From NCBI RefSeq assembly GCF_026240635.1, contig NZ_CP110848.1, positions 2,048,501-2,112,500 on the forward strand: a DNA stretch of 64,000 nt. The letters are read 5' to 3'. The DNA is from Trichothermofontia sichuanensis B231. Its GTDB lineage: Bacteria > Cyanobacteriota > Cyanobacteriia > B231. A program made the position numbers and the translations under genes. Below are positions 1 to 64,000 of the stretch, one piece after another. Numbering within the stretch: the first letter of the stretch is position 1; each line of letters starts with the position of its first letter. The notes beneath the pieces are model-generated. The model made no database searches. It saw nothing but the letters and a program-made list of their open reading frames with translations, and had not been told where the DNA came from.

Positions 1-485
1 ACCAGCAAACCTTGCTGGGTTGCGGCTGCCTGTTGCAGGAAGGTCCGTAATTTCTCGAACATAGCTCCACTGGCGGCCCGCAGTTCCGTATCCCCGTGCC
101 CTTCCCCAAAGCCAGGATAGAGATCAGCCGCCTGTAAACGTTCGCTGGAACAGCGATCGGCAACAGTAGCGGCATCGATGGCGTCTACTAAGTCGGCGAG
201 GGTCGTTACTTCCGAGGCCCACAAGGCCCGTGCTGGACCATAGCCTAAATCTTCTTCCCCAATCGGGATGCCCCCTGCCAACAGGAAACCGATTGGCCAC
301 GCACCTTCCCCCGCTTCCCCCGTCAGGATGTAGTGGAGAATGTGCCAATACTTGCCCAAATCCAGGTGATCGGGATCTGCCTCATCGGGTTCGGCGTCCA
401 CGATCCCATAAATGGCTTCTGGGTTAGCTAACAGTGCCTCAATCGTGGAATCCCTCACCAGCCGCAGGTGACCCATCATACTCAT
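1..485 (-). CDS. DUF1877 (YfbM-like) protein, C-terminus cut by window edge
   Basis: The reading frame is open from an ATG at 485 down to base 1, so about 161 N-terminal residues are visible and the C-terminus lies outside. The start MSMMGHL, a lysine-tyrosine-tryptophan-histidine stretch followed by HYILTGE, and the motif EEDLGYGPARAL are the hallmarks of the DUF1877/YfbM family, whose members are about 160-180 residues long, so only the last part is missing. The family has no established biochemical role. The next gene, a small membrane protein, is on the same strand about 30 bases upstream of this start, so the two may be co-transcribed. Family assignment is by motif recall. Confidence 0.8.
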   Translation of the reverse strand, partial: MSMMGHLRLVRDSTIEALLANPEAIYGIVDAEPDEADPDHLDLGKYWHILHYILTGEAGEGAWPIGFLLAGGIPIGEEDLGYGPARALWASEVTTLADLVDAIDAATVADRCSSERLQAADLYPGFGEGHGDTELRAASGAMFEKLRTFLQQAAATQQGLL

Positions 486-514
486 CAGCTCTACCTCCCC
501 AGGCAGCGTGCCTA

Positions 515-826
515 CTAACCGACATGAGTTGCATCATTACTCAGGATAAACGGTGACTGTCGGGGGCGGTGATCCGGACAGCCGATCGCCTGTTCGGTCA
601 ACGCCAGATGGGGATGCACAGTACATTTCAGATGATAGTCGCCGGTAAAGTACTGGCAGCGGGCACAGGGAATGCGATGCAAGTGCTGGCTCCGACGTAC
701 CCCATCCCGTAGTGCTCCCCACACACTGACGACTACCATCAACACGAGTCCCCAGGCTAATACTGCACACAAGGGAATCAAGTAGGGTTGAAGTGCTGTC
801 ATGACTGCATGAAGGATAGGCAACAC
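515..826 (-). CDS. small membrane protein with Cys-rich tail
   Basis: This is a 103-residue protein of unknown function. Residues 10-40 form one strong hydrophobic segment. The rest is a soluble tail with CARC near residues 54-57 and two further cysteines, C68 and C82, each close to a histidine (KCTVHPH, GCPDH). This spacing suggests a small metal-binding knuckle at the membrane surface. That is inference. I do not recognise a named family. It precedes the DUF1877 gene on the same strand with about 30 bases between them. The frame is bounded by stops and the composition is protein-like. Confidence 0.6.
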   Translation of the reverse strand: MLPILHAVMTALQPYLIPLCAVLAWGLVLMVVVSVWGALRDGVRRSQHLHRIPCARCQYFTGDYHLKCTVHPHLALTEQAIGCPDHRPRQSPFILSNDATHVG

Positions 827-1027
827 AAGCGACTCCTCATTAATTCTTCAAGTATTCAATCTGCAAGGGACAATCAGTGGCGATCGCTAGGGATTGGGGG
901 TTAACCACGAATTTTTAACCACCAATTCCTGCTCGACTAACAAAACTCGAACTGCCCTCACCCCAACCCCTCTCCCAACGCGGGCGAGGGTTAAAGTCCC
1001 TTCGTCCCTAGTGGGAGAAGGGGTTTA

Positions 1028-1059
1028 GAAGTGAGGATAGAGAAGTGAGAAGTGAGGAA
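1028..1059. repeat. GAAGTGAG-type short repeat
   Basis: GAAGTGAGGA is followed by two further copies of (A)GAAGTGAG. The same unit occurs in three tandem copies near 30106-30132, so it is a recurring simple repeat of this genome. Confidence 0.6.
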
Positions 1060-1090
1060 AACTGAGCGACTATCGCCGTTCGCTTTCCGC

Positions 1091-1132
1091 TCTTCTCTGT
1101 CCTCTGTCTTCTGTCTTCTGTCCTCTGTCCTC
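1091..1132. repeat. pyrimidine tandem repeat (TCTTCTGTCCTCTG type)
   Basis: The + strand carries only pyrimidines and G in degenerate tandem units of 7 bases, (T/C)(T/C)TCTGT, repeated about six times. It is purine-rich on the other strand. No function is implied. Confidence 0.6.
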
Positions 1133-1208
1133 ACGCGAGGGGCAAAGATTGGTCAGTCAATCAGCCACAAATTCTTAGGTATAGATACTTAAATCCTACA
1201 GAATAGAC

Positions 1209-1343
1209 ATGGCTAGAACTCTCGTTAAAACTATTGTTGCGATCGCGGGAGCGGTTGCCAAGTCTGCTTGGCCAAAATACAAATTTCCTAAATATCAATA
1301 CCAAATATCAATTGTGGTTGAGGGTGACCGGCAACGGGGTTGA
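1209..1343 (+). CDS. possible 44-residue small protein
   Basis: An ATG at 1209 opens a frame of 44 codons. The first half (TLVKTIVAIAGAVAKSAW) could form an amphipathic or weakly hydrophobic helix. It is followed by a Lys/Tyr-rich stretch (PKYKFPKYQYQ). I know of no homologue and see no clear ribosome binding site. It could equally be chance. Confidence 0.2.
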   Translation: MARTLVKTIVAIAGAVAKSAWPKYKFPKYQYQISIVVEGDRQRG

Positions 1344-1996
1344 GTATCGATCAGGGGGATTGCTGCGTCGGTTGCCTCGCTATGGGGAAGCCAGCGATCG
1401 GGCAGTCCTGCGGCAACGGCCCCCGGCCATCGTGACGGCTAACAGTTAGGAGTGAATGTGATTGGCCCTAGCTGAGGGGAGGCAGTTGCTGCGATCGTCA
1501 CACCGAAGGCAGCGAAACCTAAACTGCTCAAAAATACCGCCCAAAAGTTAAGACTTGCGTCAAAACTTGGGGGGATTGCTAGCGTTAGGGAAAGTAACCG
1601 ACTAGAATAAAATCGTTCTCTCTCGATTTGGAAAGTTCTGCCGCGATTCGTGCAGCGTTCGCATATCCTCTGTGCAGGAGAATCCCTACGGGAATCCGTG
1701 AATGGCACGATCGTTGTGGGGCACTCAGGCGACAGCTAAACCAGCTCCAAGGAGGCTAACATAGCCTGGAACATAGCCTGGAGGAAAGCGTGATTTAAGA
1801 ATGCGTGAGTACCTAACCTGAGTACGAACACCTAGTTCTTAAGCCGCCTATTGCCAACAGCTATTCCGTGGCCCCTGCCGACTGTACCTGAGTGCGATGC
1901 CTTGAGTGTCGTGATCGCGTAACGACGCCGATGGCAAAGGGCGGAACCTTCCTACATGCTGAGATGCTGAATTGCAAACCAAGGACTAAGCGCTAC

Positions 1997-4393
1997 ATGG
2001 ATTTTTCGATTCGGACTCTTCTGTCAAACTTCACAGATGACAAATTAGTTGCTCCTAAAGCCCTGGAAAAAAAACTGGGGTGTGAAGAGGAAACCAGTCA
2101 ACGCCAACTTCAGATTGCTCTGGATGCACTGGAAAAAATTGGCATCCTGACCAAAGAACGCGGTAAATATCGGCGGGTTATTGAAGAGGGGATTGTTGAA
2201 GGCAAACTGCGGTGTTCGAGTAAGGGGTTTGGCTTCGCGATCCAGGATGCTGAAGATGCCGACGACATTTACATCCGAGAGCAATATCTCAGCAATGCCT
2301 GGAATGGCGATCGCGTCCTGGTCAAAGTGATGCGAGAAGGGGGACGCAAGCGCAGTCCGGAAGGTGAAGTGCGGCTGATCCTGGAACGCTCCAATAGTTC
2401 AATCCTCGCAAAAGTCAAGCAAACAGAGACAGGCGGTTATCGGGCCGTGCCCCTAGACGATCGCCTCTTGTTTGAAATAGATCTGGTTCCCCAGACTGAG
2501 CCGGACCTGGCCACCGCCGTTGATCACCTGGTCAATGTGGCTGTCTTGCGGTATCCCCTGGGACAGCATCCCCCCCTAGGTAAGGTGGTCCAGATCCTGG
2601 GAACCGATGCGGAAGCAGCGGCTGATATTGACATTGTCTGTTGTAAGCACAGCCTGCCCCGCACCTTCCCCGATGCGGTGCTGCGGGCGGCGTCAGCGGT
2701 AGATCCCTCTGTGACCCAAGCGGATCTCAAGCAACGCGAAGATCTGCGCGAACTGCCGACGATCGCCTTTGTCGATACGAGATTAGCAACAGGGCCGATC
2801 GAATGCGCCTTCTCTCTGGCAAAGACCCAGGAGAATCATTGGCGGCTAGGAGTCCATGTTACTGATGTGACCCGTTTTGTCCCGGTGGAATCGGCGATCG
2901 ATCGCGAAGCGCAACGACGGGGGGTGGCCATCCATCTGGACAAGTTACTCATTCCGATGCTGCCGGAGGCCATTGTTGCCGCCGCTGCCCTCCAACCCGG
3001 TGAAGACCGCTTGGCGATTTCACTACTGGCGACCCTCGATCGGGAAGGCCAATTGTTGGAATTTGAATTTCAGCCCACGGTGGTGCGGGTTGACCACAGC
3101 CTGAGTGCAGCCGAAGTAGCCGCGATCGTTGACCCCAATGCTAACGGTCAAACGGCGTCTCACTTGCCGACCGCGATTCAGGCTTTAGTCAAGCAATGTT
3201 TTGAACTCAGCCAGATTCTGAGGGAGGAACGGCGGCAACGGGGGGTATTTGAACTCAGCTTACCCTGCCAGACCTTGCCGGCAGCAACCCCCGATGCGCC
3301 GCCGATTGTTCTCACCCGCTTACCCTACGATGAGGTTGGCACAGCAGGGGTTGTTGTGACAGCCGCTTCCCCGCTACGGGCGATCGTCGCTGAACTGATC
3401 ATGCTCACGAATCAACTAGCGGCTCTCCACTTCCGATCCCTGGCTGTGCCGGCTTTTTACCGGGTGCAGCCCCCCCCTGATCTGGAGGATGTGCAAGAGC
3501 TCATGCAACTGGCAGCGGGCTTGGGCGTCACCCTTTCCCTGGACGCGGAAGGCCAGGTGCGGCCACAGGACTATCAACAGTTTAGCCAGCAGTTTGTGGC
3601 AACGCCCTCCCAGCGGGTGTTAACTTACCTGCTGCTGGATACCCTTAAACCCGTGGCCTATAGCCCCGAACCGGGCATGAATTTCGGGTTGGCCCTCAAC
3701 ACGGGGTATGCCCAAATTACTGCACCGCTGGAACGCTATGCCGATCTGATGCAACTGCGCATTCTGCAAGCGATTTTTGCGGAAGGACGCGATCGCCGCT
3801 CTACGCGCTCGAAGGAGCGGGTTAACCTCCGCCATAGCTCCAGCCACGGGAAGGTGACCTGGAATGTGCTCCCCCCCGACACCCATCAGGAACTGATGAG
3901 TCAATTACAAACCCTGGTTGGTCCCCTCAATGAACGGGAACGTCTGGCCCAGGAAGCCGAGGCCGATCTAGCGGGGTTGAAAAAGGCTGAATTTATGAAG
4001 GCCCATACGGGCAGTGTCTTCCCTGGATTAGTGACAGGGGTGCAGTCCTATGGCTTCTTTGTGGAGATTGAAGATACGCTAGTAGAAGGGTTAGTACATG
4101 TCAGTTCCCTCAAGGATGACTGGTACGAATTTGATCCAAAGCAACAGCGATTAGTGGGGCGCAAGAGTCGCCGCCAGTACCGCCTCGGTGATCGGGTTGA
4201 GGTGCAAATCAAGAGTGTGGATTACTATCGCCAACAGATTGATCTCGGAGCCGTGGGTGGGGGCAGTGAAAGTACGGAAGCCATTGCTGCGGAAACTGAG
4301 GCGACCTCAGACGAGCCGGACGCTTCCGTCGCCGATCGTGGGCGGTTTGGCGGACGGCGGCGACGGCGGCATGATTACTCAGAAGAGGAATAG
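1997..4393 (+). CDS. zam: Zam, RNase II/R-family protein with degenerate active site
   Basis: This 798-residue protein belongs to the RNR exoribonuclease family and most resembles the cyanobacterial branch named Zam, after an acetazolamide-resistance gene in Synechocystis. The order is an N-terminal winged-helix-like part, cold-shock/OB segments (about 60-150), an RNB domain (about 240-620) and a C-terminal S1 domain (about 670-750) with a basic, acidic-ended tail. I chose the ATG at 1997 (MDFSIRTLL) over upstream in-frame starts because homologues begin there. In RNase II the metal site is D-x5-D-x-D-D. Here the equivalent stretch near residues 259-270 reads DTRLATGPIECAF, which keeps the first Asp but not the DxDD cluster. 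Other RNB signatures (RLGVHVTDV, ERYADLMQLR) remain. It may therefore bind RNA without strong hydrolysis. The stop codon is immediately followed by the ubiX ATG. Confidence 0.85.
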   Translation: MDFSIRTLLSNFTDDKLVAPKALEKKLGCEEETSQRQLQIALDALEKIGILTKERGKYRRVIEEGIVEGKLRCSSKGFGFAIQDAEDADDIYIREQYLSNAWNGDRVLVKVMREGGRKRSPEGEVRLILERSNSSILAKVKQTETGGYRAVPLDDRLLFEIDLVPQTEPDLATAVDHLVNVAVLRYPLGQHPPLGKVVQILGTDAEAAADIDIVCCKHSLPRTFPDAVLRAASAVDPSVTQADLKQREDLRELPTIAFVDTRLATGPIECAFSLAKTQENHWRLGVHVTDVTRFVPVESAIDREAQRRGVAIHLDKLLIPMLPEAIVAAAALQPGEDRLAISLLATLDREGQLLEFEFQPTVVRVDHSLSAAEVAAIVDPNANGQTASHLPTAIQALVKQCFELSQILREERRQRGVFELSLPCQTLPAATPDAPPIVLTRLPYDEVGTAGVVVTAASPLRAIVAELIMLTNQLAALHFRSLAVPAFYRVQPPPDLEDVQELMQLAAGLGVTLSLDAEGQVRPQDYQQFSQQFVATPSQRVLTYLLLDTLKPVAYSPEPGMNFGLALNTGYAQITAPLERYADLMQLRILQAIFAEGRDRRSTRSKERVNLRHSSSHGKVTWNVLPPDTHQELMSQLQTLVGPLNERERLAQEAEADLAGLKKAEFMKAHTGSVFPGLVTGVQSYGFFVEIEDTLVEGLVHVSSLKDDWYEFDPKQQRLVGRKSRRQYRLGDRVEVQIKSVDYYRQQIDLGAVGGGSESTEAIAAETEATSDEPDASVADRGRFGGRRRRRHDYSEEE

Positions 4394-5059
4394 ATGGGAT
4401 CTTCAACGCGGAACCCGTCGCAGCAGCGGCAGCCACTGATTGTGGGGGTCACCGGTGCCTCCGGGTTAATCTATGCAGTGCGCACGCTGAAGTTTTTATT
4501 GGCAGCCGACTACGCGATCGAGCTAGTAGCCTCCAAATCTACCTATCAGGTCTGGCAAGCCGAAAGCCAGGTGCGGATGCCCGTCGATCTGAAGCAACAG
4601 GAACAATTCTGGCGGACCCAGGCCGACGTCCCCCAAGCGGGGAGCCTGACCTGTCATGCCTGGGGCAATGTGGGAGCCACGATCGCCAGCGGTTCCTTCC
4701 GCACCCTGGGGATGTTAGTGATTCCCTGTAGTATGAGTACTGTCGCCAAACTGGCCGCAGGACTGAGTACCGACTTGCTGGAGCGGGCCGCTGACGTGCA
4801 ACTAAAGGAGGGGCGGCCCCTGGTGGTGGTGCCCCGCGAAACCCCGTTTAGCCTCATTCACCTACGGAACCTGACCACTTTGGCAGAAGCAGGCTGTCGG
4901 ATTGTCCCCGCCATTCCTGCCTGGTATCACCAGCCCCAGACCATCCTAGATTTAGTCGATTTTGTCGTGGCTCGTGCCTTGGATCAATTCGCGATCGACT
5001 GTGTTCCCCTGAAGCGGTGGCAGGGGGGCAAGCAACCCACCGTGGGTGAGGTGTTTTGA
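4394..5059 (+). CDS. ubiX: UbiX-like flavin prenyltransferase
   Basis: This 221-residue flavoprotein of the UbiX/Pad1 family makes prenylated FMN, the cofactor of UbiD-type decarboxylases, from FMN and dimethylallyl phosphate. Support comes from the N-terminal Rossmann motif VTGASGLIYAVRTL, the central PCSMSTVAKLAAG phosphate/flavin loop, and VQLKEGRPLVVVPRETPFS. Length is normal for the family. The ATG follows the zam stop codon without a gap, so the two genes are almost certainly translated from one message. No UbiD partner lies in the window. Confidence 0.9.
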   Translation: MGSSTRNPSQQRQPLIVGVTGASGLIYAVRTLKFLLAADYAIELVASKSTYQVWQAESQVRMPVDLKQQEQFWRTQADVPQAGSLTCHAWGNVGATIASGSFRTLGMLVIPCSMSTVAKLAAGLSTDLLERAADVQLKEGRPLVVVPRETPFSLIHLRNLTTLAEAGCRIVPAIPAWYHQPQTILDLVDFVVARALDQFAIDCVPLKRWQGGKQPTVGEVF

Positions 5060-5082
5060 CGGTTGACTATTGATGGTTGATT

Positions 5083-5189
5083 TATGGTCAATCCAAATAA
5101 GAACGATACAGTTTTTCACTCCTCTCTGCCGCTCTGGGAAAGAGGCTGGGGGTGAGGGGGCTGTTTCAGCCTAAATGGCAATGACTATA
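5083..5189 (+). repeat. family A element, copy A1 (107 bp)
   Basis: The left end is TATGGTCAATCC and the right end is TGACTATA. The centre is a C/G-rich imperfect hairpin. Comparing the two 29-base ends of the family consensus as inverted repeats, 20 of 29 positions match. It lies between ubiX and the LapA-like gene. Confidence 0.8.
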
Positions 5190-5230
5190 CTGTTGACTTC
5201 GCCACCGTATTACCAGTTAGGGGAAAACTG

Positions 5231-6217
5231 ATGGCTGCCGGACGCCTGGTTTTGGTACTTGGATCGTTAGGAGTAATGGGCATCCTCCTAGCGCAGAATA
5301 CCTCCGTGTCACTGCGATTGGTATTCCTGGGACAGCCCACACTCGCGTTGCCCTTGGGAGTATGGGTTGTCCTGGCAGGCTTAGCTGGGGCTGGGACGAC
5401 GGGCGTATTAATCGTCCTTTTTCACTGGTCAAATCACCTAGCCCGACAGGCCACCAAACGAGCATTGCGAGCCGATCGGTTCGGAGGGCCTGTCCCAGCC
5501 TCCCCTGCTCCAGCGACAGCTTCACCGACGGCCCCCCCCCGTAATGCGGCTGGCGAACCATTCCAGACCCCCCCCCGTCCTAGCTGGCCTTGGTCTGCGG
5601 CACCTTCCCCGTCTACGCCCTCCCCTACCGGGGCCTCGCCCCCAACACCCGCAGCCACTGCTGCAACCGCCGCTGCCGCTCAACCCCCATCTCATCCGAC
5701 GGAAGTTTGGGATGACTGGGTCGTGGACGATCGTGATCAGGATTGGGAAGATACCCCCCCTGTCCCAGAGACCACCCCACCCCACTCCACGCCAGCCACA
5801 GCACCATCCCGACCAGACGGTCACCGTGAACCCTTGCCCGACCCCCGCCCTAGCCGTCCTAGTTCCGTCTACTCCTACAGTTCGCAACAACTCCGGCAAC
5901 CAGATGGGGAACGATTCGCCGCTGGACGTACTGCGCGAACCGAAGCAATTTATGATGCTGAGTACCGAGTTATTATCCCGCCCTACCGCGATCTGGAAGA
6001 AGATACCACTGCTACTGATTATGCTAGCTCTGATTATCCAGAACCTGACGATATTGATGAGGAGATTGACGAGATTGATGATGACTACGATGAACTAGGC
6101 ATGGAGATAGATGAAAACGGCGAAGATGCCCTTGGCGATGAGGACGAAGAACCTGGCGATGAAGTGTTCGAGGATTGGGAGGAAGACACAGAATCTTCGG
6201 ATTGGCCTCGCCACTAA
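5231..6217 (+). CDS. LapA-domain membrane protein with Pro-rich and acidic tail
   Basis: The N-terminal 85 residues carry two hydrophobic segments (about 5-22 and 42-65) separated by a short loop with LAQNTSVSLRLVFLG, the pattern of the LapA/DUF1049 domain. A basic stretch (RQATKRALRADRFGG) follows. The remainder is low complexity: Pro/Ala/Thr/Ser-rich to about 190, then a strongly acidic tail of Asp/Glu with Tyr and Ile. LapA-type proteins are inner-membrane proteins linked to envelope assembly, but the cyanobacterial forms are uncharacterised. The gene converges with the GT2 gene, and the two stop codons overlap by 4 bases. Confidence 0.75.
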   Translation: MAAGRLVLVLGSLGVMGILLAQNTSVSLRLVFLGQPTLALPLGVWVVLAGLAGAGTTGVLIVLFHWSNHLARQATKRALRADRFGGPVPASPAPATASPTAPPRNAAGEPFQTPPRPSWPWSAAPSPSTPSPTGASPPTPAATAATAAAAQPPSHPTEVWDDWVVDDRDQDWEDTPPVPETTPPHSTPATAPSRPDGHREPLPDPRPSRPSSVYSYSSQQLRQPDGERFAAGRTARTEAIYDAEYRVIIPPYRDLEEDTTATDYASSDYPEPDDIDEEIDEIDDDYDELGMEIDENGEDALGDEDEEPGDEVFEDWEEDTESSDWPRH

Positions 6218-7317
6218 GGGCAATTCCCCTTCGGGAAGCTGGGGCAACTCTCCATTGAAGAGGCTGGACGAACGGGTAACGTTTGTGCCGGTATCCTTGG
6301 CCCCTTACAAAAGACACTATGGCGAATAAAATCTGCCAACAGATGGGGAGGATCAAAGGCAGGATCTGATTTTCGTTGGACTAGACAACGGAGTCGCCAG
6401 AGAATATATCCCACAGCCCAACAAGCATCTGCCAAAGCGGTATAGAACAGTCCATGATTCTTGAGAAAATAACGCCGTCTGGACTCAAACCAATAGTCTG
6501 GTAAGCGTTTGGGGGGGCCATTACGCACAGTCACACCCGTACTCTGGCCGGCAATATGCATTACCTTGCTAGTTGGGACGTACCAACAAGACCAGTTTGC
6601 CCGCTGGGCTTGCAGGCAGAAGTCCGTTTCTTCAAAATAGAGGAAATAGCCTTCATCCATTAGGCCCACATCCTCAAATACCTGACGACGAATCATCATG
6701 CTGGCTCCTGGTAGCCAATCCACTTTGACGGCTGCGTCTGTCATCGCCTGTGTGAGGGTCCAGCGGGCTAATAACTTGGAAACAATCCCCAAACGTAAGC
6801 CCGAATCTAGCTCACTGAGAATATTTGGAAAGCGAAAAGCTTTTGCAAAGAGGGAACCATCCGCTTCTTCCAGCGAACTGCCACAAATCCCAACCTCTGG
6901 ATGGGTTTCCATAAAGTCAATCAATGCTGGGGTTGCCCCAGGATACACACGAGTATCTGGATTGAGCAACCAGAAATAAGCGGGGGGTGCCTTTAGATAT
7001 TTTGCTGCCTGGATGGCTAGATTGTTTCCATAGGCATAACCCCCATTATGATCAGAGGCGATCACTGTTATCCAGCTTTGCCAATCCTGCTCAAGAATAG
7101 TTTTTTGCAGGTGCTCAACTGAACCATCCTCTGAGTGATTATCAACAACTATCACGAGAAGATTTGCAACCGATTGCCTCTCATTTTCTAAAGATTTTAG
7201 ACACTCGATCGTTAATTGAGATGAACGGTAGTTGACAATAACGACAACCACTAATGGCTGGCCGGCAGGAACTTCTTGCACAAATAGATTATTTTCTGTT
7301 TGTGAAGCTACTGTCAT
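6214..7317 (-). CDS. family 2 glycosyltransferase (rhamnosyltransferase-like)
   Basis: This 367-residue GT-A fold enzyme transfers a sugar from an activated donor during cell-surface polysaccharide synthesis. Visible signs are VVVIVNYRSSQLTIECLKSL at the N-terminus, VDNHSEDGSVEHL, NGGYAYGNNLAIQAA, the metal-site region FWLLNPDTRVYPGA (DxD-like), and GYFLYFEETDFCLQAQRANW with an acidic catalytic motif. These match the WbbL/rhamnosyltransferase group. The last 60 residues are unusual and Ser/Pro-rich. Acceptor and donor cannot be read from the sequence. Confidence 0.85.
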   Translation of the reverse strand: MTVASQTENNLFVQEVPAGQPLVVVVIVNYRSSQLTIECLKSLENERQSVANLLVIVVDNHSEDGSVEHLQKTILEQDWQSWITVIASDHNGGYAYGNNLAIQAAKYLKAPPAYFWLLNPDTRVYPGATPALIDFMETHPEVGICGSSLEEADGSLFAKAFRFPNILSELDSGLRLGIVSKLLARWTLTQAMTDAAVKVDWLPGASMMIRRQVFEDVGLMDEGYFLYFEETDFCLQAQRANWSCWYVPTSKVMHIAGQSTGVTVRNGPPKRLPDYWFESRRRYFLKNHGLFYTALADACWAVGYILWRLRCLVQRKSDPAFDPPHLLADFIRHSVFCKGPRIPAQTLPVRPASSMESCPSFPKGNCP

Positions 7318-7352
7318 ATAAACCTTGAAATTTTTTCAAAAAATCCGCAGAA

Positions 7353-7522
7353 TTCCCATACCTAATTTACTCAGTACACAGTTAAGGTTTGGATCTCGAT
7401 CCGACCGGCAGCCCTCATCCCCCAACCCCTTCTCTCAATTGGGGAGAAACAAACCCTCACCCGCAGACCGTCCCCATCCTACCCCTGTAAAACTGTACTT
7501 TATAATTGAGGTAAAGGCTGTA
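7353..7522 (+). repeat. family B element, copy B1 (about 170 bp)
   Basis: The right end reads GAGGTAAAGGCTGTA, the inverse of the family left end TACAGCCTTTACCT. The left end is decayed but keeps ACCTAATTTACTCAGTACAC. It fills the gap between the start of the GT2 gene and the end of uvrB, so it may form part of the uvrB 3' region. Confidence 0.7.
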
Positions 7523-7553
7523 ATATCTTAAAATCAAAAAGATGAGCATAGTG

Positions 7554-9611
7554 CTAGGTCTTACCTAAGAGCTGATCACGCAAGTTTTTAATCTGATCTC
7601 GATATTTGGCCGCTTCCTCAAATTCCAGATTTTTTGCGGCAGCCTTCATTTGGCCTTCCAATTGGGTGATGAGTTCGGGGATCTGTTCTAAAGGAAGTTC
7701 GCTTAAGTGCTCATAGGCAGTTTGCATCTCCTGAGCATTGAGACGGCGGGAAATTTCCAGAAACGAGAGAATGGCATTACTCGATCGCGGGCGGATGGGT
7801 TGCGGCGTTATCCCATACCTTTCGTTATAGGCCATTTGTATGGCACGGCGACGGTTGGTTGCTTCAATCGCGCGAGCCATACTATCAGTCATCGTGTCGG
7901 CATAGAGGATGGCTTGTCCTCGAATATGACGAGCAGCCCGACCAATGGTTTGAATCAGCGATCGTGTTGCCCGCAAGAAGCCCTCCTTATCGGCATCTAG
8001 AATGGCCACTAACGAGACCTCTGGTAAATCGAGTCCTTCCCGCAGTAAATTAACACCAATCAGGACATCAAACTCGCCTTGGCGCAGATCTTGCAGGATT
8101 TCAATGCGATCGATCGAGTGAATTTCCGAATGCAAATACCGTACCCGGATCTGGCGTTCCTGTAAATACTCAGTCAAATCTTCAGCCATGCGTTTGGTCA
8201 GCGTAGTAATCAGGACGCGCTCCTGGCGTTGCACCCGCTGTTGAATTTCGTTGTAAAGATCATCCACCTGGCCCTGGGTCGGTCGCACAAAAATTTCGGG
8301 ATCGAGCACCCCCGTGGGGCGAATAACTTGCTCAACCACCCGCCCCGTGCCAGGAATATAGACTTTAGTTTCTAACTTGCCATTAGCAATCGTTTCAAAG
8401 GCTCCCCCCGACTGTGTCAATTCCCAATCCCCCGGTGTAGCCGATACAAAAATGCACTGATGCACCTTTTGCCAGAATTCCTCCGCTTTGAGCGGACGGT
8501 TATCTGCCGCACTGGGTAAGCGAAAGCCATGCTCAATGAGAACACGCTTGCGGGCCTGGTCACCGTTATACATCCCCCGCAGTTGAGGCACAGTAACATG
8601 GGATTCATCGATCACCAGCAACCAATCCTCGGGGAAATAATCAATTAAGCATTCAGGGGGTTCACCCGCCGCCCGTCCAGCCAGATGCCGGGAATAGTTT
8701 TCCACACCGTTGCAGTAGCCCACTTGCCGCAACATTTCCAGGTCGTAACGGGTGCGTTGCTCCAGCCGTTGAGCCTCTAGGAGTTTACCCTCAGCCTCCA
8801 GAATGTGCAGGCGTTCTTCAAGTTCTGCCGCGATCGCGTTGCAGGCTGCCTCAAGACGATCTGCTGGAGTCACAAAGTGGCGGGCCGGATAGATATTAAC
8901 AGCTTCCAGACTTTGCAGAGTTGCGCCCGTAATCGGGTCAACATAGCGAATCGCGTCAATTTCATCACCAAAGAATTCTACCCGAATAATGCGATCCTCA
9001 TAGGCAGGACCAATTTCCAGCACATCCCCTTTCACCCGAAAGCGCCCGCGTCCCAAGTCAAGATCATTGCGGGTATATTGCACAGTAGACAAATCGCGTA
9101 GAATCTGTCGCTGATCAGTTTCCATCCCCACCCGCAGGGGAATGGCTGCCTTGAGGTATTCCGAAGGCATTCCCAGACCATAAATACAACTGATTGATGC
9201 CACCACAATTACATCCCGTCGTTCAAACAGCGATCGCGTGGCCGAGTGGCGTAACATATCAATTTCTTCGTTGATGGAGGCACTTTTTTCAATATAGGTA
9301 TCGGTAACCGGAATATAGGCTTCTGGTTGGTAGTAATCGTAATAGGAAATGAAGTATTCAACCGCATTATGGGGAAAGAATTCCCGCAGTTCATTACACA
9401 GTTGCGCCGCCAGGGTTTTGTTATGGGCAAGGACCAAGGTAGGTTTACCAATCTCAGCAATAACGCGGGCAATCGTATGGGTTTTGCCAGTTCCTGTGGC
9501 ACCGAGGAGGGTTTGAAACGCATGTCCCTGGCGCAGAAGTTGGCTGAGTTGAGCGATCGCTTGGGGTTGATCTCCCGTCGGTTCAAAGGGGGCTTGAATT
9601 TGGAAGTTCAT
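7554..9611 (-). CDS. uvrB: excinuclease ABC subunit UvrB
   Basis: UvrB (685 residues) is the damage-verification helicase of nucleotide excision repair, which receives DNA from UvrA and recruits UvrC. Walker A GATGTGKT lies at residues 37-44. The beta-hairpin [12 protein letters not shown] that clamps the strand follows, then SISCIYGLG, the helicase motifs DESH and TIGRAARH, and a C-terminal UvrC-binding coiled coil ([13 protein letters not shown]). I start at 9611 ([18 protein letters not shown]), the family start. The frame stays open for 33 codons upstream, but that part is not conserved. uvrA and uvrC are not in the window. Confidence 0.97.
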
Positions 9612-9713
9612 GTTGATCCTGGGTGGGGGCTTGCGGAGATAGCCAATCACTGTTCCTATGATGCCTATTTTCCCGGAAAAATCAGTAAAGTGAAAACATC
9701 GCTCTAGCATGTT

Positions 9714-10151
9714 ATGTTTAGTCCGCCCATGTCTGCCCCGCCTCCAGACACCCCCACACGACCCAGTCCCCCTACCGCTGTTGCACCTGAAGCTGTTTCA
9801 GTCGCGGTGGATCAAGCCAGGGAGAGGGATGTGGCTCCCTGGGTGGTCATACCGCCCACTGACCTTGATAGCAACGAACCCCAATTGGAAAGTTATCAGC
9901 ATCTCCAACAACTCTTGCTCCTGCTGAAGTGTAGCGAGGGGGGATGGGTCGGCCCAGACGCTGCGCGATCGCCCTGTTCTCAAGCCCGTTGGCGGTTACT
10001 GGCCTTGCGTCTCGACTCTCCGGCGGAGGTGCTGGGCGAACGGGGTGATTTGCGTTGGCGGGGCGTGAGTGAGCTGGGACTGGCGGGCGAGGCCGTTGGC
10101 ACTGGGGGTAAATCAGGGGCAGCAGAGAGTTGTCGCAAACTGGTAGCCTGA
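9714..10151 (+). pseudogene. N-terminal remnant of a Uma2/DUF820-type gene
   Basis: The frame opens about 100 bases beyond the uvrB start and encodes 145 residues. Residues 42-75 (PWVVIPPTDLDSNEPQLESY, then HLQQLLLLLK) match the N-terminal signature of a large cyanobacterial Uma2/DUF820 group, in which a PPTDLxSDEPPLES motif is followed by a hydrophobic helix. The nuclease core that should follow (GPDFFVVL, WEE, EILS-type motifs) is absent. After about residue 80 the frame runs antisense through the recN 3' end. I read it as a truncated gene fused by chance to antisense recN sequence. A short expressed protein cannot be excluded. Confidence 0.45.
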
Positions 10152-11896
10152 GTGAGTAGCAGCTCCGCAAATGCCGTTGCCGATCCGTGACCATCCTGCC
10201 CAACTTCACCCCCTGCCAATTGGGCGAGTTCCTGGCGACGTTGAGTCGAATCCAGCTTTTGTACCTGGACAATCGTACGTTCGGCGGCGGCTTGATCGCC
10301 GTTATCGCTGATCATCACCACCTGCTTCGCAACCCGGAAATGGTGATCAGCCATCGCCGCTACGATCGGCTGGTGAGTGACACACAACACCTGCTGATTG
10401 CGTGCCAGTTGATGCAACTTGTGGGCGATCGCTTGAGCTACCCGCCCTGAGACCCCCACGTCAATTTCATCCAAGATCAGAACCGGCGTTAAACTGGCAC
10501 CCCCCTGTGTCAGTACCGCCTTTAGGGCCAACAAAAACCGACTCATCTCACCCCCGGAAGCCGTTGCCGCCAGCGGTTGCAGTGGCTCGCCTGGATTGGG
10601 ACTAAAGTAAAAATCGACGCGATCAGCCCCCGTAGCCGTGGGAGTTGTGGGCGTTAACAGGACCTGAAATTGGACGCGTTCCATTGCCAACTGCTTCAGT
10701 TCAGCGACCAGCGTTGCTTCCAGATGCTGGGCTGCCGCTTGACGGTATTGCGTGAGAGCCACACAGGCTTGCTCTAGGCGTTGCTGGTGAGCCTGACACG
10801 CCGCTGCCAATGCTTCCAGCGTTTCACCCGCCGCCGTCAGTTCTGCGAGTTCCTGGCGGATCTGTTCAGTATAGGCAATGGCATCGCCCAGCGTTGGTCC
10901 ATACTTACGACAGATCTGCTTCAGTTCCTGAATGCGGGCTTCCACCACTTGCAGGCGATCGGGGTCGGTTTCCAGGCAACTGCCATAGGCATTAATTTGC
11001 CGTCCCGCTTCGGCAACCTGGGTCAGCGCACTGCTGACCAATTCCAGGATGCCCCCTAGTTGGGCATCATAGGCGTGCATATCGGTCAAGATCGCTTCCG
11101 CCTGTCCCAGCAGATCCGCCGCCGCCAGGCCTCCCTGCTCATTTTGATATAGGGCCTGATAGACCGCATAACTCTGTTGCTTGAGTTCAACACTGTGTCC
11201 CAAACGGTGGCGCTCCTGTTCCAGTTCCGTTAGCTCCTGGGGATCGCTCAATTGGGCCGCAGTCAATTCTTGTAGTTGGTATTGCAGTAGATCCAGACGT
11301 TGCAACCGCTGTTGCTGGGAGTGCTGCCGTGCCTCAAGGGCACGCAGAGCCGCTTGATAGTCGGCAAAGATCGCAGCCACCTGCTGCCGCTGTTGGTCTA
11401 GGGCCGGTCCCCCAAAACTATCTAGTAATTGGCGCTGGATGGCCGGTTGACCCAGTTGCAGGGTCTGACCTTGAGCCGTGATTTCCACCAAAGACTCGCG
11501 CAAGGTATCCAGTTGCTGCTTATTGACCAGGATGCCATTCACCCGCGAGCGACTGCGTAACCCCGTAGCCGTTATTGACAACTCGCGGCTACAGATCACC
11601 GTACCATCCTCCATCCCTGCGATCGCCTGTGCCGCTAACCACGTCTGGAGGGCGGGGGTCATCGAGAAACTCGCCTCCAGCAGCGTTCGCGTTGCGTCTT
11701 CTGCGCCGGACGATCGCGTGGCACCGGTGCGCAGCACCCGGCTGGTAACCTTATCGCCCAACACTGCCGCGATCGCATCGAGGATAATCGACTTACCGGC
11801 TCCCGTTTCCCCCGTCAGAACGTTTAACCCCGCTCCGAAGGTTAACTCCAGACGATCAATCAACGCAAAGTTCTCAATCCGCAGGGACAACAACAT
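9980..11896 (-). CDS. recN: DNA repair protein RecN
   Basis: RecN is an SMC-like ATPase that acts in double-strand break repair. The start at 11896 (MLLSLRIENFALIDRLEL) is the conserved one. Walker A GETGAGKS is at residues 29-36, the coiled-coil arms occupy the middle, the signature TASGGEMSRFLLALK comes late, and Walker B is PVLILDEIDVGVSG. At 638 residues it is longer than usual (about 550-590). The extra part is a Ser/Pro/Arg-rich tail of about 50 residues after the normal ending near LRQLS, and it overlaps the Uma2 remnant on the other strand. The tail is probably not ancestral. Confidence 0.95.
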   Translation of the reverse strand: MLLSLRIENFALIDRLELTFGAGLNVLTGETGAGKSIILDAIAAVLGDKVTSRVLRTGATRSSGAEDATRTLLEASFSMTPALQTWLAAQAIAGMEDGTVICSRELSITATGLRSRSRVNGILVNKQQLDTLRESLVEITAQGQTLQLGQPAIQRQLLDSFGGPALDQQRQQVAAIFADYQAALRALEARQHSQQQRLQRLDLLQYQLQELTAAQLSDPQELTELEQERHRLGHSVELKQQSYAVYQALYQNEQGGLAAADLLGQAEAILTDMHAYDAQLGGILELVSSALTQVAEAGRQINAYGSCLETDPDRLQVVEARIQELKQICRKYGPTLGDAIAYTEQIRQELAELTAAGETLEALAAACQAHQQRLEQACVALTQYRQAAAQHLEATLVAELKQLAMERVQFQVLLTPTTPTATGADRVDFYFSPNPGEPLQPLAATASGGEMSRFLLALKAVLTQGGASLTPVLILDEIDVGVSGRVAQAIAHKLHQLARNQQVLCVTHQPIVAAMADHHFRVAKQVVMISDNGDQAAAERTIVQVQKLDSTQRRQELAQLAGGEVGQDGHGSATAFAELLLTQATSLRQLSAAPDLPPVPTASPASPSSLTPRQRKSPRSPSTSAGESRRKASNRQRA

Positions 11897-12537
11897 GACA
11901 ATACCCCGATAGCTTGGCGACGCCCGCGGCGGATCGCTCAACCTGGAAACAATCACCACAATCGAGCGAGTCGCTAGCTCAAATCGCTCAGCAAGGCATC
12001 ACCCTCAAGTCTAATCGGATCTGCCGGTATCTGTTGGGGCGGTAGTGGCAATCACCGGAGTTGCCTGCACAGACCCAAGCAATGGCCTACCGTCACGACT
12101 GTAGAACCTAGAACATCCTCGTCGGCATTTAGAACATGGCGGGCCGCGATAATGTGGCCACGAGCGTAGAACCCCTACCGTAGAACGCCTATGGAAACTT
12201 CAAAGCGGCTGTGTTCGTCGTCTCAAGATAGTCCCTGCCGGAAGGACTGGGGTTGCTGAAGGCAGCCATGCTCCCAGTGGCGGCGAGTTGACGGTCATGC
12301 GGCATCTGTCATGCTCGATAATGACAGGTTGTGGGTTGGCGTTAAGTCTGGGCAGACCAACACCACTCCTGTTGTTGGGCCACCCTGCCTTCAACCCAAC
12401 TTCGTTCATCCCTCACTTGCCCCCTGGCTTTACCGATGAAATCCTAGACGATAACAGATAAATCGGGGAGACTACTGGTAAGGTGGGAAACGGAAATGTA
12501 GCGGGATCAGTAACAACCAAGTTCAAAGGCAAAGTGC
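11897..12537. other. intergenic region between recN and bamA
   Basis: About 640 bases lie between the divergent recN and bamA genes. No conserved ORF is visible. There is a perfect 7-bp stem CTGTCAT/ATGACAG near 12306-12327 and recurring GTAGAAC/TAGAAC words at 12100-12190. Promoters for both genes should lie here, but I cannot mark them with confidence. Confidence 0.4.
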
Positions 12538-14928
12538 ATGGATAGATCTGGTGTGCGGGAGTGCTGGAATACGGTGAAGAAAACTCGCTTGTTTTCTGTT
12601 TTAGTGGCCACACTGGCCGCGTCGGCTAGCTTGGGCCTGTCGGAAACTGCCCAAGGCCAAACCCTTGTCCCCACGATCGGGACGACCCCCTCCCTACCAA
12701 CCGTTAACCCGACAACTGCTGAGACGGTTCACTCAGTCATCGGCGTGGTCGTACCCACCCGTCCAGAGCAGAGCGACAGTCCTCAGACCGTCGAGTCTAC
12801 AACGGTACCCGTGAGTGTCAGGTTTGGTGATCCCTTGCCTCAGCCCTTCGCCCCACCCCCACCGCAACCCCAGCTCCTGTCCCAAACGGCAGAGACGCGC
12901 GACAGTACCCCTGATACTGTCACTAACGCCGGGACTCTCCCCATCGTACCCCCTGTAGCTCCGATAGAAACGGTTCTAGAGGGAACCAACATCCCTGACC
13001 AGGCAACCCCTGACGAGCTGGAGTTAACGCCCCGGCAGCCCCCAGTCCCCAACGTCCAGATGGATTTGCCGACCCGGCCAGAGACCTCTCCCGAAGCAGA
13101 GGCTCCCCCGCCCACCCCGCCCGCGGTTCAGCCACCGGTTGGCCAACCTAGCCCCCCCGCTGATACCAGTGAGCCACGGGTCTTAGTGGCAGAGGTGCAA
13201 GTAGAGGGGGCTACGCCTACGCTCCAAAATGAAGTCTTCCAGGCGATTCGGACCCAACCTGGCCAAACGACGACGCGATCGCAGTTGCAAAGTGACATCA
13301 ATGCCATTTTTGCCACGGGTTACTTTGCGCGCGTCCGAGCCGAACCTATTGATACCCCACTGGGTGTCCGGATTACCTTTTTCGTCGAGCCGAACCCCGC
13401 CTTGCGGGTGGTTCAGGTTGCCAATGCCAAGGTTCTACCGCCGGATGTGGTTGAGCGCATTTTTTCACCCCTGTATGGCCAAATCCTGAACCTGCGCCAA
13501 CTCCAGGGGGGGATTCAGGAACTCAACAAGTGGTATCAGGAAAACGGTTATGTCTTGGCCCAAGTGGTCGATGCCCCTGAGATCTCACCGGATGGCACCG
13601 TAACGCTCCAAGTAGCGGAAGGGGTCATCGCCGATATCCAGGTCCAGTTCCTCAACAAGGATGGGGAAGCGACCGATGAAGCAGGTAACCCCATCAAGGG
13701 CCGAACCCGTCCCTTCATCATCACCCGTGAGTTTGAAACCAAAACCGGTGAGGTCTTTAACCGTCGGCGGATTGAAGATGATCTGAAACGGGTCTTTGGT
13801 TTGGGCATTTTTGAAGATGTGCGTCTGTCCTTAAACCCAGGGGAAAATCCCCAGGAAGTGGTGGTTGTCGTTAATGTGATCGAGCGTAATACGGGGTCGA
13901 TCGCGGCGGGAGCCGGGATCAGTTCTGCTAGCGGGGTTTTCGGTTCCGTGAGCTACCAGGAGCAAAATCTGGGCGGGAACAACCAGAAATTAGGGGCGGA
14001 AATTCAGGTGGGCCAGCGGGAACTGCTGTTTGATGTTAACTTCACCGATCCCTGGATTGCCGGTGACCCCTATCGCACCTCCTACACAGTGAACGCTTTT
14101 CGGCGGCGCTCGATTTCCCTGATTTTTGATGGGGGTGACCCGGAAGTTGAGCTGCCCAATGGCGATCGCCCTCGCGTCGTACGTACAGGAGGGGGGATTA
14201 GCTTCAGCCGTCCCTTGCAAAATGGTTGGTCAGCTTCTACAGGTTTGCAGTATCAGCATGTCACAATTCGAGATGCCGATGGCGATCTCAGCCCCAAAGA
14301 TGAAAAAGGTAACGATCTCAGTTTCAGTGGTACTGGCAAGGATGACTTGCTGACACTTCAGTTTGGCATGGTCAACGATCGTCGCGATAATGCCATCCGA
14401 CCGACCCAAGGGTCATTACTGCGGTTTGGGGTTGAGCAATCGGTGCCCGTGGGGAATGGTTCCATTTTCTTTAATCGACTGCGGGGTAGTTATAGCTTCT
14501 ACGTCCCCGTCCAATATGTGAACTTTGCCAAGGGGCCACAAGCCTTAGCCTTTAACTTCCAAGCCGGGACCGTGATTGGTGATCTGCCCCCCTATGAAGC
14601 CTTCTCCCTGGGGGGGGTAAACTCCGTGCGCGGTTACGATGAAGGTGAAGTCGGGAGTGGTCGTTCCTTTGTCCAGGCGAGTGCCGAGTACCGCTTCCCC
14701 CTGTTCTCGATCGTGGGGGGTGCCCTTTTTGTAGACTTTGCCAGCGATCTGGGGACAGGGGACAATGTTCCAGGTAATCCGGCAGGTATTCGGGGCAAAC
14801 CGGGCTGGGGGGTCGGCTATGGTGCAGGGGTCCGGATCCAGTCGCCGTTAGGGGCGATTCGGATTGACTATGGCTTGAATAACGAAGGCGATAGTCGCGT
14901 TCATTTCGGCATTGGTGAGCGTTTCTAG
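12538..14928 (+). CDS. bamA: Omp85/BamA outer-membrane assembly protein
   Basis: This 796-residue precursor belongs to the cyanobacterial Omp85 family, which inserts beta-barrel proteins into the outer membrane. A signal peptide ends near residue 40 (ETAQGQ). A long Pro/Thr-rich spacer reaches to about 210. Three POTRA domains follow (about 215-460), the first beginning [20 protein letters not shown], then a 16-strand-type barrel (about 465-796) with [17 protein letters not shown], the conserved L6 loop VRGY, and a C-terminal aromatic, INEF-like end (HFGIGERF). Three POTRAs and a Pro-rich N-terminus are typical of cyanobacteria rather than proteobacteria. It leads directly into lpxC, 8 bases downstream, so envelope synthesis genes are grouped here. 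Confidence 0.92.
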
Positions 14929-14936
14929 GACAGACG

Positions 14937-15911
14937 ATGACAGGATACCCAATCCTTACTGGACATAGCTTCCCGGAAACGCCCTGTTCGCCCAACTTCT
15001 CCCCTGGTGCAGCCCTTGCTCGGGTTGCCGGAGAATCTCCCCCCCCGCTGGCAGGCATTCACGCCGCGCCTTTGGCGGCAACCCAGCATACCCTGGCAGC
15101 GGCCTTTACTGCCACGGGGGTGGGGCTGCACAGTGGAGTATCGGTTCAGGTACGAGTTGGACCTGCAGCAGTGGGGAGGGGTCGCGCATTTATTCGGGTT
15201 GATTTACCCGAGCGTCCGCGTATCCCCGCTCATATTGACCGTGTTGATCAGACCCAATTATCAACAGAACTGCGGCACGGAGCGGCACGGGTTCGCACGG
15301 TCGAGCATTTACTCGCTGCCTTGGCGGGGATGGGCGTTGATAATGCCGAGATTGAAATTGATGGGCCAGAAGTTCCGCTGCTGGATGGATCAGCCCAGGA
15401 TTGGGTACAGGCAATTATCGCTGTTGGTCTGGTCGATCAGGGAGAGCCACGATCAGTGTTAACATTGACGGAACCCGTCTGGGTCTGTCGAGACGATGCC
15501 TTTGTAGCGGCTTTCCCCGCCAGTGAACCCCGGTTCACCTATGGGATTGATTTTGAGTTGCCTGCGATCGGGAACCAGTGGCATAGCTGGTCACCTCAGC
15601 GGGAAGCCTTTGCCACAACCCTCGCACCGGCTCGCACCTTTGGGTTAGCGCACCAGATTGAGCAGTTACAGGCGCAGGGGTTGATCAAAGGTGGTAGTCT
15701 GGAGAATGCTCTCGTTTGTAGTGCCGACGGTTGGGTGAATCCGCCGTTACGATTTGCCAATGAACCCGCCCGCCATAAATTATTGGACCTGGTCGGAGAT
15801 TTGAGCTTACTGGGTGCCTTACCCCGCGCCCATATTGTCGCCTACAAGGGGAGTCACGGGTTACATACCCAACTGGCTCGCTGTATTCAGGCGGGGTTGG
15901 TCATTCCCTAG
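14937..15911 (+). CDS. lpxC: UDP-3-O-acyl-N-acetylglucosamine deacetylase LpxC
   Basis: This zinc enzyme catalyses the committed step of lipid A synthesis. The core begins near residue 45 ([18 protein letters not shown]). The metal and catalytic signatures are [27 protein letters not shown], and [17 protein letters not shown] (His and Asp zinc ligands), with the general acid/base His in KGSHGLH. The first 45 residues are Pro/Ala-rich and poorly conserved, so a start further downstream is possible. It is followed by fabZ and lpxA, the usual lipid A order. Confidence 0.93.
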
Positions 15912-15988
15912 GCGGTGGCCCTGCCGACAGTGCTCCTCGCCAACATCGCTGTGCGCTTGTCGTCTTCATTGTTTCTAACCCCAGGTCC

Positions 15989-16510
15989 ATGTCCGTTTCT
16001 ACCCGTGTCAATTTGAGTAACTCTGAAGTGCTCTCCCAGCACCCTGAGCAGGGTGCCTCGCCACCGTCTTCAAAAACAACCTTTGCGGCGGCGGAGATTC
16101 AAACCCTGCTGCCCCATCGTTATCCCTTTGCGCTGGTCGATCGCATTATCGAGTATGTACCGGGCAAACGGGCGGTAGGCATCAAAAATGTATCGGTGAA
16201 TGAACCCCATTTCCAGGGCCACTTTCCAGGACAGCCTGTTATGCCGGGTGTCCTGATTCTGGAGGCGATCGCCCAGGTGGGGGGGATTATTGCCGTACAG
16301 ATGCCGGAAATGGGCGGTGGCTTGTTTGTCTTTGCTGGGATTGACAAGGCGCGGTTTCGGCGTCCTGTTGTTCCTGGCGATCAGTTAATCATGACCGTTG
16401 AGTTGCTGGCAGTGAAACATCGACGCTTTTGTAAGATTTACGGCAAGGCAGAAGTCGATGGTCAGTTAGCAGCGGATGGTGAAATGATGTTTTCATTAGT
16501 TGCCCAGTAG
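15989..16510 (+). CDS. fabZ: 3-hydroxyacyl-ACP dehydratase FabZ
   Basis: This 173-residue hot-dog-fold enzyme dehydrates 3-hydroxyacyl-ACP in fatty acid elongation and competes with lipid A synthesis for hydroxyacyl-ACP. The core starts at [14 protein letters not shown]. The catalytic His sits in [11 protein letters not shown] and the catalytic Glu in [12 protein letters not shown]. The N-terminal 30 residues are a variable extension. It lies 77 bases after lpxC and 36 before lpxA on the same strand. Confidence 0.95.
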
Positions 16511-16546
16511 GGATGAGCGCGGAGACGTGAGTTGACCCCTCCTCAG

Positions 16547-17371
16547 ATGCCAGCAGCAATTCACCCCACAGCGGTTATTCATCCCGGTGCCGAGCTACAC
16601 CCCACGGTGCGGGTGGGTGCCTATGCCGTCATTGGCCCCCAGGTAAAAATTGGGGCTGATACGGTGATTGATTCCCATGTGGTCATCGATGGCGATACGG
16701 TGATTGGCGATCGCAATCATATTTTTGTAGGGGCCGCGATCGGTCTTGATTCCCAGGATCTGAAATACACGGGAGAACCCAGCCAGGTGCGGATTGGCAA
16801 CGACAACCGGATTCGGGAATATGTGACGATCAATCGGGCCAATCAAGCGGGCAAGGCAACCCAGATTGGGAATCAGAATTTGATCATGGCTTATGTGCAT
16901 ATTGCCCATGATTGTGTGGTCGGTGATCGCGTGGTCATTGCTAATGCGGTGTCGGTAGGTGGCCATGTGGTGATCGAATCCCAGGCCGTGATTGGCGGTA
17001 TGGTGGGGATTCACCAGTTTGTTCAGATTGGGCGTTTGGCGATGGTGGGAGCGATGAGCCGCATTGATCGGGATGTGCCGCCATTTGTGCTGGTGGAAGG
17101 GCATCCCGCACGGGTCCGATCGCTGAATCTGGTGGGCTTAAAGCGATCGGGTTTGATGACTGAGGCCAATGGGCAGCCCTTTCGCGCCCTGAAAAAAGCC
17201 TTTCGACTGCTTTACCGATCGGGTCTTTCCTTCTCGGAAGCCTTAGCCCAGGTTGAATTGCTGGGAGACTACGATTGTATTCAGCACCTGCACCACTTTT
17301 TGCAATTTTCCCGGTGCGAAGGACGGCGGGGGCTGATTCCGGGTAAGGGGGCCACGCTTGAAGACGGTTGA
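16547..17371 (+). CDS. lpxA: UDP-N-acetylglucosamine acyltransferase LpxA
   Basis: LpxA catalyses the first reaction of lipid A synthesis, adding a hydroxyacyl chain to UDP-GlcNAc. The first 190 residues are a left-handed beta-helix made of hexapeptide repeats. The catalytic His is in MAYVHIAHDC, and MVGIHQFVQIGR and GHPARVRSLN are further signatures. A C-terminal helical domain follows. I start at the ATG at 16547 (MPAAIHPTAVIHP). An in-frame TTG five codons earlier is less likely. lpxB, often the next gene, is absent here. Confidence 0.94.
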   Translation: MPAAIHPTAVIHPGAELHPTVRVGAYAVIGPQVKIGADTVIDSHVVIDGDTVIGDRNHIFVGAAIGLDSQDLKYTGEPSQVRIGNDNRIREYVTINRANQAGKATQIGNQNLIMAYVHIAHDCVVGDRVVIANAVSVGGHVVIESQAVIGGMVGIHQFVQIGRLAMVGAMSRIDRDVPPFVLVEGHPARVRSLNLVGLKRSGLMTEANGQPFRALKKAFRLLYRSGLSFSEALAQVELLGDYDCIQHLHHFLQFSRCEGRRGLIPGKGATLEDG

Positions 17372-17573
17372 GGACCTGGATGTTTGGGATGTTTGGGTAA
17401 ACATCCCAATTGCCGGGGGGACGGGTTGCATGGCCCTCCCTCACTCGCTCACCAGGATTGCGGCTCTGGATAGACTCGCCCTTGGGGTGTGCGGAATTTT
17501 CTGACACGGCCTGTCAGATCAGAGGGGCGGCGGCGGGCATACTAACCGCAGTGAGTGCGAACGCACCGAGACT

Positions 17574-19043
17574 ATGTTTGAGTCCCGTTCCTATCCCCAT
17601 GCTAATAACGGATCACCGCTAACTCCTGTGCCCTGGCTGCCTGACATTCGCGCCCCTCAACGCTGGTCCTGCTCACCGTTACAGCGGCAACGGTGGCTGC
17701 ATGGTCTGGCCCTGCTCCTAAGCGATGCGATCGCCCTGGCGGTGGCTTGGCGTATTGCTGCCCACCTCAACCAGTTTTATTCCCCCATTCCGGCTCAGTT
17801 AGTCTGGTGGGTGTGGTGGGGGTTACCCAGTTTATTTTGGGTGTTTGCGGCAACGGTGCTGTTGGTGTTGGCTTGGAACGGGTTGTATAGCACCACCGGG
17901 CAATGGAAAAACTTTCTACGTGCTGGCCAGTTAGTCAGCTATGTGTACTTAGCCTCCCTGGTCGTTTCCTATTTCTATGATCCGTTGATCGATCCGCCGC
18001 GATCGCTCTTCTTTAGTGCCTGGTTTGCCAGTGTCCTGCTGGTGGTTGGGTTTCGCCTGCTGACCACACTCGGCCTACGGCAAGTCGAGCAAAGTCAACC
18101 GGTTGCGGTCTTTTTAATTGCCCCTCGTGAGCGTCTAGCTCCCCTGACCCAGACCCTGCAGCGACGCGCCCACTACCGCGTGGTGGGTACCGCTCTCCCA
18201 GAACAGGTCCATACGGCTACGACGGCCCAGGCAATTTTAGCAACCCAGGCCCAAGAAGTGCTTGCGGAAGGGTTGCCGGAAGCAGATTTAGCCTCGTCGC
18301 TGTACTGGCAATTGCGGCGGGTGGGTGTGAATCTACGACTCCTGCCCACCAGCCTGAGTATGCTGCACCGCCGGGGGGAACCGGAGGTTCTAGCAGGGTT
18401 ACCCACATTGAAGGTCGAAGCTCCCCTCTTCAGTGGCTTGGACTATCAACTCAAACGGTGTATCGATTTTTGGGGCGCACTCTTGGGATTAATACTCCTG
18501 GCTCCCCTCTTCCTGGGGGTGGCGATCGCGATTAAGCTCACCTCATCAGGGCCAGTCTTCTTTCGGCAGGAGCGGATGGGGCTGCATGGGAAAATCTTTC
18601 AGATGTGGAAGTTTCGCACCATGACCGTCGATGCTCCCCAACTGCAGGACCAGCTAGAGAGCCTGAACCAGAGCCAGGATGGCATTATGTTCAAAATCAA
18701 GCATGACCCCCGGGTGACGGTGATCGGACGTTGGTTGCGCCACACCAGCATTGATGAACTCCCCCAATTGATCAATGTTCTGCGAGGCGAGATGAGCCTA
18801 GTCGGTCCTCGGCCCTTACCCCTCCGCGATATCCAGCGCTTTGCCCCCTGGCACCACACACGCCACCAGGTCTTACCCGGCATTACCGGACTGTGGCAGG
18901 TATCGGGGCGATCAGATATTGATACCTTTGATGATGCGGTACGGCTGGATCTGTATTACATAGACAACTGGTCGCTGAACCTGGACCTGGACATTTTGCT
19001 AGAAACCTGTCGCATTATCCTGTTTGGCCGGGGCGCTTATTAG
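17574..19043 (+). CDS. polyprenyl-phosphate sugar-1-phosphate transferase
   Basis: This 489-residue membrane enzyme would start an exopolysaccharide or O-antigen repeat unit by placing a sugar phosphate on undecaprenyl phosphate (WcaJ/WbaP type). Four or five hydrophobic segments occupy residues 40-165, and a Rossmann-like middle domain follows. From about residue 290 comes the transferase domain, with KRCIDFWGALLGLILLAP as membrane re-entrant helix, PVFFRQERMGLHGKIFQMWK, FRTM, STIDELPQLINVLRGEMSLV-type wording (here HTSIDELPQ), GPRPL and PGITGLWQVSGRSD. The sugar cannot be told. It follows lpxA by 200 bases with no clear terminator between. Confidence 0.9.
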   Translation: MFESRSYPHANNGSPLTPVPWLPDIRAPQRWSCSPLQRQRWLHGLALLLSDAIALAVAWRIAAHLNQFYSPIPAQLVWWVWWGLPSLFWVFAATVLLVLAWNGLYSTTGQWKNFLRAGQLVSYVYLASLVVSYFYDPLIDPPRSLFFSAWFASVLLVVGFRLLTTLGLRQVEQSQPVAVFLIAPRERLAPLTQTLQRRAHYRVVGTALPEQVHTATTAQAILATQAQEVLAEGLPEADLASSLYWQLRRVGVNLRLLPTSLSMLHRRGEPEVLAGLPTLKVEAPLFSGLDYQLKRCIDFWGALLGLILLAPLFLGVAIAIKLTSSGPVFFRQERMGLHGKIFQMWKFRTMTVDAPQLQDQLESLNQSQDGIMFKIKHDPRVTVIGRWLRHTSIDELPQLINVLRGEMSLVGPRPLPLRDIQRFAPWHHTRHQVLPGITGLWQVSGRSDIDTFDDAVRLDLYYIDNWSLNLDLDILLETCRIILFGRGAY

Positions 19044-19178
19044 CACGCCTATTAACCTGGGGGGAACCGAAAAATAGTATGATGACGGGGGCAAAGCTTG
19101 TGGTAAAGCGTCGGTGATTATGTTGGCCACCGTACTTTACCACCGGTCTACGATTGAATGCGGGAGTATCGCTCGGTG

Positions 19179-20927
19179 ATGAAAGATATCTGGGCTGGGA
19201 TTGCCGCTCGACGCCTCTTACCCCTGCTATTTGTGGTCATGTTCGGACTTAGCTTTGGCCTCATCGGTTGCCAAAAGGCTGCGTCTGTAAGTCTGCCCGT
19301 GGCCAGTCAACCTAGCCCGGTGAAGTTGGGGGGACGTCTATTGGAAGTGGCTCCCCCGGCAGCGATTCAAAGTCTGCGGCAAACACTGGACGTGTACCAA
19401 CCCCAGGTGGCGATCGTCAGTCCCCGCCCTGATGAGGTGCTGTCTGCAACAACGGTCAATGTTCGCTTCCAGGTCCGCGATTTGCCGATTTTTAAGGATG
19501 AGGCTTTAGGCTTGGGTCCCCATCTCCACGTCATTCTAGACAATCAACCCTATCAATCTGTCTACGATCTGGATCAGCCGCTGGTCTTCAAGGATCTCGA
19601 ACCGGGTACCCATACCCTGCGGGTTTTTGCTGTTCGTCCTTGGCACGAAAGTTTTAAGAACGATGGGGCCTATGCACAAGTGACGTTCCATGTGCTGACG
19701 CAGACGGCCACCAATCACCCCGATCCCAAGCTGCCAGTGTTGACCTATAGTTCTCCCCAGGGGCGCTATGGGGCTGAGCCGATTTTGCTCGATTTCTACC
19801 TGACCAACGCACCGCTGCATCTGGTAGCCGCTGAAGATGACCTGAGTAATTGGCGGATTCGCTGCACGATTAATGGTGAAAGTTTTGTCTTAGAAGACTG
19901 GCAGCCGGTTTACCTCAAGGGGTTCAAGCGCGGTGATAACTGGGTTAAGCTGGAGTTCCTCAACAATCGCGGGGAACTGGTCCTGAATGCTTTTAATAAT
20001 CCGGTACGGCTAATCCAGTATGAACCGGGAGGCAAAGATCCCCTATCACGCTTGATGCGTGGCGAACTCTCGGCCAGCGCAGCCCAGGGGATTGTGACCC
20101 CAACTCCGACCAAACCGGCCATGCAACCGGCAGCCCCCCAACCGGCAGCAACACCCCCCCCCACAGCCCCCCCGAAACTGATTGCGCCACCTCAACCCAG
20201 TCCCCCTCCTGCGACTGCTGACACGGCCCCTCCCAAGTCGGCTGCGATCCAACCGGCCCCAGTGCCCATGGAGTCTCCTGCCCCAGCCGCACCAACAGGA
20301 GAGGGAGTTCCTAACCGCGAAGTGGTGCCACCTGCTGCTGCCCCGGTGCCCAGTGTTCCCCCTACGCCAATGCCCAAAGGGGATAGCGACGGTCCTATCC
20401 CTACGGCTGAATCTCCTAAGCCCGATGACCTCCAACCGGCACTTGAGGAACAACCGGCAGCCCGCTCCTCACCAGCGCTGGCCCCCGCGCCAACAGCGCC
20501 AACAGCGACGCCCTCGCCAACGCCAACCCCCGCGCCAACCTTGGATCAAGGGCCAACTGCGTCGGAGACGGTACCTAGCCCGTCCTCAGCAACCTTGCCG
20601 TCAACCCGTCCGCCAGAGGATACCCCTACGGCCACACCGCCAGTGGCTTCCCAAACGGCCACGTCACCGGTTACTAAGGTGAATCAGTGGTTAGAGCGGT
20701 TGCGCGATCGTCGCCAATCGCCTGCTCTAGGGGGAACACCCCCGCCCTCAGCCCCGATCGCTGCTCCCGTGACGCCCCCTGCCCCTACTGCGGAGGTTAC
20801 CGATGCGACATCGGGGCAGTCCGGCAGGGAAGAAACAGGGCCAATTGAAGCGGCTCCTGTCTTACCGGCAGCGCCCGCTACGGTGTCATCCCCTCCACCC
20901 AGTGCGGGGGCAGCGATCGCACCGTGA
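19179..20927 (+). CDS. proline-rich lipoprotein
   Basis: The ATG at 19179 gives a lipoprotein signal: a basic n-region (AARR), a hydrophobic core and a lipobox FGLIGC around residue 31. Another in-frame ATG lies 7 codons upstream. Residues 60-280 form a conserved folded part with PRPDEVLSATTVNVRFQV, LGPHLHVILDNQPYQ and GTHTLRVFAVRPWHES, resembling the DUF4399-type beta-sandwich with its histidine motif. The rest, about 290 residues, is almost wholly Pro/Ala/Thr, with one structured stretch (VTKVNQWLERLRDRRQ). It probably spans or decorates the cell wall. Function is unknown. Confidence 0.7.
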   Translation: MKDIWAGIAARRLLPLLFVVMFGLSFGLIGCQKAASVSLPVASQPSPVKLGGRLLEVAPPAAIQSLRQTLDVYQPQVAIVSPRPDEVLSATTVNVRFQVRDLPIFKDEALGLGPHLHVILDNQPYQSVYDLDQPLVFKDLEPGTHTLRVFAVRPWHESFKNDGAYAQVTFHVLTQTATNHPDPKLPVLTYSSPQGRYGAEPILLDFYLTNAPLHLVAAEDDLSNWRIRCTINGESFVLEDWQPVYLKGFKRGDNWVKLEFLNNRGELVLNAFNNPVRLIQYEPGGKDPLSRLMRGELSASAAQGIVTPTPTKPAMQPAAPQPAATPPPTAPPKLIAPPQPSPPPATADTAPPKSAAIQPAPVPMESPAPAAPTGEGVPNREVVPPAAAPVPSVPPTPMPKGDSDGPIPTAESPKPDDLQPALEEQPAARSSPALAPAPTAPTATPSPTPTPAPTLDQGPTASETVPSPSSATLPSTRPPEDTPTATPPVASQTATSPVTKVNQWLERLRDRRQSPALGGTPPPSAPIAAPVTPPAPTAEVTDATSGQSGREETGPIEAAPVLPAAPATVSSPPPSAGAAIAP

Positions 20928-21110
20928 TAGCTGTCGGTGGGATCGGGTAGACTGTTACCGAGCTTAGTTGCGGTCCAGACAGCCCCCTAGTGGGGTTGAT
21001 CGGCATAGGGATGGCTAGTCCTATGTGCACGGGGCGATCGCTGAGCGGCTGACAACTTTGCCGGTAACATTCCTGGCTGCCCCTTCTGCAGGAAGAAGAG
21101 AAATAAGCCT

Positions 21111-22379
21111 ATGTCAACCTCAAAACGTCCCCGTTTGTTGCCCCCGTGGTTACAGCGATCTTCTCGAACTTCAGCCATCCATAGTCCCAAAACCGGTTTA
21201 CAGGGAGAGAGCGCATCGCCCCCGGCATCTGTCATCGAACCGGCGGAAGACGAAGAAGAGGACGAAACCTATTTTGATTATTTTTATGACGAACCGGGCA
21301 GCGTGCCAGGTACCCTCAGTATCGAGGCTGATGCGCCCCCACCCACGATCGTTTTGATTGATTATTCACCGGGTCGAGCCATGCGGCACATTCTCCAAAC
21401 GCCGGAAGAGTGTATCCCCTATCTGGAGTCAGAATCTGTTTCGTGGGTGGATGTGCAGGGGTTAGGGAGTGAAGATATCCTGCGACGGTTAGGAAAGGTT
21501 TTTAATTTACACCCTCTCATGCTAGAGGACATTGTCAATGTTCCCCAGCGACCCAAGATTGAAGACTATAAGGATCAATTGCTCATCATTTCCCGCATGG
21601 TTTTGCCCAAGCAACATCCGGATGATGATTTTGCCACTGAGCAAGTGAGCTTTATTCTGGGAAAACGCTATTTATTAACAGTTCAAGAAGAAGCCAAGTA
21701 TGATTCCTTTGGGCCAGTCCGAGAACGCATTCGGACTGATAAAGGTAATATCCGTCATCAAGGGCCTGATTATCTAGCTTATGCCCTGTTAGATGCGATC
21801 GTAGATGGATTTTTCCCAATCCTAGAAGACTATGGAGAGCAACTGGAAGAGTTAGAGGATGAAGTCGTCGCTAACCCGAATCGACAAACTTTAGAGAAAA
21901 TTCATCTCATCAAGCGGGAGCTACTGGCGATTCGGCGAGCTATCTGGCCCCAACGAGATTCAATGAATACATTAATTCGTGATGGTAGTGCTTATTTTGA
22001 TCCTGAAATTCGGATCTACCTGATCGACTGTTATGACCACATTGTCCAAATTCTGGATATACTAGAAACCTATCGTGAAATTGCATCAAGCCTGATGGAT
22101 ATTTATCTATCATCCATCAGCAATAAAATGAATGAAATCATGAAGATATTAACCATTATTTCAACGGTCTTTATTCCTTTAACTTTTATTGCTGGCGTGT
22201 ATGGTATGAATTTTAATCCGGAAAAGTCGCCATTTAATATGCCAGAGTTAAATTGGTACTGGGGATATCCGGCTAGCTTGTTAGCCATGTTTCTGATTGC
22301 CTCTGCCTTGCTGTTCACCTTCTGGCGGATGCGGTGGTTTGAGGATATGTCGATCGTCCCTCAAAGGAAAGACAAGTAA
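21111..22379 (+). CDS. corA: CorA-family magnesium/cobalt transporter
   Basis: This 422-residue pentameric divalent-cation channel has a long cytosolic domain (about 70-350) with VSWVDVQGLG and the HPLMLEDIVNVPQRPKIEDY signature, and two C-terminal membrane helices. The selectivity motif GMN is in YGMNFNPEKSPFNMPELNW near residue 363-385, between the helices. The N-terminal 60 residues are charged and variable. The 180-base leader upstream is GC-rich with several short inverted repeats, but I cannot assign it to a known riboswitch class. Confidence 0.95.
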   Translation: MSTSKRPRLLPPWLQRSSRTSAIHSPKTGLQGESASPPASVIEPAEDEEEDETYFDYFYDEPGSVPGTLSIEADAPPPTIVLIDYSPGRAMRHILQTPEECIPYLESESVSWVDVQGLGSEDILRRLGKVFNLHPLMLEDIVNVPQRPKIEDYKDQLLIISRMVLPKQHPDDDFATEQVSFILGKRYLLTVQEEAKYDSFGPVRERIRTDKGNIRHQGPDYLAYALLDAIVDGFFPILEDYGEQLEELEDEVVANPNRQTLEKIHLIKRELLAIRRAIWPQRDSMNTLIRDGSAYFDPEIRIYLIDCYDHIVQILDILETYREIASSLMDIYLSSISNKMNEIMKILTIISTVFIPLTFIAGVYGMNFNPEKSPFNMPELNWYWGYPASLLAMFLIASALLFTFWRMRWFEDMSIVPQRKDK

Positions 22380-22384
22380 GATTC

Positions 22385-22556
22385 TATAGTCATTGCAATT
22401 GAGGCTGAAACAGCCCCCTCACCCCCAGCCCCTCTCCCAGAGCGGGAGAGGGAAGAGAGTAGAGCAAGGAGTTCGCATAGCTTCTGCATTCCCTCACCCC
22501 CAACCCCTCTCCCAGAGCGGGAGAGGGGCTTAAACATCTCTATTGATCGCAACTTA
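22385..22556. repeat. compound family A element, copy A2
   Basis: The left end TATAGTCATTGCAAT is the standard family A end. The right end (GGGGCTTAAACATCTCTAT) is the inverse of the alternative end seen in copies A11-A13 (AGAGATGTCTAAGCCCC). The core hairpin is duplicated, so two elements have probably fused. It lies between the convergent corA and egtB genes. Confidence 0.7.
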
Positions 22557-22567
22557 CCTCTCAACGA

Positions 22568-24007
22568 CTAGGGATCACGGACACACCGAAAGCCCACAAA
22601 AAGTTCACGGACGTGGGGGTAGTACCAATTACGAAATGAGTTACGGAGCACCCACGGTTGGGTTGCCCAACTACCGCCACGCAGCACGCGATGGGCTTGA
22701 TCAAAATAAGCTTGGGAATAGCCCACATAGGGATAGGGTTGAAAACCGGGATAGGGGGCAAACCAACTGGCTGTCCATTCCCACACATTGCCTAATAAGT
22801 CATAACAACCCAAGGCACTTTGGCCGGCTGGATACTGATTTACAGGAGTAGTTCCCCCCACCTGATGTCCGTAATTGCAATGGCTAGCGGTTGGGCTGGC
22901 CTCTCCCCAGGGATAGGGGCGAGCTTGATGGGGATGCGGGGCAGGCGGCGCAAACGGGTCCCAACTGGCTGCTTTTTCCCATTCTGCCTCCGTTGGTAGA
23001 CGCTTACCGACGAACCGTGCATAGGCATCTGCCTCATACCAGCTGACCCCACACACTGGATGGTCTGGCCGCTGTCCAGCGGCGTATAAAGGTCCTCGTA
23101 CACCAGCCTGTTGTAACCACTGCCAACCCGCTTCTGACCACCATCGCCGATCGTCATAGCCGCCCGCAGCGATAAATCGGGCATACTGTCCCCAGGTAAC
23201 GGGATAGCGATCGATCCAGTAGGAAGGTAACGTTACAGTATGGCATCGCTGCTCATTATCCAGGGCCATTGCTGCCTCACTCCCCATCGAGAAGGGTCCC
23301 CCTGGAATTGCCACCATCTCATCTCTCTCATCCCAACAACTCTCCACCGGCAACGTCCCGATATCGCTAGGAGACAGGCTAAGTGCGACAGGCGATGCAG
23401 ATGCCGTTGGGTCAGCGGCTAGGCACAGGAGTTGGTGGACAAGGGTGATCGTTTCCAGATGCTGGCTTTCATGTTGCAGCAGAAACCGTCCCAACGGTTC
23501 CAGTTGGGGAATCGTTGCCGTTGACCAATAGTCCCCGACCTGAGTCCGCACCTCGTTGAGATAGGCGTAGAGGGTGGCGAGGTCGGGTAAATGGACGCGT
23601 TCTGCTTTGGGAAGACCATCCGCCGCAAACAGGGTGTCGTAGGCCGGGTTGAGGGGGGGATGCCCGATACCCCGCTGGAGCAGCCACAGGGCTTCGGTAT
23701 AGGCAATATGGCCGATATGCCAGCCGATCGGGCTGAAATCGGGGTGGGCCTGACGGTCGATTAAGTCTGGATCGATCGTTGCCAGCACCGTCAGGGTCCG
23801 TTGCCGACAGGCTTGCAGCTCGGCCCAGAGATCTTGCAGGCGATCGGCAAGCGGGGCAGGGGGAGTGGGGCAACTTGACAGCAGGGAGGCGGGACGAGCG
23901 ATCGGGGTTCCGTCAGCGGGCACCCCCCTAGGGGGTTGTCCGTGCGTCGATACTTCCCCAGCGCACCTGCCCCCTAGCGGCAATTCAGAGGGAAATGAAG
24001 TGGACAT
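22568..24007 (-). CDS. egtB: EgtB-like sulfoxide synthase (ergothioneine type)
   Basis: EgtB is a non-haem iron enzyme that joins cysteine or gamma-glutamylcysteine to trimethylhistidine with oxygen. The N-terminal DinB-like domain holds the iron ligands, in GWHIGHIAYTEALW and LLQHESQHLETI. The C-terminal FGE/sulfatase-modifying domain has PVTWGQYARFI, VCGVSWYEADAYARFVGKRL, LLGNVWEWTASWFAPYPGF and FRNWYYPHVRELFVGFRC. The first 50 residues are Pro/Ser-rich and not conserved, so the true start may be further downstream. The stop side of egtC overlaps it by 23 bases, which supports one operon. The partner methyltransferase EgtD is not in the window. EgtB or an OvoA-like activity cannot be separated by sequence reading alone. 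Confidence 0.85.
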   Translation of the reverse strand: MSTSFPSELPLGGRCAGEVSTHGQPPRGVPADGTPIARPASLLSSCPTPPAPLADRLQDLWAELQACRQRTLTVLATIDPDLIDRQAHPDFSPIGWHIGHIAYTEALWLLQRGIGHPPLNPAYDTLFAADGLPKAERVHLPDLATLYAYLNEVRTQVGDYWSTATIPQLEPLGRFLLQHESQHLETITLVHQLLCLAADPTASASPVALSLSPSDIGTLPVESCWDERDEMVAIPGGPFSMGSEAAMALDNEQRCHTVTLPSYWIDRYPVTWGQYARFIAAGGYDDRRWWSEAGWQWLQQAGVRGPLYAAGQRPDHPVCGVSWYEADAYARFVGKRLPTEAEWEKAASWDPFAPPAPHPHQARPYPWGEASPTASHCNYGHQVGGTTPVNQYPAGQSALGCYDLLGNVWEWTASWFAPYPGFQPYPYVGYSQAYFDQAHRVLRGGSWATQPWVLRNSFRNWYYPHVRELFVGFRCVRDP

Positions 24008-24773
24008 GCTGATCGGCTCCCACGGTCAAAAGGCTATTCTCGGCAAATGGTACCCAATCTCCCATGAACAGGGGTTCCGATGCAACGACGATCGCCCCTG
24101 GCAAGCAGGGATCATTCTGCAACCAATAGAGCGACGGGGCTGGCGGACGATTACTAAACCGTGAGGCCAACAGGCTTTGACCATCACTTAGGAGCACATT
24201 TGCCTGAACCGTGACATTAGCTTGGGTGGCCAATTCCGCCACCTGCATTAGGGTGCGGTGTAACGCTTCCGTCAGGCTGATTCCCGGTTGGATGAGCCAC
24301 TCATGGAGGAACCCCCCAAACAGGTGCTCTGAGTCGGTACTCCCCTGGATTGCCTGGTAAGCCTGATCACAGAGGCGATCGCGCAGGGGGCGGTAGAGAC
24401 TGGTGCGAAAATTCTCGATAAACCCATTATGGGAAAACAAAAACTGCTGGTACTGGAACGGATGGCAATTACTCAAATCCACCGCTTGTCCCGGCGTGGC
24501 GCTGCGGACATTGGCCAACACACAACCCGACTCAATGTAGCGACTTAGCGCCGGCAGATTAACATCATTCCAAATTGGGAGCGTATGGCGGTAGGTATAG
24601 GGTTCGGTTTGCCGCTGGGGATGATACCAGCCAATCCCAAACCCATCCGCATTCAGCAGGGCCACCTGTAACTCTCGCGGTTGATAGCTCTGCACCACTA
24701 ACGAGTGCTCTGGCTTGTATAGCAAGGTCTCCAGGTTTACCGGAGGACCCAGATACCCTAAGAGGCGACACAT
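23985..24773 (-). CDS. egtC: class II glutamine amidotransferase EgtC
   Basis: This 262-residue Ntn hydrolase has Cys2 as catalytic nucleophile after Met removal (MCRLLGYLG). Conserved parts are NADGFGIGWY, ANVRSATPG, NCHPFQYQQFLFSHNGFIENF and STDSEHLFGGFL. In ergothioneine synthesis EgtC removes the gamma-glutamyl group from the EgtB product. The position just upstream of egtB on the same strand agrees with that role. Its start codon touches the edge of a family B element, so its promoter must lie in or beyond that repeat. Confidence 0.87.
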   Translation of the reverse strand: MCRLLGYLGPPVNLETLLYKPEHSLVVQSYQPRELQVALLNADGFGIGWYHPQRQTEPYTYRHTLPIWNDVNLPALSRYIESGCVLANVRSATPGQAVDLSNCHPFQYQQFLFSHNGFIENFRTSLYRPLRDRLCDQAYQAIQGSTDSEHLFGGFLHEWLIQPGISLTEALHRTLMQVAELATQANVTVQANVLLSDGQSLLASRFSNRPPAPSLYWLQNDPCLPGAIVVASEPLFMGDWVPFAENSLLTVGADQHVHFISL

Positions 24774-25061
24774 ACAGCCTTTACCTAATTGACTCAGTAC
24801 GCAGTTAAGGGTTAGATCTTATGGTCAATCCAAATAAGAACGATACAGTTTTCCACTCGTCTCTCCCGCTCTGGGAGACGGGCCAGGGGTGAGGGTGCTG
24901 TTTCAGCCTAAATTGCAATGACCTAAATTGCAATGACTATAATCCAACCGGCAGCCCGCATCCCCCAACCCCTGCGCCCAAAAAGGGTGAGGGCCGCACC
25001 AGCGGGCTGCCCCTATCCTACCCAAGTAAAACGGTCCTTTATGATTGAAGCAAAGGCTGTA
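24773..25061. repeat. family B element, copy B2, interrupted by A3
   Basis: The left end TACAGCCTTTACCTAATT begins at the egtC start codon. The right end ATTGAAGCAAAGGCTGTA closes at 25061. The middle contains a complete family A element at 24820-24941. Without it, the flanks GTTAGATCT and ATCCAACCGGCAG join to match the uninterrupted family B sequence. Confidence 0.8.
24820..24941 (+). repeat. family A element, copy A3, nested in B2
   Basis: The left end is TATGGTCAATCC and the right end TGACTATA. A 15-base stretch, CCTAAATTGCAATGA, is duplicated inside its right end. It sits at a TA inside the family B element. Confidence 0.85.
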
Positions 25062-25077
25062 TCCAGCTGTTAGGCGC
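25061..25077 (+). other. attC-like half-site, left flank of HEPN gene
   Basis: The sequence ATCCAGCTGTTAGGCGC contains GTTAGGC, which fits the integron R' core GTTRRRY. TGTTAGGCGC is a perfect inverted repeat of GCGCCTAACA on the right flank of the gene. ATCCAGCTGTTA is also repeated directly, with one change, at the right flank. Confidence 0.35.
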
Positions 25078-25102
25078 ATAATCACTCGCACAGATCAGGG
25101 GA

Positions 25103-26338
25103 ATGTTGAGCTTTACCGACAGTCTGAAACAAGTTATAGCCGATGTCAAAATGTCGGGTGGAGCGGTGATAGAGCGCAGCACTCCGCCTTCCGAAGTCCT
25201 TCAGGAATTGAAGGAATTTGCGCTTCGGGGTATCGCAGAAAACAACGCTCCAGCATGGACGCTTTTGGAGTGGTTTACCGAAGGTTTCTTTGATGAGTAT
25301 GTGCGCGTATGTTGGGTTCATCTTCGTAAACTTGGCATATCAGACAACAACTTGATCTATCGTGTTATTACCCAAGTCATAGGGTCACGACTGTCTAGAA
25401 AAGCCACTCGTTGGGATTGTACAGAAAAGGATTTTGAAAAATGCTTGGCTCTCTCTTTAGTTGATGTCTGGGAGCAAATGGGAGATGAGCAAACCCTGAC
25501 CTATACCTTTGCCAAAGAAAGATGGTTAATTGCTTGGGATTATCAAAAATCCTGCTGGAAAACCACAAGTCTTGGAGAGTTGTTACTTGAACTATCTCCA
25601 GTTCAGACAGCAACGTTTGTGCTCAGTATAGATACTCTGTTTAGCACAGGAAAGTGTGACTTTCGTTATATTAGTACAGATGTCTTGAATGAAATCCTTC
25701 ATCCCCAACAGGAAAACTACGATTATCCCCATTTGATACCTCTTCGCCGAGACCTTCTAACTCGATTGGGCATTCTACGAGAACCCGATGATTATGGGCC
25801 TGATCGTATTGAACTAACACCTGTTGGTAGAATTGTGCTTAGCCGAGTCCTGGACAAAGATAATCCCCTCAAAGACACGGCATCTGTATTGATTGCAACG
25901 GAAGAAGTTGGAGATACATTAAAGGGTTCAGTCACTGAGATTAAGGATATTATTTCACTTATCAGTGAGAGTGAATTAGTTGATAATGCAAATCGAGAAT
26001 CTATCAATACGGGTATTCAGCTTTATCTTTCTGGAAAATATCTAGATTCTTTGCGGGTTCTGTATCCTTCAATAGAAGCTATCATCAATAATATGCTAAG
26101 TAGGGCAGGGCAGCAGCCAGAACAACTTAGGGGCTTGGTAGACAAGGCTCGATGGCTAGAACAGAATGGTTGTATTCCGCCCGACGTTTCGAATGCGGTA
26201 GAAATCTTTACTAGCCGAAACAGAGTTTTGCATGGCAACTTCTCTCCACCACAAGACTATGTGTTTCCTTTGTGCTTGCTTGCCTTCCGATACCTACGAA
26301 GGTTGCTGTTAGAGTATCGTGCTGTATCTGAAGGGTAA
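25103..26338 (+). CDS. accessory protein with C-terminal HEPN-like motif
   Basis: This 411-residue protein of unknown function starts at the ATG at 25103, with GGGG four bases upstream. Residues 1-270 are helical and charged with no motif I can name. Residues 300-405 look like a four-helix HEPN/Apea-type domain: INTGIQLYLSGKYLDSLRVL, then YPSIEAIINNML, and finally RNRVLHG at about 372-378. The last motif fits the R-N-x3-H signature of HEPN ribonucleases, which are common in toxin-antitoxin and phage-defence proteins. The base composition is visibly poorer in G+C than its neighbours, and I see no GCGATCGC in it. It is flanked by attC-like half-sites and by repeat elements. Transfer is likely; a defence role is inference. 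Confidence 0.75.
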   Translation: MLSFTDSLKQVIADVKMSGGAVIERSTPPSEVLQELKEFALRGIAENNAPAWTLLEWFTEGFFDEYVRVCWVHLRKLGISDNNLIYRVITQVIGSRLSRKATRWDCTEKDFEKCLALSLVDVWEQMGDEQTLTYTFAKERWLIAWDYQKSCWKTTSLGELLLELSPVQTATFVLSIDTLFSTGKCDFRYISTDVLNEILHPQQENYDYPHLIPLRRDLLTRLGILREPDDYGPDRIELTPVGRIVLSRVLDKDNPLKDTASVLIATEEVGDTLKGSVTEIKDIISLISESELVDNANRESINTGIQLYLSGKYLDSLRVLYPSIEAIINNMLSRAGQQPEQLRGLVDKARWLEQNGCIPPDVSNAVEIFTSRNRVLHGNFSPPQDYVFPLCLLAFRYLRRLLLEYRAVSEG

Positions 26339-26340
26339 TA

Positions 26341-26371
26341 GCGCCTAACAAGCGCATCCAGCCGTTATCCC
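26341..26371 (+). other. attC-like site, right flank of HEPN gene
   Basis: GCGCCTAACA at 26341-26350 holds GCCTAAC, which fits the integron R'' core RYYYAAC. After a short arm comes ATCCAGCCGTTATCC, a near-direct repeat of the left flank. The site is much shorter than a full attC (usually 57 bases or more), so it may be a deleted remnant. Confidence 0.35.
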
Positions 26372-26390
26372 TTGATTGGCCGTACGGCAA

Positions 26391-26445
26391 AATACAGTTA
26401 TTTCAGATTAGAAAGAGACGTCTAAGCCCCTCTCCCGATCTGGCT
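26391..26445 (+). repeat. truncated family A element, copy A13
   Basis: It carries the alternative end AGTTATTTCAGATTAGAAAG followed by AGACGTCTAAGCCCCTCTCC. It lacks the other terminus. Confidence 0.6.
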
Positions 26446-26671
26446 GACGCACTATCGTGATCAAAAAACAATTCAGGATCGCCCAAATGATCGGCGCATT
26501 GCCCCCCGGACACTGGTTTGGAATTAGGCCATTCCTTAAGGGTTGAATATCATCCTGAATGCGGTCAATCTCTTCCTGATTTTAAAAAGAGAGCTACAGC
26601 GGTTCCCGCTCCAGTGAGGCCCACCGCCCCAGCATCCGTTCAAGCCATTTGCGGTAAATTTCTGCTGTCAT
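26446..26671 (-). pseudogene. decayed small ORF downstream of methyltransferase
   Basis: Reading leftward from an ATG at 26671, the frame gives 25 residues (MTAEIYRKWLERMLGRWASL and five more), then a stop, four codons, another stop, then about 50 protein-like residues including NQEEIDRIQDDIQPLRNGLI and a hydrophobic stretch APIIWAILNCFLITIV. All three parts are in one frame, suggesting a small membrane-type gene with two stops, cut by element A13. I do not recognise it. Confidence 0.25.
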
Positions 26672-26712
26672 TGCCGCTGGACTTCCTGCCCGATCCCCCC
26701 ACCCAACCAGAG

Positions 26713-27402
26713 CTATATTCCCCCTGGCTCAGGCGACCACGGACGGGCGATCGTCCAATGACGATCGGAAGATTGATAAACCTGCACATTTGCTAACCCT
26801 ACTGTTTGCACCATGGCCTCAACTTCTGCCAACGTAAACGCTGCACAAAGGGAATCATGAAACAATTGGGCCTGGTGGGCATCATACTCTGGGCCAATGC
26901 GAGCCACCAATGCCGCCACCGTCTCCCGATCCGCCGGACGCAACAAGTCCCGTAACAGAATGCCTCCCCCCGGCTTCAAAACCCGCTGTAACTCACGCAG
27001 GCAGGGCAGGGGATCGGGCAAATGATGGACAATGCTGTTGGCAATCACCAGATCAAACTGGGCATCGTTGTAGGGTAATTGCTTCGCGTCTACCCATTCC
27101 AGCAAAATTTGGGCCTGACAGCCGGCTGCCTGCACATTGCTGGCCCCCACCTTGAGCATACTTTCTGACAGGTCGATCGCCACGATCTGCCATTGAGGAC
27201 GCCGCTGGGCAATGAGAATGGGAATCCGAGCCGTACCTGTGCCCAGATCCAGAACCTTCACGGGGTCTTGCCAGGTATCTGGGGGACCCAGGGCGATCGC
27301 TAATTCCGCAAAATCTGTATTCACTGCCGTGAAATCCATCGCATCATAGGCGATCGCCTCCGCCCAAGTATCCATTACCTCTGGCTCCAAAGTCCGCTCC
27401 AT
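26713..27402 (-). CDS. class I SAM-dependent methyltransferase
   Basis: This is a 229-residue methyltransferase. SAM-binding motif I is KVLDLGTGTARIPIL, the motif II region is IVAIDLSESMLKVG, and the post-motif is QFDLVIANSIVHHLPDPL with HHLPDP, common in the ubiE/Methyltransf_11 group. I start at 27402 (MERTLEPEVMDTWAEA), which matches cyanobacterial homologues. 33 more codons are open upstream. The substrate is unknown. It does not look like EgtD, which is larger. Confidence 0.85.
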   Translation of the reverse strand: MERTLEPEVMDTWAEAIAYDAMDFTAVNTDFAELAIALGPPDTWQDPVKVLDLGTGTARIPILIAQRRPQWQIVAIDLSESMLKVGASNVQAAGCQAQILLEWVDAKQLPYNDAQFDLVIANSIVHHLPDPLPCLRELQRVLKPGGGILLRDLLRPADRETVAALVARIGPEYDAHQAQLFHDSLCAAFTLAEVEAMVQTVGLANVQVYQSSDRHWTIARPWSPEPGGI

Positions 27403-27823
27403 CCTGGCCCTCCCACTTAGTTTGACCCATTGCCCGTGGTGGCGGCTTTCCCCGGGTTCAACAAGATTCATCACCGCCGACGAGTGGCTTGACAATCCCA
27501 ATTTTTACGTTATTGTTTAGCCACAACTCAACCCTAGTTGCGTTGTGCCGCTATTGATAGTGGCAAGAACTCTCTTTTATAGATTGTTCACCCCACAGGT
27601 AGTATTGTGGCTTTCTGGTACGGGTTCTGAGGCTACCTCACCGTGCGATTAAGCCCCCTTTTTAACCTCAGCTTTAACGTGAGTATTTTTAAGGTCAATC
27701 TTTTTAACCCTATTTCTTTTTAACCCTATTTTGTAAAGGCTAGTTAACTGTTATTCACAATGCCTATCCGTTTGCCCCCAGTGTCATCCTCCCCTTAGCC
27801 CAAACGATAATCGGGAAGCGCTT
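27403..27823. other. intergenic region upstream of RTX gene
   Basis: About 420 bases separate two divergent genes, AT-richer than the surroundings. The only structure I see is the 16-base tandem repeat at 27699-27730. No ORF is supported. Confidence 0.4.
27699..27730 (+). repeat. two exact 16-bp tandem copies
   Basis: The unit TCTTTTTAACCCTATT occurs twice in a row, about 95 bases before the RTX gene. It could be a protein-binding site in that promoter. Confidence 0.7.
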
Positions 27824-30034
27824 ATGTCACTCTCTCACATCACGATCGCGACATCCCCTGCCTCCTCCGCCCGTGTCCTCTCCTTTGATCGACCCGCGCG
27901 ACGCCGGGTACCGCCCCATAGCCTGGTTTTCATTGATCCAGGCGTTGACACCTATCAGCAATTGGCTAAGGGCGCATTGCCAGGGGTTGAAGTGATCATC
28001 CTGGACCCACAAGAGGACGGCATCGCCCAGATCAGCCAACACCTATTACAGCAACCACAACGTGTCACCAGCCTGCATCTCGTCTCCCACGGCGAACCGG
28101 GTCGGATCTGGTTAGGCGCTACCCGCTTGGACTTGCAGAATTTGATGCACTATGCGCGTCAAATCCACAGTTGGAGTTATGCCCTAGCGGACTCGGCCGA
28201 GATGCTCATCTATGGGTGTAACGTCGCCCGTGGACGGCGGGGGCACCTCTTTGTCCAACAACTGAGTCATCTGACCGGGGCCAGGGTGGCCGCCTCCTTA
28301 GGGTTAACCGGCAATGCTGACTTGGGGGGCGATTGGGAATTGGCCTATCGGACGGGGCCAGTGCGATCGTCCTTGGCCTTTCAGTCAGCCACATTGGCTG
28401 ACTATCCGGGTGTCTTAGCCACCATTATTGATGACGGCGATGCGGGCTTTCTCCAGGTGGGGACTTGGTCAGTCGCCACGGGTGGCTTTAATGGTGACTT
28501 GCGGAGTAGCAATGCCGGGACTAGCGAGAACTTTGTGACCTGGACCTTTGCAAACCTATTGCCAGGGTCCTACCGGGTATCAGCAACCTGGGTTCCGCGA
28601 TCAGGGGCCGCCAGTAACTCACCCTTTACCCTCACGGGGGGGGCACCTTTGACGGTCAACGTCAACCAGCAGGTGGGTCCCAATGGTCAAGTGGTGGAGA
28701 TGGGGACCACTTTCCAGGATTTATTAGGGTCCTACACGATCGCGGGCAACAGCCTGACCGTCCAGTTAGCCAATAATGCCGATGGCGTTGTCATTGCGGA
28801 TGCCGTGCGCATTGATCCCCTGAATGTAATCAGCACGAATCAACCCCCCGTTAATCTTGTGCCAGGGACGCAGGCGGTTCGCACCAATACACCGTTGCTC
28901 TTCTCACCTGCCGCCGGCAATGGGATTAGCGTCACCGATCCCGATGCGGGCAGTAATCCGGTGTTGATTTCCCTGATTGCCACGAATGGCACGCTGACGT
29001 TAAACGGCACCAGTGGGCTATCCTTCCCACAGAACGGTGGTGATGGCACCAACGATCGCAGCATGATCTTTAACGGCAGCCTCGCCAACGTCAATGCCGC
29101 CCTGAATGGTCTGCGCTTTGATCCCGATCCCAACTTTAGTGGCACAGCAACCCTTTCGATCGCCACCAATGACCTGGGTAATACCGGGACTGGCGGCCCC
29201 TTAATTGACACTGACCTCATTACCATTAATGTGGGTAATTTGATTACCGGCCCAGGACAGCCGAGCAACCCCATTTTGCCGCCCGGTATCGATATCAGTA
29301 TTCCCAGTTTTAATGGCCCCTTTAATCAGATCCTGGGGACCAACGCCAGTGACACGATCCAGGGGACCAGTGGGAATGATGAGATTTATGGGTATCAGGG
29401 GAATGATTTCCTGTTAGGGAACCAGGGACGCGATCGCATCTTTGGCGGTCAAGATAACGACACCCTGCACGGCGGTAAGGGAGACGATACGTTATATGGT
29501 GGCAAACAGCGTGATCGTCTGTTTGGGGACGAGGGGAACGATGTGCTACGGGGTGATCTGGATAATGATGTCCTTTTTGGCGGCCAGGGCAACGATACCC
29601 TGTTTGGTGGTAAGGAGAATGATCTCCTCTATGGCGATCGGGGTAACGACACCCTCAGTGGCGATAATGGCAACGACACGCTAGATGGGAGTAATGAGAA
29701 ATTTGCTGGTTTTGGCGAGATTGATGTGTTGATTGGCGGGGCAGGCTCCGACTTATTTATTCTGGGCAATCGCCGTCAGGCATACTACGACGATGGTAAT
29801 CCCAATACCCCAGGGATTGATGCCTTCGCCCGCATTGCTGATTTTAATATTACCGAGGACTTTATCCAACTCAGGAGCGGTCTCGATTACTACATTGGGT
29901 CTGCCTTCAATACGGCTGCTATCTACATTGATAATGATGGGATACCGGGCACCAGCAGTAATGATGAGCTAATCGCTGCCCTCGATAATGTTCCAGTCAC
30001 CGCGAATATTACCCCTCGCTTTATCTTTGTCTAG
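27824..30034 (+). CDS. secreted DUF4347 protein with RTX calcium repeats
   Basis: This 736-residue protein opens with a DUF4347 domain (about 30-195): LVFIDPGVDTYQQLAKG, HLVSHGEPGRIWLG and IYGCNVARGRRGHLFVQQL. A golvesin-type beta domain follows (about 203-330, IIDDGDAGFLQVGTW and ATWVPRSG), then a cadherin-like stretch (about 340-480). The RTX block (about 505-640) consists of GGxGxDxL nonapeptides such as GGKGDDTLYGG and GGQGNDTLFGG, which bind calcium after export. There is no N-terminal signal peptide. Type I secretion through a C-terminal signal is expected from known RTX proteins. No ABC exporter is adjacent. It is probably a surface or adhesion protein. Confidence 0.85.
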   Translation: MSLSHITIATSPASSARVLSFDRPARRRVPPHSLVFIDPGVDTYQQLAKGALPGVEVIILDPQEDGIAQISQHLLQQPQRVTSLHLVSHGEPGRIWLGATRLDLQNLMHYARQIHSWSYALADSAEMLIYGCNVARGRRGHLFVQQLSHLTGARVAASLGLTGNADLGGDWELAYRTGPVRSSLAFQSATLADYPGVLATIIDDGDAGFLQVGTWSVATGGFNGDLRSSNAGTSENFVTWTFANLLPGSYRVSATWVPRSGAASNSPFTLTGGAPLTVNVNQQVGPNGQVVEMGTTFQDLLGSYTIAGNSLTVQLANNADGVVIADAVRIDPLNVISTNQPPVNLVPGTQAVRTNTPLLFSPAAGNGISVTDPDAGSNPVLISLIATNGTLTLNGTSGLSFPQNGGDGTNDRSMIFNGSLANVNAALNGLRFDPDPNFSGTATLSIATNDLGNTGTGGPLIDTDLITINVGNLITGPGQPSNPILPPGIDISIPSFNGPFNQILGTNASDTIQGTSGNDEIYGYQGNDFLLGNQGRDRIFGGQDNDTLHGGKGDDTLYGGKQRDRLFGDEGNDVLRGDLDNDVLFGGQGNDTLFGGKENDLLYGDRGNDTLSGDNGNDTLDGSNEKFAGFGEIDVLIGGAGSDLFILGNRRQAYYDDGNPNTPGIDAFARIADFNITEDFIQLRSGLDYYIGSAFNTAAIYIDNDGIPGTSSNDELIAALDNVPVTANITPRFIFV

Positions 30035-30192
30035 TCCGTCGGTGAGTATTCTTAAAACCAAGCCTCCTATCCTCTAATTGATAAATCTTTTCCCTTCACG
30101 GGAGGAGTGAGAAGTGAGAAGTGAGAAGTGAGGTAAAAAGGAAGAAAGGCCTGCTTCTCCTAGTTGACTGACAAATCTTTTCCCCTCATTCC

Positions 30193-30304
30193 GGTTCTTC
30201 TGGGATTTTGGGGTAAGCAGTATCAGCAGCTACAAATAAACGATCGCAAATGCTGAGTTTATGGTGGGGGCGCTACGCGCCCCCACCATAAACTCAGAAG
30301 AGCC
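30193..30304 (+). repeat. family C element, copy C1 (112 bp)
   Basis: Ends are GGTTCTTCTGGG and CTCAGAAGAGCC, imperfect inverted repeats. The right half is a 41-base palindrome from GAGTTTATGG to CCATAAACTC with a 5-base loop CTACG. In copies C2-C4, read in the same orientation, the loop is CGTAG. Confidence 0.85.
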
Positions 30305-30560
30305 CTCATCCCTAAGTCCTTTCTCCCACTAGGGGCGAAGGGAGGGAGCATCTCGGTTGGGCAACATGCGGCCCTCATCCCCCAACCCCTTCTCTCAAAA
30401 AGGGCGAACGGGGGCCGGATTGGCAAGTCCTTCTCCCGTTCTGGGAGAGGGATTTAGGGTGAGGGTCGTACAAGTCAGATACACCTCGAAGGGACTTGAA
30501 CCCCAAAATCTGGCTCGAAAGCTTCGCCCGCTCTGGGAGAGAGGTTGGGGTGAGGGTGCT
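30305..30560. repeat. composite of family A/B core fragments
   Basis: Three CT/GA-rich hairpin-like blocks with the wording CCCTCATCCCCCAACCCC and GGGAGAGGGATTTAGGGTG resemble the centres of family A and B elements. No intact terminus is present. Confidence 0.5.
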
Positions 30561-30615
30561 TTGAGTTTTGTCAGTTAATCAGCCCTCATCAACTATCCGA
30601 ATTGATCCTGCCAAT

Positions 30616-30645
30616 TAAAGAGATGTAACGTAAAGAGATGTAACG
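30616..30645 (+). repeat. two exact 15-bp tandem copies
   Basis: The unit TAAAGAGATGTAACG is repeated exactly. It lies about 215 bases before the next gene. Confidence 0.7.
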
Positions 30646-30858
30646 TTTCCCCAAAATTGCTTCACGCTGAAGGCGAGTCTTAATTGAGAGATCGACAATA
30701 GATATTAACTAACTAGATATTAACGGAGTCTAAGCGATCTTTTGTACTGATGAAGTCGCAAACGTTTTACTACTGGGACTAAGGGAGCCTGAGTGTGGCG
30801 ATCGCCCGCTTGGAGATCGCCTAATCCGCCAATCGTTTCAGATGGGGGAATCCAGATT

Positions 30859-31260
30859 ATGCAATACCGATGGAGTCTGATCGGCGGGCTGCTGCTTACC
30901 GCAGCGACAGCCTTACCGGTTACTGCCGAAACCCTGGTTTCAGACAGTGGCCTAACCCATATTTATGGCTATCAATTTACCCACTACCCTGGTGATATTA
31001 TTGAGTACACTACTGAGGTCAATGGGCGTCGCTATCTCGGCACAATTAACGTCACTACGGTTGGCAATAGTTTGGTGCGGGGGTGGTTCAGCGATCGTGA
31101 TCAGGGGGGCAATTTGGGTTGTACGGGGGAAGTGAGCATCCAATTTGTGGGCAATAATCGCTATATTTCGGTATGGCACGTGGGGGGCACTGCTAGCCCC
31201 TACGTCGCCTGTCCCCAGGCAGGCACAACCGCTCGCCTGAATATGAGTGCCTATCCCTAG
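30859..31260 (+). CDS. small exported protein, unknown
   Basis: I start at the ATG at 30859 because it gives a clear signal peptide (MQYRWSLIGGLLLTAATALP, then VTAE) with cleavage near residue 23. An earlier in-frame GTG would add 22 unlikely residues. The mature part of about 110 residues is beta-rich with two cysteines (LGCTGEV and YVACPQ) that could form a disulfide. I do not recognise a family. Confidence 0.6.
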   Translation: MQYRWSLIGGLLLTAATALPVTAETLVSDSGLTHIYGYQFTHYPGDIIEYTTEVNGRRYLGTINVTTVGNSLVRGWFSDRDQGGNLGCTGEVSIQFVGNNRYISVWHVGGTASPYVACPQAGTTARLNMSAYP

Positions 31261-31362
31261 GCTAGCCATAGCCAAAGCTAGAGCCATCGATAGCCCTTGC
31301 CCCTTCAGCCCCTAAAATAGGATGGCAATCTAAGGCAATTGGACATCACAGACGAGGCTGGG

Positions 31363-32298
31363 ATGCAACCCAAGTTAATCATTCATGGCGGTGCGGGCAG
31401 TTCCCTTAAGGGCAAGGGTGGCGTCGAGGCGGTGCGACGATCGCTCTTGAGTATCCTGGAAACCGTTTACAGTTCCCTATTAGCGGGCCAAAGCGCCCAG
31501 GATGCCGTGGTTCAGGGCTGTCAACTGCTGGAGGATGATCCCCGCTTTAATGCCGGGACGGGATCGGTGTTGCAGTCGGATGGCCAGATTCGCATGAGTG
31601 CCTCACTGATGGTGGGGACGACCCAACGATTTAGCGGTGTCATTAACGTCATGCGGGTGAAAAATCCGATTCAACTGGCAGCCTTTTTACAACAGCAGCC
31701 CGACCGGATTCTGTCGGATGTAGGTGCCCTGGAGTTAGTGCGTGAGTTGCAGCTACCCCCCTATCAGCCCCTCACGGAACAACGCCTCCAGGAATGGCTC
31801 CAGGATCGGCAGAATAACTTCCAACGATCGATGGCAGATGTAGTCGCAGCAGGCGAAACAACCCCAGAGGGACGCTATGGCACGATCGGTGTAGTTGCCC
31901 TGGATCAAGCCGGACGCATCGCTGCCGGAACCTCTACAGGCGGTAAAGGCTTTGAGCGCATTGGCCGCGTCAGTGATTCCGCCATGCCTGCTGGCAACTA
32001 TGCTACGGCCCACGCCGGCGTTAGCTGTACGGGAATTGGGGAAGACATTGTCGATGAAGCCCTCGCCGCCCGCATTGTCGTGCGGGTCACCGACGGTCTG
32101 TCCCTATACGACGCTTTTGATCGCTCCTTCCAGGAAGCCCAACATCGCCAACGGGACCTCGGCGCGATCGGTCTCGATGCCACCGGAAATATCGCCTGGG
32201 GTAAAACCAGTGAAGTCCTCCTGGCGGCTTACCACACCGGCGAACGCATGGGCGATACCCTGGAGTGGCACGGCGATGCCCGCGTAGGCCACCCCTAA
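31363..32298 (+). CDS. isoaspartyl peptidase / type III L-asparaginase
   Basis: This 311-residue Ntn hydrolase is made as a precursor that cleaves itself before the catalytic Thr, in EGRYGTIGVVALD. It removes isoaspartyl groups from dipeptides and can hydrolyse asparagine, for example during cyanophycin breakdown. Signatures are LIIHGGAGS at the N-terminus, DDPRFNAGTGSVLQSDGQI, and after the Thr AAGTSTGGKGFERIGRVSDS with ATAHAGVSCTGIGED. The ATG at 31363 is preferred over a TTG eight codons upstream. Confidence 0.92.
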   Translation: MQPKLIIHGGAGSSLKGKGGVEAVRRSLLSILETVYSSLLAGQSAQDAVVQGCQLLEDDPRFNAGTGSVLQSDGQIRMSASLMVGTTQRFSGVINVMRVKNPIQLAAFLQQQPDRILSDVGALELVRELQLPPYQPLTEQRLQEWLQDRQNNFQRSMADVVAAGETTPEGRYGTIGVVALDQAGRIAAGTSTGGKGFERIGRVSDSAMPAGNYATAHAGVSCTGIGEDIVDEALAARIVVRVTDGLSLYDAFDRSFQEAQHRQRDLGAIGLDATGNIAWGKTSEVLLAAYHTGERMGDTLEWHGDARVGHP

Positions 32299-32431
32299 GT
32301 CTGGCGTGATCGATCCAGTTCTGGGGGTACCCGGAGATCTAAAATTGACGAACTGGCGCGATCGGCTGTTGGGATGGCGCCGCGATCGTGCCCCTCCGTC
32401 ACAATCTCCCCTATCCCCTCCTGAGAGTTCC

Positions 32432-33943
32432 ATGTATTGCGACTATCTGGTCCAAATCCTCACCGCCCGCGTCTACGATGTGGCCCAGGAAACCCCCCTG
32501 GAAGTCGCCCCAAACCTATCAGCCCGCCTTAACAATAAACTCCTGCTCAAACGGGAAGACATGCAATCGGTCTTTTCGTTTAAGCTCCGGGGAGCCTACA
32601 ACAAAATGGTACAACTCCCCCCCGATCGCTTGGCCCAGGGAGTAATTGCCGCCTCTGCGGGGAACCATGCCCAGGGGGTTGCCCTGGCCGCCCGTCACCT
32701 GGGAACCCGTGCGATTATCGTCATGCCCGTTACTACGCCCCAAGTCAAAATTGATGCGGTACGTGCCCGGGGCGGGGTGGTGGTTCTCGAAGGCGATACC
32801 TACGACGATGCCTGTGCCCATGCCCGCCAGTTAGCCGCCGAGAAAGCCTTAACCTTTATCCATCCCTTCGATGATCCGGATGTAATTGCCGGACAGGGGA
32901 CAATCGGCATGGAAATCCTGCGCCAATACCAGCAGTCCATCCATGCCGTCTTTGTGGCGATCGGCGGCGGTGGCCTCATCGCGGGCATTGGCGCCTATAT
33001 CAAACGACTGCGACCAGAGATCAAAATCATTGGCGTGGAACCAGTAGACGCCGATGCCATGGCCCGATCACTCCAGGCTGGAGAGCGAGTCCACCTGTCC
33101 CAAGTCGGGTTGTTTGCCGATGGGGTAGCCGTGCGGCAGGTGGGGGAAGAAACCTTTCGTCTGTGTCAGCAATACGTGGATGAGGTGATCCTGGTAGATA
33201 CCGATGCCACCTGCGCGGCGATTAAGGATGTGTTTGAAGACACGCGATCGATTTTAGAACCCGCCGGCGCACTGGCGATCGCAGGGGCAAAAGCCTACGT
33301 GGAACGGGAAGCCATCCAGGGACAAACCCTGGTCGCCGTAGCCAGTGGGGCCAACATGAACTTCGATCGCCTGCGGTTTGTCGCGGAACGGGCCGAGCTA
33401 GGGGAACAACGGGAAGCCATTTTTGCCGTGACCATCCCCGAAGGCCCTGGTAGCCTGCGCCAGTTTTGCCAGTGCATTGGGCGACGCAACCTGACCGAGT
33501 TTAACTATCGCATCGCCGATCGCCAGGAAGCCCATATTTTCGTAGGTCTGCAAATCAAAGACCGGCTGGATGCGGCCAATATGGCCCAAAAGTTTGAGAC
33601 CTGTGGGTTTCGGACACTGGACTTGACCGATGACGAACTGACCAAACTCCACCTGCGCCACATGGTCGGTGGCCACTCCCCCCTTGCCCACGATGAATTG
33701 CTCTATCGGTTCGAGTTTCCCGAACGTCCCGGTGCCCTGATGAAGTTTGTCACCTCCATGAGTCCGAATTGGAATATTAGCCTGTTCCACTATCGCAATA
33801 ACGGAGCGGACTATGGCCGGATTGTCGTCGGGATGCAGGTCCCTAGCCACGAGATGCCAGAGTGGCAAACTTTTCTGGACAGCTTGGGCTACCGCTACTG
33901 GGACGAAAGCCAGAATCCAGCGTACAAACTCTTCCTGGGGTAA
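32432..33943 (+). CDS. ilvA: threonine ammonia-lyase, biosynthetic (IlvA)
   Basis: This PLP enzyme deaminates threonine to 2-oxobutanoate, the first step of isoleucine synthesis. The PLP lysine is in SVFSFKLRGAYNKM. ASAGNHAQGVALAA and the phosphate loop AIGGGGLIAGIG follow. Two ACT-like regulatory domains make up the C-terminal third (EAIFAVTIPEGPGSLRQF and LYRFEFPERPGALMKF), which is where isoleucine and valine would act. I use the ATG at 32432 (MYCDYLVQIL), the usual start, giving 503 residues. 42 upstream codons are also open but not conserved. Confidence 0.94.
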   Translation: MYCDYLVQILTARVYDVAQETPLEVAPNLSARLNNKLLLKREDMQSVFSFKLRGAYNKMVQLPPDRLAQGVIAASAGNHAQGVALAARHLGTRAIIVMPVTTPQVKIDAVRARGGVVVLEGDTYDDACAHARQLAAEKALTFIHPFDDPDVIAGQGTIGMEILRQYQQSIHAVFVAIGGGGLIAGIGAYIKRLRPEIKIIGVEPVDADAMARSLQAGERVHLSQVGLFADGVAVRQVGEETFRLCQQYVDEVILVDTDATCAAIKDVFEDTRSILEPAGALAIAGAKAYVEREAIQGQTLVAVASGANMNFDRLRFVAERAELGEQREAIFAVTIPEGPGSLRQFCQCIGRRNLTEFNYRIADRQEAHIFVGLQIKDRLDAANMAQKFETCGFRTLDLTDDELTKLHLRHMVGGHSPLAHDELLYRFEFPERPGALMKFVTSMSPNWNISLFHYRNNGADYGRIVVGMQVPSHEMPEWQTFLDSLGYRYWDESQNPAYKLFLG

Positions 33944-34159
33944 GAGTAAAGCTGGGGAGAGGCATTTAGGATGAGGGTTGCAAACGTGGGATACCCCCCA
34001 ACCGAATCATCTTTTCTTCGTCAGGGTAGACAATCTGCGTTACGATAGAAACCGAGGCTTCATATCGGTGTTTAGTTGCAGGTTCACTAGGTTCTAGGTT
34101 GACAGACAACTCCCCGATTGATTCATTGAGTTCTCTACATTGTTTGCATGGAGTCGTTC

Positions 34160-34483
34160 ATGTCGATCTATATTGGTAACCTGCCATATCAGGTAGATGA
34201 AGAAGCGGTTAAAGAGGTTTTCGCTGAATACGGAACTGTTAACCGTGTCCAACTCCCCGTCGATCGAGAAACGGGCCGGATGCGGGGGTTTGGCTTTATC
34301 GAGATGTCTTCCGAGGCTGAGGAAGCAGCCGCGATCGACGCCCTGGATGGGGCTGAATGGATGGGTCGTGATCTGAAGGTCAATAAGGCGCGTCCTCGTG
34401 AAGAGCGGGCACCCTCCGGTAATCGGAGCGGGGGGGGCGGTCAGCGTCGCCCTAATGGTAACGGCGGTGGGCGTCGTTACTAA
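34160..34483 (+). CDS. rbp: RRM RNA-binding protein (Rbp type)
   Basis: This 107-residue protein has one RNA recognition motif: RNP2 IYIGNL near the start and RNP1 RGFGFIEM near residue 46, followed by a Gly/Arg/Asn-rich tail. This is the cyanobacterial Rbp family, several members of which are cold-induced. Translation probably begins at MSIYIGN (34160); an in-frame ATG lies four codons earlier. As in Anabaena, an rbp gene sits just before rpsU. The long 5' region (about 200 bases) may be a regulatory leader. Confidence 0.93.
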   Translation: MSIYIGNLPYQVDEEAVKEVFAEYGTVNRVQLPVDRETGRMRGFGFIEMSSEAEEAAAIDALDGAEWMGRDLKVNKARPREERAPSGNRSGGGGQRRPNGNGGGRRY

Positions 34484-34529
34484 GACACATTGTCGTTAGC
34501 AATTGCCAAGGCGAAGACCCCGCAAGAGT

Positions 34530-34572
34530 CGGAGGATGGGGTGTTGAACCAAGCACCCTATCCTCCGCTTTT
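34530..34572 (+). terminator. rho-independent terminator after rbp
   Basis: The stem CGGAGGATGGGGTG pairs with CACCCTATCCTCCG, with one wobble or mismatch, around a 10-base loop and is followed by CTTTT. It could terminate rbp transcription or attenuate read-through into rpsU. Confidence 0.8.
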
Positions 34573-34731
34573 GATGCGTGGTCTAGGGGAAACAGCGAGG
34601 CTAGGGCATGGAACGGGTTGAGACAGAATAGGGGCTTACCGTTGCGATCACGATCTTGCTAGCGATTGAGGCCCAACGTACCCGTGTTCAGAGTTTGAAG
34701 AGTTTGATATCTATAAATGGAGTGAGATAGC

Positions 34732-34938
34732 ATGGCGCAAGTGATTTTGGGTGAGAACGAAGGCATTGAATCGGCCTTACGTCGCTTCAAACGCCAGGTT
34801 TCCAAGGCCGATATTTTTGCCGATATGAAGAAGAATCGGCACTTTGAAACACCGCTACAAAAGGCAAAGCGCAAAGCCCTCGCCCGCCGGAAGAAGCGTC
34901 GTTTCCGCTCCACCTCCCGCAACCGCGATCAAGTCTAA
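34732..34938 (+). CDS. rpsU: 30S ribosomal protein S21
   Basis: This basic 68-residue protein has the S21 signature: [20 protein letters not shown] followed by a Lys/Arg-rich helix ([17 protein letters not shown]). It binds near the 3' end of 16S rRNA in the small subunit. It lies 248 bases after rbp, separated by a strong terminator hairpin, so it probably has its own promoter as well. Confidence 0.96.
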
Positions 34939-34998
34939 GAACCCCCCGACTCGCTGAACACGCCCATCCTTGCTCATACACGCACGACACGGGCGAGT

Positions 34999-35077
34999 TA
35001 TAGTCATTGCAATTTAGGCTGAAACAGCACCCTCACCCCCCACCCCTCTCCCGCTTTGGGAGAGGGGAGCCAAAAAC
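34999..35077. repeat. truncated family A element, copy A4
   Basis: It has the left end TATAGTCATTGCAAT and the full hairpin, but breaks off after CCAAAAACAG. The missing terminus would lie where the next gene begins at 35085. Confidence 0.75.
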
Positions 35078-35084
35078 AGCACGA

Positions 35085-35777
35085 ATGGCCCACCCTTCGC
35101 TGCCGCTGCATTCTCCATTGACCTTGCGTCCCGATCGCTGTCATCCGCCCCTTAATGCGACTCAACCGCAATACATTATTGGCTATGGCAGCTTAATGGA
35201 AACAGCTTTTAAGGAGCGTACAGCCCCAACGGCGGGGGAAAACTTACCCATTCTGCTGACGGGGTTTAAACGCGGTTGATTTATGCGGGGATCGAGCTAC
35301 AGCCCAACAACCTATCTCAGCGCGATCGCGAACCCCCAGGCAAGCATGAATGCGGTGATTTACCGGGTACCCCTGGTGCAGGAAGTAGAAGCCACGGATA
35401 TCCGAGAAGGGGGCTATTGCCGTTTCCCTGTGAATCCTCAACAAATCGTAATGCTGGACCGTTCGGTCACCCCTCAGGGACAAATTTGGATTGATGTGGT
35501 TCCCCCCGATCGCGTCACTACGCCCAGTGCCGATTTCCCGATCGTGCAGAGTTATGTGGATATCATGCTGGGGGGGTGCCTGGAAATTGAGAAAAATTTT
35601 GCGATCGCGCAATTTGCCGCGATGTGTGTGACCACAACCACGGGCCGGTCGCAGCATTGGGTGAACGATCGCATCTATCCCCGGCGCCCGTTTATTTACC
35701 AACCGCGATCGCGAGAAATCGATCAGGTGTTAGGAACGATCCTCCCGGATCTCTTGCCCTTGAGAAAAATTGAATAG
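35085..35777 (+). pseudogene. gamma-glutamylcyclotransferase-like gene with in-frame TGA
   Basis: One frame runs from ATG 35085 to 35777, broken only by TGA at 35277-35279. Before it comes YIIGYGSLME, the substrate-binding start of the GGCT fold, and GFKRG. After it comes FMRGSSYSPTTYLSAIANP, AVIYRV, REGGYCRF, then IVQSYVDIMLGGCLEIE and HWVNDRIYPRRPFIYQP. Relatives have Trp in a GFxRGWF context exactly where the stop lies, so TGG has become TGA. The rest shows no decay, so the change is recent or the stop is read through. A truncated family A element ends 8 bases upstream of the start. Confidence 0.8.
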
Positions 35778-35799
35778 CACGCGTATTCGTAGAGGGAAA

Positions 35800-36126
35800 T
35801 TACCCATTGCCTTCTTCAGTGGTTTCGTTACGAATGTCCGGGGAACTATAGTAGAGGGCATCCAGACGTTCGCGTGCGTCATCTACCGACAGTGATCGCA
35901 TCACTAACAAAGGTTCATTGACCACACGGCCCGATTCATCCAGGAGTTCGGGATGGGGAGTGGGTTTTGCCGGCTGGTTTGCGCCGGTCTCGGCAAACGG
36001 ATAACCCAAGTGGGAGTGGGTGCGACGGGCCTCAGCTACATTCAGGGTTAAGAGATTACGGAACAGGTTGACGATCGCGATCAAGGCCAAGATAGTAAAT
36101 GCCAGGATATAGATGAGGTGTAACAT
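35800..36126 (-). CDS. DUF2973 membrane protein
   Basis: This 108-residue cyanobacteria-specific protein has one N-terminal membrane helix (LIYILAFTILALIAIVNLFRN) and a polar tail ending in SVDDARERLDALYYSSP. This fits DUF2973. It is followed upstream on the same strand by DUF2605, its regular neighbour in cyanobacterial genomes, so the two probably work together. No function is known. Confidence 0.75.
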   Translation of the reverse strand: MLHLIYILAFTILALIAIVNLFRNLLTLNVAEARRTHSHLGYPFAETGANQPAKPTPHPELLDESGRVVNEPLLVMRSLSVDDARERLDALYYSSPDIRNETTEEGNG

Positions 36127-36285
36127 GACTTTCTCCCTTTCAGGCCAGTTGGCTTTGCGCCAGTGTGATTAGAGTCATTTTGAAAGCTGAATGCCAAGCT
36201 TATCTAGAAAGCTTACCCAAATCCAAGTGAGTGTGACGGCTGCCGGGTGGGTAGGTCCAGGGGGACACCATCCCGCGGCGTTGGC

Positions 36286-36627
36286 CTAGGCCCCAGCAGG
36301 AAAATTCGCGGCCTGCTCTGCCCGGAAACGAGCCGCAACCCGCCAACATTCCATCAACAGTTGATGCCAGGGCACTAACACGGCCATCTCTACGCCCACC
36401 GTTCCCTCGGTTGCCAGGAAAAGGGATTTAGCCGTACTGACCTCGCGCTGGGCCTGTTTAACTCGATTCAGGAGATCAGCCTGGGCCGCCGCTTCCAAAA
36501 AAGGAATCTCTTCAGTCTCCAGTAACGTCTGCGATCGGGCAAACCAGTCCTGGAAATCATTCAACAGGGGTTCTAAAACCGTCTTCAGGAGATCGGGATC
36601 GGGCAAGCCAGATTTAAACATGGTCAT
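36286..36627 (-). CDS. DUF2605 protein
   Basis: This 113-residue soluble helical protein begins with LPDPDLLKTVLEPLLNDFQD, the DUF2605 signature, and has a tryptophan-rich C-terminal helix (VPWHQLLMECWRVAARFR). It lies 160 bases upstream of the DUF2973 gene on the same strand. An ATG two codons in (MFKSG) is an equally good start. Function is unknown. Confidence 0.75.
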   Translation of the reverse strand: MTMFKSGLPDPDLLKTVLEPLLNDFQDWFARSQTLLETEEIPFLEAAAQADLLNRVKQAQREVSTAKSLFLATEGTVGVEMAVLVPWHQLLMECWRVAARFRAEQAANFPAGA

Positions 36628-36738
36628 CTTATCGAGTCAGGTAAATGATCCCACTAAGTGTAAAGATCTATCGCTATAGCTATAAGCTTAACCCAATTTA
36701 CAGTTTGTAACATTATTTCGTCACATGATAAGTTTAGA

Positions 36739-36757
36739 GGACGGGGAGACCCCGTCC
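36739..36757. promoter_or_regulatory. perfect 8-bp inverted repeat between DUF2605 and thrS
   Basis: GGACGGGG, AGA loop, CCCCGTCC. It lies about 155 bases before the thrS start in a GC-rich leader. It could be part of a leader structure or an operator, and lacks a T-run for termination. Confidence 0.4.
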
Positions 36758-36911
36758 ACGGTGCTGGTGGGGCTGAAGTCGGGCAAGCGGGATGCTGGAA
36801 AGCGCTATACCATAGAGGCATTAGCAACTGGCTGGGGCCAGCTAGCCCGCAAGGGCGTTTGCCTCGCTGGTTTTGTTGAAGTCATCTTGTGAGTCCTACC
36901 CGCGATCGTCC

Positions 36912-38738
36912 ATGTCTAGTTCCGAATCCCTGTCTCCGCTTGAGCCATCGGCTGACGCACAACCCGCTAAGGTCCACTTACCCCGTACCAGCGAGTCGGA
37001 GGAGTTGAAGAAAATCCGCCACACGACCTCCCATGTGATGGCGATGGCGGTACAGAAGCTCTTCCCCAAGGCCCAGGTGACGATCGGCCCCTGGACCGAG
37101 ACTGGGTTTTATTATGACTTCGATACGCCGGAACCCTTTAGTGAGGCGGATCTCAAGGCGATCAAAAAGGAAATGGATCGGATTATCAAAAAAAAGCTGC
37201 CGGTGATCCGGGAGGAAGTCACCCGCGAGGAAGCGCAACGGCGGATCACGGCGATCGGTGAACCCTACAAGCTAGAAATTCTGGAGGGTATCCAGGAACC
37301 GATCACGATCTACCACTTGGGTAAGGAATGGTGGGATTTGTGTGCAGGTCCCCATGTGGACAGTACGGGTGATTTGAACCCCAAGGCGATCGCCCTGGAG
37401 TCCGTGGCCGGCGCTTACTGGCGGGGGGATGAAACTAAGGCCCAGTTGCAACGCATCTACGGGACTGCCTGGCAGACGCCGGAGCAGTTAGCGGAGTACC
37501 AACGTCGTAAACAGGAAGCCCTACGCCGCGACCACCGGAAATTGGGGCGGGAGTTGGGGCTGTTTATCTTTGCCGATCAGGTGGGACCGGGCCTGCCCTT
37601 GTGGACGCCCAAGGGGACGGTGCTGCGATCGACGCTGGAGGATTTTCTCAAGCAGGAGCAGATCAAGCGGGGCTATTTACCCGTTGTTACTCCCCACGTC
37701 GGTCGGGTGGAGCTATTCAAAACCTCTGGCCACTGGCAGAAATACCGGGATGACCTGTTCCCGATGATGGGAGCCAATGAGGAGGAGGGCTTTGTCCTCA
37801 AGGCGATGAACTGTCCCTTCCATGTGCAGATTTACAAATCCAGCCTGCGTTCCTACCGGGAATTGCCCCTGCGTTTAGCGGAATTCGGCACAGTCTACCG
37901 CTATGAGCAGTCGGGGGAACTGGGGGGGCTGACCCGTGTGCGTGGCTTCACCCAGGATGATGCTCACCTGTTTGTGACGCCGGAGCAGTTGGAGGATGAA
38001 TTCCTCAAGGTGGTGGACCTGATCCAGACGGTGTTTAGTGCCCTGCACCTGACTAACTTCAAGGCCCGCCTCAGCTTCCGCGATCCCCATTCGGATAAAT
38101 ACATTGGCAGTGACGAAGCCTGGAATAAGGCAGAAAATGCCATCCGCCATGCGGTGCAAACCCTCGATATGGAGCACTTTGAGGGGATTGGGGAAGCGGC
38201 GTTCTATGGTCCCAAGCTGGATTTCATGGTCCAGGATGCGTTGGAGCGGGAGTGGCAACTGGGGACGGTGCAGGTGGACTATAACTTGCCGGAGCGGTTT
38301 GACCTGGAGTATGTAGCGGAGGATGGCTCGCGCCAACGTCCGGTGATGATCCACCGCGCACCCTTTGGTTCGTTGGAACGTTTGATCGGGATTCTCATCG
38401 AGGAATATGCGGGGGACTTCCCCCTCTGGTTAGCGCCGCTGCAAATTCGATTATTGCCAGTGACGGATGAGCAGTTGAGTTTCTGTCACGAGGTGTGCGA
38501 TCGCTTTCGGAGTGCCGGTATTCGGGCAGAAGTCGATACCAGTGGCGAGCGGCTAGGTAAGATGATCCGCAATGCGGAAAAGGAAAAAGTCCCGGTGATG
38601 GCAGTAGTGGGGGCAAAGGAGCGTGAAGCCAATACCCTGAATATCCGCACGCGGGCGGCGGGTGAGTTGGGTGCCCTCCCTGTGGCAGAAGTGGGCGATC
38701 GCCTGCAAGCGGCCATTCGCGATCGGGGTGCCTTTTAG
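36912..38738 (+). CDS. thrS: threonine-tRNA ligase
   Basis: ThrRS (608 residues) charges tRNA-Thr. It lacks the N-terminal TGS domain, as is usual in cyanobacteria, and begins its editing domain at HTTSHVMAMAVQKLFPKA, with the His/Cys editing-site motif CAGPHV. The class II catalytic core has the zinc ligands in AMNCPFHVQIY, FTQDDAHLF and IHRAPFGSLERLIGIL. A C-terminal anticodon-binding domain follows (LLPVTDEQLSFCHEV). I use the ATG at 36912 (MSSSESL). Confidence 0.96.
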   Translation: MSSSESLSPLEPSADAQPAKVHLPRTSESEELKKIRHTTSHVMAMAVQKLFPKAQVTIGPWTETGFYYDFDTPEPFSEADLKAIKKEMDRIIKKKLPVIREEVTREEAQRRITAIGEPYKLEILEGIQEPITIYHLGKEWWDLCAGPHVDSTGDLNPKAIALESVAGAYWRGDETKAQLQRIYGTAWQTPEQLAEYQRRKQEALRRDHRKLGRELGLFIFADQVGPGLPLWTPKGTVLRSTLEDFLKQEQIKRGYLPVVTPHVGRVELFKTSGHWQKYRDDLFPMMGANEEEGFVLKAMNCPFHVQIYKSSLRSYRELPLRLAEFGTVYRYEQSGELGGLTRVRGFTQDDAHLFVTPEQLEDEFLKVVDLIQTVFSALHLTNFKARLSFRDPHSDKYIGSDEAWNKAENAIRHAVQTLDMEHFEGIGEAAFYGPKLDFMVQDALEREWQLGTVQVDYNLPERFDLEYVAEDGSRQRPVMIHRAPFGSLERLIGILIEEYAGDFPLWLAPLQIRLLPVTDEQLSFCHEVCDRFRSAGIRAEVDTSGERLGKMIRNAEKEKVPVMAVVGAKEREANTLNIRTRAAGELGALPVAEVGDRLQAAIRDRGAF

Positions 38739-38771
38739 CCTCGCACGTTTTATTAGCCTCGCACGTTTTAG
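38738..38771. repeat. two 16-17-bp tandem copies at the thrS stop
   Basis: AGCCTCGCACGTTTTA occurs twice, starting at the thrS stop codon. Confidence 0.6.
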
Positions 38772-38811
38772 TCGTTAATTGAGGGCACGATCGGGGAGAT
38801 TGGGCCACTGT

Positions 38812-38918
38812 TATAGTCATTGCAATTGAGGCTGAAACAACCCCCTCACCCCCAGCCCCTCTCCTAGAGCAGGAGAGGAGAGTCAAAAACTGTATCGCTC
38901 TTATTTGGATTGACTATA
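38812..38918. repeat. family A element, copy A5 (107 bp)
   Basis: Full-length copy with ends TATAGTCATTGCAAT and ATTTGGATTGACTATA. Confidence 0.85.
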
Positions 38919-38949
38919 CCAATTAAATATGAGAAGGAAACATTGAGCC

Positions 38950-39633
38950 ATGCTTAAGAATTTACCGCAACCGTTAATGGCAGGGCTGGTAACGATCGCT
39001 ACCCTCACCTGGCCGCTGGCCGCCATCGCGACCGCCCTAGAAACCCTACCCGTGATCAATGGGATTCGCCCGGGACGAGTGTATTATGTACCATCGGAAA
39101 CGCAGGCACGGCCAAAGATTGAACGGGCCATCCTTGCGGTATTACCCGACGCCTATCCATCCGATCTGCCGGCTCGCGATCGCTTGCGCTATTACTACAA
39201 CCGGATTGACTTAAATGGCGATCGCCGTTTGGAAACGATCGCCTACATAGTCGGGCGTAGTACCTGTCATCGTGAAGGCTGCTTGACACTGATTTTTACC
39301 CAGAGCCACCAGGGACTCCGCCTAGTCAGCCAGTTTACAGCCGTTCATGCGCCGATCCTGGTTGTCAATCAGAAGACACGAGGTTGGAACGATCTGGTGT
39401 TTTTTACCGCGGACGGTGATTCCCCACCTCGCTATAAACGGGTTCAGTTTGATGGGCAGACCTATGTGACCCCACCCGTCGGCCAAGCAGAGGTTGCCGC
39501 TAACACCTCCCTCCGAGGCACAGCGATTCTAGCTGATCCCATTCGTCTCACGAATGGTCTGCCGCTGCGCTCGTTGGCTGAACTGCCTATCCCCTCACCG
39601 CGACCGGGGAACCTGAGTCAGGATACGGATTGA
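38950..39633 (+). CDS. exported protein, unknown
   Basis: This 227-residue protein has an N-terminal signal peptide (cleavage likely after IATALE or slightly earlier, residues 27-34). The mature part has a middle section with DLNGDRRLETIAYIVGRS, an EF-hand-like or beta-hairpin look, and a cysteine pair in STCHREGCLT. I do not recognise a family. It follows element A5 by about 30 bases, with GAGAAGGAAAC as possible ribosome binding site. Confidence 0.6.
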   Translation: MLKNLPQPLMAGLVTIATLTWPLAAIATALETLPVINGIRPGRVYYVPSETQARPKIERAILAVLPDAYPSDLPARDRLRYYYNRIDLNGDRRLETIAYIVGRSTCHREGCLTLIFTQSHQGLRLVSQFTAVHAPILVVNQKTRGWNDLVFFTADGDSPPRYKRVQFDGQTYVTPPVGQAEVAANTSLRGTAILADPIRLTNGLPLRSLAELPIPSPRPGNLSQDTD

Positions 39634-39779
39634 GATGGCGATGGGGAGAGCCGCCAGCGCCAGGCAATCCCCCTCTACCTCCCAACCTTTGTCTTAGCGG
39701 GTTAGAAAGCGATGCCAAGCTGTAAATCCTAGCGTTGGGCTTCAAAAAGCCTGCTTAATCAATAGGCATACCCCGATGA

Positions 39780-40997
<1,218 letters not shown>

Positions 40998-41037
40998 GCC
41001 AGCTCGGGGTATAGAGAAAATTCCGATGTGAGTCCTC

Positions 41038-41209
41038 TGTAGGGGCAGGTTATATCGAGGAGTTGACGGGGAAACGGTTAATTTCTGTGAACCTGCCCCC
41101 TGCTCTCAACACAGTCATCCCGATGGAGTTGTCTACCAGGCAGCGGGCGGGGCGGGTTTATGCAAAAAGTTGTTTTTTCACCCAAATTTTGCTGCAACCC
41201 GTCCCTACA
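41038..41209. repeat. family D element (172 bp) between sqdB and sqdX
   Basis: Terminal inverted repeats TGTAGGGGCAGGTT and AACCCGTCCCTACA match at 12 of 14 positions. Inside, CGGGTTTATGCAAAA and TTTTGCTGCAACCCG form a second inverted repeat, and AACCTGCCCC near 41089 mirrors the left end. It has no ORF of note. Confidence 0.6.
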
Positions 41210-41273
41210 GATTACCATCCTTGTTTAGGTAGCTCATCCCTATGCCTTGATTCTGTTCAATTCTTTATTTAGT

Positions 41274-42407
41274 ATGCGCATTGCCCTCTTTACCGAAACT
41301 TTTCTACCCAAAATTGACGGCATTGTCACCCGTCTGAAACATACGGTTGATCATCTGCAACGCCTTGGTAATGAAGTGCTGGTCTTCTGCCCGGAGGGGG
41401 GGCTGACGGAATATAAAGGGGCCAAAATCTACGGGGTGCCGGGGATGCCCCTGCCCTGGTATCCAGAGCTAAAAATGGCGTTTCCGCGTCCCTCCCTAGG
41501 CCAAGCCCTAGCGGACTTTCAACCCGATATTGTCCATGTGGTGAATCCGGCGATTTTGGGATTGGGGGGGGTCTACTATGCCAAGGCGCTAAAGATACCA
41601 CTGTTGGCGTCCTATCATACCCATTTGCCGAAGTACTTACACCATTACGGTTGGGGGATGCTGGAGGGGGTGCTGTGGGAACTCCTGCGGGCCTGCCATA
41701 ACCAGGCTGAGCTGAATTTGTGTACCTCCAATGCCATGATTGCAGAGTTGCGATCGCACGGAATTGAACGGCTTGCTCTCTGGCAGCGAGGGGTGGATAC
41801 GGAACTATTTCGGCCTGAATTAGCTAGTCGCGCCATGCGCGATCGCCTGAGTCAGGGCCATCCCGATGCGCCGTTGTTGCTCTATGTAGGTCGCTTGGGA
41901 GCCGAGAAGGAAATCGATCGTATTAAACCGATTTTGCAAGCGATTCCCGATGCTCGGTTAGCGCTAGTTGGCGATGGTCCCTACCGGGAAGAATTAAAGG
42001 CCCATTTTGCGGATACGCCCACCCATTTTGTTGGTTATTTAGTGGGTGAAGAATTGGGTTCGGCCTTTGCCTCTGCCGATGCGTTTATTTTCCCCTCGCG
42101 CACGGAAACCCTGGGGTTAGTCTTGTTGGAAGCCATGGCAGCGGGGTGCCCGGTGATTGCAGCAGCGGCAGGGGGAATTCTGGATATTGTCACGGATGGT
42201 GTGAATGGCTATCTGTTTGATCCTAATGATGAGCAAGGGGCAATTGTGGCGACCCAACGCTTACTGAACCAGGGAGCAGAACGGGAGATGCTGCGACGGC
42301 AGGCCCGTCTGGAGGCCGAACGCTGGGGCTGGAGTGCGGCTACCCGGCAATTGCAGGGATATTACGCAGCGATCATTGAGGGTCATCGGGTGCCCCGCGC
42401 TGCCTGA
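41274..42407 (+). CDS. sqdX: sulfoquinovosyltransferase SqdX
   Basis: SqdX (377 residues) transfers sulfoquinovose to diacylglycerol, the last step of SQDG synthesis. It is a GT4, GT-B enzyme: ALFTETFLPKIDGIVTRL at the N-terminus and, in the C-terminal domain, LLYVGRLGAEKEID, PSRTETLGLVLLEAMAAGCP (the E-x7-E motif) and GVNGYLFDP. The ATG at 41274 gives the standard length. It lies behind sqdB on the same strand; the pair may be one operon, with element D inserted between. Confidence 0.95.
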   Translation: MRIALFTETFLPKIDGIVTRLKHTVDHLQRLGNEVLVFCPEGGLTEYKGAKIYGVPGMPLPWYPELKMAFPRPSLGQALADFQPDIVHVVNPAILGLGGVYYAKALKIPLLASYHTHLPKYLHHYGWGMLEGVLWELLRACHNQAELNLCTSNAMIAELRSHGIERLALWQRGVDTELFRPELASRAMRDRLSQGHPDAPLLLYVGRLGAEKEIDRIKPILQAIPDARLALVGDGPYREELKAHFADTPTHFVGYLVGEELGSAFASADAFIFPSRTETLGLVLLEAMAAGCPVIAAAAGGILDIVTDGVNGYLFDPNDEQGAIVATQRLLNQGAEREMLRRQARLEAERWGWSAATRQLQGYYAAIIEGHRVPRAA

Positions 42408-42430
42408 AGGTTGAAGGGACGATTGCGGTT

Positions 42431-42536
42431 TATGGTCAATCCAAATAAGAACGATACAGTTTTTCACTCCCCCCTCCCCCTCTGGGAGAGGGGCTGGGAG
42501 TGAGAGGCTGTTTCAGCCTAAATTGCAATGGCTATA
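42431..42536 (+). repeat. family A element, copy A6 (106 bp)
   Basis: Full-length copy, ends TATGGTCAATCC and TGGCTATA, 23 bases after sqdX. Confidence 0.85.
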
Positions 42537-42685
42537 AATCTCGATATGCCTGGCAGTATGCCTTGGCCCCTGAGCTAACACCGATAGAATAAGAAACATT
42601 GAATGACCACTTAGGAACCGTTAAGAGAATCGTTAAGCGTAACGTTAAGCGTAATAGACCGTGAACGGGGGGAGCCGGATGGACG

Positions 42686-43780
42686 ATGAGCGAGGAACAA
42701 ACCGAGTTGCAAGCCTGCCAAGCCTTGGCTGGGGCAACCTTCAAAGCAATCGCCAATGGTATAAATATACCAATCAGCTTTGGTAATGAAGCCGCTGCTC
42801 TAGAAGCGGTCGAAACTGGTGTTGCCCTAGTCGATCGCAGCCATTGGGGACGACTCAGCGTTAGCGACCAGGATCGTCTACGCTATCTCCACAACCAGAC
42901 AACCAATACCTTTGTATCCCTTGAACCGGGTCAGGGCTGTGACACAGTTTTTGTCACGTCTACCGCCCGCACGATCGATCTGGTCACTGCTTATGTTCTG
43001 GAGGAGGCCGTCCTGTTGCTGGTGTCGCCTAACCGGCGTGAACAACTGCTGGCTTGGATGGATCGCTATATCTTCTTTGCCGATCGCGTCCAACTGGCAG
43101 ACCTGACTGCAACCACGATCGCCTTTAGCCTCCTAGGCCCCGCCAGCGGCACCCTCATCGAAAAGCTGGGAGCTAGTGCCCTCATCGGTCAACCCCATGC
43201 CCACCATTGCCAGGTCACCGTTGGGGATGTCCCCCTGCGTATCGCGGTAGGCAGCGGACTGGCGACACCGGGCTACACCCTCATCGCCGATCGCACGATC
43301 GCGGCATCCCTCTGGCAACAACTGACCGCCTGGGGAGCCATTCCTTTGGGGGAAAACCTCTGGCAACGGCTGCGCTTGGAGCAGGGACGCCCGATGCCCG
43401 ATCACGAACTCACCGAAGATTACAATCCCCTAGAGGCTGGCCTGTGGTCCGCTGTTTCCTTTAATAAGGGCTGCTATATCGGCCAGGAAACGATCGCCCG
43501 CCTCGATACCTACCAGGGTGTCAAACAACAACTCTGGGGCCTCCGTTGGCAAGGTGGCCCGGTGGACATAGGCACAACGATCACGATCGCCGGGGAGCGG
43601 GTCGGCAAACTTACCAGCCAACTGGTCACGGAAACGGGTGCACTGGGCCTCGCCTATCTCCGCACCAAAGCTGGTGGGTCAGCCGGTCTCCAGGTACAAA
43701 TGGGCAACATCACCGCCACGATCGTGGATTTACCCTTTATCAGCCGTGGTCGCTCAGCGCCTCAGAAAACTTCTCTCTAA
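42686..43780 (+). CDS. ygfZ: YgfZ/GcvT-fold folate-binding protein
   Basis: This 364-residue protein is related to the glycine-cleavage T-protein and helps iron-sulfur enzymes such as MiaB, probably through folate. The family signature K-G-C-Y-x-G-Q-E is present as NKGCYIGQETIARLDTY near residue 265. DRSHWGRLSVSDQDRLRYLHNQTTN is the N-terminal folate-binding region. The ATG at 42686 is preceded by GGATG. No Fe-S genes lie next to it. Confidence 0.9.
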   Translation: MSEEQTELQACQALAGATFKAIANGINIPISFGNEAAALEAVETGVALVDRSHWGRLSVSDQDRLRYLHNQTTNTFVSLEPGQGCDTVFVTSTARTIDLVTAYVLEEAVLLLVSPNRREQLLAWMDRYIFFADRVQLADLTATTIAFSLLGPASGTLIEKLGASALIGQPHAHHCQVTVGDVPLRIAVGSGLATPGYTLIADRTIAASLWQQLTAWGAIPLGENLWQRLRLEQGRPMPDHELTEDYNPLEAGLWSAVSFNKGCYIGQETIARLDTYQGVKQQLWGLRWQGGPVDIGTTITIAGERVGKLTSQLVTETGALGLAYLRTKAGGSAGLQVQMGNITATIVDLPFISRGRSAPQKTSL

Positions 43781-43870
43781 TGAACTCTACCTAGCGATTC
43801 GGCTTTAACCGAAGGTCGATCGCCCTCCCCCAACCTCTCTGCCTTGGGGAGCAAGCTCTAAATCCTTTAT

Positions 43871-43977
43871 TATGGTCAATCCAAATAAGAACGATACAGT
43901 TTTCACTCCCCTCCCCCAGAGTGGGGGAGGGGCTGGGGGTGAGGGGGCTGTTTCAGCCTAAATTGCAATGACTACTA
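43871..43977 (+). repeat. family A element, copy A7
   Basis: Ends TATGGTCAATCC and GCAATGACTACTA. The last bases carry a small change. Confidence 0.8.
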
Positions 43978-44056
43978 AATCCCCTTATTATCCTTTATTC
44001 TCCCGTTACTCGCCAACCTGCACCCCCAACCCCTAGGTCAACCCATCACAACCCAG

Positions 44057-44072
44057 ATGTAAACAAATGTTG
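44057..44072 (-). promoter_or_regulatory. HLR1-like RpaB site upstream of hli
   Basis: ATGTAAA, 2 bases, AATGTTG fits the inverse of the HLR1 direct repeat (TTACA-type heptamers 2 bases apart). The first half is good; the second has two mismatches. HLR1 sites bound by RpaB control high-light genes in cyanobacteria. The site is about 60 bases before the hli ATG. Confidence 0.35.
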
Positions 44073-44133
44073 CGAGTTATGGGTTACCTGTGTTAAGGTT
44101 TGTAACAGGTTCAGATTTCAGGAGACACAGACC

Positions 44134-44277
44134 ATGCAAAAGCAAGAAAGCAAGCTTGGGTTTACCGCCTTCGCTGAAACCTGGAATGGCCGTCTGGCGA
44201 TGTTGGGTTTCGTGATTGGCCTTGCGACCGAATTGTTAACGGGTCAAGGGATTCTTGCCCAGCTCGGTTTGATGTAA
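44134..44277 (+). CDS. hli: high-light-inducible protein (HLIP)
   Basis: This 47-residue single-helix relative of plant chlorophyll a/b-binding proteins begins MQKQESKLGFTAFAETWNGR. The signature ExxNGRxAMxGF appears as ETWNGRLAMLGF, whose Glu, Asn and Arg bind chlorophyll and hold helix pairs together. One membrane helix follows (LAMLGFVIGLATELLTG). HLIPs protect photosystem assembly intermediates under strong light. Caggagacac just upstream is a ribosome binding site. An HLR1-like site and a downstream terminator-like hairpin suggest a separate transcript. Confidence 0.95.
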   Translation: MQKQESKLGFTAFAETWNGRLAMLGFVIGLATELLTGQGILAQLGLM

Positions 44278-44364
44278 TTTTCCCTGCGAACACTTTGCGA
44301 TCGGTGCGATCGTTGATTGCAAGACCTGCGATCGTGGTTTAAATCCCTGATTGATGCATGAGAA

Positions 44365-44408
44365 GCCTGTCGGTAGCCGGTTCCCCCCTGCTACAGGCAG
44401 GCATTTTG
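44365..44408 (+). terminator. probable terminator after hli
   Basis: GCCTGTCGGTAGC pairs imperfectly with GCTACAGGCAGGC and is followed by ATTTTGTTAT. It ends where the convergent neighbouring gene ends, so it may serve both. Confidence 0.5.
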
Positions 44409-45227
44409 TTATGATTGACGCTTCACTCCCTGGATGGGCTTGGCAACCACACTATCACGGGAGAGTGATCGGTACTGGGTGGCCGAGTATTGATCAATGT
44501 GACGGTAAATTGCCACCGGGGGGACCAGGCGACAGCTAAAGAACTCAACAGCCGCTTTGCCATCCGGCAGGATGCGAACCTTGGGCGATAAATCCGCAAT
44601 GGGATCGCCTGTCCACTGCCATTGGGCTTGGGGCGGAAGGGTATCGATTAACCGGTGATTGGCCCACTCTTTTGACTTACCCGTACTGCCTAATTCTTGA
44701 ATTTCGCGTCGAAAGATCGATGCAACTAAGAAGGAGGCTGGGGAACGATCGCCCTCTAGGGCTTCCATAAAGTCGGGTAAGGCTCCCTTAGGTTGGGGGG
44801 GATGCTGGCGATCGCCACTGCTCTCCAGCACGGATTCCAATTGGGCAGTGGTTGAGAGCGCTTCTGGGACAGCCCAGGTAATCCCTACGCCATCTCCGGG
44901 CACACGATACAGATAGGTGACTAAGCGCCAATCGCGTTTAACCCGAACTCCTGGCAAGCGAATCAGCGCCGCCCCCGGATTCAGCGTACTTACGAACCAG
45001 CGACCCTCGACATTGGGACCGTAATTTTCTTCCTCCTGAATGCTGGCACTGGCGGATTGGAAAAAGCCACTCAGGTCATCAAGGGATTCCGGTTCAGGCG
45101 TCTGATCAATGTCATCCAGCGACGCGATCGACTCAGGGCTATCTTCGGTTTCTGGTAGCAACAGGCTACTGGTGATAATTTGCCTGACCTTTTGTAAAGA
45201 GGCGAGGGGAAATCGTTGGATGGTCAT
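44409..45227 (-). CDS. conserved cyanobacterial protein, unknown
   Basis: I start at the ATG at 45227 (MTIQRFPLASLQKVRQ); 13 more codons are open upstream. The 272-residue protein has an acidic linker (about 25-75), then a folded part with WFVSTLNPGAALIRLPGVRV, DWRLVTYLYRVPGDGVGITW and SFLVASIFRREIQELG. No membrane segment or catalytic motif is visible. I do not recognise the family, though the organisation looks conserved rather than random. Confidence 0.65.
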   Translation of the reverse strand: MTIQRFPLASLQKVRQIITSSLLLPETEDSPESIASLDDIDQTPEPESLDDLSGFFQSASASIQEEENYGPNVEGRWFVSTLNPGAALIRLPGVRVKRDWRLVTYLYRVPGDGVGITWAVPEALSTTAQLESVLESSGDRQHPPQPKGALPDFMEALEGDRSPASFLVASIFRREIQELGSTGKSKEWANHRLIDTLPPQAQWQWTGDPIADLSPKVRILPDGKAAVEFFSCRLVPPVAIYRHIDQYSATQYRSLSRDSVVAKPIQGVKRQS

Positions 45228-45355
45228 AAACGCTGTGGGGGGAAAGATGGGGAAATAACCGGGCACACGGATGACTGACTTCCCAAATTTAGCCGGAAAT
45301 TACCCGATCGGGGACATTGAGCGCTATTCGGTAGCAAATAGTTAGGAATCGCATT

Positions 45356-45407
45356 AAGCCTTGCCCTCAAGCCTTACCCTCAAGCCTTGCCCTCAAGCCT
45401 TACCCTG
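45356..45407. repeat. four tandem 13-bp units at the end of the oxidase gene
   Basis: AAGCCTTGCCCTC and AAGCCTTACCCTC alternate twice each. The oxidase stop codon (complement TGA at 45393-45395) lies inside the third/fourth unit, so the repeat has set the protein's last residues. Confidence 0.8.
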
Positions 45408-46616
45408 ATGAAGACTTCCTGCCGCATCGGGGAGTGGCAAATTCACCCCCATGAGGGTACTTACCTGCTGGGCTGTGGCCGGAGCGAGGAGGATACCATT
45501 GCGGTAGTGCCCTGTGGCCAGGATAACGTTGGGGTAACCCGCCAGCTTTTCGATAATGGGGGCGGGTTGGTGGGTGGGTCTAGGGCGCAGGCCATACCAG
45601 GTTTCAACCCAGGTGGCCTCAGCTAAGGCCGGTAAGCAGGCGATCGCCTGTTCCCACACCGTTTGCAATTGGGCGCGATCGGGGACGAGGGGTGTCTCAG
45701 GTTGGGGAAATTCAACCGTGGCCCCAATCCAGTAATCGTGGGTGTCTAGGGGGGCAATGTGAATATCGTTCCGGGTGACAACGGGTAGGGGAACGTGACC
45801 CGCGAGCGGGCGAGTCAGGCGAACCTGGATACCCTGACCGAGAACGGGCATCAGGGCGACAGGGGGCTGGCCAGGGGGGATTACGGCAGCAGTGCCGAGG
45901 CCAGCCGCGAGGATAACCCAGTCGGCTGAGAAGCTATCCGTTTGCGTGTGGACGATAGCCATTGGGTTATGGGAGGAGGAAGTGGGGGCCATTGCGGCAT
46001 GGCATGGCTCAACCGCTTCGACGGCGGTTGTGAAGTGAAATTGGACACCTTGCTGACGGGCTGCTGCGATCAGGGCGCGGAGGAGGGCAGCCGGTTGAAT
46101 GTGCAGGTCTTGAGGAGAATGGATGCCGGCAACAACGCCCGTCAGGTCAAGGTCAGGATAGCGATCGTGCAGTTGTTCCTGGCTGAGGTAATCGAGTCGA
46201 AAGCCCTGGCTGGCCCGCTGTTCACATAAGGTTTGCCAGTCCCCCAGGTTGGCGTCAGCGGTGAGGAGGTGGAGGAGACCCTGGGGGTTGTGGGCGATCG
46301 GCTGCCCTGTGAGGGCGGTGAGTTCCGGTAACAGGCTGTGGTAGCGGCGAATACTCGCTTGCCGGAGGTTCCAGGCACGACCTTTGCGCTTCTGGCTACT
46401 GATACCAACGAGAATCCCCAGGGCGGCATGACTGGCCACGGGCCGCAGGGTAGGCCAATCAGGGCGGGAAGCGGATACCGGGGGAGCCATCGCCGGGAAA
46501 AAGGTGGCTTCGGGTTGTTGTTCGAGAACCGTAATGGCCAGATCAGGCAGGCGGCTTAGTTCGTAGGCGATCGTGGCACCGATAATGCCACAACCCACAA
46601 TGATCACATGGGGCAT
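45393..46616 (-). CDS. FAD-dependent amino-acid oxidase (ThiO/DAO-like)
   Basis: This 407-residue flavoenzyme of the DAO family has the dinucleotide-binding motif GCGIIG at residues 8-13 followed by an acidic end of the second strand (VLEQQP). The FAD/substrate end is WYGLRPRPTHQPAPIIE, then NVILATGHYRNGILLAP. This wording fits glycine oxidase ThiO and related D-amino-acid oxidases. Cyanobacterial ThiO makes the iminoglycine needed for thiamine thiazole. No thiamine gene or TPP riboswitch is visible nearby, so the substrate is uncertain. Confidence 0.85.
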   Translation of the reverse strand: MPHVIIVGCGIIGATIAYELSRLPDLAITVLEQQPEATFFPAMAPPVSASRPDWPTLRPVASHAALGILVGISSQKRKGRAWNLRQASIRRYHSLLPELTALTGQPIAHNPQGLLHLLTADANLGDWQTLCEQRASQGFRLDYLSQEQLHDRYPDLDLTGVVAGIHSPQDLHIQPAALLRALIAAARQQGVQFHFTTAVEAVEPCHAAMAPTSSSHNPMAIVHTQTDSFSADWVILAAGLGTAAVIPPGQPPVALMPVLGQGIQVRLTRPLAGHVPLPVVTRNDIHIAPLDTHDYWIGATVEFPQPETPLVPDRAQLQTVWEQAIACLPALAEATWVETWYGLRPRPTHQPAPIIEKLAGYPNVILATGHYRNGILLAPATAQQVSTLMGVNLPLPDAAGSLHQGKA

Positions 46617-46630
46617 GGTAGATCAGGAGA

Positions 46631-46737
46631 TATAGTCATTGCAATTTAGGCTGAAACAGCATCCTCACCCCCAGCCCCTCTCCCGCTCTGGGAGAGGGGA
46701 GTAAAAAACTGTATCATTCTTATTTGGATTGACCATA
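46631..46737. repeat. family A element, copy A8 (107 bp)
   Basis: Full-length copy with ends TATAGTCATTGCAAT and GGATTGACCATA, 14 bases upstream of the oxidase start codon. It is therefore in that gene's promoter region. Confidence 0.85.
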
Positions 46738-46848
46738 AGCGATGGGAGTCAGATCAGGGCTGCAATTTGAGTATGCAATTTGAGTATAGGGATTATACCG
46801 AAGGTGATCGGTGTCCTGAAATCTTGCAATTCCCAGGGGGGCAACTCC

Positions 46849-48027
46849 CTAAGCCCGTTCCGCTAATTCTAGCCAGCGTGCCGTTGCCTGATCGATTGTG
46901 GCCGCTAACTCCGCTAACTGGGTCGCCAAGCTTTGCAGTTCTGAGAAATTGCTGGGAGGGTCATGATACAGTCGCTTTTCCAGGGCGGCCTTCTCCGCTT
47001 CCCAAGCTGGAATTGCGGTTTCCAAACGTTCATATTCCTGCCGTTCCTTATAGGATAATTTGCGCGGTTTTTCAGCCGCGATCGCTGGGGATGATGGTAA
47101 CTGTTCGGCTTTGGTCTTAGAAGCTGCTTTAGATGCTGCTACCTTGGGTACCTGAGTGGCCTCAGCTTGGGCTGTTTCTGCGGCCTGACGGTAGTCTAAA
47201 TAAATCGAATAATTACCAGGATACTCACGGATTTGGCCTTCTCCTTCAAAGGCAAAAATTTTATCCACGGTACGATCGAGGAAATAGCGATCGTGGGAGA
47301 CGACAATGACACAACCGTTGAAATCCTCTAGATAGTCTTCTAAGACCGACAGGGTTTGTACATCTAGATCATTCGTTGGTTCATCTAAAATTAAAACATT
47401 GGGAGCAGCCATCAATACCCGCAACAGGAACAAGCGCCGTCGCTCACCACCGGATAGTTTATGGATTGGGGCATATTGTTGATTAGGTGGAAACAGAAAC
47501 CGCTCTAGAATTTGCGAGGCTGTAATCACACTGCCATCAACTGTTTTTACCAGTTCTGCCACATCCTTGAGATAGTCAATGACGCGTTGATTTTCATTCA
47601 GATGCAGGTCATCCGAGTGTTGATCAAAATAGCCAAACTGGACCGTTACGCCAATTTCCCGCCGTCCCGCATCCGGTTCCACCCGTCCTGTAATGATATC
47701 CATCAGCGTGGATTTACCAATCCCATTGGGACCAATAATCCCCACCCGATCTTCGGGATTGAAATAATAGGTAAAGTCCTTGATCAAAAAGCGATCGCCA
47801 TAGGCTTTATAAATACCTTCAAGTTCAATGACCTTCTCGCCAATCCGTCGCCCCGGCGTAGTAATCGTCACTTTACCCTGGGCTTGTTTAAACGCCTGTT
47901 CCTGCATGGCTTGAATGCGATTGATGCGGGCCTTTTGCTTCGTACTGCGAGCCTTGGGTCCCCGTTTTGGCCACTCCAATTCTGGCTCTCCTGAGTTTAT
48001 GGTGGGGGCGCTACGCGCCCCCACCAT
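46849..48027 (-). CDS. truncated ABC-F protein (C-terminal half only)
   Basis: ABC-F proteins have two ATPase domains joined by a linker and act on ribosomes. This 392-residue ORF contains only the end of the linker (ELEWPKRGPKARSTKQKARI), the second ABC domain and the C-terminal coiled coil. Walker A GPNGIGKS is at 99-106, the signature LSGGERRR near 195, and Walker B VLILDEPTND follows. The first ABC domain (about 230-250 residues) is missing. The first 14 codons, including the ATG, come from family C element C2. No N-terminal half exists in the window. Its ATPase motifs are intact, so a half-protein could be made. I cannot tell if it works. Confidence 0.9.
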   Translation of the reverse strand: MVGARSAPTINSGEPELEWPKRGPKARSTKQKARINRIQAMQEQAFKQAQGKVTITTPGRRIGEKVIELEGIYKAYGDRFLIKDFTYYFNPEDRVGIIGPNGIGKSTLMDIITGRVEPDAGRREIGVTVQFGYFDQHSDDLHLNENQRVIDYLKDVAELVKTVDGSVITASQILERFLFPPNQQYAPIHKLSGGERRRLFLLRVLMAAPNVLILDEPTNDLDVQTLSVLEDYLEDFNGCVIVVSHDRYFLDRTVDKIFAFEGEGQIREYPGNYSIYLDYRQAAETAQAEATQVPKVAASKAASKTKAEQLPSSPAIAAEKPRKLSYKERQEYERLETAIPAWEAEKAALEKRLYHDPPSNFSELQSLATQLAELAATIDQATARWLELAERA

Positions 48028-48094
48028 AAACTCAACGTTTCCGATCGTTTATTTGTAGCTGCTGATCTGCTTACCCCAAAATCCCAGAAGAACC
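47984..48094 (-). repeat. family C element, copy C2, at the ABC-F breakpoint
   Basis: This reversed copy has ends GGCTCTCCTGAG and CCCAGAAGAACC. Its palindrome arm contributes the start codon of the truncated ABC-F gene. Confidence 0.88.
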
Positions 48095-48170
48095 CGTCTT
48101 TTTTGATCGATCGTAAGGTTAATAAAGCCATTGCTAAGATGTCGAAAACTTGAACGGATTGGAACGTATT

Positions 48171-48232
48171 GAACGTGGGATAGTTTGAATGTGGAATAGT
48201 TTGAATGTGGGATAGTTTGAACGTGGGATAGT
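48171..48232. repeat. four tandem 16-bp units
   Basis: The unit is GAA(C/T)GTGG(G/A)ATAGTTT, three full and one 14-base copy. It lies between the ABC-F breakpoint and the NUDIX gene. Confidence 0.8.
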
Positions 48233-48350
48233 CGTCTTGATTATGTGAGTGGGATAGCCGTCTCGGCTTTGTGGATGGCAGGCAGACCCCAGCGATCGCC
48301 CGTTGAATGGGGAATGCCTGTCTCAGCTATCTGGGTGGCAGGCAGGATGC

Positions 48351-48899
48351 CTATCCCAGATGGGGCCGCGCCAGGAAAAAGCTACAAATTGTCTTTGCAT
48401 CGATGGCCTCACCGGCCAAAATGGCCTTTTCGAGATCAGCCGGCGATAACAAAACCACTTCAATATCCTCATCCTCATCCCGGGTAGGCGGTACCTCTAA
48501 CTTGTGCAAATCTTGGGCCAGATAGGCGTAGATGAATTCATCAGAATAACCGGGTGCAAGGGGGAATTTCCCTAACAATTGCCAGCGATCGGCGTGGTAC
48601 CCGGTTTCCTCCTCCAATTCCCGCTGAATCGTCACCAAGGGAGCTTCATCCGGTTCAACTGTCCCCGCAGGAAATTCGAGCAAGCGACCACACAGGGCAA
48701 AGCGATATTGCCGCACCAGCACCAACTGGCCCGCAGCCGTCACCGGTACCGCGAGGGCACCGCCCGGATGTCGAATGCATTCCCAATACCCGATCGCACC
48801 ATTGGGTAGCCGCAACTGTGAGACTTCAAACCTAAACTTACGTCCGTGGTAGGACAGGGATGATTTCAACCGTTGCGGCGGTTCTTGACCTAAAGACAT
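48351..48899 (-). CDS. NUDIX hydrolase (ADP-ribose pyrophosphatase-like)
   Basis: This 182-residue enzyme hydrolyses a nucleoside diphosphate linked to another moiety. The NUDIX box, G-x5-E-x7-REUxEExGU, is complete at 79-101 (GTVEPDEAPLVTIQ, then RELEEETGY). GYSDEFIYAYLAQDL after the box and ECIRHPGGALAVPVT before it match the ADP-ribose pyrophosphatase group. Two related ATGGCAGGCAG repeats lie just beyond its 3' end (48275-48345). Confidence 0.9.
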   Translation of the reverse strand: MSLGQEPPQRLKSSLSYHGRKFRFEVSQLRLPNGAIGYWECIRHPGGALAVPVTAAGQLVLVRQYRFALCGRLLEFPAGTVEPDEAPLVTIQRELEEETGYHADRWQLLGKFPLAPGYSDEFIYAYLAQDLHKLEVPPTRDEDEDIEVVLLSPADLEKAILAGEAIDAKTICSFFLARPHLG

Positions 48900-48945
48900 A
48901 ATCCTCAGAGCTTGGTGACAGAGATAACAACAGGGAGAACGGCAG

Positions 48946-49052
48946 TATAGTCATTTCAATTTAAGCTGAAACAGCACCCTCACCCCCAGCCCCTTTCCCA
49001 GAGCGGCAGAGAGGAGTGAAAAACGGTATCTTTCTTATTTGGATTGACCATA
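48946..49052. repeat. family A element, copy A9 (107 bp)
   Basis: Full-length copy with ends TATAGTCATTTCAAT and GGATTGACCATA, about 45 bases upstream of the NUDIX start. Confidence 0.85.
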
Positions 49053-49143
49053 AAGGCAATGCTAGGTGCAAGATAATGTTTTGACTACAAGCCTTGACCC
49101 TGGCCTAGTCTAGCAGCAATCTCAGTGAACACCACCTTGTCCC

Positions 49144-50769
49144 CTAGCCGGTCTTGCGCCGTAGCACTGCCAAATTCTGTGTCTCATCGTTCACAATTAC
49201 TTCAAAATGAGACTTAATCGGTTCCAACTCAATCCAACCTGCAAGCCCCGACCAATCTGCCAGGTATTGAATTTGTCCCCCCTGCTCATCAAACGTCGCT
49301 TCAACCACATAAGTCGGAATCTGGCCCTTAAGCAGGGCGATTAATGCTTGTAGATTAACCTTCCCATCCAGGTTAATGGTGCGATCGTGGAAAAAGCCCA
49401 GAGTACCCGTCTGAATTGCTCCAACCCAGGTTGATTTCGGAACATTTTCATTAACCCACCTGACCACCTGAAAATGCTCATGCTCAGTTCCCAACTTATA
49501 CAGCCGGAAGTTTAATAATAGAATTAAAACCAGTATGGCAATACGGCTATAAGGGAATAGACGCTGTGTCAAGAAACCCACTGGCCAGGATTTGACCCAC
49601 TCTGTCAGGATAGCCACCGTAAACATGGCCAGGAAGGGGGAGAGGGGGAACAAATAGCGGCTCAAAAAGTGAGCTGCACCAAAGAAAAAACCATAGTAGA
49701 TAATAAGAATAGCCCCATAGGTGGTGATCACATAAAAGCAGATTCGCTCCTGGGGTTGCATCAGGCGTACTGCCGAAACAAACAGTGCAATCAAATAGAT
49801 AATGACTACCAGAGAGGTAATTACCAGGAAGAGGAAAACTCTTTCCAATGCTGCTGGCACGGGCAAAATAATGCTGGCATATTCAAATAATTTGCTTGGC
49901 AACTGTACTGCATTATTCCCAAAGGTGGCCATCGCAGACTGGGCAGTTCCACTGATCGGTACAATGCTGCCAAAGTTAATCTGGTTATAAACTAACCACG
50001 GACTAACTACAATGAGGGAGGTGAGACCCATGAGCAGCGATTCACCCAACCGGCGAGGAAGTTCCGATTGCCGCGCGGGGAAAATCAACCCTAGCAAGGT
50101 ATGCCAACCCGTGATAGCTGCAACTAAAAAAACCGCATCATTGCGTGACCAAAAGGTGAGTCCCAGTAAGGCCCCCAATTTGAGGGCGAAGCCGAGGTGT
50201 AGCTGTGTGGTTGATAGCGTCTGCTCATGCTGATACCAGACATAGACCGATAGCAACACGAGTAGGCTGTATAACCCTGTTTCCAAACAATTCATGCTGT
50301 GGGGAACAACGATCGCACTGGCATACCACAAACCTGCTGTCAGCGCAGCCATTGCTGTGGCCTGTTCCCGTTGTCGTAACACCGAGGCAGCCAGTAAAAA
50401 GAGTAGGCCCGCTGCCCCTAAGCTAAACGACACCTGTAATACCAGCGCAATCACTACCCCAGCCGGTTTATCGCCACCCACAAGCCAAAATCCAACCGCC
50501 TGAATAAGGGTAAAAAGGGGCTGGGTGCCATTGGTGGGAATGGTACCATCGGCAGTACTCATGCCATGCTCCAAAGCGATGTTGCAGGCGATCGTGAGCA
50601 TCAAGTAGCCGTCCTCTGTGGGAAACTGACTGAGGCGGCGGGTTGGGCTGAAGAGGGGAGCAAGGCGCGAAATCAACCCAATGGCCATCAGTCCCGCCAC
50701 CAACGACCAGAGGATTTTTACCGATCGGGTCAGGGAGCTAGGAGTCTGCCAGGGAAATGGTTGCTGCAT
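49144..50769 (-). CDS. multi-span GT-C-like membrane glycosyltransferase
   Basis: This 541-residue protein has about 11-12 hydrophobic segments spread over residues 20-430, then a soluble C-terminal domain. The first periplasmic loop carries an acidic motif (SQFPTEDGYLMLTIACNIA), as GT-C transferases using lipid-linked sugars do (PMT/ArnT/GT39 type). A second conserved loop is NGTQPLFTLIQAVGFW. Specificity cannot be read. A role in glycosylating a surface polymer or protein is inference from the fold. Confidence 0.7.
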   Translation of the reverse strand: MQQPFPWQTPSSLTRSVKILWSLVAGLMAIGLISRLAPLFSPTRRLSQFPTEDGYLMLTIACNIALEHGMSTADGTIPTNGTQPLFTLIQAVGFWLVGGDKPAGVVIALVLQVSFSLGAAGLLFLLAASVLRQREQATAMAALTAGLWYASAIVVPHSMNCLETGLYSLLVLLSVYVWYQHEQTLSTTQLHLGFALKLGALLGLTFWSRNDAVFLVAAITGWHTLLGLIFPARQSELPRRLGESLLMGLTSLIVVSPWLVYNQINFGSIVPISGTAQSAMATFGNNAVQLPSKLFEYASIILPVPAALERVFLFLVITSLVVIIYLIALFVSAVRLMQPQERICFYVITTYGAILIIYYGFFFGAAHFLSRYLFPLSPFLAMFTVAILTEWVKSWPVGFLTQRLFPYSRIAILVLILLLNFRLYKLGTEHEHFQVVRWVNENVPKSTWVGAIQTGTLGFFHDRTINLDGKVNLQALIALLKGQIPTYVVEATFDEQGGQIQYLADWSGLAGWIELEPIKSHFEVIVNDETQNLAVLRRKTG

Positions 50770-50841
50770 AGAATTACAGGAGCGACAGGCAGGTGCGACG
50801 AGCTAGGCTATCCCAGTTCTGACATAGGGGGATCACGGCAC

Positions 50842-51028
50842 TCCTCATCCCCCACCCCCTTCTTCCAGGCCCCTAGCCCCCCGTTTGCAGGGGGATGGGG
50901 CGAAGGGGAACCGGATTGGCAAGGCTCTCTCCCGCTCGGGGAGAAGATTTAAGGTGAGGGTCCCCCTAGGGGGACGCTCCCAGCCTACCCAGGTAAAACG
51001 GTACTTTATGATTGCGGTAAAGACTGTA
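50842..51028 (+). repeat. family B element, copy B3 (left end decayed)
   Basis: The right end is ATTGCGGTAAAGACTGTA, and CCTACCCAGGTAAAACGGTA is shared with the other B copies. The left terminus is not recognisable. The element ends 13 bases before the cobW stop. Confidence 0.65.
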
Positions 51029-51040
51029 ATGTTGACTGTA

Positions 51041-52252
51041 CTAGCGGAAGCTTTTCCCGCGATTGGGCGAAGAGGGCATACACAAGCAATTGTTCAACTG
51101 GGTACGCAACGTTGCGTGATCGAGATCTTGGCCAATTAAGACCAATTGATTTTGGGGTTGACCTTTCCACTCTTCATCATCTAGAGAAAAGCGTTTGCCA
51201 CTCAGGTGGAAAATATGGCGTTTAGGACTCTCATCAAACCAGAGAATTCCCTTCGCGCGAAAGACGGTGGGGGGCAGTTGGTTATCGAGGAAATGCTGGA
51301 ACTTGCGAATGGAAAAGGGACGATTGCTTTGAAAGGAAAGGGAGGTGAAGCCATCTACCGCCAAATGGTCGGAGTGATGATGTGCATGATCGTGTTCATG
51401 TTCGCAATGGCCGTGCTCATGATCACAGTTGCTATGGTCGCCATGGGCATGGGTAGCATCAGGTTCGTGGTGGGGTGCGTGGCCAGACGCGTGGGCATGT
51501 TCACAATGGCCATGTTCGTGATCGCAATGGGTGTGATCGTGCCCGTTGGGAGTGGGATCAGCGTTGGTGGCGCGATCGTGCTCAGGATGGAAATACCTAT
51601 CCGACTCGAACAGCCCCACACTCAGGATCAAAGGCAAGGGAACATTCCCCCTCACGGTTCGGAGCACGCGGGCATCCTGCTTAATATCGCGAATGCGAGC
51701 CTCCAGCCGATCTAAATCCGCTTCATCCACTAGATCCGCCTTATTCAGCAAAATAATGTCTCCATAAGCAATTTGGTTATAGGCCGCTTGACTGTTGAAC
51801 AGATCCAAGCTGTAGTTCTCAGCATCCACCAGGGTAATAATCGAATCCAGACGTGTCAGATCCCGTAGTTCGGTCCCCAGGAAGGACAGGGCCACGGGCA
51901 GGGGGTCTGCTAGCCCCGTCGTTTCAACCACCAGGTAATCGACCCGATCCGGGCGCTCTAACACCTTGTAGACAGCTTCAATCAGATCGTTATTGATGGT
52001 GCAGCAGATACAGCCATTGCTTAACGCCACCATGTCATCTTCAGTGGCAATGATTAGCTCATTATCGATCCCGATCTCGCCAAACTCATTGACCAAAACG
52101 GCTGTTTTGAGGCCCTGCTGGTTGCTGAGGATATGGTTAAGCAGGGTTGTCTTACCACTGCCCAGGAAACCGGTAATGATGGTGACGGGCATCCCATGCT
52201 TGGGGGCATCCATTGCGGTTGCAGGGGTGGGTGAGAGGATGGATTGTGTCAT
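51041..52252 (-). CDS. CobW/COG0523-family GTPase with His-rich loop
   Basis: This 403-residue G3E GTPase is likely a metal chaperone, zinc or cobalt. The P-loop GFLGSGKT is at 28-35, the metal motif CxCC is in NGCICCTINNDL, and the guanine-specific motif is LLNKADLV. Between the GTPase and C-terminal domains lies a loop with about thirty histidines, containing two copies of CDHEHGHCEH, probably metal storage. The C-terminal CobW domain ends in QNQLVLIGQDLD. The ATG at 52252 (MTQSILSP) is chosen; the open 88 codons upstream are antisense to the desA leader. It is divergent from desA. Confidence 0.92.
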   Translation of the reverse strand: MTQSILSPTPATAMDAPKHGMPVTIITGFLGSGKTTLLNHILSNQQGLKTAVLVNEFGEIGIDNELIIATEDDMVALSNGCICCTINNDLIEAVYKVLERPDRVDYLVVETTGLADPLPVALSFLGTELRDLTRLDSIITLVDAENYSLDLFNSQAAYNQIAYGDIILLNKADLVDEADLDRLEARIRDIKQDARVLRTVRGNVPLPLILSVGLFESDRYFHPEHDRATNADPTPNGHDHTHCDHEHGHCEHAHASGHAPHHEPDATHAHGDHSNCDHEHGHCEHEHDHAHHHSDHLAVDGFTSLSFQSNRPFSIRKFQHFLDNQLPPTVFRAKGILWFDESPKRHIFHLSGKRFSLDDEEWKGQPQNQLVLIGQDLDHATLRTQLNNCLCMPSSPNRGKSFR

Positions 52253-52450
52253 AACAGCACTATCTGCAAGGAACCGAGAGACTATCCATGAGCCTAACAA
52301 AAATTGCTGGCATTCTGTGGCCAGCGTGGGCGAGATGGCAGCGATCGTCCCTCGAGTGAGCGTGAGCTGATTGACGGTACCAAGGGCTGGGCAATAGGTA
52401 TTTTGGCGGATGCGTGGTTCAATATTACTCAGCCTTTTACGAGTATTTAC

Positions 52451-53503
52451 ATGACAGCAACGACGGACAAACCCGCCTGTAAGGCCGAGCAAACGGCGAT
52501 CGCTCCTACGACCCACGCTAACTTTGAATTAAAAGATGTCATCAAAAGCATCCCCCGCGAGTGTTTTGAGAAAAATCGCGTAAAAGCCTGGTTTAACGTT
52601 TTCCTGAGTACCGCTGCCGTCAGTCTGGGCTATATCGCCATTGCCTATTGCCCCTGGTATTTGCTGCCCGTTGCCTGGTTTTTTACGGGCACAGCCCTGA
52701 CCGGCTGGTTTGTAATTGCCCATGACTGTGGTCATCGCTCCTTTGCCCAGCGCCGCTGGGTGAATGATGGGGTTGGTCATCTGTTGATGTTGCCCCTCAT
52801 TTACCCCTTCCATAGCTGGCGGCTACTCCACAATCACCACCATGCCCACACCAATAAGATGGAAGAGGATAATGGGTGGCGGCCCTGGACACGGGAGGAG
52901 TATGCCAGTGCTAGCCCTTTCATGCGGGGCTTCTATCGATCGCTACGGGGACGGTTGTGGTGGCTGGCGTCGATCGCCCACTGGGCTACGCTACACTTTG
53001 ATCCGCGCCAAGTTAAACCTCGGCACCGGAATGCAGTCAGGCGTTCGATCGCGGTGGTGGTTATTTTCGCGACCATCTTTTTCCCAGCGCTGATCCTGAC
53101 GACAGGGGTTTGGGGCTTTGTGAAGTTCTGGCTGATGCCCTGGTTAGGCTATCACTTTTGGATGAGTACCTTCACCCTGGTTCATCATACTGATCCGGAG
53201 ATCCAATTTTATCCGGCGGCCCAATGGCACGAAGCCTATTCCCAACTCGCGGGCACTCTCCACTGTACCTATCCCCGCTGGGTGGAAATCCTTTGTCACA
53301 ACATCAATGTGCATGTGCCCCACCATATCTCGGCGGCGATCCCGTCCTACAATCTCCCGATGGCCTATGCCAGCCTCAAGCAAAATTGGGGAGAGTATAT
53401 CCAGGAACGGCAGTTTTCCTGGGCAATGATGCAGCGGATCATCAATCACTGCCATCTTTATGATCCGAGGGTCGCCTACCAACCCTTTGATCGCGATCGC
53501 TAG
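52451..53503 (+). CDS. desA: delta-12 (omega-6) acyl-lipid desaturase DesA
   Basis: This membrane di-iron enzyme adds the second double bond to oleoyl chains of membrane lipids. Three histidine boxes are present: HDCGH (91-95), HNHHH (127-131) and HVPHH (about 287-291), with hydrophobic pairs around residues 50-90 and 190-230. The ATG at 52451 gives 350 residues, the normal DesA length; 49 upstream codons are open but unlike the family. DesA genes are often induced by cold in cyanobacteria. The rbp gene at 34160 is of another cold-responsive type, but no shared signal is visible. Confidence 0.95.
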
Positions 53504-53637
53504 CTCCAGCACTGAATATAGGGTCATCTGAATATAGGGTCAGGCGAGCGAGCAAGAATGGCTTTCTTGCCTGCAACCCCCTATAACAACCCTCTACGAC
53601 ACTATTGTTAGTTTTTGGTTAGTTTTTGCAGAGGATT

Positions 53638-53744
53638 GATAGTCTTTACAATTTAGGCCGAAACGGTGCCCTCATCCCTAGTCTCTCTCCCAGAGCGGGA
53701 CAGGGGAGTGAAGAACTGTATCGTTCTTATTTGGATTGACCATA
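53638..53744. repeat. family A element, copy A10
   Basis: The left end is decayed (GATAGTCTTTACAATT). The right end GGATTGACCATA is intact and shares its last TA with element B4. Confidence 0.75.
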
Positions 53745-53909
53745 CAGTCTTTACCTTAATCATAAAGTGCAGCTTTACCCGGGTAGGATGGGCGCAGTCC
53801 ATAGGTGTGGCTCTCCCCACCTGGGAGAAGGGGTTGGGGGATGCGGGCCGCCGGTCGGATCGAGATCCAAGTCTTAACCGTGTACTGAGTAAATTAGGTA
53901 AAGGCTGTA
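53743..53909. repeat. family B element, copy B4 (167 bp)
   Basis: Ends TACAGTCTTTACCTTAAT and ATTAGGTAAAGGCTGTA are inverted repeats. It sits exactly between A10 and A11. Confidence 0.85.
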
Positions 53910-54004
53910 TAGTTATTTCAGATTAGAAAGAGATGTCTAAGCCCCCTCCCTCTCTAGGGGTTGGAGGTGAGCGTGTTGTTTCAGCCTAAATGGCAATGAC
54001 TATA
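53908..54004. repeat. family A element, copy A11 (97 bp)
   Basis: This copy has the alternative left end TATAGTTATTTCAGATTAG and the standard right end GGCAATGACTATA. Its first TA is the last TA of B4. Confidence 0.8.
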
Positions 54005-54178
54005 ATGCTTTCGGCGGATGTCGCCCTCTATCAAGCTAGGTGCCGAGAAATCGGGGGGCTAGGGCAGCGATCGCGATCTGCAATCGGCTACTCCTCTAAT
54101 CTCTACGACCTAATCTCTATGACCGATCAAGGGTTGAGCCTGCTGATAGTCCCTTAGGGGGAGTCAATCCGGCCAGGA

Positions 54179-54781
54179 TTACCGCAGGGCTTCCGGTACG
54201 GTTACGGCTGAGAGACCGGCGATCGCCCGTAGGTTTTGCGATCGCAGCAACTCGACGAAACTGAGCGTGGTCCGATTTTCCAGATCCGCGATCGCGGCAA
54301 TTCCCTCTAATAGATGCCGTGCCGCATCAGCTTCCGTATAGCCCCGCCGTTGGGCGGTTTGCAGGGCTGCTTCATCCGCTTCGAGTTCGCGCTGGGTTTG
54401 GGTCTGACTGCGCCAGAGTTGCACCACCCCGATCGTACTCAGCCCCCCTGCCATCAGGGTTCCCACCGCATCCCCCTGGCTGAGTTCCACCACCGCCCCC
54501 ACCAGACCAGCTAGAATGGGGCCCTGGTAGAGATCGAGCTTGAACCAGCGCACCCCCAGCGTCCAGGCCACTGCCCGCAATAACAACAGGTCCCGTTGGG
54601 GACGGGGAAGACGCCCCCACAGGTCAAAGTTAATGCTGATCAGTCGGGTTTGTCGCCACGGGGGGGGCAGTTGCACTTCGAGGACCGATCGTTGTTCCGG
54701 GCGACTCACCAGCTTGGCGTGCATACGTCCTGAAGCGGGCATCAAATCCCGCAAACGGGCAATTTCAGTATCTGGATTCAT
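54179..54781 (-). CDS. DUF3318 membrane protein
   Basis: This 200-residue cyanobacterial protein begins MNPDTEIARLRDLMPASGRM, the DUF3318 signature, followed by INFDLWGRLPRPQRDLLLLR. One hydrophobic stretch (about 105-140) suggests membrane association. The C-terminal part is helical and acidic (RELEADEAALQTAQRRGYTE), a style shared with proteins bearing a degenerate metallopeptidase helix. No function is established. Confidence 0.8.
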   Translation of the reverse strand: MNPDTEIARLRDLMPASGRMHAKLVSRPEQRSVLEVQLPPPWRQTRLISINFDLWGRLPRPQRDLLLLRAVAWTLGVRWFKLDLYQGPILAGLVGAVVELSQGDAVGTLMAGGLSTIGVVQLWRSQTQTQRELEADEAALQTAQRRGYTEADAARHLLEGIAAIADLENRTTLSFVELLRSQNLRAIAGLSAVTVPEALR

Positions 54782-54898
54782 TGTTCTTCTTGGCCACTCC
54801 TGTCCTTACTCTCTGCCTTAGGGCGATCGTCCTGCCTCCGACAAGGGATCGTCACCACGCTTTGATCTTATCGCCACAGGTATTGCCATCCGGCTAGT

Positions 54899-55002
54899 TA
54901 TAGTTATTTCGGATTAGGAAGAGATGTCTAAGCTCCTCTCCCGCTCTGGGAAGAGGGGTTGGGGGTGAGGGGGCTGTTTCAGCCTAAATGGCAATGACTA
55001 TA
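54899..55002. repeat. family A element, copy A12 (104 bp)
   Basis: Ends TATAGTTATTTCGGATTAG and GGCAATGACTATA, the alternative-end type also seen in A11. Confidence 0.85.
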
Positions 55003-55050
55003 AGAGAGGGGATCCAGAGAAAACCTTAGCGTCGAGGCCAAGACAGGATT

Positions 55051-56151
55051 CTAACTACACCCATCGATCTGTTCCAATAAGGCTTGTAGGGCAGCCTGAA
55101 TCGCCGTTGGGGTTGTTGTAGAAGTCCCAAACTGACGCACAACCAAACTGGCAGCCAGGTTACCTAAAACTGCTGCCTCCCAGGCAGAAGCGCCTGCAAC
55201 CAAGGCCAAGGTCAGGGCGGCAACGACCGTATCCCCAGCTCCCGTTACATCAAATACATCGGTTTTATTAAAGGCAGGAATTAGGGAGATGGTCGCCTCA
55301 GCAGGCACTGTTTGGCATAGGGACGGCTCCCTTGTCTGCCGTTCCCACAGGGCCATGCCCTCTTCGCCTCGGGTAATCAAGAGATAGTGAGCGTCGGTCA
55401 GGGCAAGCAGATCCCGACCCGCCTGCTGGAGGGTGGCTAAATCGCGAATTGGATAGCCCACGGCGAGTTCCGCTTCCGGCAGGTTAGGCGTAAAAACCAT
55501 TGCTCCTCGGTAGCGAGTGAGGTGAGCCTGGGCATCCACGATCGTGCGGGGGTGGGCGAGGGCGGCAGTGATCACGGGAGCGGTCAAGACACCATCGCCG
55601 TAGTCAGAGCAGACGATCGCATCCACATGGGGTTGATGGGCTTGGATATAAGCGGCAAGCTGGTGTTGCAGGTCGGGATGGGGGAGCGCATCGGAGCGAC
55701 GATCGACCCGAACAATTTGCTGGGTGACCGACTGGCGCGCATGGCCAGAAATCCGGGTTTTGGTCACGGTAGGCCGATCGCGATCGACGAAAATACCGTT
55801 GGTATCTACCCCCACCTCACTAAACAACCGTCGTAACACCTCTCCCTGGGCATCCGCCCCCACCAGCCCCACTGCCTGGACCTGAGCACCCAGGGTAGCC
55901 AGATTGTAAATGGCATTGGCGCCGCCGCCGGGCACCTGGCGGGTTTCCTCATGGCGCAGGATCAGAACCGGCGCTTCTCGCGATAGCCGCTCCACCTGCC
56001 CAGTCAAGAATTCATCGAGGGTCAAATCCCCCACAACCAAAACCCGCGCCTGGTGGAACTGGGCCAAGATCTCCTGCAATCGCGGGGCCGCTACCCGCAG
56101 GCGATGGCAAAACGCTGCATCCAAAGCCGTACCCAAGGACATCAGGAACAC
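55051..56151 (-). CDS. hldA: PfkB-family heptose-7-phosphate kinase (HldA/RfaE1-like)
   Basis: This 366-residue kinase probably phosphorylates D-glycero-D-manno-heptose 7-phosphate on the way to ADP-heptose for surface polysaccharide. Signs are VLVVGDLTLDEFLTGQVERL, substrate loop VPGGGANAIYNLATLGAQV, CSDYGDGVL, and the PfkB C-terminal signature FDVTGAGDTVVAALTLAL with the catalytic Asp. The nucleotidyltransferase domain found in HldE is absent, so another gene must supply it. The ribokinase family is broad, so the substrate is by resemblance. Confidence 0.82.
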   Translation of the reverse strand: MFLMSLGTALDAAFCHRLRVAAPRLQEILAQFHQARVLVVGDLTLDEFLTGQVERLSREAPVLILRHEETRQVPGGGANAIYNLATLGAQVQAVGLVGADAQGEVLRRLFSEVGVDTNGIFVDRDRPTVTKTRISGHARQSVTQQIVRVDRRSDALPHPDLQHQLAAYIQAHQPHVDAIVCSDYGDGVLTAPVITAALAHPRTIVDAQAHLTRYRGAMVFTPNLPEAELAVGYPIRDLATLQQAGRDLLALTDAHYLLITRGEEGMALWERQTREPSLCQTVPAEATISLIPAFNKTDVFDVTGAGDTVVAALTLALVAGASAWEAAVLGNLAASLVVRQFGTSTTTPTAIQAALQALLEQIDGCS

Positions 56152-56199
56152 CCTACTGTTAGCTCAACACAATTGCTGGATCGATCGCAATCGATCGCA

Positions 56200-56311
56200 G
56201 GCTCTTCTGGGATTTTGGGGTAAACAGTATCAGCAACTACAAATAAACGATCGGAAACGTTGAGTTTATGGTGGGGGCGCGTAGCGCCCCCACCATAAAC
56301 TCAGGAGAGCC
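56200..56311 (+). repeat. family C element, copy C3 (112 bp)
   Basis: Ends GGCTCTTCTGGG and CTCAGGAGAGCC, palindrome intact with loop CGTAG. It starts 49 bases upstream of the hldA start codon. Confidence 0.88.
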
Positions 56312-56373
56312 CGATCGCAAGAATCTGAGGTGTTTCCATCTTCTAGGATTTTGGGAAATGCCAGCAAGCTGCC

Positions 56374-57882
56374 CTAAACGCTGAGGGCTAATCTGTGTAA
56401 GCCTGAATTTACCAAGTATCCTACTAGAAAGGCAAACGGAATAATAAAGGCAACCATCGCGATCGTGAGCTTGGCCCCCTGTTCTTTGAGCATAATCTGC
56501 AACTGCGCCACGCAGGGCAAAAATAAAGTGAGCACGATCGCAGCAACCAATAGCTGAGACCCCGTCAGAACCCCATTCTGTTGCAGATCAAATAACCCGG
56601 CTGCCCCATAATCCCGTCGGAAAAATCCATAAATAAAAACCGGTGCCGCTGTTCCTGGTAAACCGAGCCAACCCATCACAGGCTCTAACCCCCGTACCAA
56701 CAGATCAAACACCCCCGTTAAGCGACCCACCCAAATAATTACAGAAGCCCAAATAAACAGGGGAATGATTTCCCAGAAGTACCACTTCATACGTACATAG
56801 GTTTTCGTAAGCACATTGCTTAGTTTGGGTAACCGCAGGGGAGGAACCTCCATATAGAAACTTGCCTTCTGCCCCGGTAATAATCGCGACACCAAATAAC
56901 CCATAGTCATGAAAATACTGCTAATAATGCTAGCCCAGAGCAACAACGCGACAGGTTTTTGCGCTAATAGTCCCAAAATTAATCCCCATTGAGCGGCACA
57001 GGGCACAGCCAGCGACAATAGGAAGATCGCAATGATCCGTTCACGCCTCGTTTCCAAGGTGCGAGTGACCATGGTGGCCATCGTGTCACACCCTAACCCT
57101 AACACTATTGGAATCACGGCACGACCCGATAGGCCAATCAGGCTAAACAGGCGATCGAGCATCAAGGATAAGCGCGGCAGATAGCCACTATCCTCCAGCA
57201 AAGAAAACACGAGGAAATAAGTTGCAACAACGGGTAAAACAATCGCGATCGCATAACGAATTCCCAGGGTAATGATGCCATAGTCATTGGCAATCAGGTC
57301 CTGCACAACAGGCCAAGGAATGAGGAGACTGACCCCGTGATTGACCACGGGCGTAATGCGATTCTCAAAAAATGTTTCGATCAGATCAACCAGCGTGCCC
57401 GCTCCAAACTGGCCCACGAACTGGTAAACCCCAAAGTACAAAATCAGCAGTAAGAGGGGAAACCCGGTCAGGGGATTCACCGTGATTTGATGTAACCGTT
57501 CCGCCAACGGGACAGTGTTCTGGGATGGAGCCGATAGGGTTGCTGACTCTAGCTCCCAGGCCAGTTGTTGCCGACTTTGGGCAATCGCTAAGCTCAGGGG
57601 TTGTTCCAGTTGCGCCTGGGTCGCGGCGATGATGGCACTAATCTGTTGTTGTTGTTGTGAGTCAAGCTGTAATTCTGCCGCCAGGACGGGATCCTTTTGA
57701 AGCAGTAGTAGGGCAAGACTGCGCAGGGTGAGTTGCACATCGAGAGAGGCTTCTCTTGAGAAGACGCTAGAAGATTCTTCAAGGGACAGGCTGCGCGAAC
57801 GGACGTTCGCCTCCGCCAAAATCCTTTCTATCTGCGTAATCGCCGTTTCAATGGGGCGTGGATACACGACGGGTTGAGACAT
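56374..57882 (-). CDS. feoB: FeoB-type iron permease, separate polypeptide
   Basis: This 502-residue protein corresponds to the membrane part of FeoB. After a helical N-terminal spacer (1-125), about eight or nine membrane helices follow with the two gate motifs: GLGCDTMATMVTRTLETRRE plus VPCAAQWGLILGL, and LPCVAQLQIMLKEQG. These Cys-containing Gate motifs line the ferrous iron path. The ATG at 57882 has AGGA about 10 bases upstream. It overlaps the GTPase gene by 35 bases in another frame, suggesting coupled translation. feoA is not visible here. Confidence 0.87.
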   Translation of the reverse strand: MSQPVVYPRPIETAITQIERILAEANVRSRSLSLEESSSVFSREASLDVQLTLRSLALLLLQKDPVLAAELQLDSQQQQQISAIIAATQAQLEQPLSLAIAQSRQQLAWELESATLSAPSQNTVPLAERLHQITVNPLTGFPLLLLILYFGVYQFVGQFGAGTLVDLIETFFENRITPVVNHGVSLLIPWPVVQDLIANDYGIITLGIRYAIAIVLPVVATYFLVFSLLEDSGYLPRLSLMLDRLFSLIGLSGRAVIPIVLGLGCDTMATMVTRTLETRRERIIAIFLLSLAVPCAAQWGLILGLLAQKPVALLLWASIISSIFMTMGYLVSRLLPGQKASFYMEVPPLRLPKLSNVLTKTYVRMKWYFWEIIPLFIWASVIIWVGRLTGVFDLLVRGLEPVMGWLGLPGTAAPVFIYGFFRRDYGAAGLFDLQQNGVLTGSQLLVAAIVLTLFLPCVAQLQIMLKEQGAKLTIAMVAFIIPFAFLVGYLVNSGLHRLALSV

Positions 57883-58477
57883 GGTTCGCAATCCTGGTTT
57901 TAAGTTCGGCAATACCCCGGTTTTGGGCCGCAGCGGTCAGCACAATCGGAATTCCCAATTGGGGCTCTAAGCGATCCGCTTGAATATGGAGGCGCAGCTG
58001 CTGCGCTTCATCGATCATATTCAGAACCAATAGGACAGGTAATCCTGCCTCTAATAATTGCAAGGTTAGCGGCAACATCCGCCCCAAATTTTTCACATCC
58101 ACGACATGAATGACTAACGTCACCGGCCAATGGATGAGTAAATCCCGTGTCACCCGCTCTTCTTCAGTGATGGGCAGGAGAGAGTACATCCCCGGTGTAT
58201 CGATGACTTGAAACGTCTGGCTGCCGATCGTGGCCTGCCCCTGGGTAATTTCCACCGTCGTACCCGGATAGTTGGAGACGGTGACATAGGTCCCGGTGAG
58301 CGCATGAAACAACACGCTTTTACCCACATTCGGGCTGCCCACCAAGGCGATCGTGGGTAGCTGGGGGGGCAGGAGCGGATTCGCCGGCGTCTGGGGCGAT
58401 CGCCATAACCAACGCCAACGACGCTGGGCTGAAGCAGTTTGGGTATGACAACCCGATCGACAGTGGTGGCAATTCAT
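57848..58477 (-). CDS. FeoB-type small GTPase, separate polypeptide
   Basis: This 209-residue protein equals the N-terminal G domain of FeoB: G1 GSPNVGKS (47-54), G2 SNYPGTTVE, G3 DTPGMYSLLP, G4 LNMIDEA. The C-terminal helical part of the cytosolic domain is moved to the permease gene. The N-terminus has a Cys/His cluster, MNCHHCRSGCH, that could bind iron or zinc. An arginine/tryptophan-rich link follows. The gene precedes and overlaps the permease gene, so the two make a split FeoB. Confidence 0.87.
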   Translation of the reverse strand: MNCHHCRSGCHTQTASAQRRWRWLWRSPQTPANPLLPPQLPTIALVGSPNVGKSVLFHALTGTYVTVSNYPGTTVEITQGQATIGSQTFQVIDTPGMYSLLPITEEERVTRDLLIHWPVTLVIHVVDVKNLGRMLPLTLQLLEAGLPVLLVLNMIDEAQQLRLHIQADRLEPQLGIPIVLTAAAQNRGIAELKTRIANHVSTRRVSTPH

Positions 58478-58689
58478 AAAATTTTGCTATTAAGCACGAA
58501 AATGATCAGGGGTAGCCAACTGCCCGGTCAACCCAGGATAGTTGCGCTACCTTGCTATTTTAAGATCATTATCGATAAATATTCTCAATTAAGATCAATT
58601 AATTTTGACTGAGCGTTCCCTGGACCGGTGCGTGGGGGCATTGGTTCCAGATGGATATGGCCTCCTTGGCAGCGCCTCAAGCGAGGAGA

Positions 58690-58858
58690 TCTCGGAGAAG
58701 CAAACCCTCACCCTAAATCTCTCTCCCAGAGCGGGAGCGGGACTGGCAACTCCGGCTCCCCTTCTCACCACATGGGAGAAGGGGTTGGGCAATGAGGGCT
58801 GCCGGTCGGCTCCAGAGCCAAACCTTAACGGTGTACTGAGTAAATTAGGTAAAGGCTA
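58690..58858 (+). repeat. family B element, copy B5 (left end decayed)
   Basis: The right end is GTGTACTGAGTAAATTAGGT followed by AAAGGCTAT, and TGCCGGTCGG matches the B core. It lies upstream of the split feoB. Confidence 0.7.
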
Positions 58859-58971
58859 TCAGTAAGACTATCAGTAAGAGAGTAACCTTTAACAGCAACA
58901 AGGAATTGTGAACGATGCCTTTGCCAAGGACTCTAGCCGTATAACGGTTAAGTTATGCTGCCGTGCTAATC

Positions 58972-59083
58972 GGTTCTTCTGGGATTTTGGGGTAAGCAGT
59001 ATCAGCAGCTACAAATAAACGATCGCAAATGCTGAGTTTATGGTGGGGGCGCGTAGCGCCCCCACCATAAACTCAGAAGAGCC
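58972..59083 (+). repeat. family C element, copy C4 (112 bp)
   Basis: Ends GGTTCTTCTGGG and CTCAGAAGAGCC, palindrome intact with loop CGTAG. Confidence 0.88.
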
Positions 59084-59533
59084 ATTAAGTCTATGTTAGA
59101 GGATTTGGTTTAAGCTAGTCCTCCAACCGCAATTGCTACGGCTACAGGCAAGAAAAATTTCACCTGTGGCACCACTCTGTCGACCTTGCAGAGCAGCACC
59201 GTAGGGATTGGATTTCGTCACTGAGAGCCTGACAAAATTGCCTTTGATATTCGGTGAAGGGTGATGGGTTGGGTGAAGAACGGACAGCGGACATAGCTGA
59301 CACCAAGAATTAAGCATCTATTTCTTTTAAAAGTAATCGTCCTAATATGGTTTAGGCTCATAAGGGAGGAATGTCAGAGTTATCAATTTCTTTCTCTGTG
59401 AGCGAGTCAACTTTCTCCCAATTCGTCTCTGATGTATTGTTCATAGCGTTTTTATTCATCAGGTATAATAACCAGTAACTTATCCTTTCAGTCACCATGA
59501 AACATTAGGGTGAGATACGCCAGGTAACCAGCT
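59084..59533. other. intergenic stretch before Uma2 gene
   Basis: About 450 bases without a supported gene. A minus-strand frame at 59096-59317 has several cysteines but nothing recognisable. The last 150 bases are AT-rich, as expected for a promoter. Confidence 0.35.
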
Positions 59534-60085
59534 ATGACCATTGCAACTGCAAAATGGACGATCGCTGACTATCACGCCATGATTGCAGCGGGTATCCTTG
59601 ACGATCGACCGGTTGAACTGATTCATGGAGAAATTATCGAGATGGCACCCGAAGGGGAACCCCATGCGTATTTGAGCACAGTATCTGGACATTATTTGGC
59701 CCAAGTACTAGGCGATCGAGCGTTGGTTCGCCCTGCTAAACCCATCACGCTGCCGAATGCCTCTGAGCCAGAACCCGATATCGCCATTGTGCAACCCTTA
59801 GGGCGAGAATACCTCAGCCATCATCCCTACCCCGAAAACATCTTTTGGCTGATCGAATACGCCAACGCCAATCTCAGCAAAGACCTGGAAATCAAACGCC
59901 GACTCTATGCCGAAGTCCAAATCCCTGAGTATTGGGTAGTCAACTTACAAACCCAACAATTGATTGTCTTCCGCGATCCTCAAAATGGCGACTATAACAC
60001 TCGTTTTACCCTGAGCGAGGGCGTCATTTCACCCTTGGCCTTTCCCGATGTTTCAGTCTCCGTGGCCGCGATCGTCAGCCTCTAA
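59534..60085 (+). CDS. Uma2-family protein (DUF820)
   Basis: This 183-residue protein has the PD-(D/E)xK-like Uma2 fold, expanded in cyanobacteria. Conserved parts are WTIADYHAMIAAGILDDRPV, ELIHGEIIEMAPEG, EPEPDIAIVQP (acidic core), FWLIEYANANLSKDLEIKR (E-x-K type) and YAEVQIPEYWVVNLQ. The catalytic-type residues are all present, so it looks intact. The biological role is unsettled; nuclease activity is inferred from the fold. Confidence 0.9.
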   Translation: MTIATAKWTIADYHAMIAAGILDDRPVELIHGEIIEMAPEGEPHAYLSTVSGHYLAQVLGDRALVRPAKPITLPNASEPEPDIAIVQPLGREYLSHHPYPENIFWLIEYANANLSKDLEIKRRLYAEVQIPEYWVVNLQTQQLIVFRDPQNGDYNTRFTLSEGVISPLAFPDVSVSVAAIVSL

Positions 60086-60142
60086 TCGCTTGCCCCTTAT
60101 GCAATAACCCCCTAATCGCTTGCCCCTTATGCAGCACCCCCC
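60083..60142. repeat. two 30-bp tandem copies at the Uma2 stop
   Basis: TAATCGCTTGCCCCTTATGC plus ten similar bases occurs twice. It starts within the Uma2 stop codon. Confidence 0.75.
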
Positions 60143-60164
60143 TAATCTTGAAACTGCAACGCTT

Positions 60165-60197
60165 GTATAGTTATTTATGATTGAGGTAAAGGCTGTA
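60165..60197 (+). repeat. fused terminal remnants of families A and B
   Basis: TATAGTTATTTATGATTGAG begins with the alternative A end and continues into the family B right end GGTAAAGGCTGTA. It is a 33-base scar. Confidence 0.6.
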
Positions 60198-60205
60198 AGA
60201 CACCC

Positions 60206-60571
60206 TTAAAGGTATTCGCGTAAAAACTCAAAGGGATCATCTTCCCAACAGGGTTCGGGGAACAGGGTCAACAAAACCTGGGCGATGTCGGCTTCCACCT
60301 CCTCAATCCCGTCATAATGGAATAGGGTATCGAGTGCTTTGATATCTCGATCGCGCAAGGGGGCAATCAGGACAGCAAAACTGCGTAAGCTACTCTGACT
60401 CCGTTGGCCATCCTGTTTAGCGAGTCCTTCTGACCCCGGATGCATGACGGGAGCCGCATAAAAATCCGTCTGGGGTCCTCGCTGGGTTAATGCGGGTGAG
60501 TTATAGCGGGGCAACTCACCGGAAAACGCGACATCGTCATTGTCGGAACTAGAAGTGCTAGTAGTGGGCAT
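60206..60571 (-). CDS. conserved cyanobacterial protein, unknown
   Basis: This 121-residue protein has a Ser/Asp-rich N-terminus and a compact C-terminal half (IAPLRDRDIKALDTLFHYDG, then VEADIAQVLLTLFPEPCWED). No motif is known to me. The acidic, aromatic C-terminus (DDPFEFLREYL) looks selected. It precedes ycf46 on the same strand, about 190 bases away. Confidence 0.6.
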   Translation of the reverse strand: MPTTSTSSSDNDDVAFSGELPRYNSPALTQRGPQTDFYAAPVMHPGSEGLAKQDGQRSQSSLRSFAVLIAPLRDRDIKALDTLFHYDGIEEVEADIAQVLLTLFPEPCWEDDPFEFLREYL

Positions 60572-60759
60572 CAGGCAAAACGTGCCAGTAAACGATTACT
60601 CCCAATAACAGCATTCCCTGTTACAAGTGTTAATTCTCTACTTTAGCGTTTGTCTCGCCGATCGCCAGTGATCTGGGTCCTATTCAGCCCTTCCCCCCTA
60701 CCACAGATGAGCGAAAATACTCAGGAGGGTAACACCCCCTATTGACTGGCACTTTGGGG

Positions 60760-62274
60760 TTAGGTGCCCAGCGATCGCGATCCTGGGAAGTTACTATAGC
60801 GGGAGGCGGGTCGTGCTTTGCCAGCTGCGGCCCATTCCTGGAGGAATTGGATCTGCTCTTGGGCCGTGCGGGCCAGGGGAATCACCTGGCTAGCCGCTTC
60901 CAAGATATCCTCGTTGGTAAAATCGCGATTTTGGCTAAAGGCAATGTGCATCGCTTCGACCAGCACTTGCTCAATCTCCGCCCCCGAAAAGTCGGGGGTT
61001 TCATAGGCAAGGCGATCGAGGTCATATTGTTTGAGGGTATGGGGCCGCAGGCGGGACAGGTGAACCCCAAAGATCGCCCGCCGTTCCTCCTGATTCGGTA
61101 ACCCAACAAAGAAAATTTCATCAAACCGGCCCTTGCGCAACATCTCCGGTGGTAAGGCACGGACATTATTTGCCGTAGCCACCACAAACACCGGCGAAGT
61201 TTTCTCCGCCAGCCAAGTGATAAAGGTACCAAAGACCCGATTGGCCGTCCCCGCATCGCCCCGGCCATCCAACCCGGCAAACGCTTTATCAATTTCATCG
61301 ATCCACAACACACAGGGAGCCAGGGCTTCTGCCAACTGGATCATCTGGCGCGTGCGCGATTCCGACTCCCCCACCAAGCCCCCAAACAACCGCCCCACGT
61401 CCAGCCGCAGCAGGGGCAAGTGCCAATGGTGGGCAATAGCCTTAGCCGTCAGGGATTTGCCCGTTCCCTGGATACCCACCAGCAACAACCCACGGGGATG
61501 GGGCAGGCCATACTGCCGCGCCCGTTCCGAGAAAGCCCCTCCCCGGCGCAGCAGCCAGTCTTTTAAGTTATCCAGCCCCCCAATATCCGTCATCGCTTCG
61601 TGGGCGGGATAAAAGTCAAGAATTTGGGTCTGACGAATCGTTTGTCGCTTTTCCTCCAGCACCAGATCAATATCTTCCGGACGCAATTCCTGGTGGGTAG
61701 CGATCGCCCGTGCCAGGACCCGACGAATCCGCTCGATCGACAACCCCTGGCAAGAGCGCACCAACTCATCCAACAACCGTCCCGTCGGCGGCGACCCCAG
61801 GGACGACAGCAACCGCTCCACTTCCGCCCGGATCTCATCCGCATTGGGGAGCGGGAATTCCAGAACAGTCATACAGTCGCTCAGGTCCTCTGGGATGCTG
61901 ATGTGCGGAGCCAGAATGACCAGATTCTTCGGCTGGGACTTCAAGCGCTTAGCCAAATTGCGCAACTTACGGGAAATCGCAATGTCCTCCAAAAACCGGT
62001 GGAAGTCACGCAGGATGAAAATCCCCGCCGCCTCCGTAGGTAGTTTTTCCACAAATTCCAGGGCTTGCAGGGGGTTGCGCCGACCAAAACCGGCATCGTT
62101 AGGATTGCCCTGGTAGCCATCAACAAAATCCCAGGTATACACCGCCCGTTGGCCCTGCTGCTGAGCCACCTGGGCGATCGCGGTTTCTAAACGCTCTTCC
62201 TCCCGTGTGACCAGGTAAAGCAGCGAGTAGCGGGCACGCAACAGGAGGCCAAATTCATCCTGAAAATTCATCAT
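60760..62274 (-). CDS. ycf46: Ycf46-like AAA+ ATPase
   Basis: This 504-residue protein is the cyanobacterial and chloroplast Ycf46 AAA+ family. The N-terminal half (1-225) has a non-catalytic ATPase-like fold. The AAA+ domain follows, with Walker A GIQGTGKS (267-274), Walker [11 protein letters not shown] near 326, the second-region signature [14 protein letters not shown], and the small lid ending [18 protein letters not shown]. Ycf46 is implicated in regulating photosynthesis or inorganic carbon uptake in Synechocystis, but its target is unclear. Confidence 0.93.
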
Positions 62275-62320
62275 TAACCATGAGATGGGGAAACAACGGC
62301 AAACTGGCGGCCAGAACGGA

Positions 62321-62638
62321 TCACTGCCAAAATTTTACGGTGAGTCGGGCAGCAACATCCTTCGCGTAGGGCCACGGTTCGGGAAGCCGAATCGTCCGTT
62401 CCCAACCTTTGCAGTCTGACTCGGAAGGAACATAAAGGCGTTTGCGGAGGTGTTCCAGTAAACGCATCAAACAGCTTAAGAGTCCTTTGCGTTGGGAGAT
62501 CCCCCAAGCTTCAACCTCCTCAATCAGATTCTCCCAGTCTAGGTGTTCAAAATCCCTGGCTCTGAGCTTGGTAACAGTATCTTCCACCCACAGCAAAATA
62601 TCTGTTTCATAGAGAGAGGGGGGGTTGAGCATGGACAT
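62321..62638 (-). CDS. DUF29 protein with internal deletion
   Basis: The N-terminal part (LYETDILLWVEDTVTKLRAR, LDWENLIEEVEAWG, LLSCLMRLLEHLRKRLYVP) is clear DUF29. After KGWERTIR the protein jumps to LPEPWPYAKDVAARLTVKFW, which resembles the usual DUF29 end (FPxxCPYxxEQVLDPDFW). About 40-45 residues of the normal middle helix are missing, giving 105 instead of about 150. The frame is intact. It may be a decaying copy. Function of DUF29 is unknown. Confidence 0.7.
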   Translation of the reverse strand: MSMLNPPSLYETDILLWVEDTVTKLRARDFEHLDWENLIEEVEAWGISQRKGLLSCLMRLLEHLRKRLYVPSESDCKGWERTIRLPEPWPYAKDVAARLTVKFWQ

Positions 62639-62706
62639 ACGACCACAGTAGGCGAGGTGTCTATCTTTCAGAATCAGGCATCAAATACAGTGGCAGTGGC
62701 GAAAAC

Positions 62707-62818
62707 GGCCCTCCTGGATTTATGGTGCGAGCGCTAAGCGCTCCTACCATAAACCTAACATTTCAAATCTTGTGTTTGTAGTTGCGGATAGGGTTTACAC
62801 CCAAATATCGGAAGAGTC
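62707..62818 (-). repeat. diverged family C element, copy C5
   Basis: The reversed element has the same layout: palindrome TTTATGGT(G/A)-type arms and a far end TCGGAAGAGTC. Many positions differ, but the arms remain complementary over most of their length. It ends 7 bases before the yceD stop. Confidence 0.7.
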
Positions 62819-62824
62819 AGAAAA

Positions 62825-63340
62825 CTACGAAGAAAGCTGATTTTTCAGCGACTCCAACGCTGCCCAACGGCGATCGATCGCCGTACTCAACTCAGGAGCA
62901 CGATCGTCTTCTGGGATAATGCCGGGACAGGTCGCATCACACAGTTGACGCAGGGGCAGAGCCAAACACATCTGCTCATAGAGCCAACCCACTGGATCAA
63001 ACATACCGTGTGGGGAGAGGGACTCAACCAGATCCTCTGGGGCCACCTCTAGTTCAGCCGGTAAAGTATTCGCCACCCGCTCAGCCGCCTCATCCAGCCA
63101 GATCAACTCGCTAGTGTTGGCTACTAGCCGATAGTTATACTGTTGCAAGCAGCGATCGCAGGTAAGGGTTATGATCGCCTCCGCCTGGGTCGATACCTCC
63201 AGATAGGTATGACAGTGGGTGACCTGCACCCAACCTTGTACCGGGGTTAACGTGGGAAGATCGGCCAGAAATTCCTTCACCGTCCACCGCACCGTGTGAT
63301 CCGGCGATCGCGCAATTTGGGGAATGGGGATTGGAGTCAC
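62825..63340 (-). CDS. yceD: YceD/DUF177 family protein
   Basis: This 171-residue protein belongs to the YceD (DUF177) family, linked to 23S rRNA accumulation in other bacteria and plastids. The metal-knuckle CDRCLQQY in the middle and the C-terminal ALPLRQLCDATCPG motif are diagnostic. It sits downstream of khpB and yidC, 21 bases from khpB, an arrangement typical of cyanobacteria. The gene rpmF, its partner elsewhere, is not next to it. Confidence 0.88.
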   Translation of the reverse strand: MTPIPIPQIARSPDHTVRWTVKEFLADLPTLTPVQGWVQVTHCHTYLEVSTQAEAIITLTCDRCLQQYNYRLVANTSELIWLDEAAERVANTLPAELEVAPEDLVESLSPHGMFDPVGWLYEQMCLALPLRQLCDATCPGIIPEDDRAPELSTAIDRRWAALESLKNQLSS

Positions 63341-63361
63341 GGTTCGTCACCTCACCAGACG

Positions 63362-63883
63362 TTAAGCACCAACCTCCCCAGGCGCAGCCTTCGGCTGGAC
63401 CACCAGATGGCGGGCCGGTTCCCGACCCTGGCTGAAGGTTTCCAGATCGTCGTAGCCGGACAGGAGGTTGTGAATATGTCGCCGTTCCGCCGCAGACAGG
63501 TGTGCGATCACATAGGGTTGACCCGTTGCCCGCACATGGGCAATAGCCGCCTCAGCTAAAGCTTGCAGTTCCGCCTGGCGCTTCACCCGGTAGCCATGCA
63601 GTTCGATCGTATACGCATGTTGCTCCTCCGGCGGTTGACCGAGGTTGACAATCGTATTGGCTAAATACTGAAGGGCATCTAGCACTTCCCCATGTTCACC
63701 GATCAGGATCTTGACCTGCTCCGGCGTCAAATTGTCTTCCGCGATCGTCAACCAGATACTACCCGATGCCTGCGCAAGATCATGCTGCTCAATGCTCACG
63801 GCAGCCGGTAAGTTGGCAAGTTTGAGAAGCTCCTGCAACCAAATCTGGCCACGTTGAAGACCTGCATCAGCGATCGACGTCAT
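63362..63883 (-). CDS. khpB: Jag/KhpB RNA-binding protein (KH + R3H)
   Basis: This protein of about 173 residues carries a KH-like domain (VKILIGEHGEVLDALQYLAN) and a C-terminal R3H domain (YVIAHLSAAERRHIHNLLSG, whose R-x3-H is ERRHIH). The Jag N-terminal domain is missing or very short, as in most cyanobacterial members. It follows yidC closely, as in most bacteria. Its partner KhpA and the RNA targets are not in view. The ATG at 63883 is used; another lies two codons earlier. Confidence 0.88.
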   Translation of the reverse strand: MTSIADAGLQRGQIWLQELLKLANLPAAVSIEQHDLAQASGSIWLTIAEDNLTPEQVKILIGEHGEVLDALQYLANTIVNLGQPPEEQHAYTIELHGYRVKRQAELQALAEAAIAHVRATGQPYVIAHLSAAERRHIHNLLSGYDDLETFSQGREPARHLVVQPKAAPGEVGA

Positions 63884-63897
63884 GATCATTGGCCCGA

Positions 63898-64000
63898 CTA
63901 TTTGGACGATTTCGGCTGGGACTTTTTGGCTGACTTCGCTGGTTTATTAGGCGTCGGTTTAGCGACAACAGATTTGGGTTCAAAGGGCAAGGTTTTGCGA
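63898..64000 (-). CDS. yidC: C-terminal end of YidC membrane insertase (partial)
   Basis: Only the last 34 codons are present. The tail RKTLPFEPKSVVAKPTPNKP and the following Lys/Ser-rich residues match the basic, cytoplasmic C-terminus of cyanobacterial YidC/Oxa1. Synteny (yidC-khpB-yceD) supports the call. The rest lies beyond 64000. Confidence 0.7.
   Translation of the reverse strand, partial: RKTLPFEPKSVVAKPTPNKPAKSAKKSQPKSSK

What the first reader, a model, noticed from the sequence alone, without database searches (positions are those of the whole stretch)
24773..25061. Family A element nested inside a family B element at a TA
Element A3 splits B2. Removing A3 leaves GTTAGATCT joined to ATCCAACCGGCAG, which matches the uninterrupted B copies (B1, B4) except for TA in place of CG at the join. 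This dates A after B at this locus and shows that A inserts at TA, as Tc1/mariner and IS630 MITEs do.
Basis: partly seen in the sequence, partly recalled or inferred. Interest (0 to 1): 0.6.

Follow-up and report, generated by a model that had tools for sequence, protein, structure and literature searches.

The report
One mini-transposon inside another, at TA
A short non-coding jumping element landed inside an older, different short jumping element in a hot-spring cyanobacterium, duplicating a TA as IS630/Tc1-mariner elements do; it is a clean example of a known process.

Summary
A3 is window 24822-24939 (118 bp: a standard 103-bp A plus a 15-bp tandem duplication at its right end), flanked by TA (24820-21 and 24940-41), inside B2 (24775-25059, itself flanked by TA). 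Removing A3 and one TA leaves a 165-bp B copy.

A is a high-copy element of this genome (406 right ends, 312 left tips). The chromosome length, 4,436,989 bp, equals that published for Trichothermofontia sichuanensis B231. In a sample of 111 copies with both ends, 89 have TA on both sides and 83 are exactly 103 bp. Similar tips lie on IS630 (ISY100-like) transposons of other cyanobacteria. This genome keeps only decayed ISY100-like copies. B has the tips of a different IS630, with five copies here.

New here: A repeatedly hit the same TTA|AGG site of B, in both orientations, independently. The nesting at 24822 is at a second site. Ordinary biology; low to moderate interest.

The parts
24773..24774 (.). 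TA flanking B2 on the left (target duplication of B2); overlaps the ATG of the minus-strand gene 23985-24773
24775..24819 (+). left part of B2 (CAGCCTTTACCTAATTGACTCAG...GTTAGATCT)
   Evidence: matches uninterrupted B copies
24820..24821 (.). left TA of the A3 target duplication
24822..24939 (+). A3: IS630-type MITE, TGGTCAATCCAAATAAG...GCAATGACTA; 103-bp element plus a 15-bp tandem duplication at its right end (about 24908-24937)
24940..24941 (.). right TA of the A3 target duplication
24942..25059 (+). right part of B2 (ATCCAACCGGCAG...GCAAAGGCTG)
   Evidence: uninterrupted copies
25060..25061 (.). TA flanking B2 on the right
5082..5189 (+). free-standing A copy, TA on both sides, same orientation
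7359..7522 (+). B1, uninterrupted B copy whose left outermost tip has diverged (ends GGCTG-TA on the right)
53642..53744 (-). A copy that sits at the flanking TA of B4's right end
53742..53910 (-). B4, uninterrupted B copy

Best explanation
A and B are two different families of miniature, non-coding IS630/Tc1-mariner-type transposons (MITEs) in one thermophilic cyanobacterium. B was here first. An A copy, cut out elsewhere by a transposase supplied in trans, was joined into a TA inside B2, and gap repair duplicated that TA. Shown: the nesting, the TA duplication, the constant A ends, the matching empty site in other B copies, and the similarity of A's tips to IS630 transposons. Inferred: that an ISY100-like transposase did it (no intact one was found in this genome), and cut-and-paste chemistry, taken from the in vitro work on ISY100 (PMC2170065).
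For: TA|A|TA inside TA|B|TA. 89 of 111 sampled A copies have TA on both sides, 83 of 111 are 103 bp. Exact pre-insertion sequence in 2 of 74 readable uninterrupted B copies. At the other nesting site, removing A plus one TA restores B's ..TTAAGG or ..TAAGG in 4 of the 12 nested copies for which a far A end was found (L197, L081, L002, L137). A-tip look-alikes in other genomes: L073, L074 and L261 are ends of IS630 transposons, L260 is not visibly one. 31 of 41 examined relatives of the L074 transposase have a right tip within 9 of 29 mismatches of an A tip (41 of the 80 loci were given). Against the consensus IS tip, A's left tip has 21 of 27 and its right tip 20 of 27 identities, each reached by 0 of 100,000 shuffles. 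The L074 transposase is NCBIfam IS630 and Pfam DDE_3 / HTH_Tnp_IS630. B tips match a second IS630 of this genome (B right against IS left 21 of 30, 0 of 100,000 shuffles).
Against: No intact cognate transposase for A was found in this genome: one full-length but broken ISY100-like copy (1823219-1823783) and a fragment (880006-880191). No other genome searched carries A itself, so no orthologous empty site could be read. 22 of 111 sampled copies lack TA on one or both sides. The match of B's left tip to the right end of its supposed IS is weak (13 of 30, reached by 2,301 of 100,000 shuffles).
Confidence: 0.95

Rival explanations
1. The A-in-B composite is itself a mobile unit: A entered B once, and the composite then spread as a B variant.
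For: A sits at the same TA of B in many copies (17 places by one pattern).
Against: A is found there in both orientations (9 left-tip-first, 6 right-tip-first at offset 31). In 12 of 12 composites that could be compared, the nearest B relative is an uninterrupted B, not another composite. A3 in B2 is at another position (offset 45).
Confidence: 0.04
2. The arrangement arose by recombination or template switching between the GGGAGAGGGG-type inner palindromes that A, B and C share, not by transposition.
For: Some loci are mosaics: L126 (B left, A left, B interior), L136 (two B left ends), L128. The inner palindrome is shared between families.
Against: For A3 both complete A ends and a TA on each side are present and B resumes exactly; a switch within the inner palindromes would not give this.
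Confidence: 0.02
3. A and B are palindromic regulatory or terminator repeats (REP-like) kept for a host function, and the nesting is incidental.
For: Three A copies fold well as RNA (z -2.7 to -3.4). The composite fills the gap between two divergent ORFs.
Against: TA duplication, constant ends, insertion into other repeats, and tips matching IS630 transposons all say transposon. A host function could come on top but is not shown.
Confidence: 0.05

Closest known systems
ISY100 (ISTcSa) of Synechocystis PCC 6803, IS630/Tc1-mariner family (PMC2170065: abstract and passages read)
   Same: TA target, duplicated on insertion; cyanobacterial; relatives with a two-frame transposase carry tips like A's
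   Different: A is 103 bp and codes for no transposase; A's tips were not aligned with ISY100's own tips here
Bacterial MITEs in general, e.g. Correia, ERIC, Chunjie, Nezha (PMC10969869: passages read; Nezha seen only in its reference list)
   Same: short, non-coding, terminal inverted repeats, many intergenic copies
   Different: the families here were seen only in this genome; their parents are IS630-type; copy number (about 400 in 4.4 Mb) is high but within the known range (711 ERIC copies cited in the review)
IS1111 inserted in QMITE2 of Coxiella (cited in PMC10969869, passage read)
   Same: one mobile element using another as target
   Different: there an IS recognises a palindrome; here a MITE hits a TA in a MITE

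Membership tests
IS630/Tc1-mariner MITE (family A) | TA target duplication | tested here: met
   89 of 111 sampled copies TA on both sides, 104 of 111 TA on the left
IS630/Tc1-mariner MITE (family A) | constant ends forming terminal inverted repeats | tested here: met
   83 of 111 copies exactly 103 bp; both tips match the same IS630 consensus tip, 21 and 20 of 27
IS630/Tc1-mariner MITE (family A) | short and without a transposase gene, many copies | tested here: met
   103 bp; 406 right ends and 312 left tips by pattern, controls 0
IS630/Tc1-mariner MITE (family A) | ends shared with an IS630 transposon | tested here: met
   other cyanobacterial genomes: L073, L074, L261; similar, not identical
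IS630/Tc1-mariner MITE (family A) | intact autonomous partner with the same ends in the same genome (not required of a MITE; it would have named the parent) | tested here: not met
   only broken ISY100-like copies at 1823219 and 880006
IS630/Tc1-mariner MITE (family A) | mobilised in trans by an IS630 transposase | not testable with these tools
   needs a bench assay
IS630-type MITE (family B) | TA target duplication | tested here: met
   58 of 73 sampled copies with both ends have TA on both sides
IS630-type MITE (family B) | ends shared with an IS630 of the genome | tested here: met
   tip match to the left end of the IS at L059/L061/L062/L063 (18 and 21 of 30), weaker to its right end (13 and 16 of 30)

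The most novel reading that the evidence does not exclude
B acts as a landing pad: its TTA|AGG just inside the left inverted repeat attracts A (and once C) more than other intergenic TTAA sites do, so one MITE family grows inside another without harming genes. Seen: 7 of 101 B copies in an unselected list carry A or C there, against an estimated 2.2% of intergenic TTAA sites outside B (binomial p 0.006, resting on a rough estimate).
Probability: 0.35. Interest if true: 0.4.

Novelty: new member of a known kind. Interest (0 to 1): 0.25.

Why it matters
It gives a clear paralogous empty-site proof that a bacterial MITE family follows IS630/Tc1-mariner rules, and an order of events (B before A here, and an 8-bp-duplicating element D after A at another locus). 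The genome is a good place to study how a MITE family persists after its transposase has decayed, and whether MITEs serve as safe landing sites for one another.

Tried and rejected
Rfam scan of the window: no match. Plasmid collection: one record, a 36-base piece only. Pattern scan of named genomes for A: none, own genome possibly left out. A as the MITE of the five-copy IS630 at L059-L063: rejected, tips differ (7 of 27). B as MITE of the ISY100-like group: rejected (11 of 27, reached by 6,441 of 100,000 shuffles). B insertion as a donor of start-codon context: 9 of 121 B left ends abut a TATG, not clearly more than chance. Composite spreading as a unit: rejected. The sample of 111 A copies comes from fetched loci only. 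In the nesting analysis 5 insertions without a recognisable far A end were dropped before the 12 were compared, and 3 of the 12 (L193, L119, L132) do not resume as ordinary B. The 121 B left ends are enriched for nested copies because searched for them; the figure 7 of 101 uses only the list, matched by coordinates. The text of the species paper (PMC10172474) has no 'MITE', 'IS630', 'mobile' or 'insertion sequence'. The listings of the literature searches show no title on these families; of papers, only passages of three were read.

Full report
What is there. The window is part of a single-contig 4,436,989-base genome. That length is exactly the one published for Trichothermofontia sichuanensis B231 (PMC10172474, passages read), a hot-spring cyanobacterium; the published GC of 53.9% agrees with 54.1% in the window. 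The identification rests on length and GC only.

The nested locus. B2 spans 24775-25059 and is flanked by TA at 24773-24774 and 25060-25061. A3 spans 24822-24939 and is flanked by TA at 24820-24821 and 24940-24941. A3 is 118 bp because 15 bp of its right end are present twice; without that it has the family's 103 bp. With A3 and one TA removed, B2 is 165 bp. The composite lies between a minus-strand ORF starting at 24773 and a plus-strand ORF starting at 25103.

Why TA and not CG. In 74 uninterrupted B copies that could be read, this place varies (CG, GG, TG, CA, TA), and 2 of 74 read GGATCTTAATCC, the exact expected pre-insertion sequence. No special event is needed.

Family A. The right-end pattern occurs 406 times and the left-tip pattern 312 times, with 0 control hits. 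Of 111 distinct sampled copies with both tips, 89 have TA on both sides, 104 have TA on the left and 94 on the right; 83 are 103 bp, 14 are 102 and 5 are 101. Outside B, 20 of 81 copies with TA on both sides sit at TTAA, against 6.9% of TA sites in the window. The 83 full-size copies differ by 11% on average, with one identical pair; one of the 83 is 35 mismatches from the consensus, the others at most 14.

Family B. 164 left ends by pattern, control 0. Of 121 distinct sampled left ends, 105 have TA outside; of 73 with both ends, 58 have TA on both sides. 100 uninterrupted copies differ by 26% on average over the first 140 bases, so B looks older than A, with the caution that different lengths and regions were compared.

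Who moved them. A-tip look-alikes were found in 2 of 144 relatives and in 3 of 385 other genomes of the phylum sample; one genome is in both, so there are four distinct places. Three (L073, L074, L261) are ends of IS630 transposons with a transposase in two overlapping frames; the fourth, L260, shows no such gene near it. The transposase is IS630 by NCBIfam and Pfam. Forty-one of its 80 kept relatives in named genomes were checked; 31 of 41 have a right tip within 9 of 29 mismatches of an A tip, and the one non-cyanobacterial locus has 16. In this genome the ISY100-like group is represented by one broken full-length copy and one fragment, so A appears stranded unless another transposase serves it. 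B's tips resemble a second IS630 with five related copies at L059-L063, 96-98% alike where aligned; in the best copy the DDE domain hit spans an in-frame stop, so its activity is uncertain.

Repeated nesting. A pattern for B's left end joined to an A- or C-like tip at its TTA finds 17 places. In the sample of 121 B left ends, 17 have A or C tips at this site (16 at offset 31, one at offset 30 in a B copy with a one-base deletion), in both orientations; one (L193) is degenerate. A3 is at offset 45 and one C-type copy at offset 52. The nearest relative of each of 12 comparable composites is an uninterrupted B, so these are separate insertions. In the unselected list, 7 of 101 carry the insertion, against about 2.2% estimated for intergenic TTAA sites outside B. 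The estimate uses a rough ORF map of the window, so the excess is suggestive only. No B was seen inside an A.

Verdict. Working like IS630/Tc1-mariner is well supported; membership as IS630-type MITEs is met on the tested features, with the lack of an intact partner for A in this genome as the open point. It is a new family of a well-known kind, of modest interest.

Noticed in passing
L160 (G000:C1:3315066-3315866), L131 (3486273, -); window copies of the same family near 30253, 47991, 56260, 59032, 62714: A fourth element, D (ends GGCTCTYCTG..., core CTGAGTTTATGGTGGGGGCGC), is inserted in an A (L160) and in a B (L131) with 8-bp direct repeats (AACGACAC; AATTAGGT). It is not a TA element and is younger than A at that locus.
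   Followed up: partly
window 24908-24937; L015, L132, L101, L147, L249: Short tandem duplications at or near the ends recur in both families (A3 right end, L132 and L101 left end, B left ends in L015, L147, L249). Cause unknown; slippage or faulty end processing are possible.
   Followed up: no
window 53923-54006; L134, L137, L187: A third family, C, has a different left end (TATAGTTATTTCAGATTAG) and shares A's right half. C copies may explain why A-type right ends (406) outnumber A left tips (312).
   Followed up: partly
window 24771-24790: B2's flanking TA overlaps the ATG of the minus-strand ORF 23985-24773; read on that strand, B's tip AATTAGGTAAAGGCTG-TATG puts AGG/AAAGG letters a few bases before the start codon, so the element could supply a ribosome-binding site. 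TATG is not clearly enriched over all sampled B left ends (9 of 121).
   Followed up: partly
L126, L128, L136: Mosaic elements joining parts of A and B at the shared GGGAGAGGGG palindrome, pointing to recombination or template switching among families.
   Followed up: no
window 53642-53744; L187, L249, L255: A copies inserted at the flanking TA of B's right end, giving head-to-tail pairs of B and A.
   Followed up: partly

What the first reader, a model, noticed from the sequence alone, without database searches (positions are those of the whole stretch)
25061..26371. HEPN-motif gene flanked by integron attC-like half-sites
The gene is bounded by TGTTAGGCGC and GCGCCTAACA, a perfect 10-base inverted pair containing GTTAGGC and GCCTAAC, which fit the attC core sites. 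ATCCAGC(T/C)GTTA is repeated directly at both sides. The gene has a composition unlike its neighbours and no HIP1. This looks like a single captured gene cassette. The C-terminal RNRVLH motif suggests an RNase of the kind used in defence or toxin systems.
Basis: partly seen in the sequence, partly recalled or inferred. Interest (0 to 1): 0.68.

Follow-up and report, generated by a model that had tools for sequence, protein, structure and literature searches.

The report
Fossil integron cassette with HEPN gene
A cyanobacterial gene that probably encodes an RNA-cutting (HEPN) protein arrived as a mobile integron gene cassette, and is now stranded because its recombination site has lost its hairpin arm and the genome's own integron recombinase is broken.

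Summary
ORF 25103-26338 (411 aa) lies between GTTAGGC (25069) and GCCTAAC (26343), inside a 10-bp perfect inverted pair. ATCCAGC(T/C)GTTA occurs on both sides. GC is 43% against 54% for the window. Absence of HIP1 is uninformative (about 1.1 expected), though HIP1-core hexamers are 0 against about 10 expected.

The cassette reading is supported. A covariance model built from 14 attCs near intact cyanobacterial integrases finds 10 attCs (E<0.01) in this genome, three beside a frameshifted, truncated integron integrase 71 kb from the gene. In the 2.1-kb locus its only good match is 26341-26372 (14.2 bits, E 0.008), aligned as R''-spacer-spacer-R' with the L/VTS arm missing. The extended 3' end GCGCCTAACNNGYGCATCCAGCC recurs after a second captured gene in this genome and in none of 385 other cyanobacterial genomes. 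MITEs cut both flanks, so this is a decayed cassette, not a mobile one.

The C-terminal HEPN reading is supported: it resembles DUF4209/PDC-S39 C-termini (hhalign 94.5%, E 8e-8), and an AlphaFold2 model (pLDDT 83) matches HEPN toxins best. RNase activity and defence are inferred. The N-terminal 250 aa have no detected relative.

Novelty: new member of a known kind.

The parts
24773..25061 (.). MITE-1, ends TACAGCCTTT...AAAGGCTGTA with TA duplication, inserted between the start codon of the class-II glutamine amidotransferase gene (23985-24773, -) and the cassette
   Evidence: 46 matching stretches in own genome; several copies end exactly at AAAGGCTGTA with unrelated DNA after it
25062..25069 (+). 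TCCAGCTG: last bases (spacer') of the preceding attC, or of the insertion site
   Evidence: same as TCCAGCCG at 26357-26364 except one base; compare TTCAGCCGTTGGGCGC ending the full attC of L009
25069..25075 (+). R' core GTTAGGC; cassette would start at G25069^T25070
25103..26338 (+). cassette gene, 411 aa; residues 264-411 HEPN domain (E in SIEAIIN, RNRVLHG), residues 1-250 no known domain; no promoter-like site upstream
26341..26372 (+). decayed attC: R'' GCCTAAC 26343-26349, spacer AAGCGC, ATCCAGCC (L'' fused to spacer'), next R' GTTATCC 26364-26370; L/VTS/L' hairpin arm missing
   Evidence: CM R1 14.2 bits, E 0.008 for 2.1 kb, best hit of the region; no such hairpin-less site in 20 integron regions plus the window and L008/L009 under a strict 7-of-7 core criterion
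26371..26392 (.). 22 bp of unassigned DNA between the decayed attC and MITE-2
   Evidence: mostly outside the repeat copies
26393..26443 (.). truncated MITE-2 (TACAGTTATTTCAGATTAG...; full copies TATAGTTATTTCAG...GCAATGACTATA)
   Evidence: about 36 similar stretches in own genome
26440..26511 (.). fragment of another repeat, probably a transposase gene remnant (by eye)
   Evidence: three copies at 83-86% identity in own genome

Best explanation
The gene is a former integron gene cassette stranded in a cyanobacterial chromosome. A circular cassette carrying a promoterless HEPN gene and an attC recombined at G^TT (25069/25070), probably into an array that once lay here. Later the L/VTS hairpin arm of its attC was lost, plausibly by slippage between the copies of ATCCAGC in L'' and spacer', and two MITEs inserted on either side. 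The genome's integron integrase is a pseudogene, so the gene is fixed. The product is a two-part protein: about 250 N-terminal residues of unknown fold, probably a sensing or binding part, and a C-terminal HEPN domain of the DUF4209/PDC-S39 type. The expected action is metal-independent cleavage of RNA by the R-x4-H site when triggered, giving dormancy or abortive infection. Shown: cores, CM match, shared 3' end, other attCs, dead integrase, MITE boundaries, remote homology and HEPN fold. Inferred: order of events, RNase activity, defence role.
For: R' before and R'' after the gene, 10-bp perfect complement. CM built from attCs near intact cyanobacterial intI picks 26341-26372 as the only good match in 2.1 kb and 10 sites in the genome at E<0.01, three of them in classic divergent array position beside the intI relic (L008). 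Integrase relic: three reading frames, mostly 50-59% identical to intact cyanobacterial IntI over residues about 25-190, C-terminal catalytic half missing. Second cassette (SUKH gene, L009): a full attC (41.9 bits) precedes it, cores GTTGGGCGC...GCGCCTAAC, and a 3' end matching CGCCTAACNNGYGCATCCAGC, a pattern found only at these two places in 386 genomes. Integron integrases over the cut-off in 78 of 242 class genomes. GC and GC3 foreign. HEPN: hhalign 94.5%, E 7.8e-8 over 118 columns with RNRVLHG aligned to RN-x3-HG; AF2 pLDDT 82.6, pTM 0.73; Foldseek top 25 nearly all HEPN toxins or proteins (7ae8, 6m6u, 2hsb; probability up to 1.00, TM 0.46-0.69).
Against: 14.2 bits would not be significant in a whole-genome scan; it counts only because of its position. 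No full attC fold: the L box and VTS are absent. No left half of the upstream attC. No homologous cassette elsewhere, so the cassette boundary cannot be checked by presence/absence. The second cassette's 3' attC is also too degraded for the CM. Foldseek E-values are weak (best 0.044), as is common for short helical bundles, and the first single-sequence fold failed (pLDDT 36.7). The AF2 alignment is shallow and holds only remote relatives.
Confidence: 0.74

Rival explanations
1. A single cassette was integrated by an integrase (own, before decay, or in trans) directly at a non-classical attG site upstream of the amidotransferase gene, without any array there. TCCAGCTG is then host sequence.
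For: Only one gene between the cores; no left half of an upstream attC; pre-MITE flank would run straight into the ATG of the amidotransferase; attG insertion is known from the literature (Loot et al. 2024, cited in PMC12444791).
Against: TCCAGC(T/C)GTTA occurs at both ends and resembles the 3' end of a real attC in the same genome (TTCAGCCGTTGGGCGC), which is expected for an array and not for a random target. The genome shows other decayed array pieces (L009, L008).
Confidence: 0.22
2. The inverted pair is chance or the ends of an unrelated transposon-like unit; the gene is ordinary foreign DNA.
For: 9-bp core pairs enclosing an open frame occur about once per window by chance; CM score low on a genome scale.
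Against: Shared 23-nt 3' end with a second captured gene, found nowhere else in 386 genomes; CM match at the predicted position; no target duplication directly outside the inverted pair.
Confidence: 0.04
3. The protein is not a defence RNase but a HEPN protein used in normal RNA processing, or a non-catalytic binding domain.
For: HEPN domains are also used in RNA processing (PMC3710099); the Ex3[KR] motif is Ex3N here (SIEAIIN).
Against: R, the polar N after it, and H are intact; relatives include PDC-S39, a candidate phage defence family; cassette and scattered distribution favour an accessory role.
Confidence: 0.25

Closest known systems
Integron gene cassettes and CALINs (clusters of attC lacking an integrase), cyanobacterial attC type
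   Same: R'/R'' cores, orientation, promoterless single ORF, other true attCs in the genome, integrase relic
   Different: attC has lost L/VTS; isolated single gene; MITEs at both sides
DUF4209 (PF13910) / PDC-S39 C-terminal domain
   Same: helical domain with P-x-[IV]-E motif and RN-x3-HG; profile match 94.5%
   Different: no Pfam hit by itself; lacks the G-x-N before RN; N-terminal part unrelated to DUF7380; 411 instead of about 600 aa
Integron cassette HEPN (PDB 3jrt; Anantharaman et al. 2013, PMC3710099)
   Same: HEPN protein carried by an integron cassette
   Different: not among the 50 best fold matches listed nor found by sequence; our protein has a large extra N-terminal part
HepT/MNT-HEPN toxins (7ae8, 6m6u, 5yep)
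   Same: best fold matches
   Different: no nucleotidyltransferase antitoxin gene seen in or beside the cassette

Membership tests
Integron gene cassette | R' core GTTRRRY at the start and complementary R'' RYYYAAC after the gene | tested here: met
   25069 GTTAGGC, 26343 GCCTAAC, 10-bp perfect complement
Integron gene cassette | attC with R and L boxes, extrahelical base and VTS | tested here: not met
   R boxes and spacers only; L/VTS arm absent. Hence 'decayed cassette', not a functional one
Integron gene cassette | one promoterless ORF in the attC direction, tightly flanked | tested here: met
   33 bp before, 2 bp after; no promoter-like site upstream
Integron gene cassette | integron integrase in the genome | tested here: met
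   only as a pseudogene
Integron gene cassette | presence/absence or excision as a unit | not testable with these tools
   no near relative held; only same-class genomes
HEPN superfamily | R-x4-6-H with polar residue after R | tested here: met
   RNRVLH, residues 374-379; motif definition from PMC3710099
HEPN superfamily | four-helix bundle with the motif at the end of helix 3 | tested here: met
   AF2 pLDDT 82.6, helices 32-46, 50-71, 97-108 (motif follows), 121-147 of the 148-residue model; HEPN top hits
HEPN superfamily | acidic residue in Ex3[KR] of helix 2 | tested here: inconclusive
   E conserved in all 18 sequences, K/R is N here
HEPN superfamily | RNase activity | not testable with these tools
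   needs an assay
PDC-S39 candidate defence family | whole-protein match including the N-terminal DUF7380 part | tested here: not met
   only 281-338 match (E 0.00098); N-terminus no credible hit

The most novel reading that the evidence does not exclude
An undescribed single-gene antiviral system, a new N-terminal sensor joined to a DUF4209-like HEPN RNase, is distributed among cyanobacteria as integron cassettes, and remains under selection after the integron died.
Probability: 0.25. Interest if true: 0.55.

Novelty: new member of a known kind. Interest (0 to 1): 0.36.

Why it matters
Integrons in proteobacteria have recently been shown to store phage-defence genes (2025 papers cited in PMC12444791). 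This locus suggests the same for cyanobacteria and shows how a cassette gene becomes a fixed chromosomal gene after its attC arm and integrase decay. The protein is an orphan that could be tested directly.

Tried and rejected
(1) L' box upstream: GGCTGTAT before the core pairs well with L'' ATCCAGCC, giving an 18/23 inverted repeat. Rejected because GGCTGTA is the end of MITE-1. (2) A 60-bp attC ending at G26397^TT: it folds with a GCCGT/ACGGC stem, but that GTT lies inside MITE-2. (3) HIP1 absence as evidence: not significant. (4) Homologue searches for the whole protein: none in genome contigs (two scans), viral contigs, plasmids, phages, 145 relatives or 386 phylum genomes (only noise, best E 0.006). 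(5) Single-sequence AF2 failed. (6) Hairpin-less attC as a natural class: none found in 20 integron regions. (7) PHROGs hits weak and uninformative; Pfam endosialidase hit to the N-terminus (below cut-off) judged chance.

Full report
Observation. The inverted pair, the direct repeat, the ORF and the odd composition are all as described. The core heptamer alone is worthless as evidence and so is the missing HIP1 octamer (1.1 expected in 1.3 kb). A 9-bp complementary core pair that tightly brackets a gene is rare (my estimate 6e-4 per window), but this needed outside support.

Setting. The window is part of a 4.44-Mb single-contig genome, a cyanobacterium judging by HIP1 and by the cyanobacterial records that share its repeats. 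Upstream on the minus strand lies a class-II glutamine amidotransferase and, by eye, an EgtB-like gene; downstream a methyltransferase on the minus strand. The cassette stands between two multi-copy MITEs. MITE-1 occupies 24773-25061 with ends TACAGCCTTT/AAAGGCTGTA and TA duplication; its right end is fixed by other copies. MITE-2 starts at TA 26393. The DNA that needs explaining is therefore 25062-26392: TCCAGCTG^TTAGGCGC - gene - GCGCCTAACAAGCGCATCCAGCCG^TTATCCCT....

Integron context. No integrase over the NCBIfam cut-off exists in the genome, but one region gives three matches in three frames. Compared with intact cyanobacterial IntI it is mostly 50-59% identical over residues about 25-190 in three frames, and the C-terminal half is gone, where an ORF with a Uma2 domain follows. 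In the same class, 78 of 242 genomes have an integrase over the cut-off, so the lineage is integron-rich; published surveys also report cyanobacterial integrons and many intI pseudogenes (PMC2426708). From 20 stretches beside integrases a simple R/L-box scan found true attCs, which were aligned and made into a covariance model. The model recovers dozens of attCs in those stretches and, in the window's own genome, ten at E<0.01: three next to the dead integrase in the classic divergent position, one in L009, two at 2.973 Mb, and four single ones. The genome thus holds a dead integron and scattered attC relics.

The site itself. With filters off, the best match in 24700-26800 is 26341-26372, 14.2 bits, E 0.008; the next is E 1.9. 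It aligns as R''-spacer, then directly spacer'-R', with the L''-VTS-L' arm missing. No such arm-less site (with perfectly matching cores) occurs in the 20 integron stretches, the window or L008/L009, so it looks like decay and not a class. The upstream TCCAGCTG^TTAGGCGC looks like the last bases of another attC: compare TTCAGCCGTTGGGCGC at the end of the full attC in L009. The extended 3' end GCGCCTAACNNGYGCATCCAGCC is shared with the SUKH-gene cassette of L009 and its core pattern occurs nowhere else in 386 cyanobacterial genomes or, in full, in viral contigs. In L009 ATCCAGCC is followed by what looks like a VTS and GGCTGAA, so it is L'' there. In the window L'' seems fused to spacer', as expected from slippage between two ATCCAGC copies (inference).

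Protein. Whole-length homologues were not found in any collection searched. PADLOC gave a weak match to PDC-S39 at residues 281-338. Cyanobacterial PDC-S39 proteins include one checked here that carries DUF7380 and C-terminal DUF4209, which Anantharaman et al. class as HEPN (PMC3710099). A profile of 17 such domains from cyanobacterial loci matches our residues 264-411 with probability 94.5% and E 7.8e-8 over 118 columns, RNRVLHG on RN-x3-HG. AlphaFold2 with these relatives gives pLDDT 82.6 and pTM 0.73; nearly all of the 25 best PDB matches are HEPN proteins, mainly HepT toxins. The N-terminal 250 residues match nothing credible; by eye residues 195-250 look like a winged helix, untested. No promoter-like site precedes the gene, as usual for cassettes.

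Verdict. A decayed integron cassette carrying an orphan HEPN gene. Kind: known; member: new. An integron-cassette HEPN protein (PDB 3jrt) and defence genes in integron cassettes are already described for other bacteria (PMC3710099; works cited in PMC12444791). Unknown: array or attG origin, the N-terminal domain, activity.

Noticed in passing
L008 (G000:C1:2143000-2149500): Relic integron: intI pseudogene with three attCs on its 5' side and apparently broken toxin-antitoxin cassettes (VapBC-like and BrnTA-like by eye).
   Followed up: partly
L009 2330-3470 (G000:C1:3954830-3955970): Small cassette array: 3' half of an attC, a short gene-less cassette, a full attC, a SUKH (SMI1/KNR4) gene cassette, then a second copy of the gene-less cassette; the gene-less cassette also occurs at 2.973 Mb (L118/L124).
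   Followed up: partly
L122 1030-1589 (near G000:C1:3552657): HNH-endonuclease-like ORF (by eye) followed by a lone attC (41 bits): another stranded cassette candidate.
   Followed up: no
window 24773-25061, 26393-26443 and repeats across the genome: At least two MITE families, both with TA-type ends, each with about 40 matching stretches or more in the genome, often nested next to each other.
   Followed up: partly
L141 1054-2121: In another cyanobacterium a BrnA-like N-terminus (by eye) runs in one frame into a PDC-S39/DUF4209 domain whose RN-x3-HG motif is mutated (KHRMARG).
   Followed up: no
L144-L147: Further small HEPN-like proteins of 318-366 aa with R-H-G-x2-H-G instead of RN-x3-HG; three of the four stand beside WD40 or helicase-like ORFs (by eye); possible uncharacterised defence genes.
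   Followed up: no
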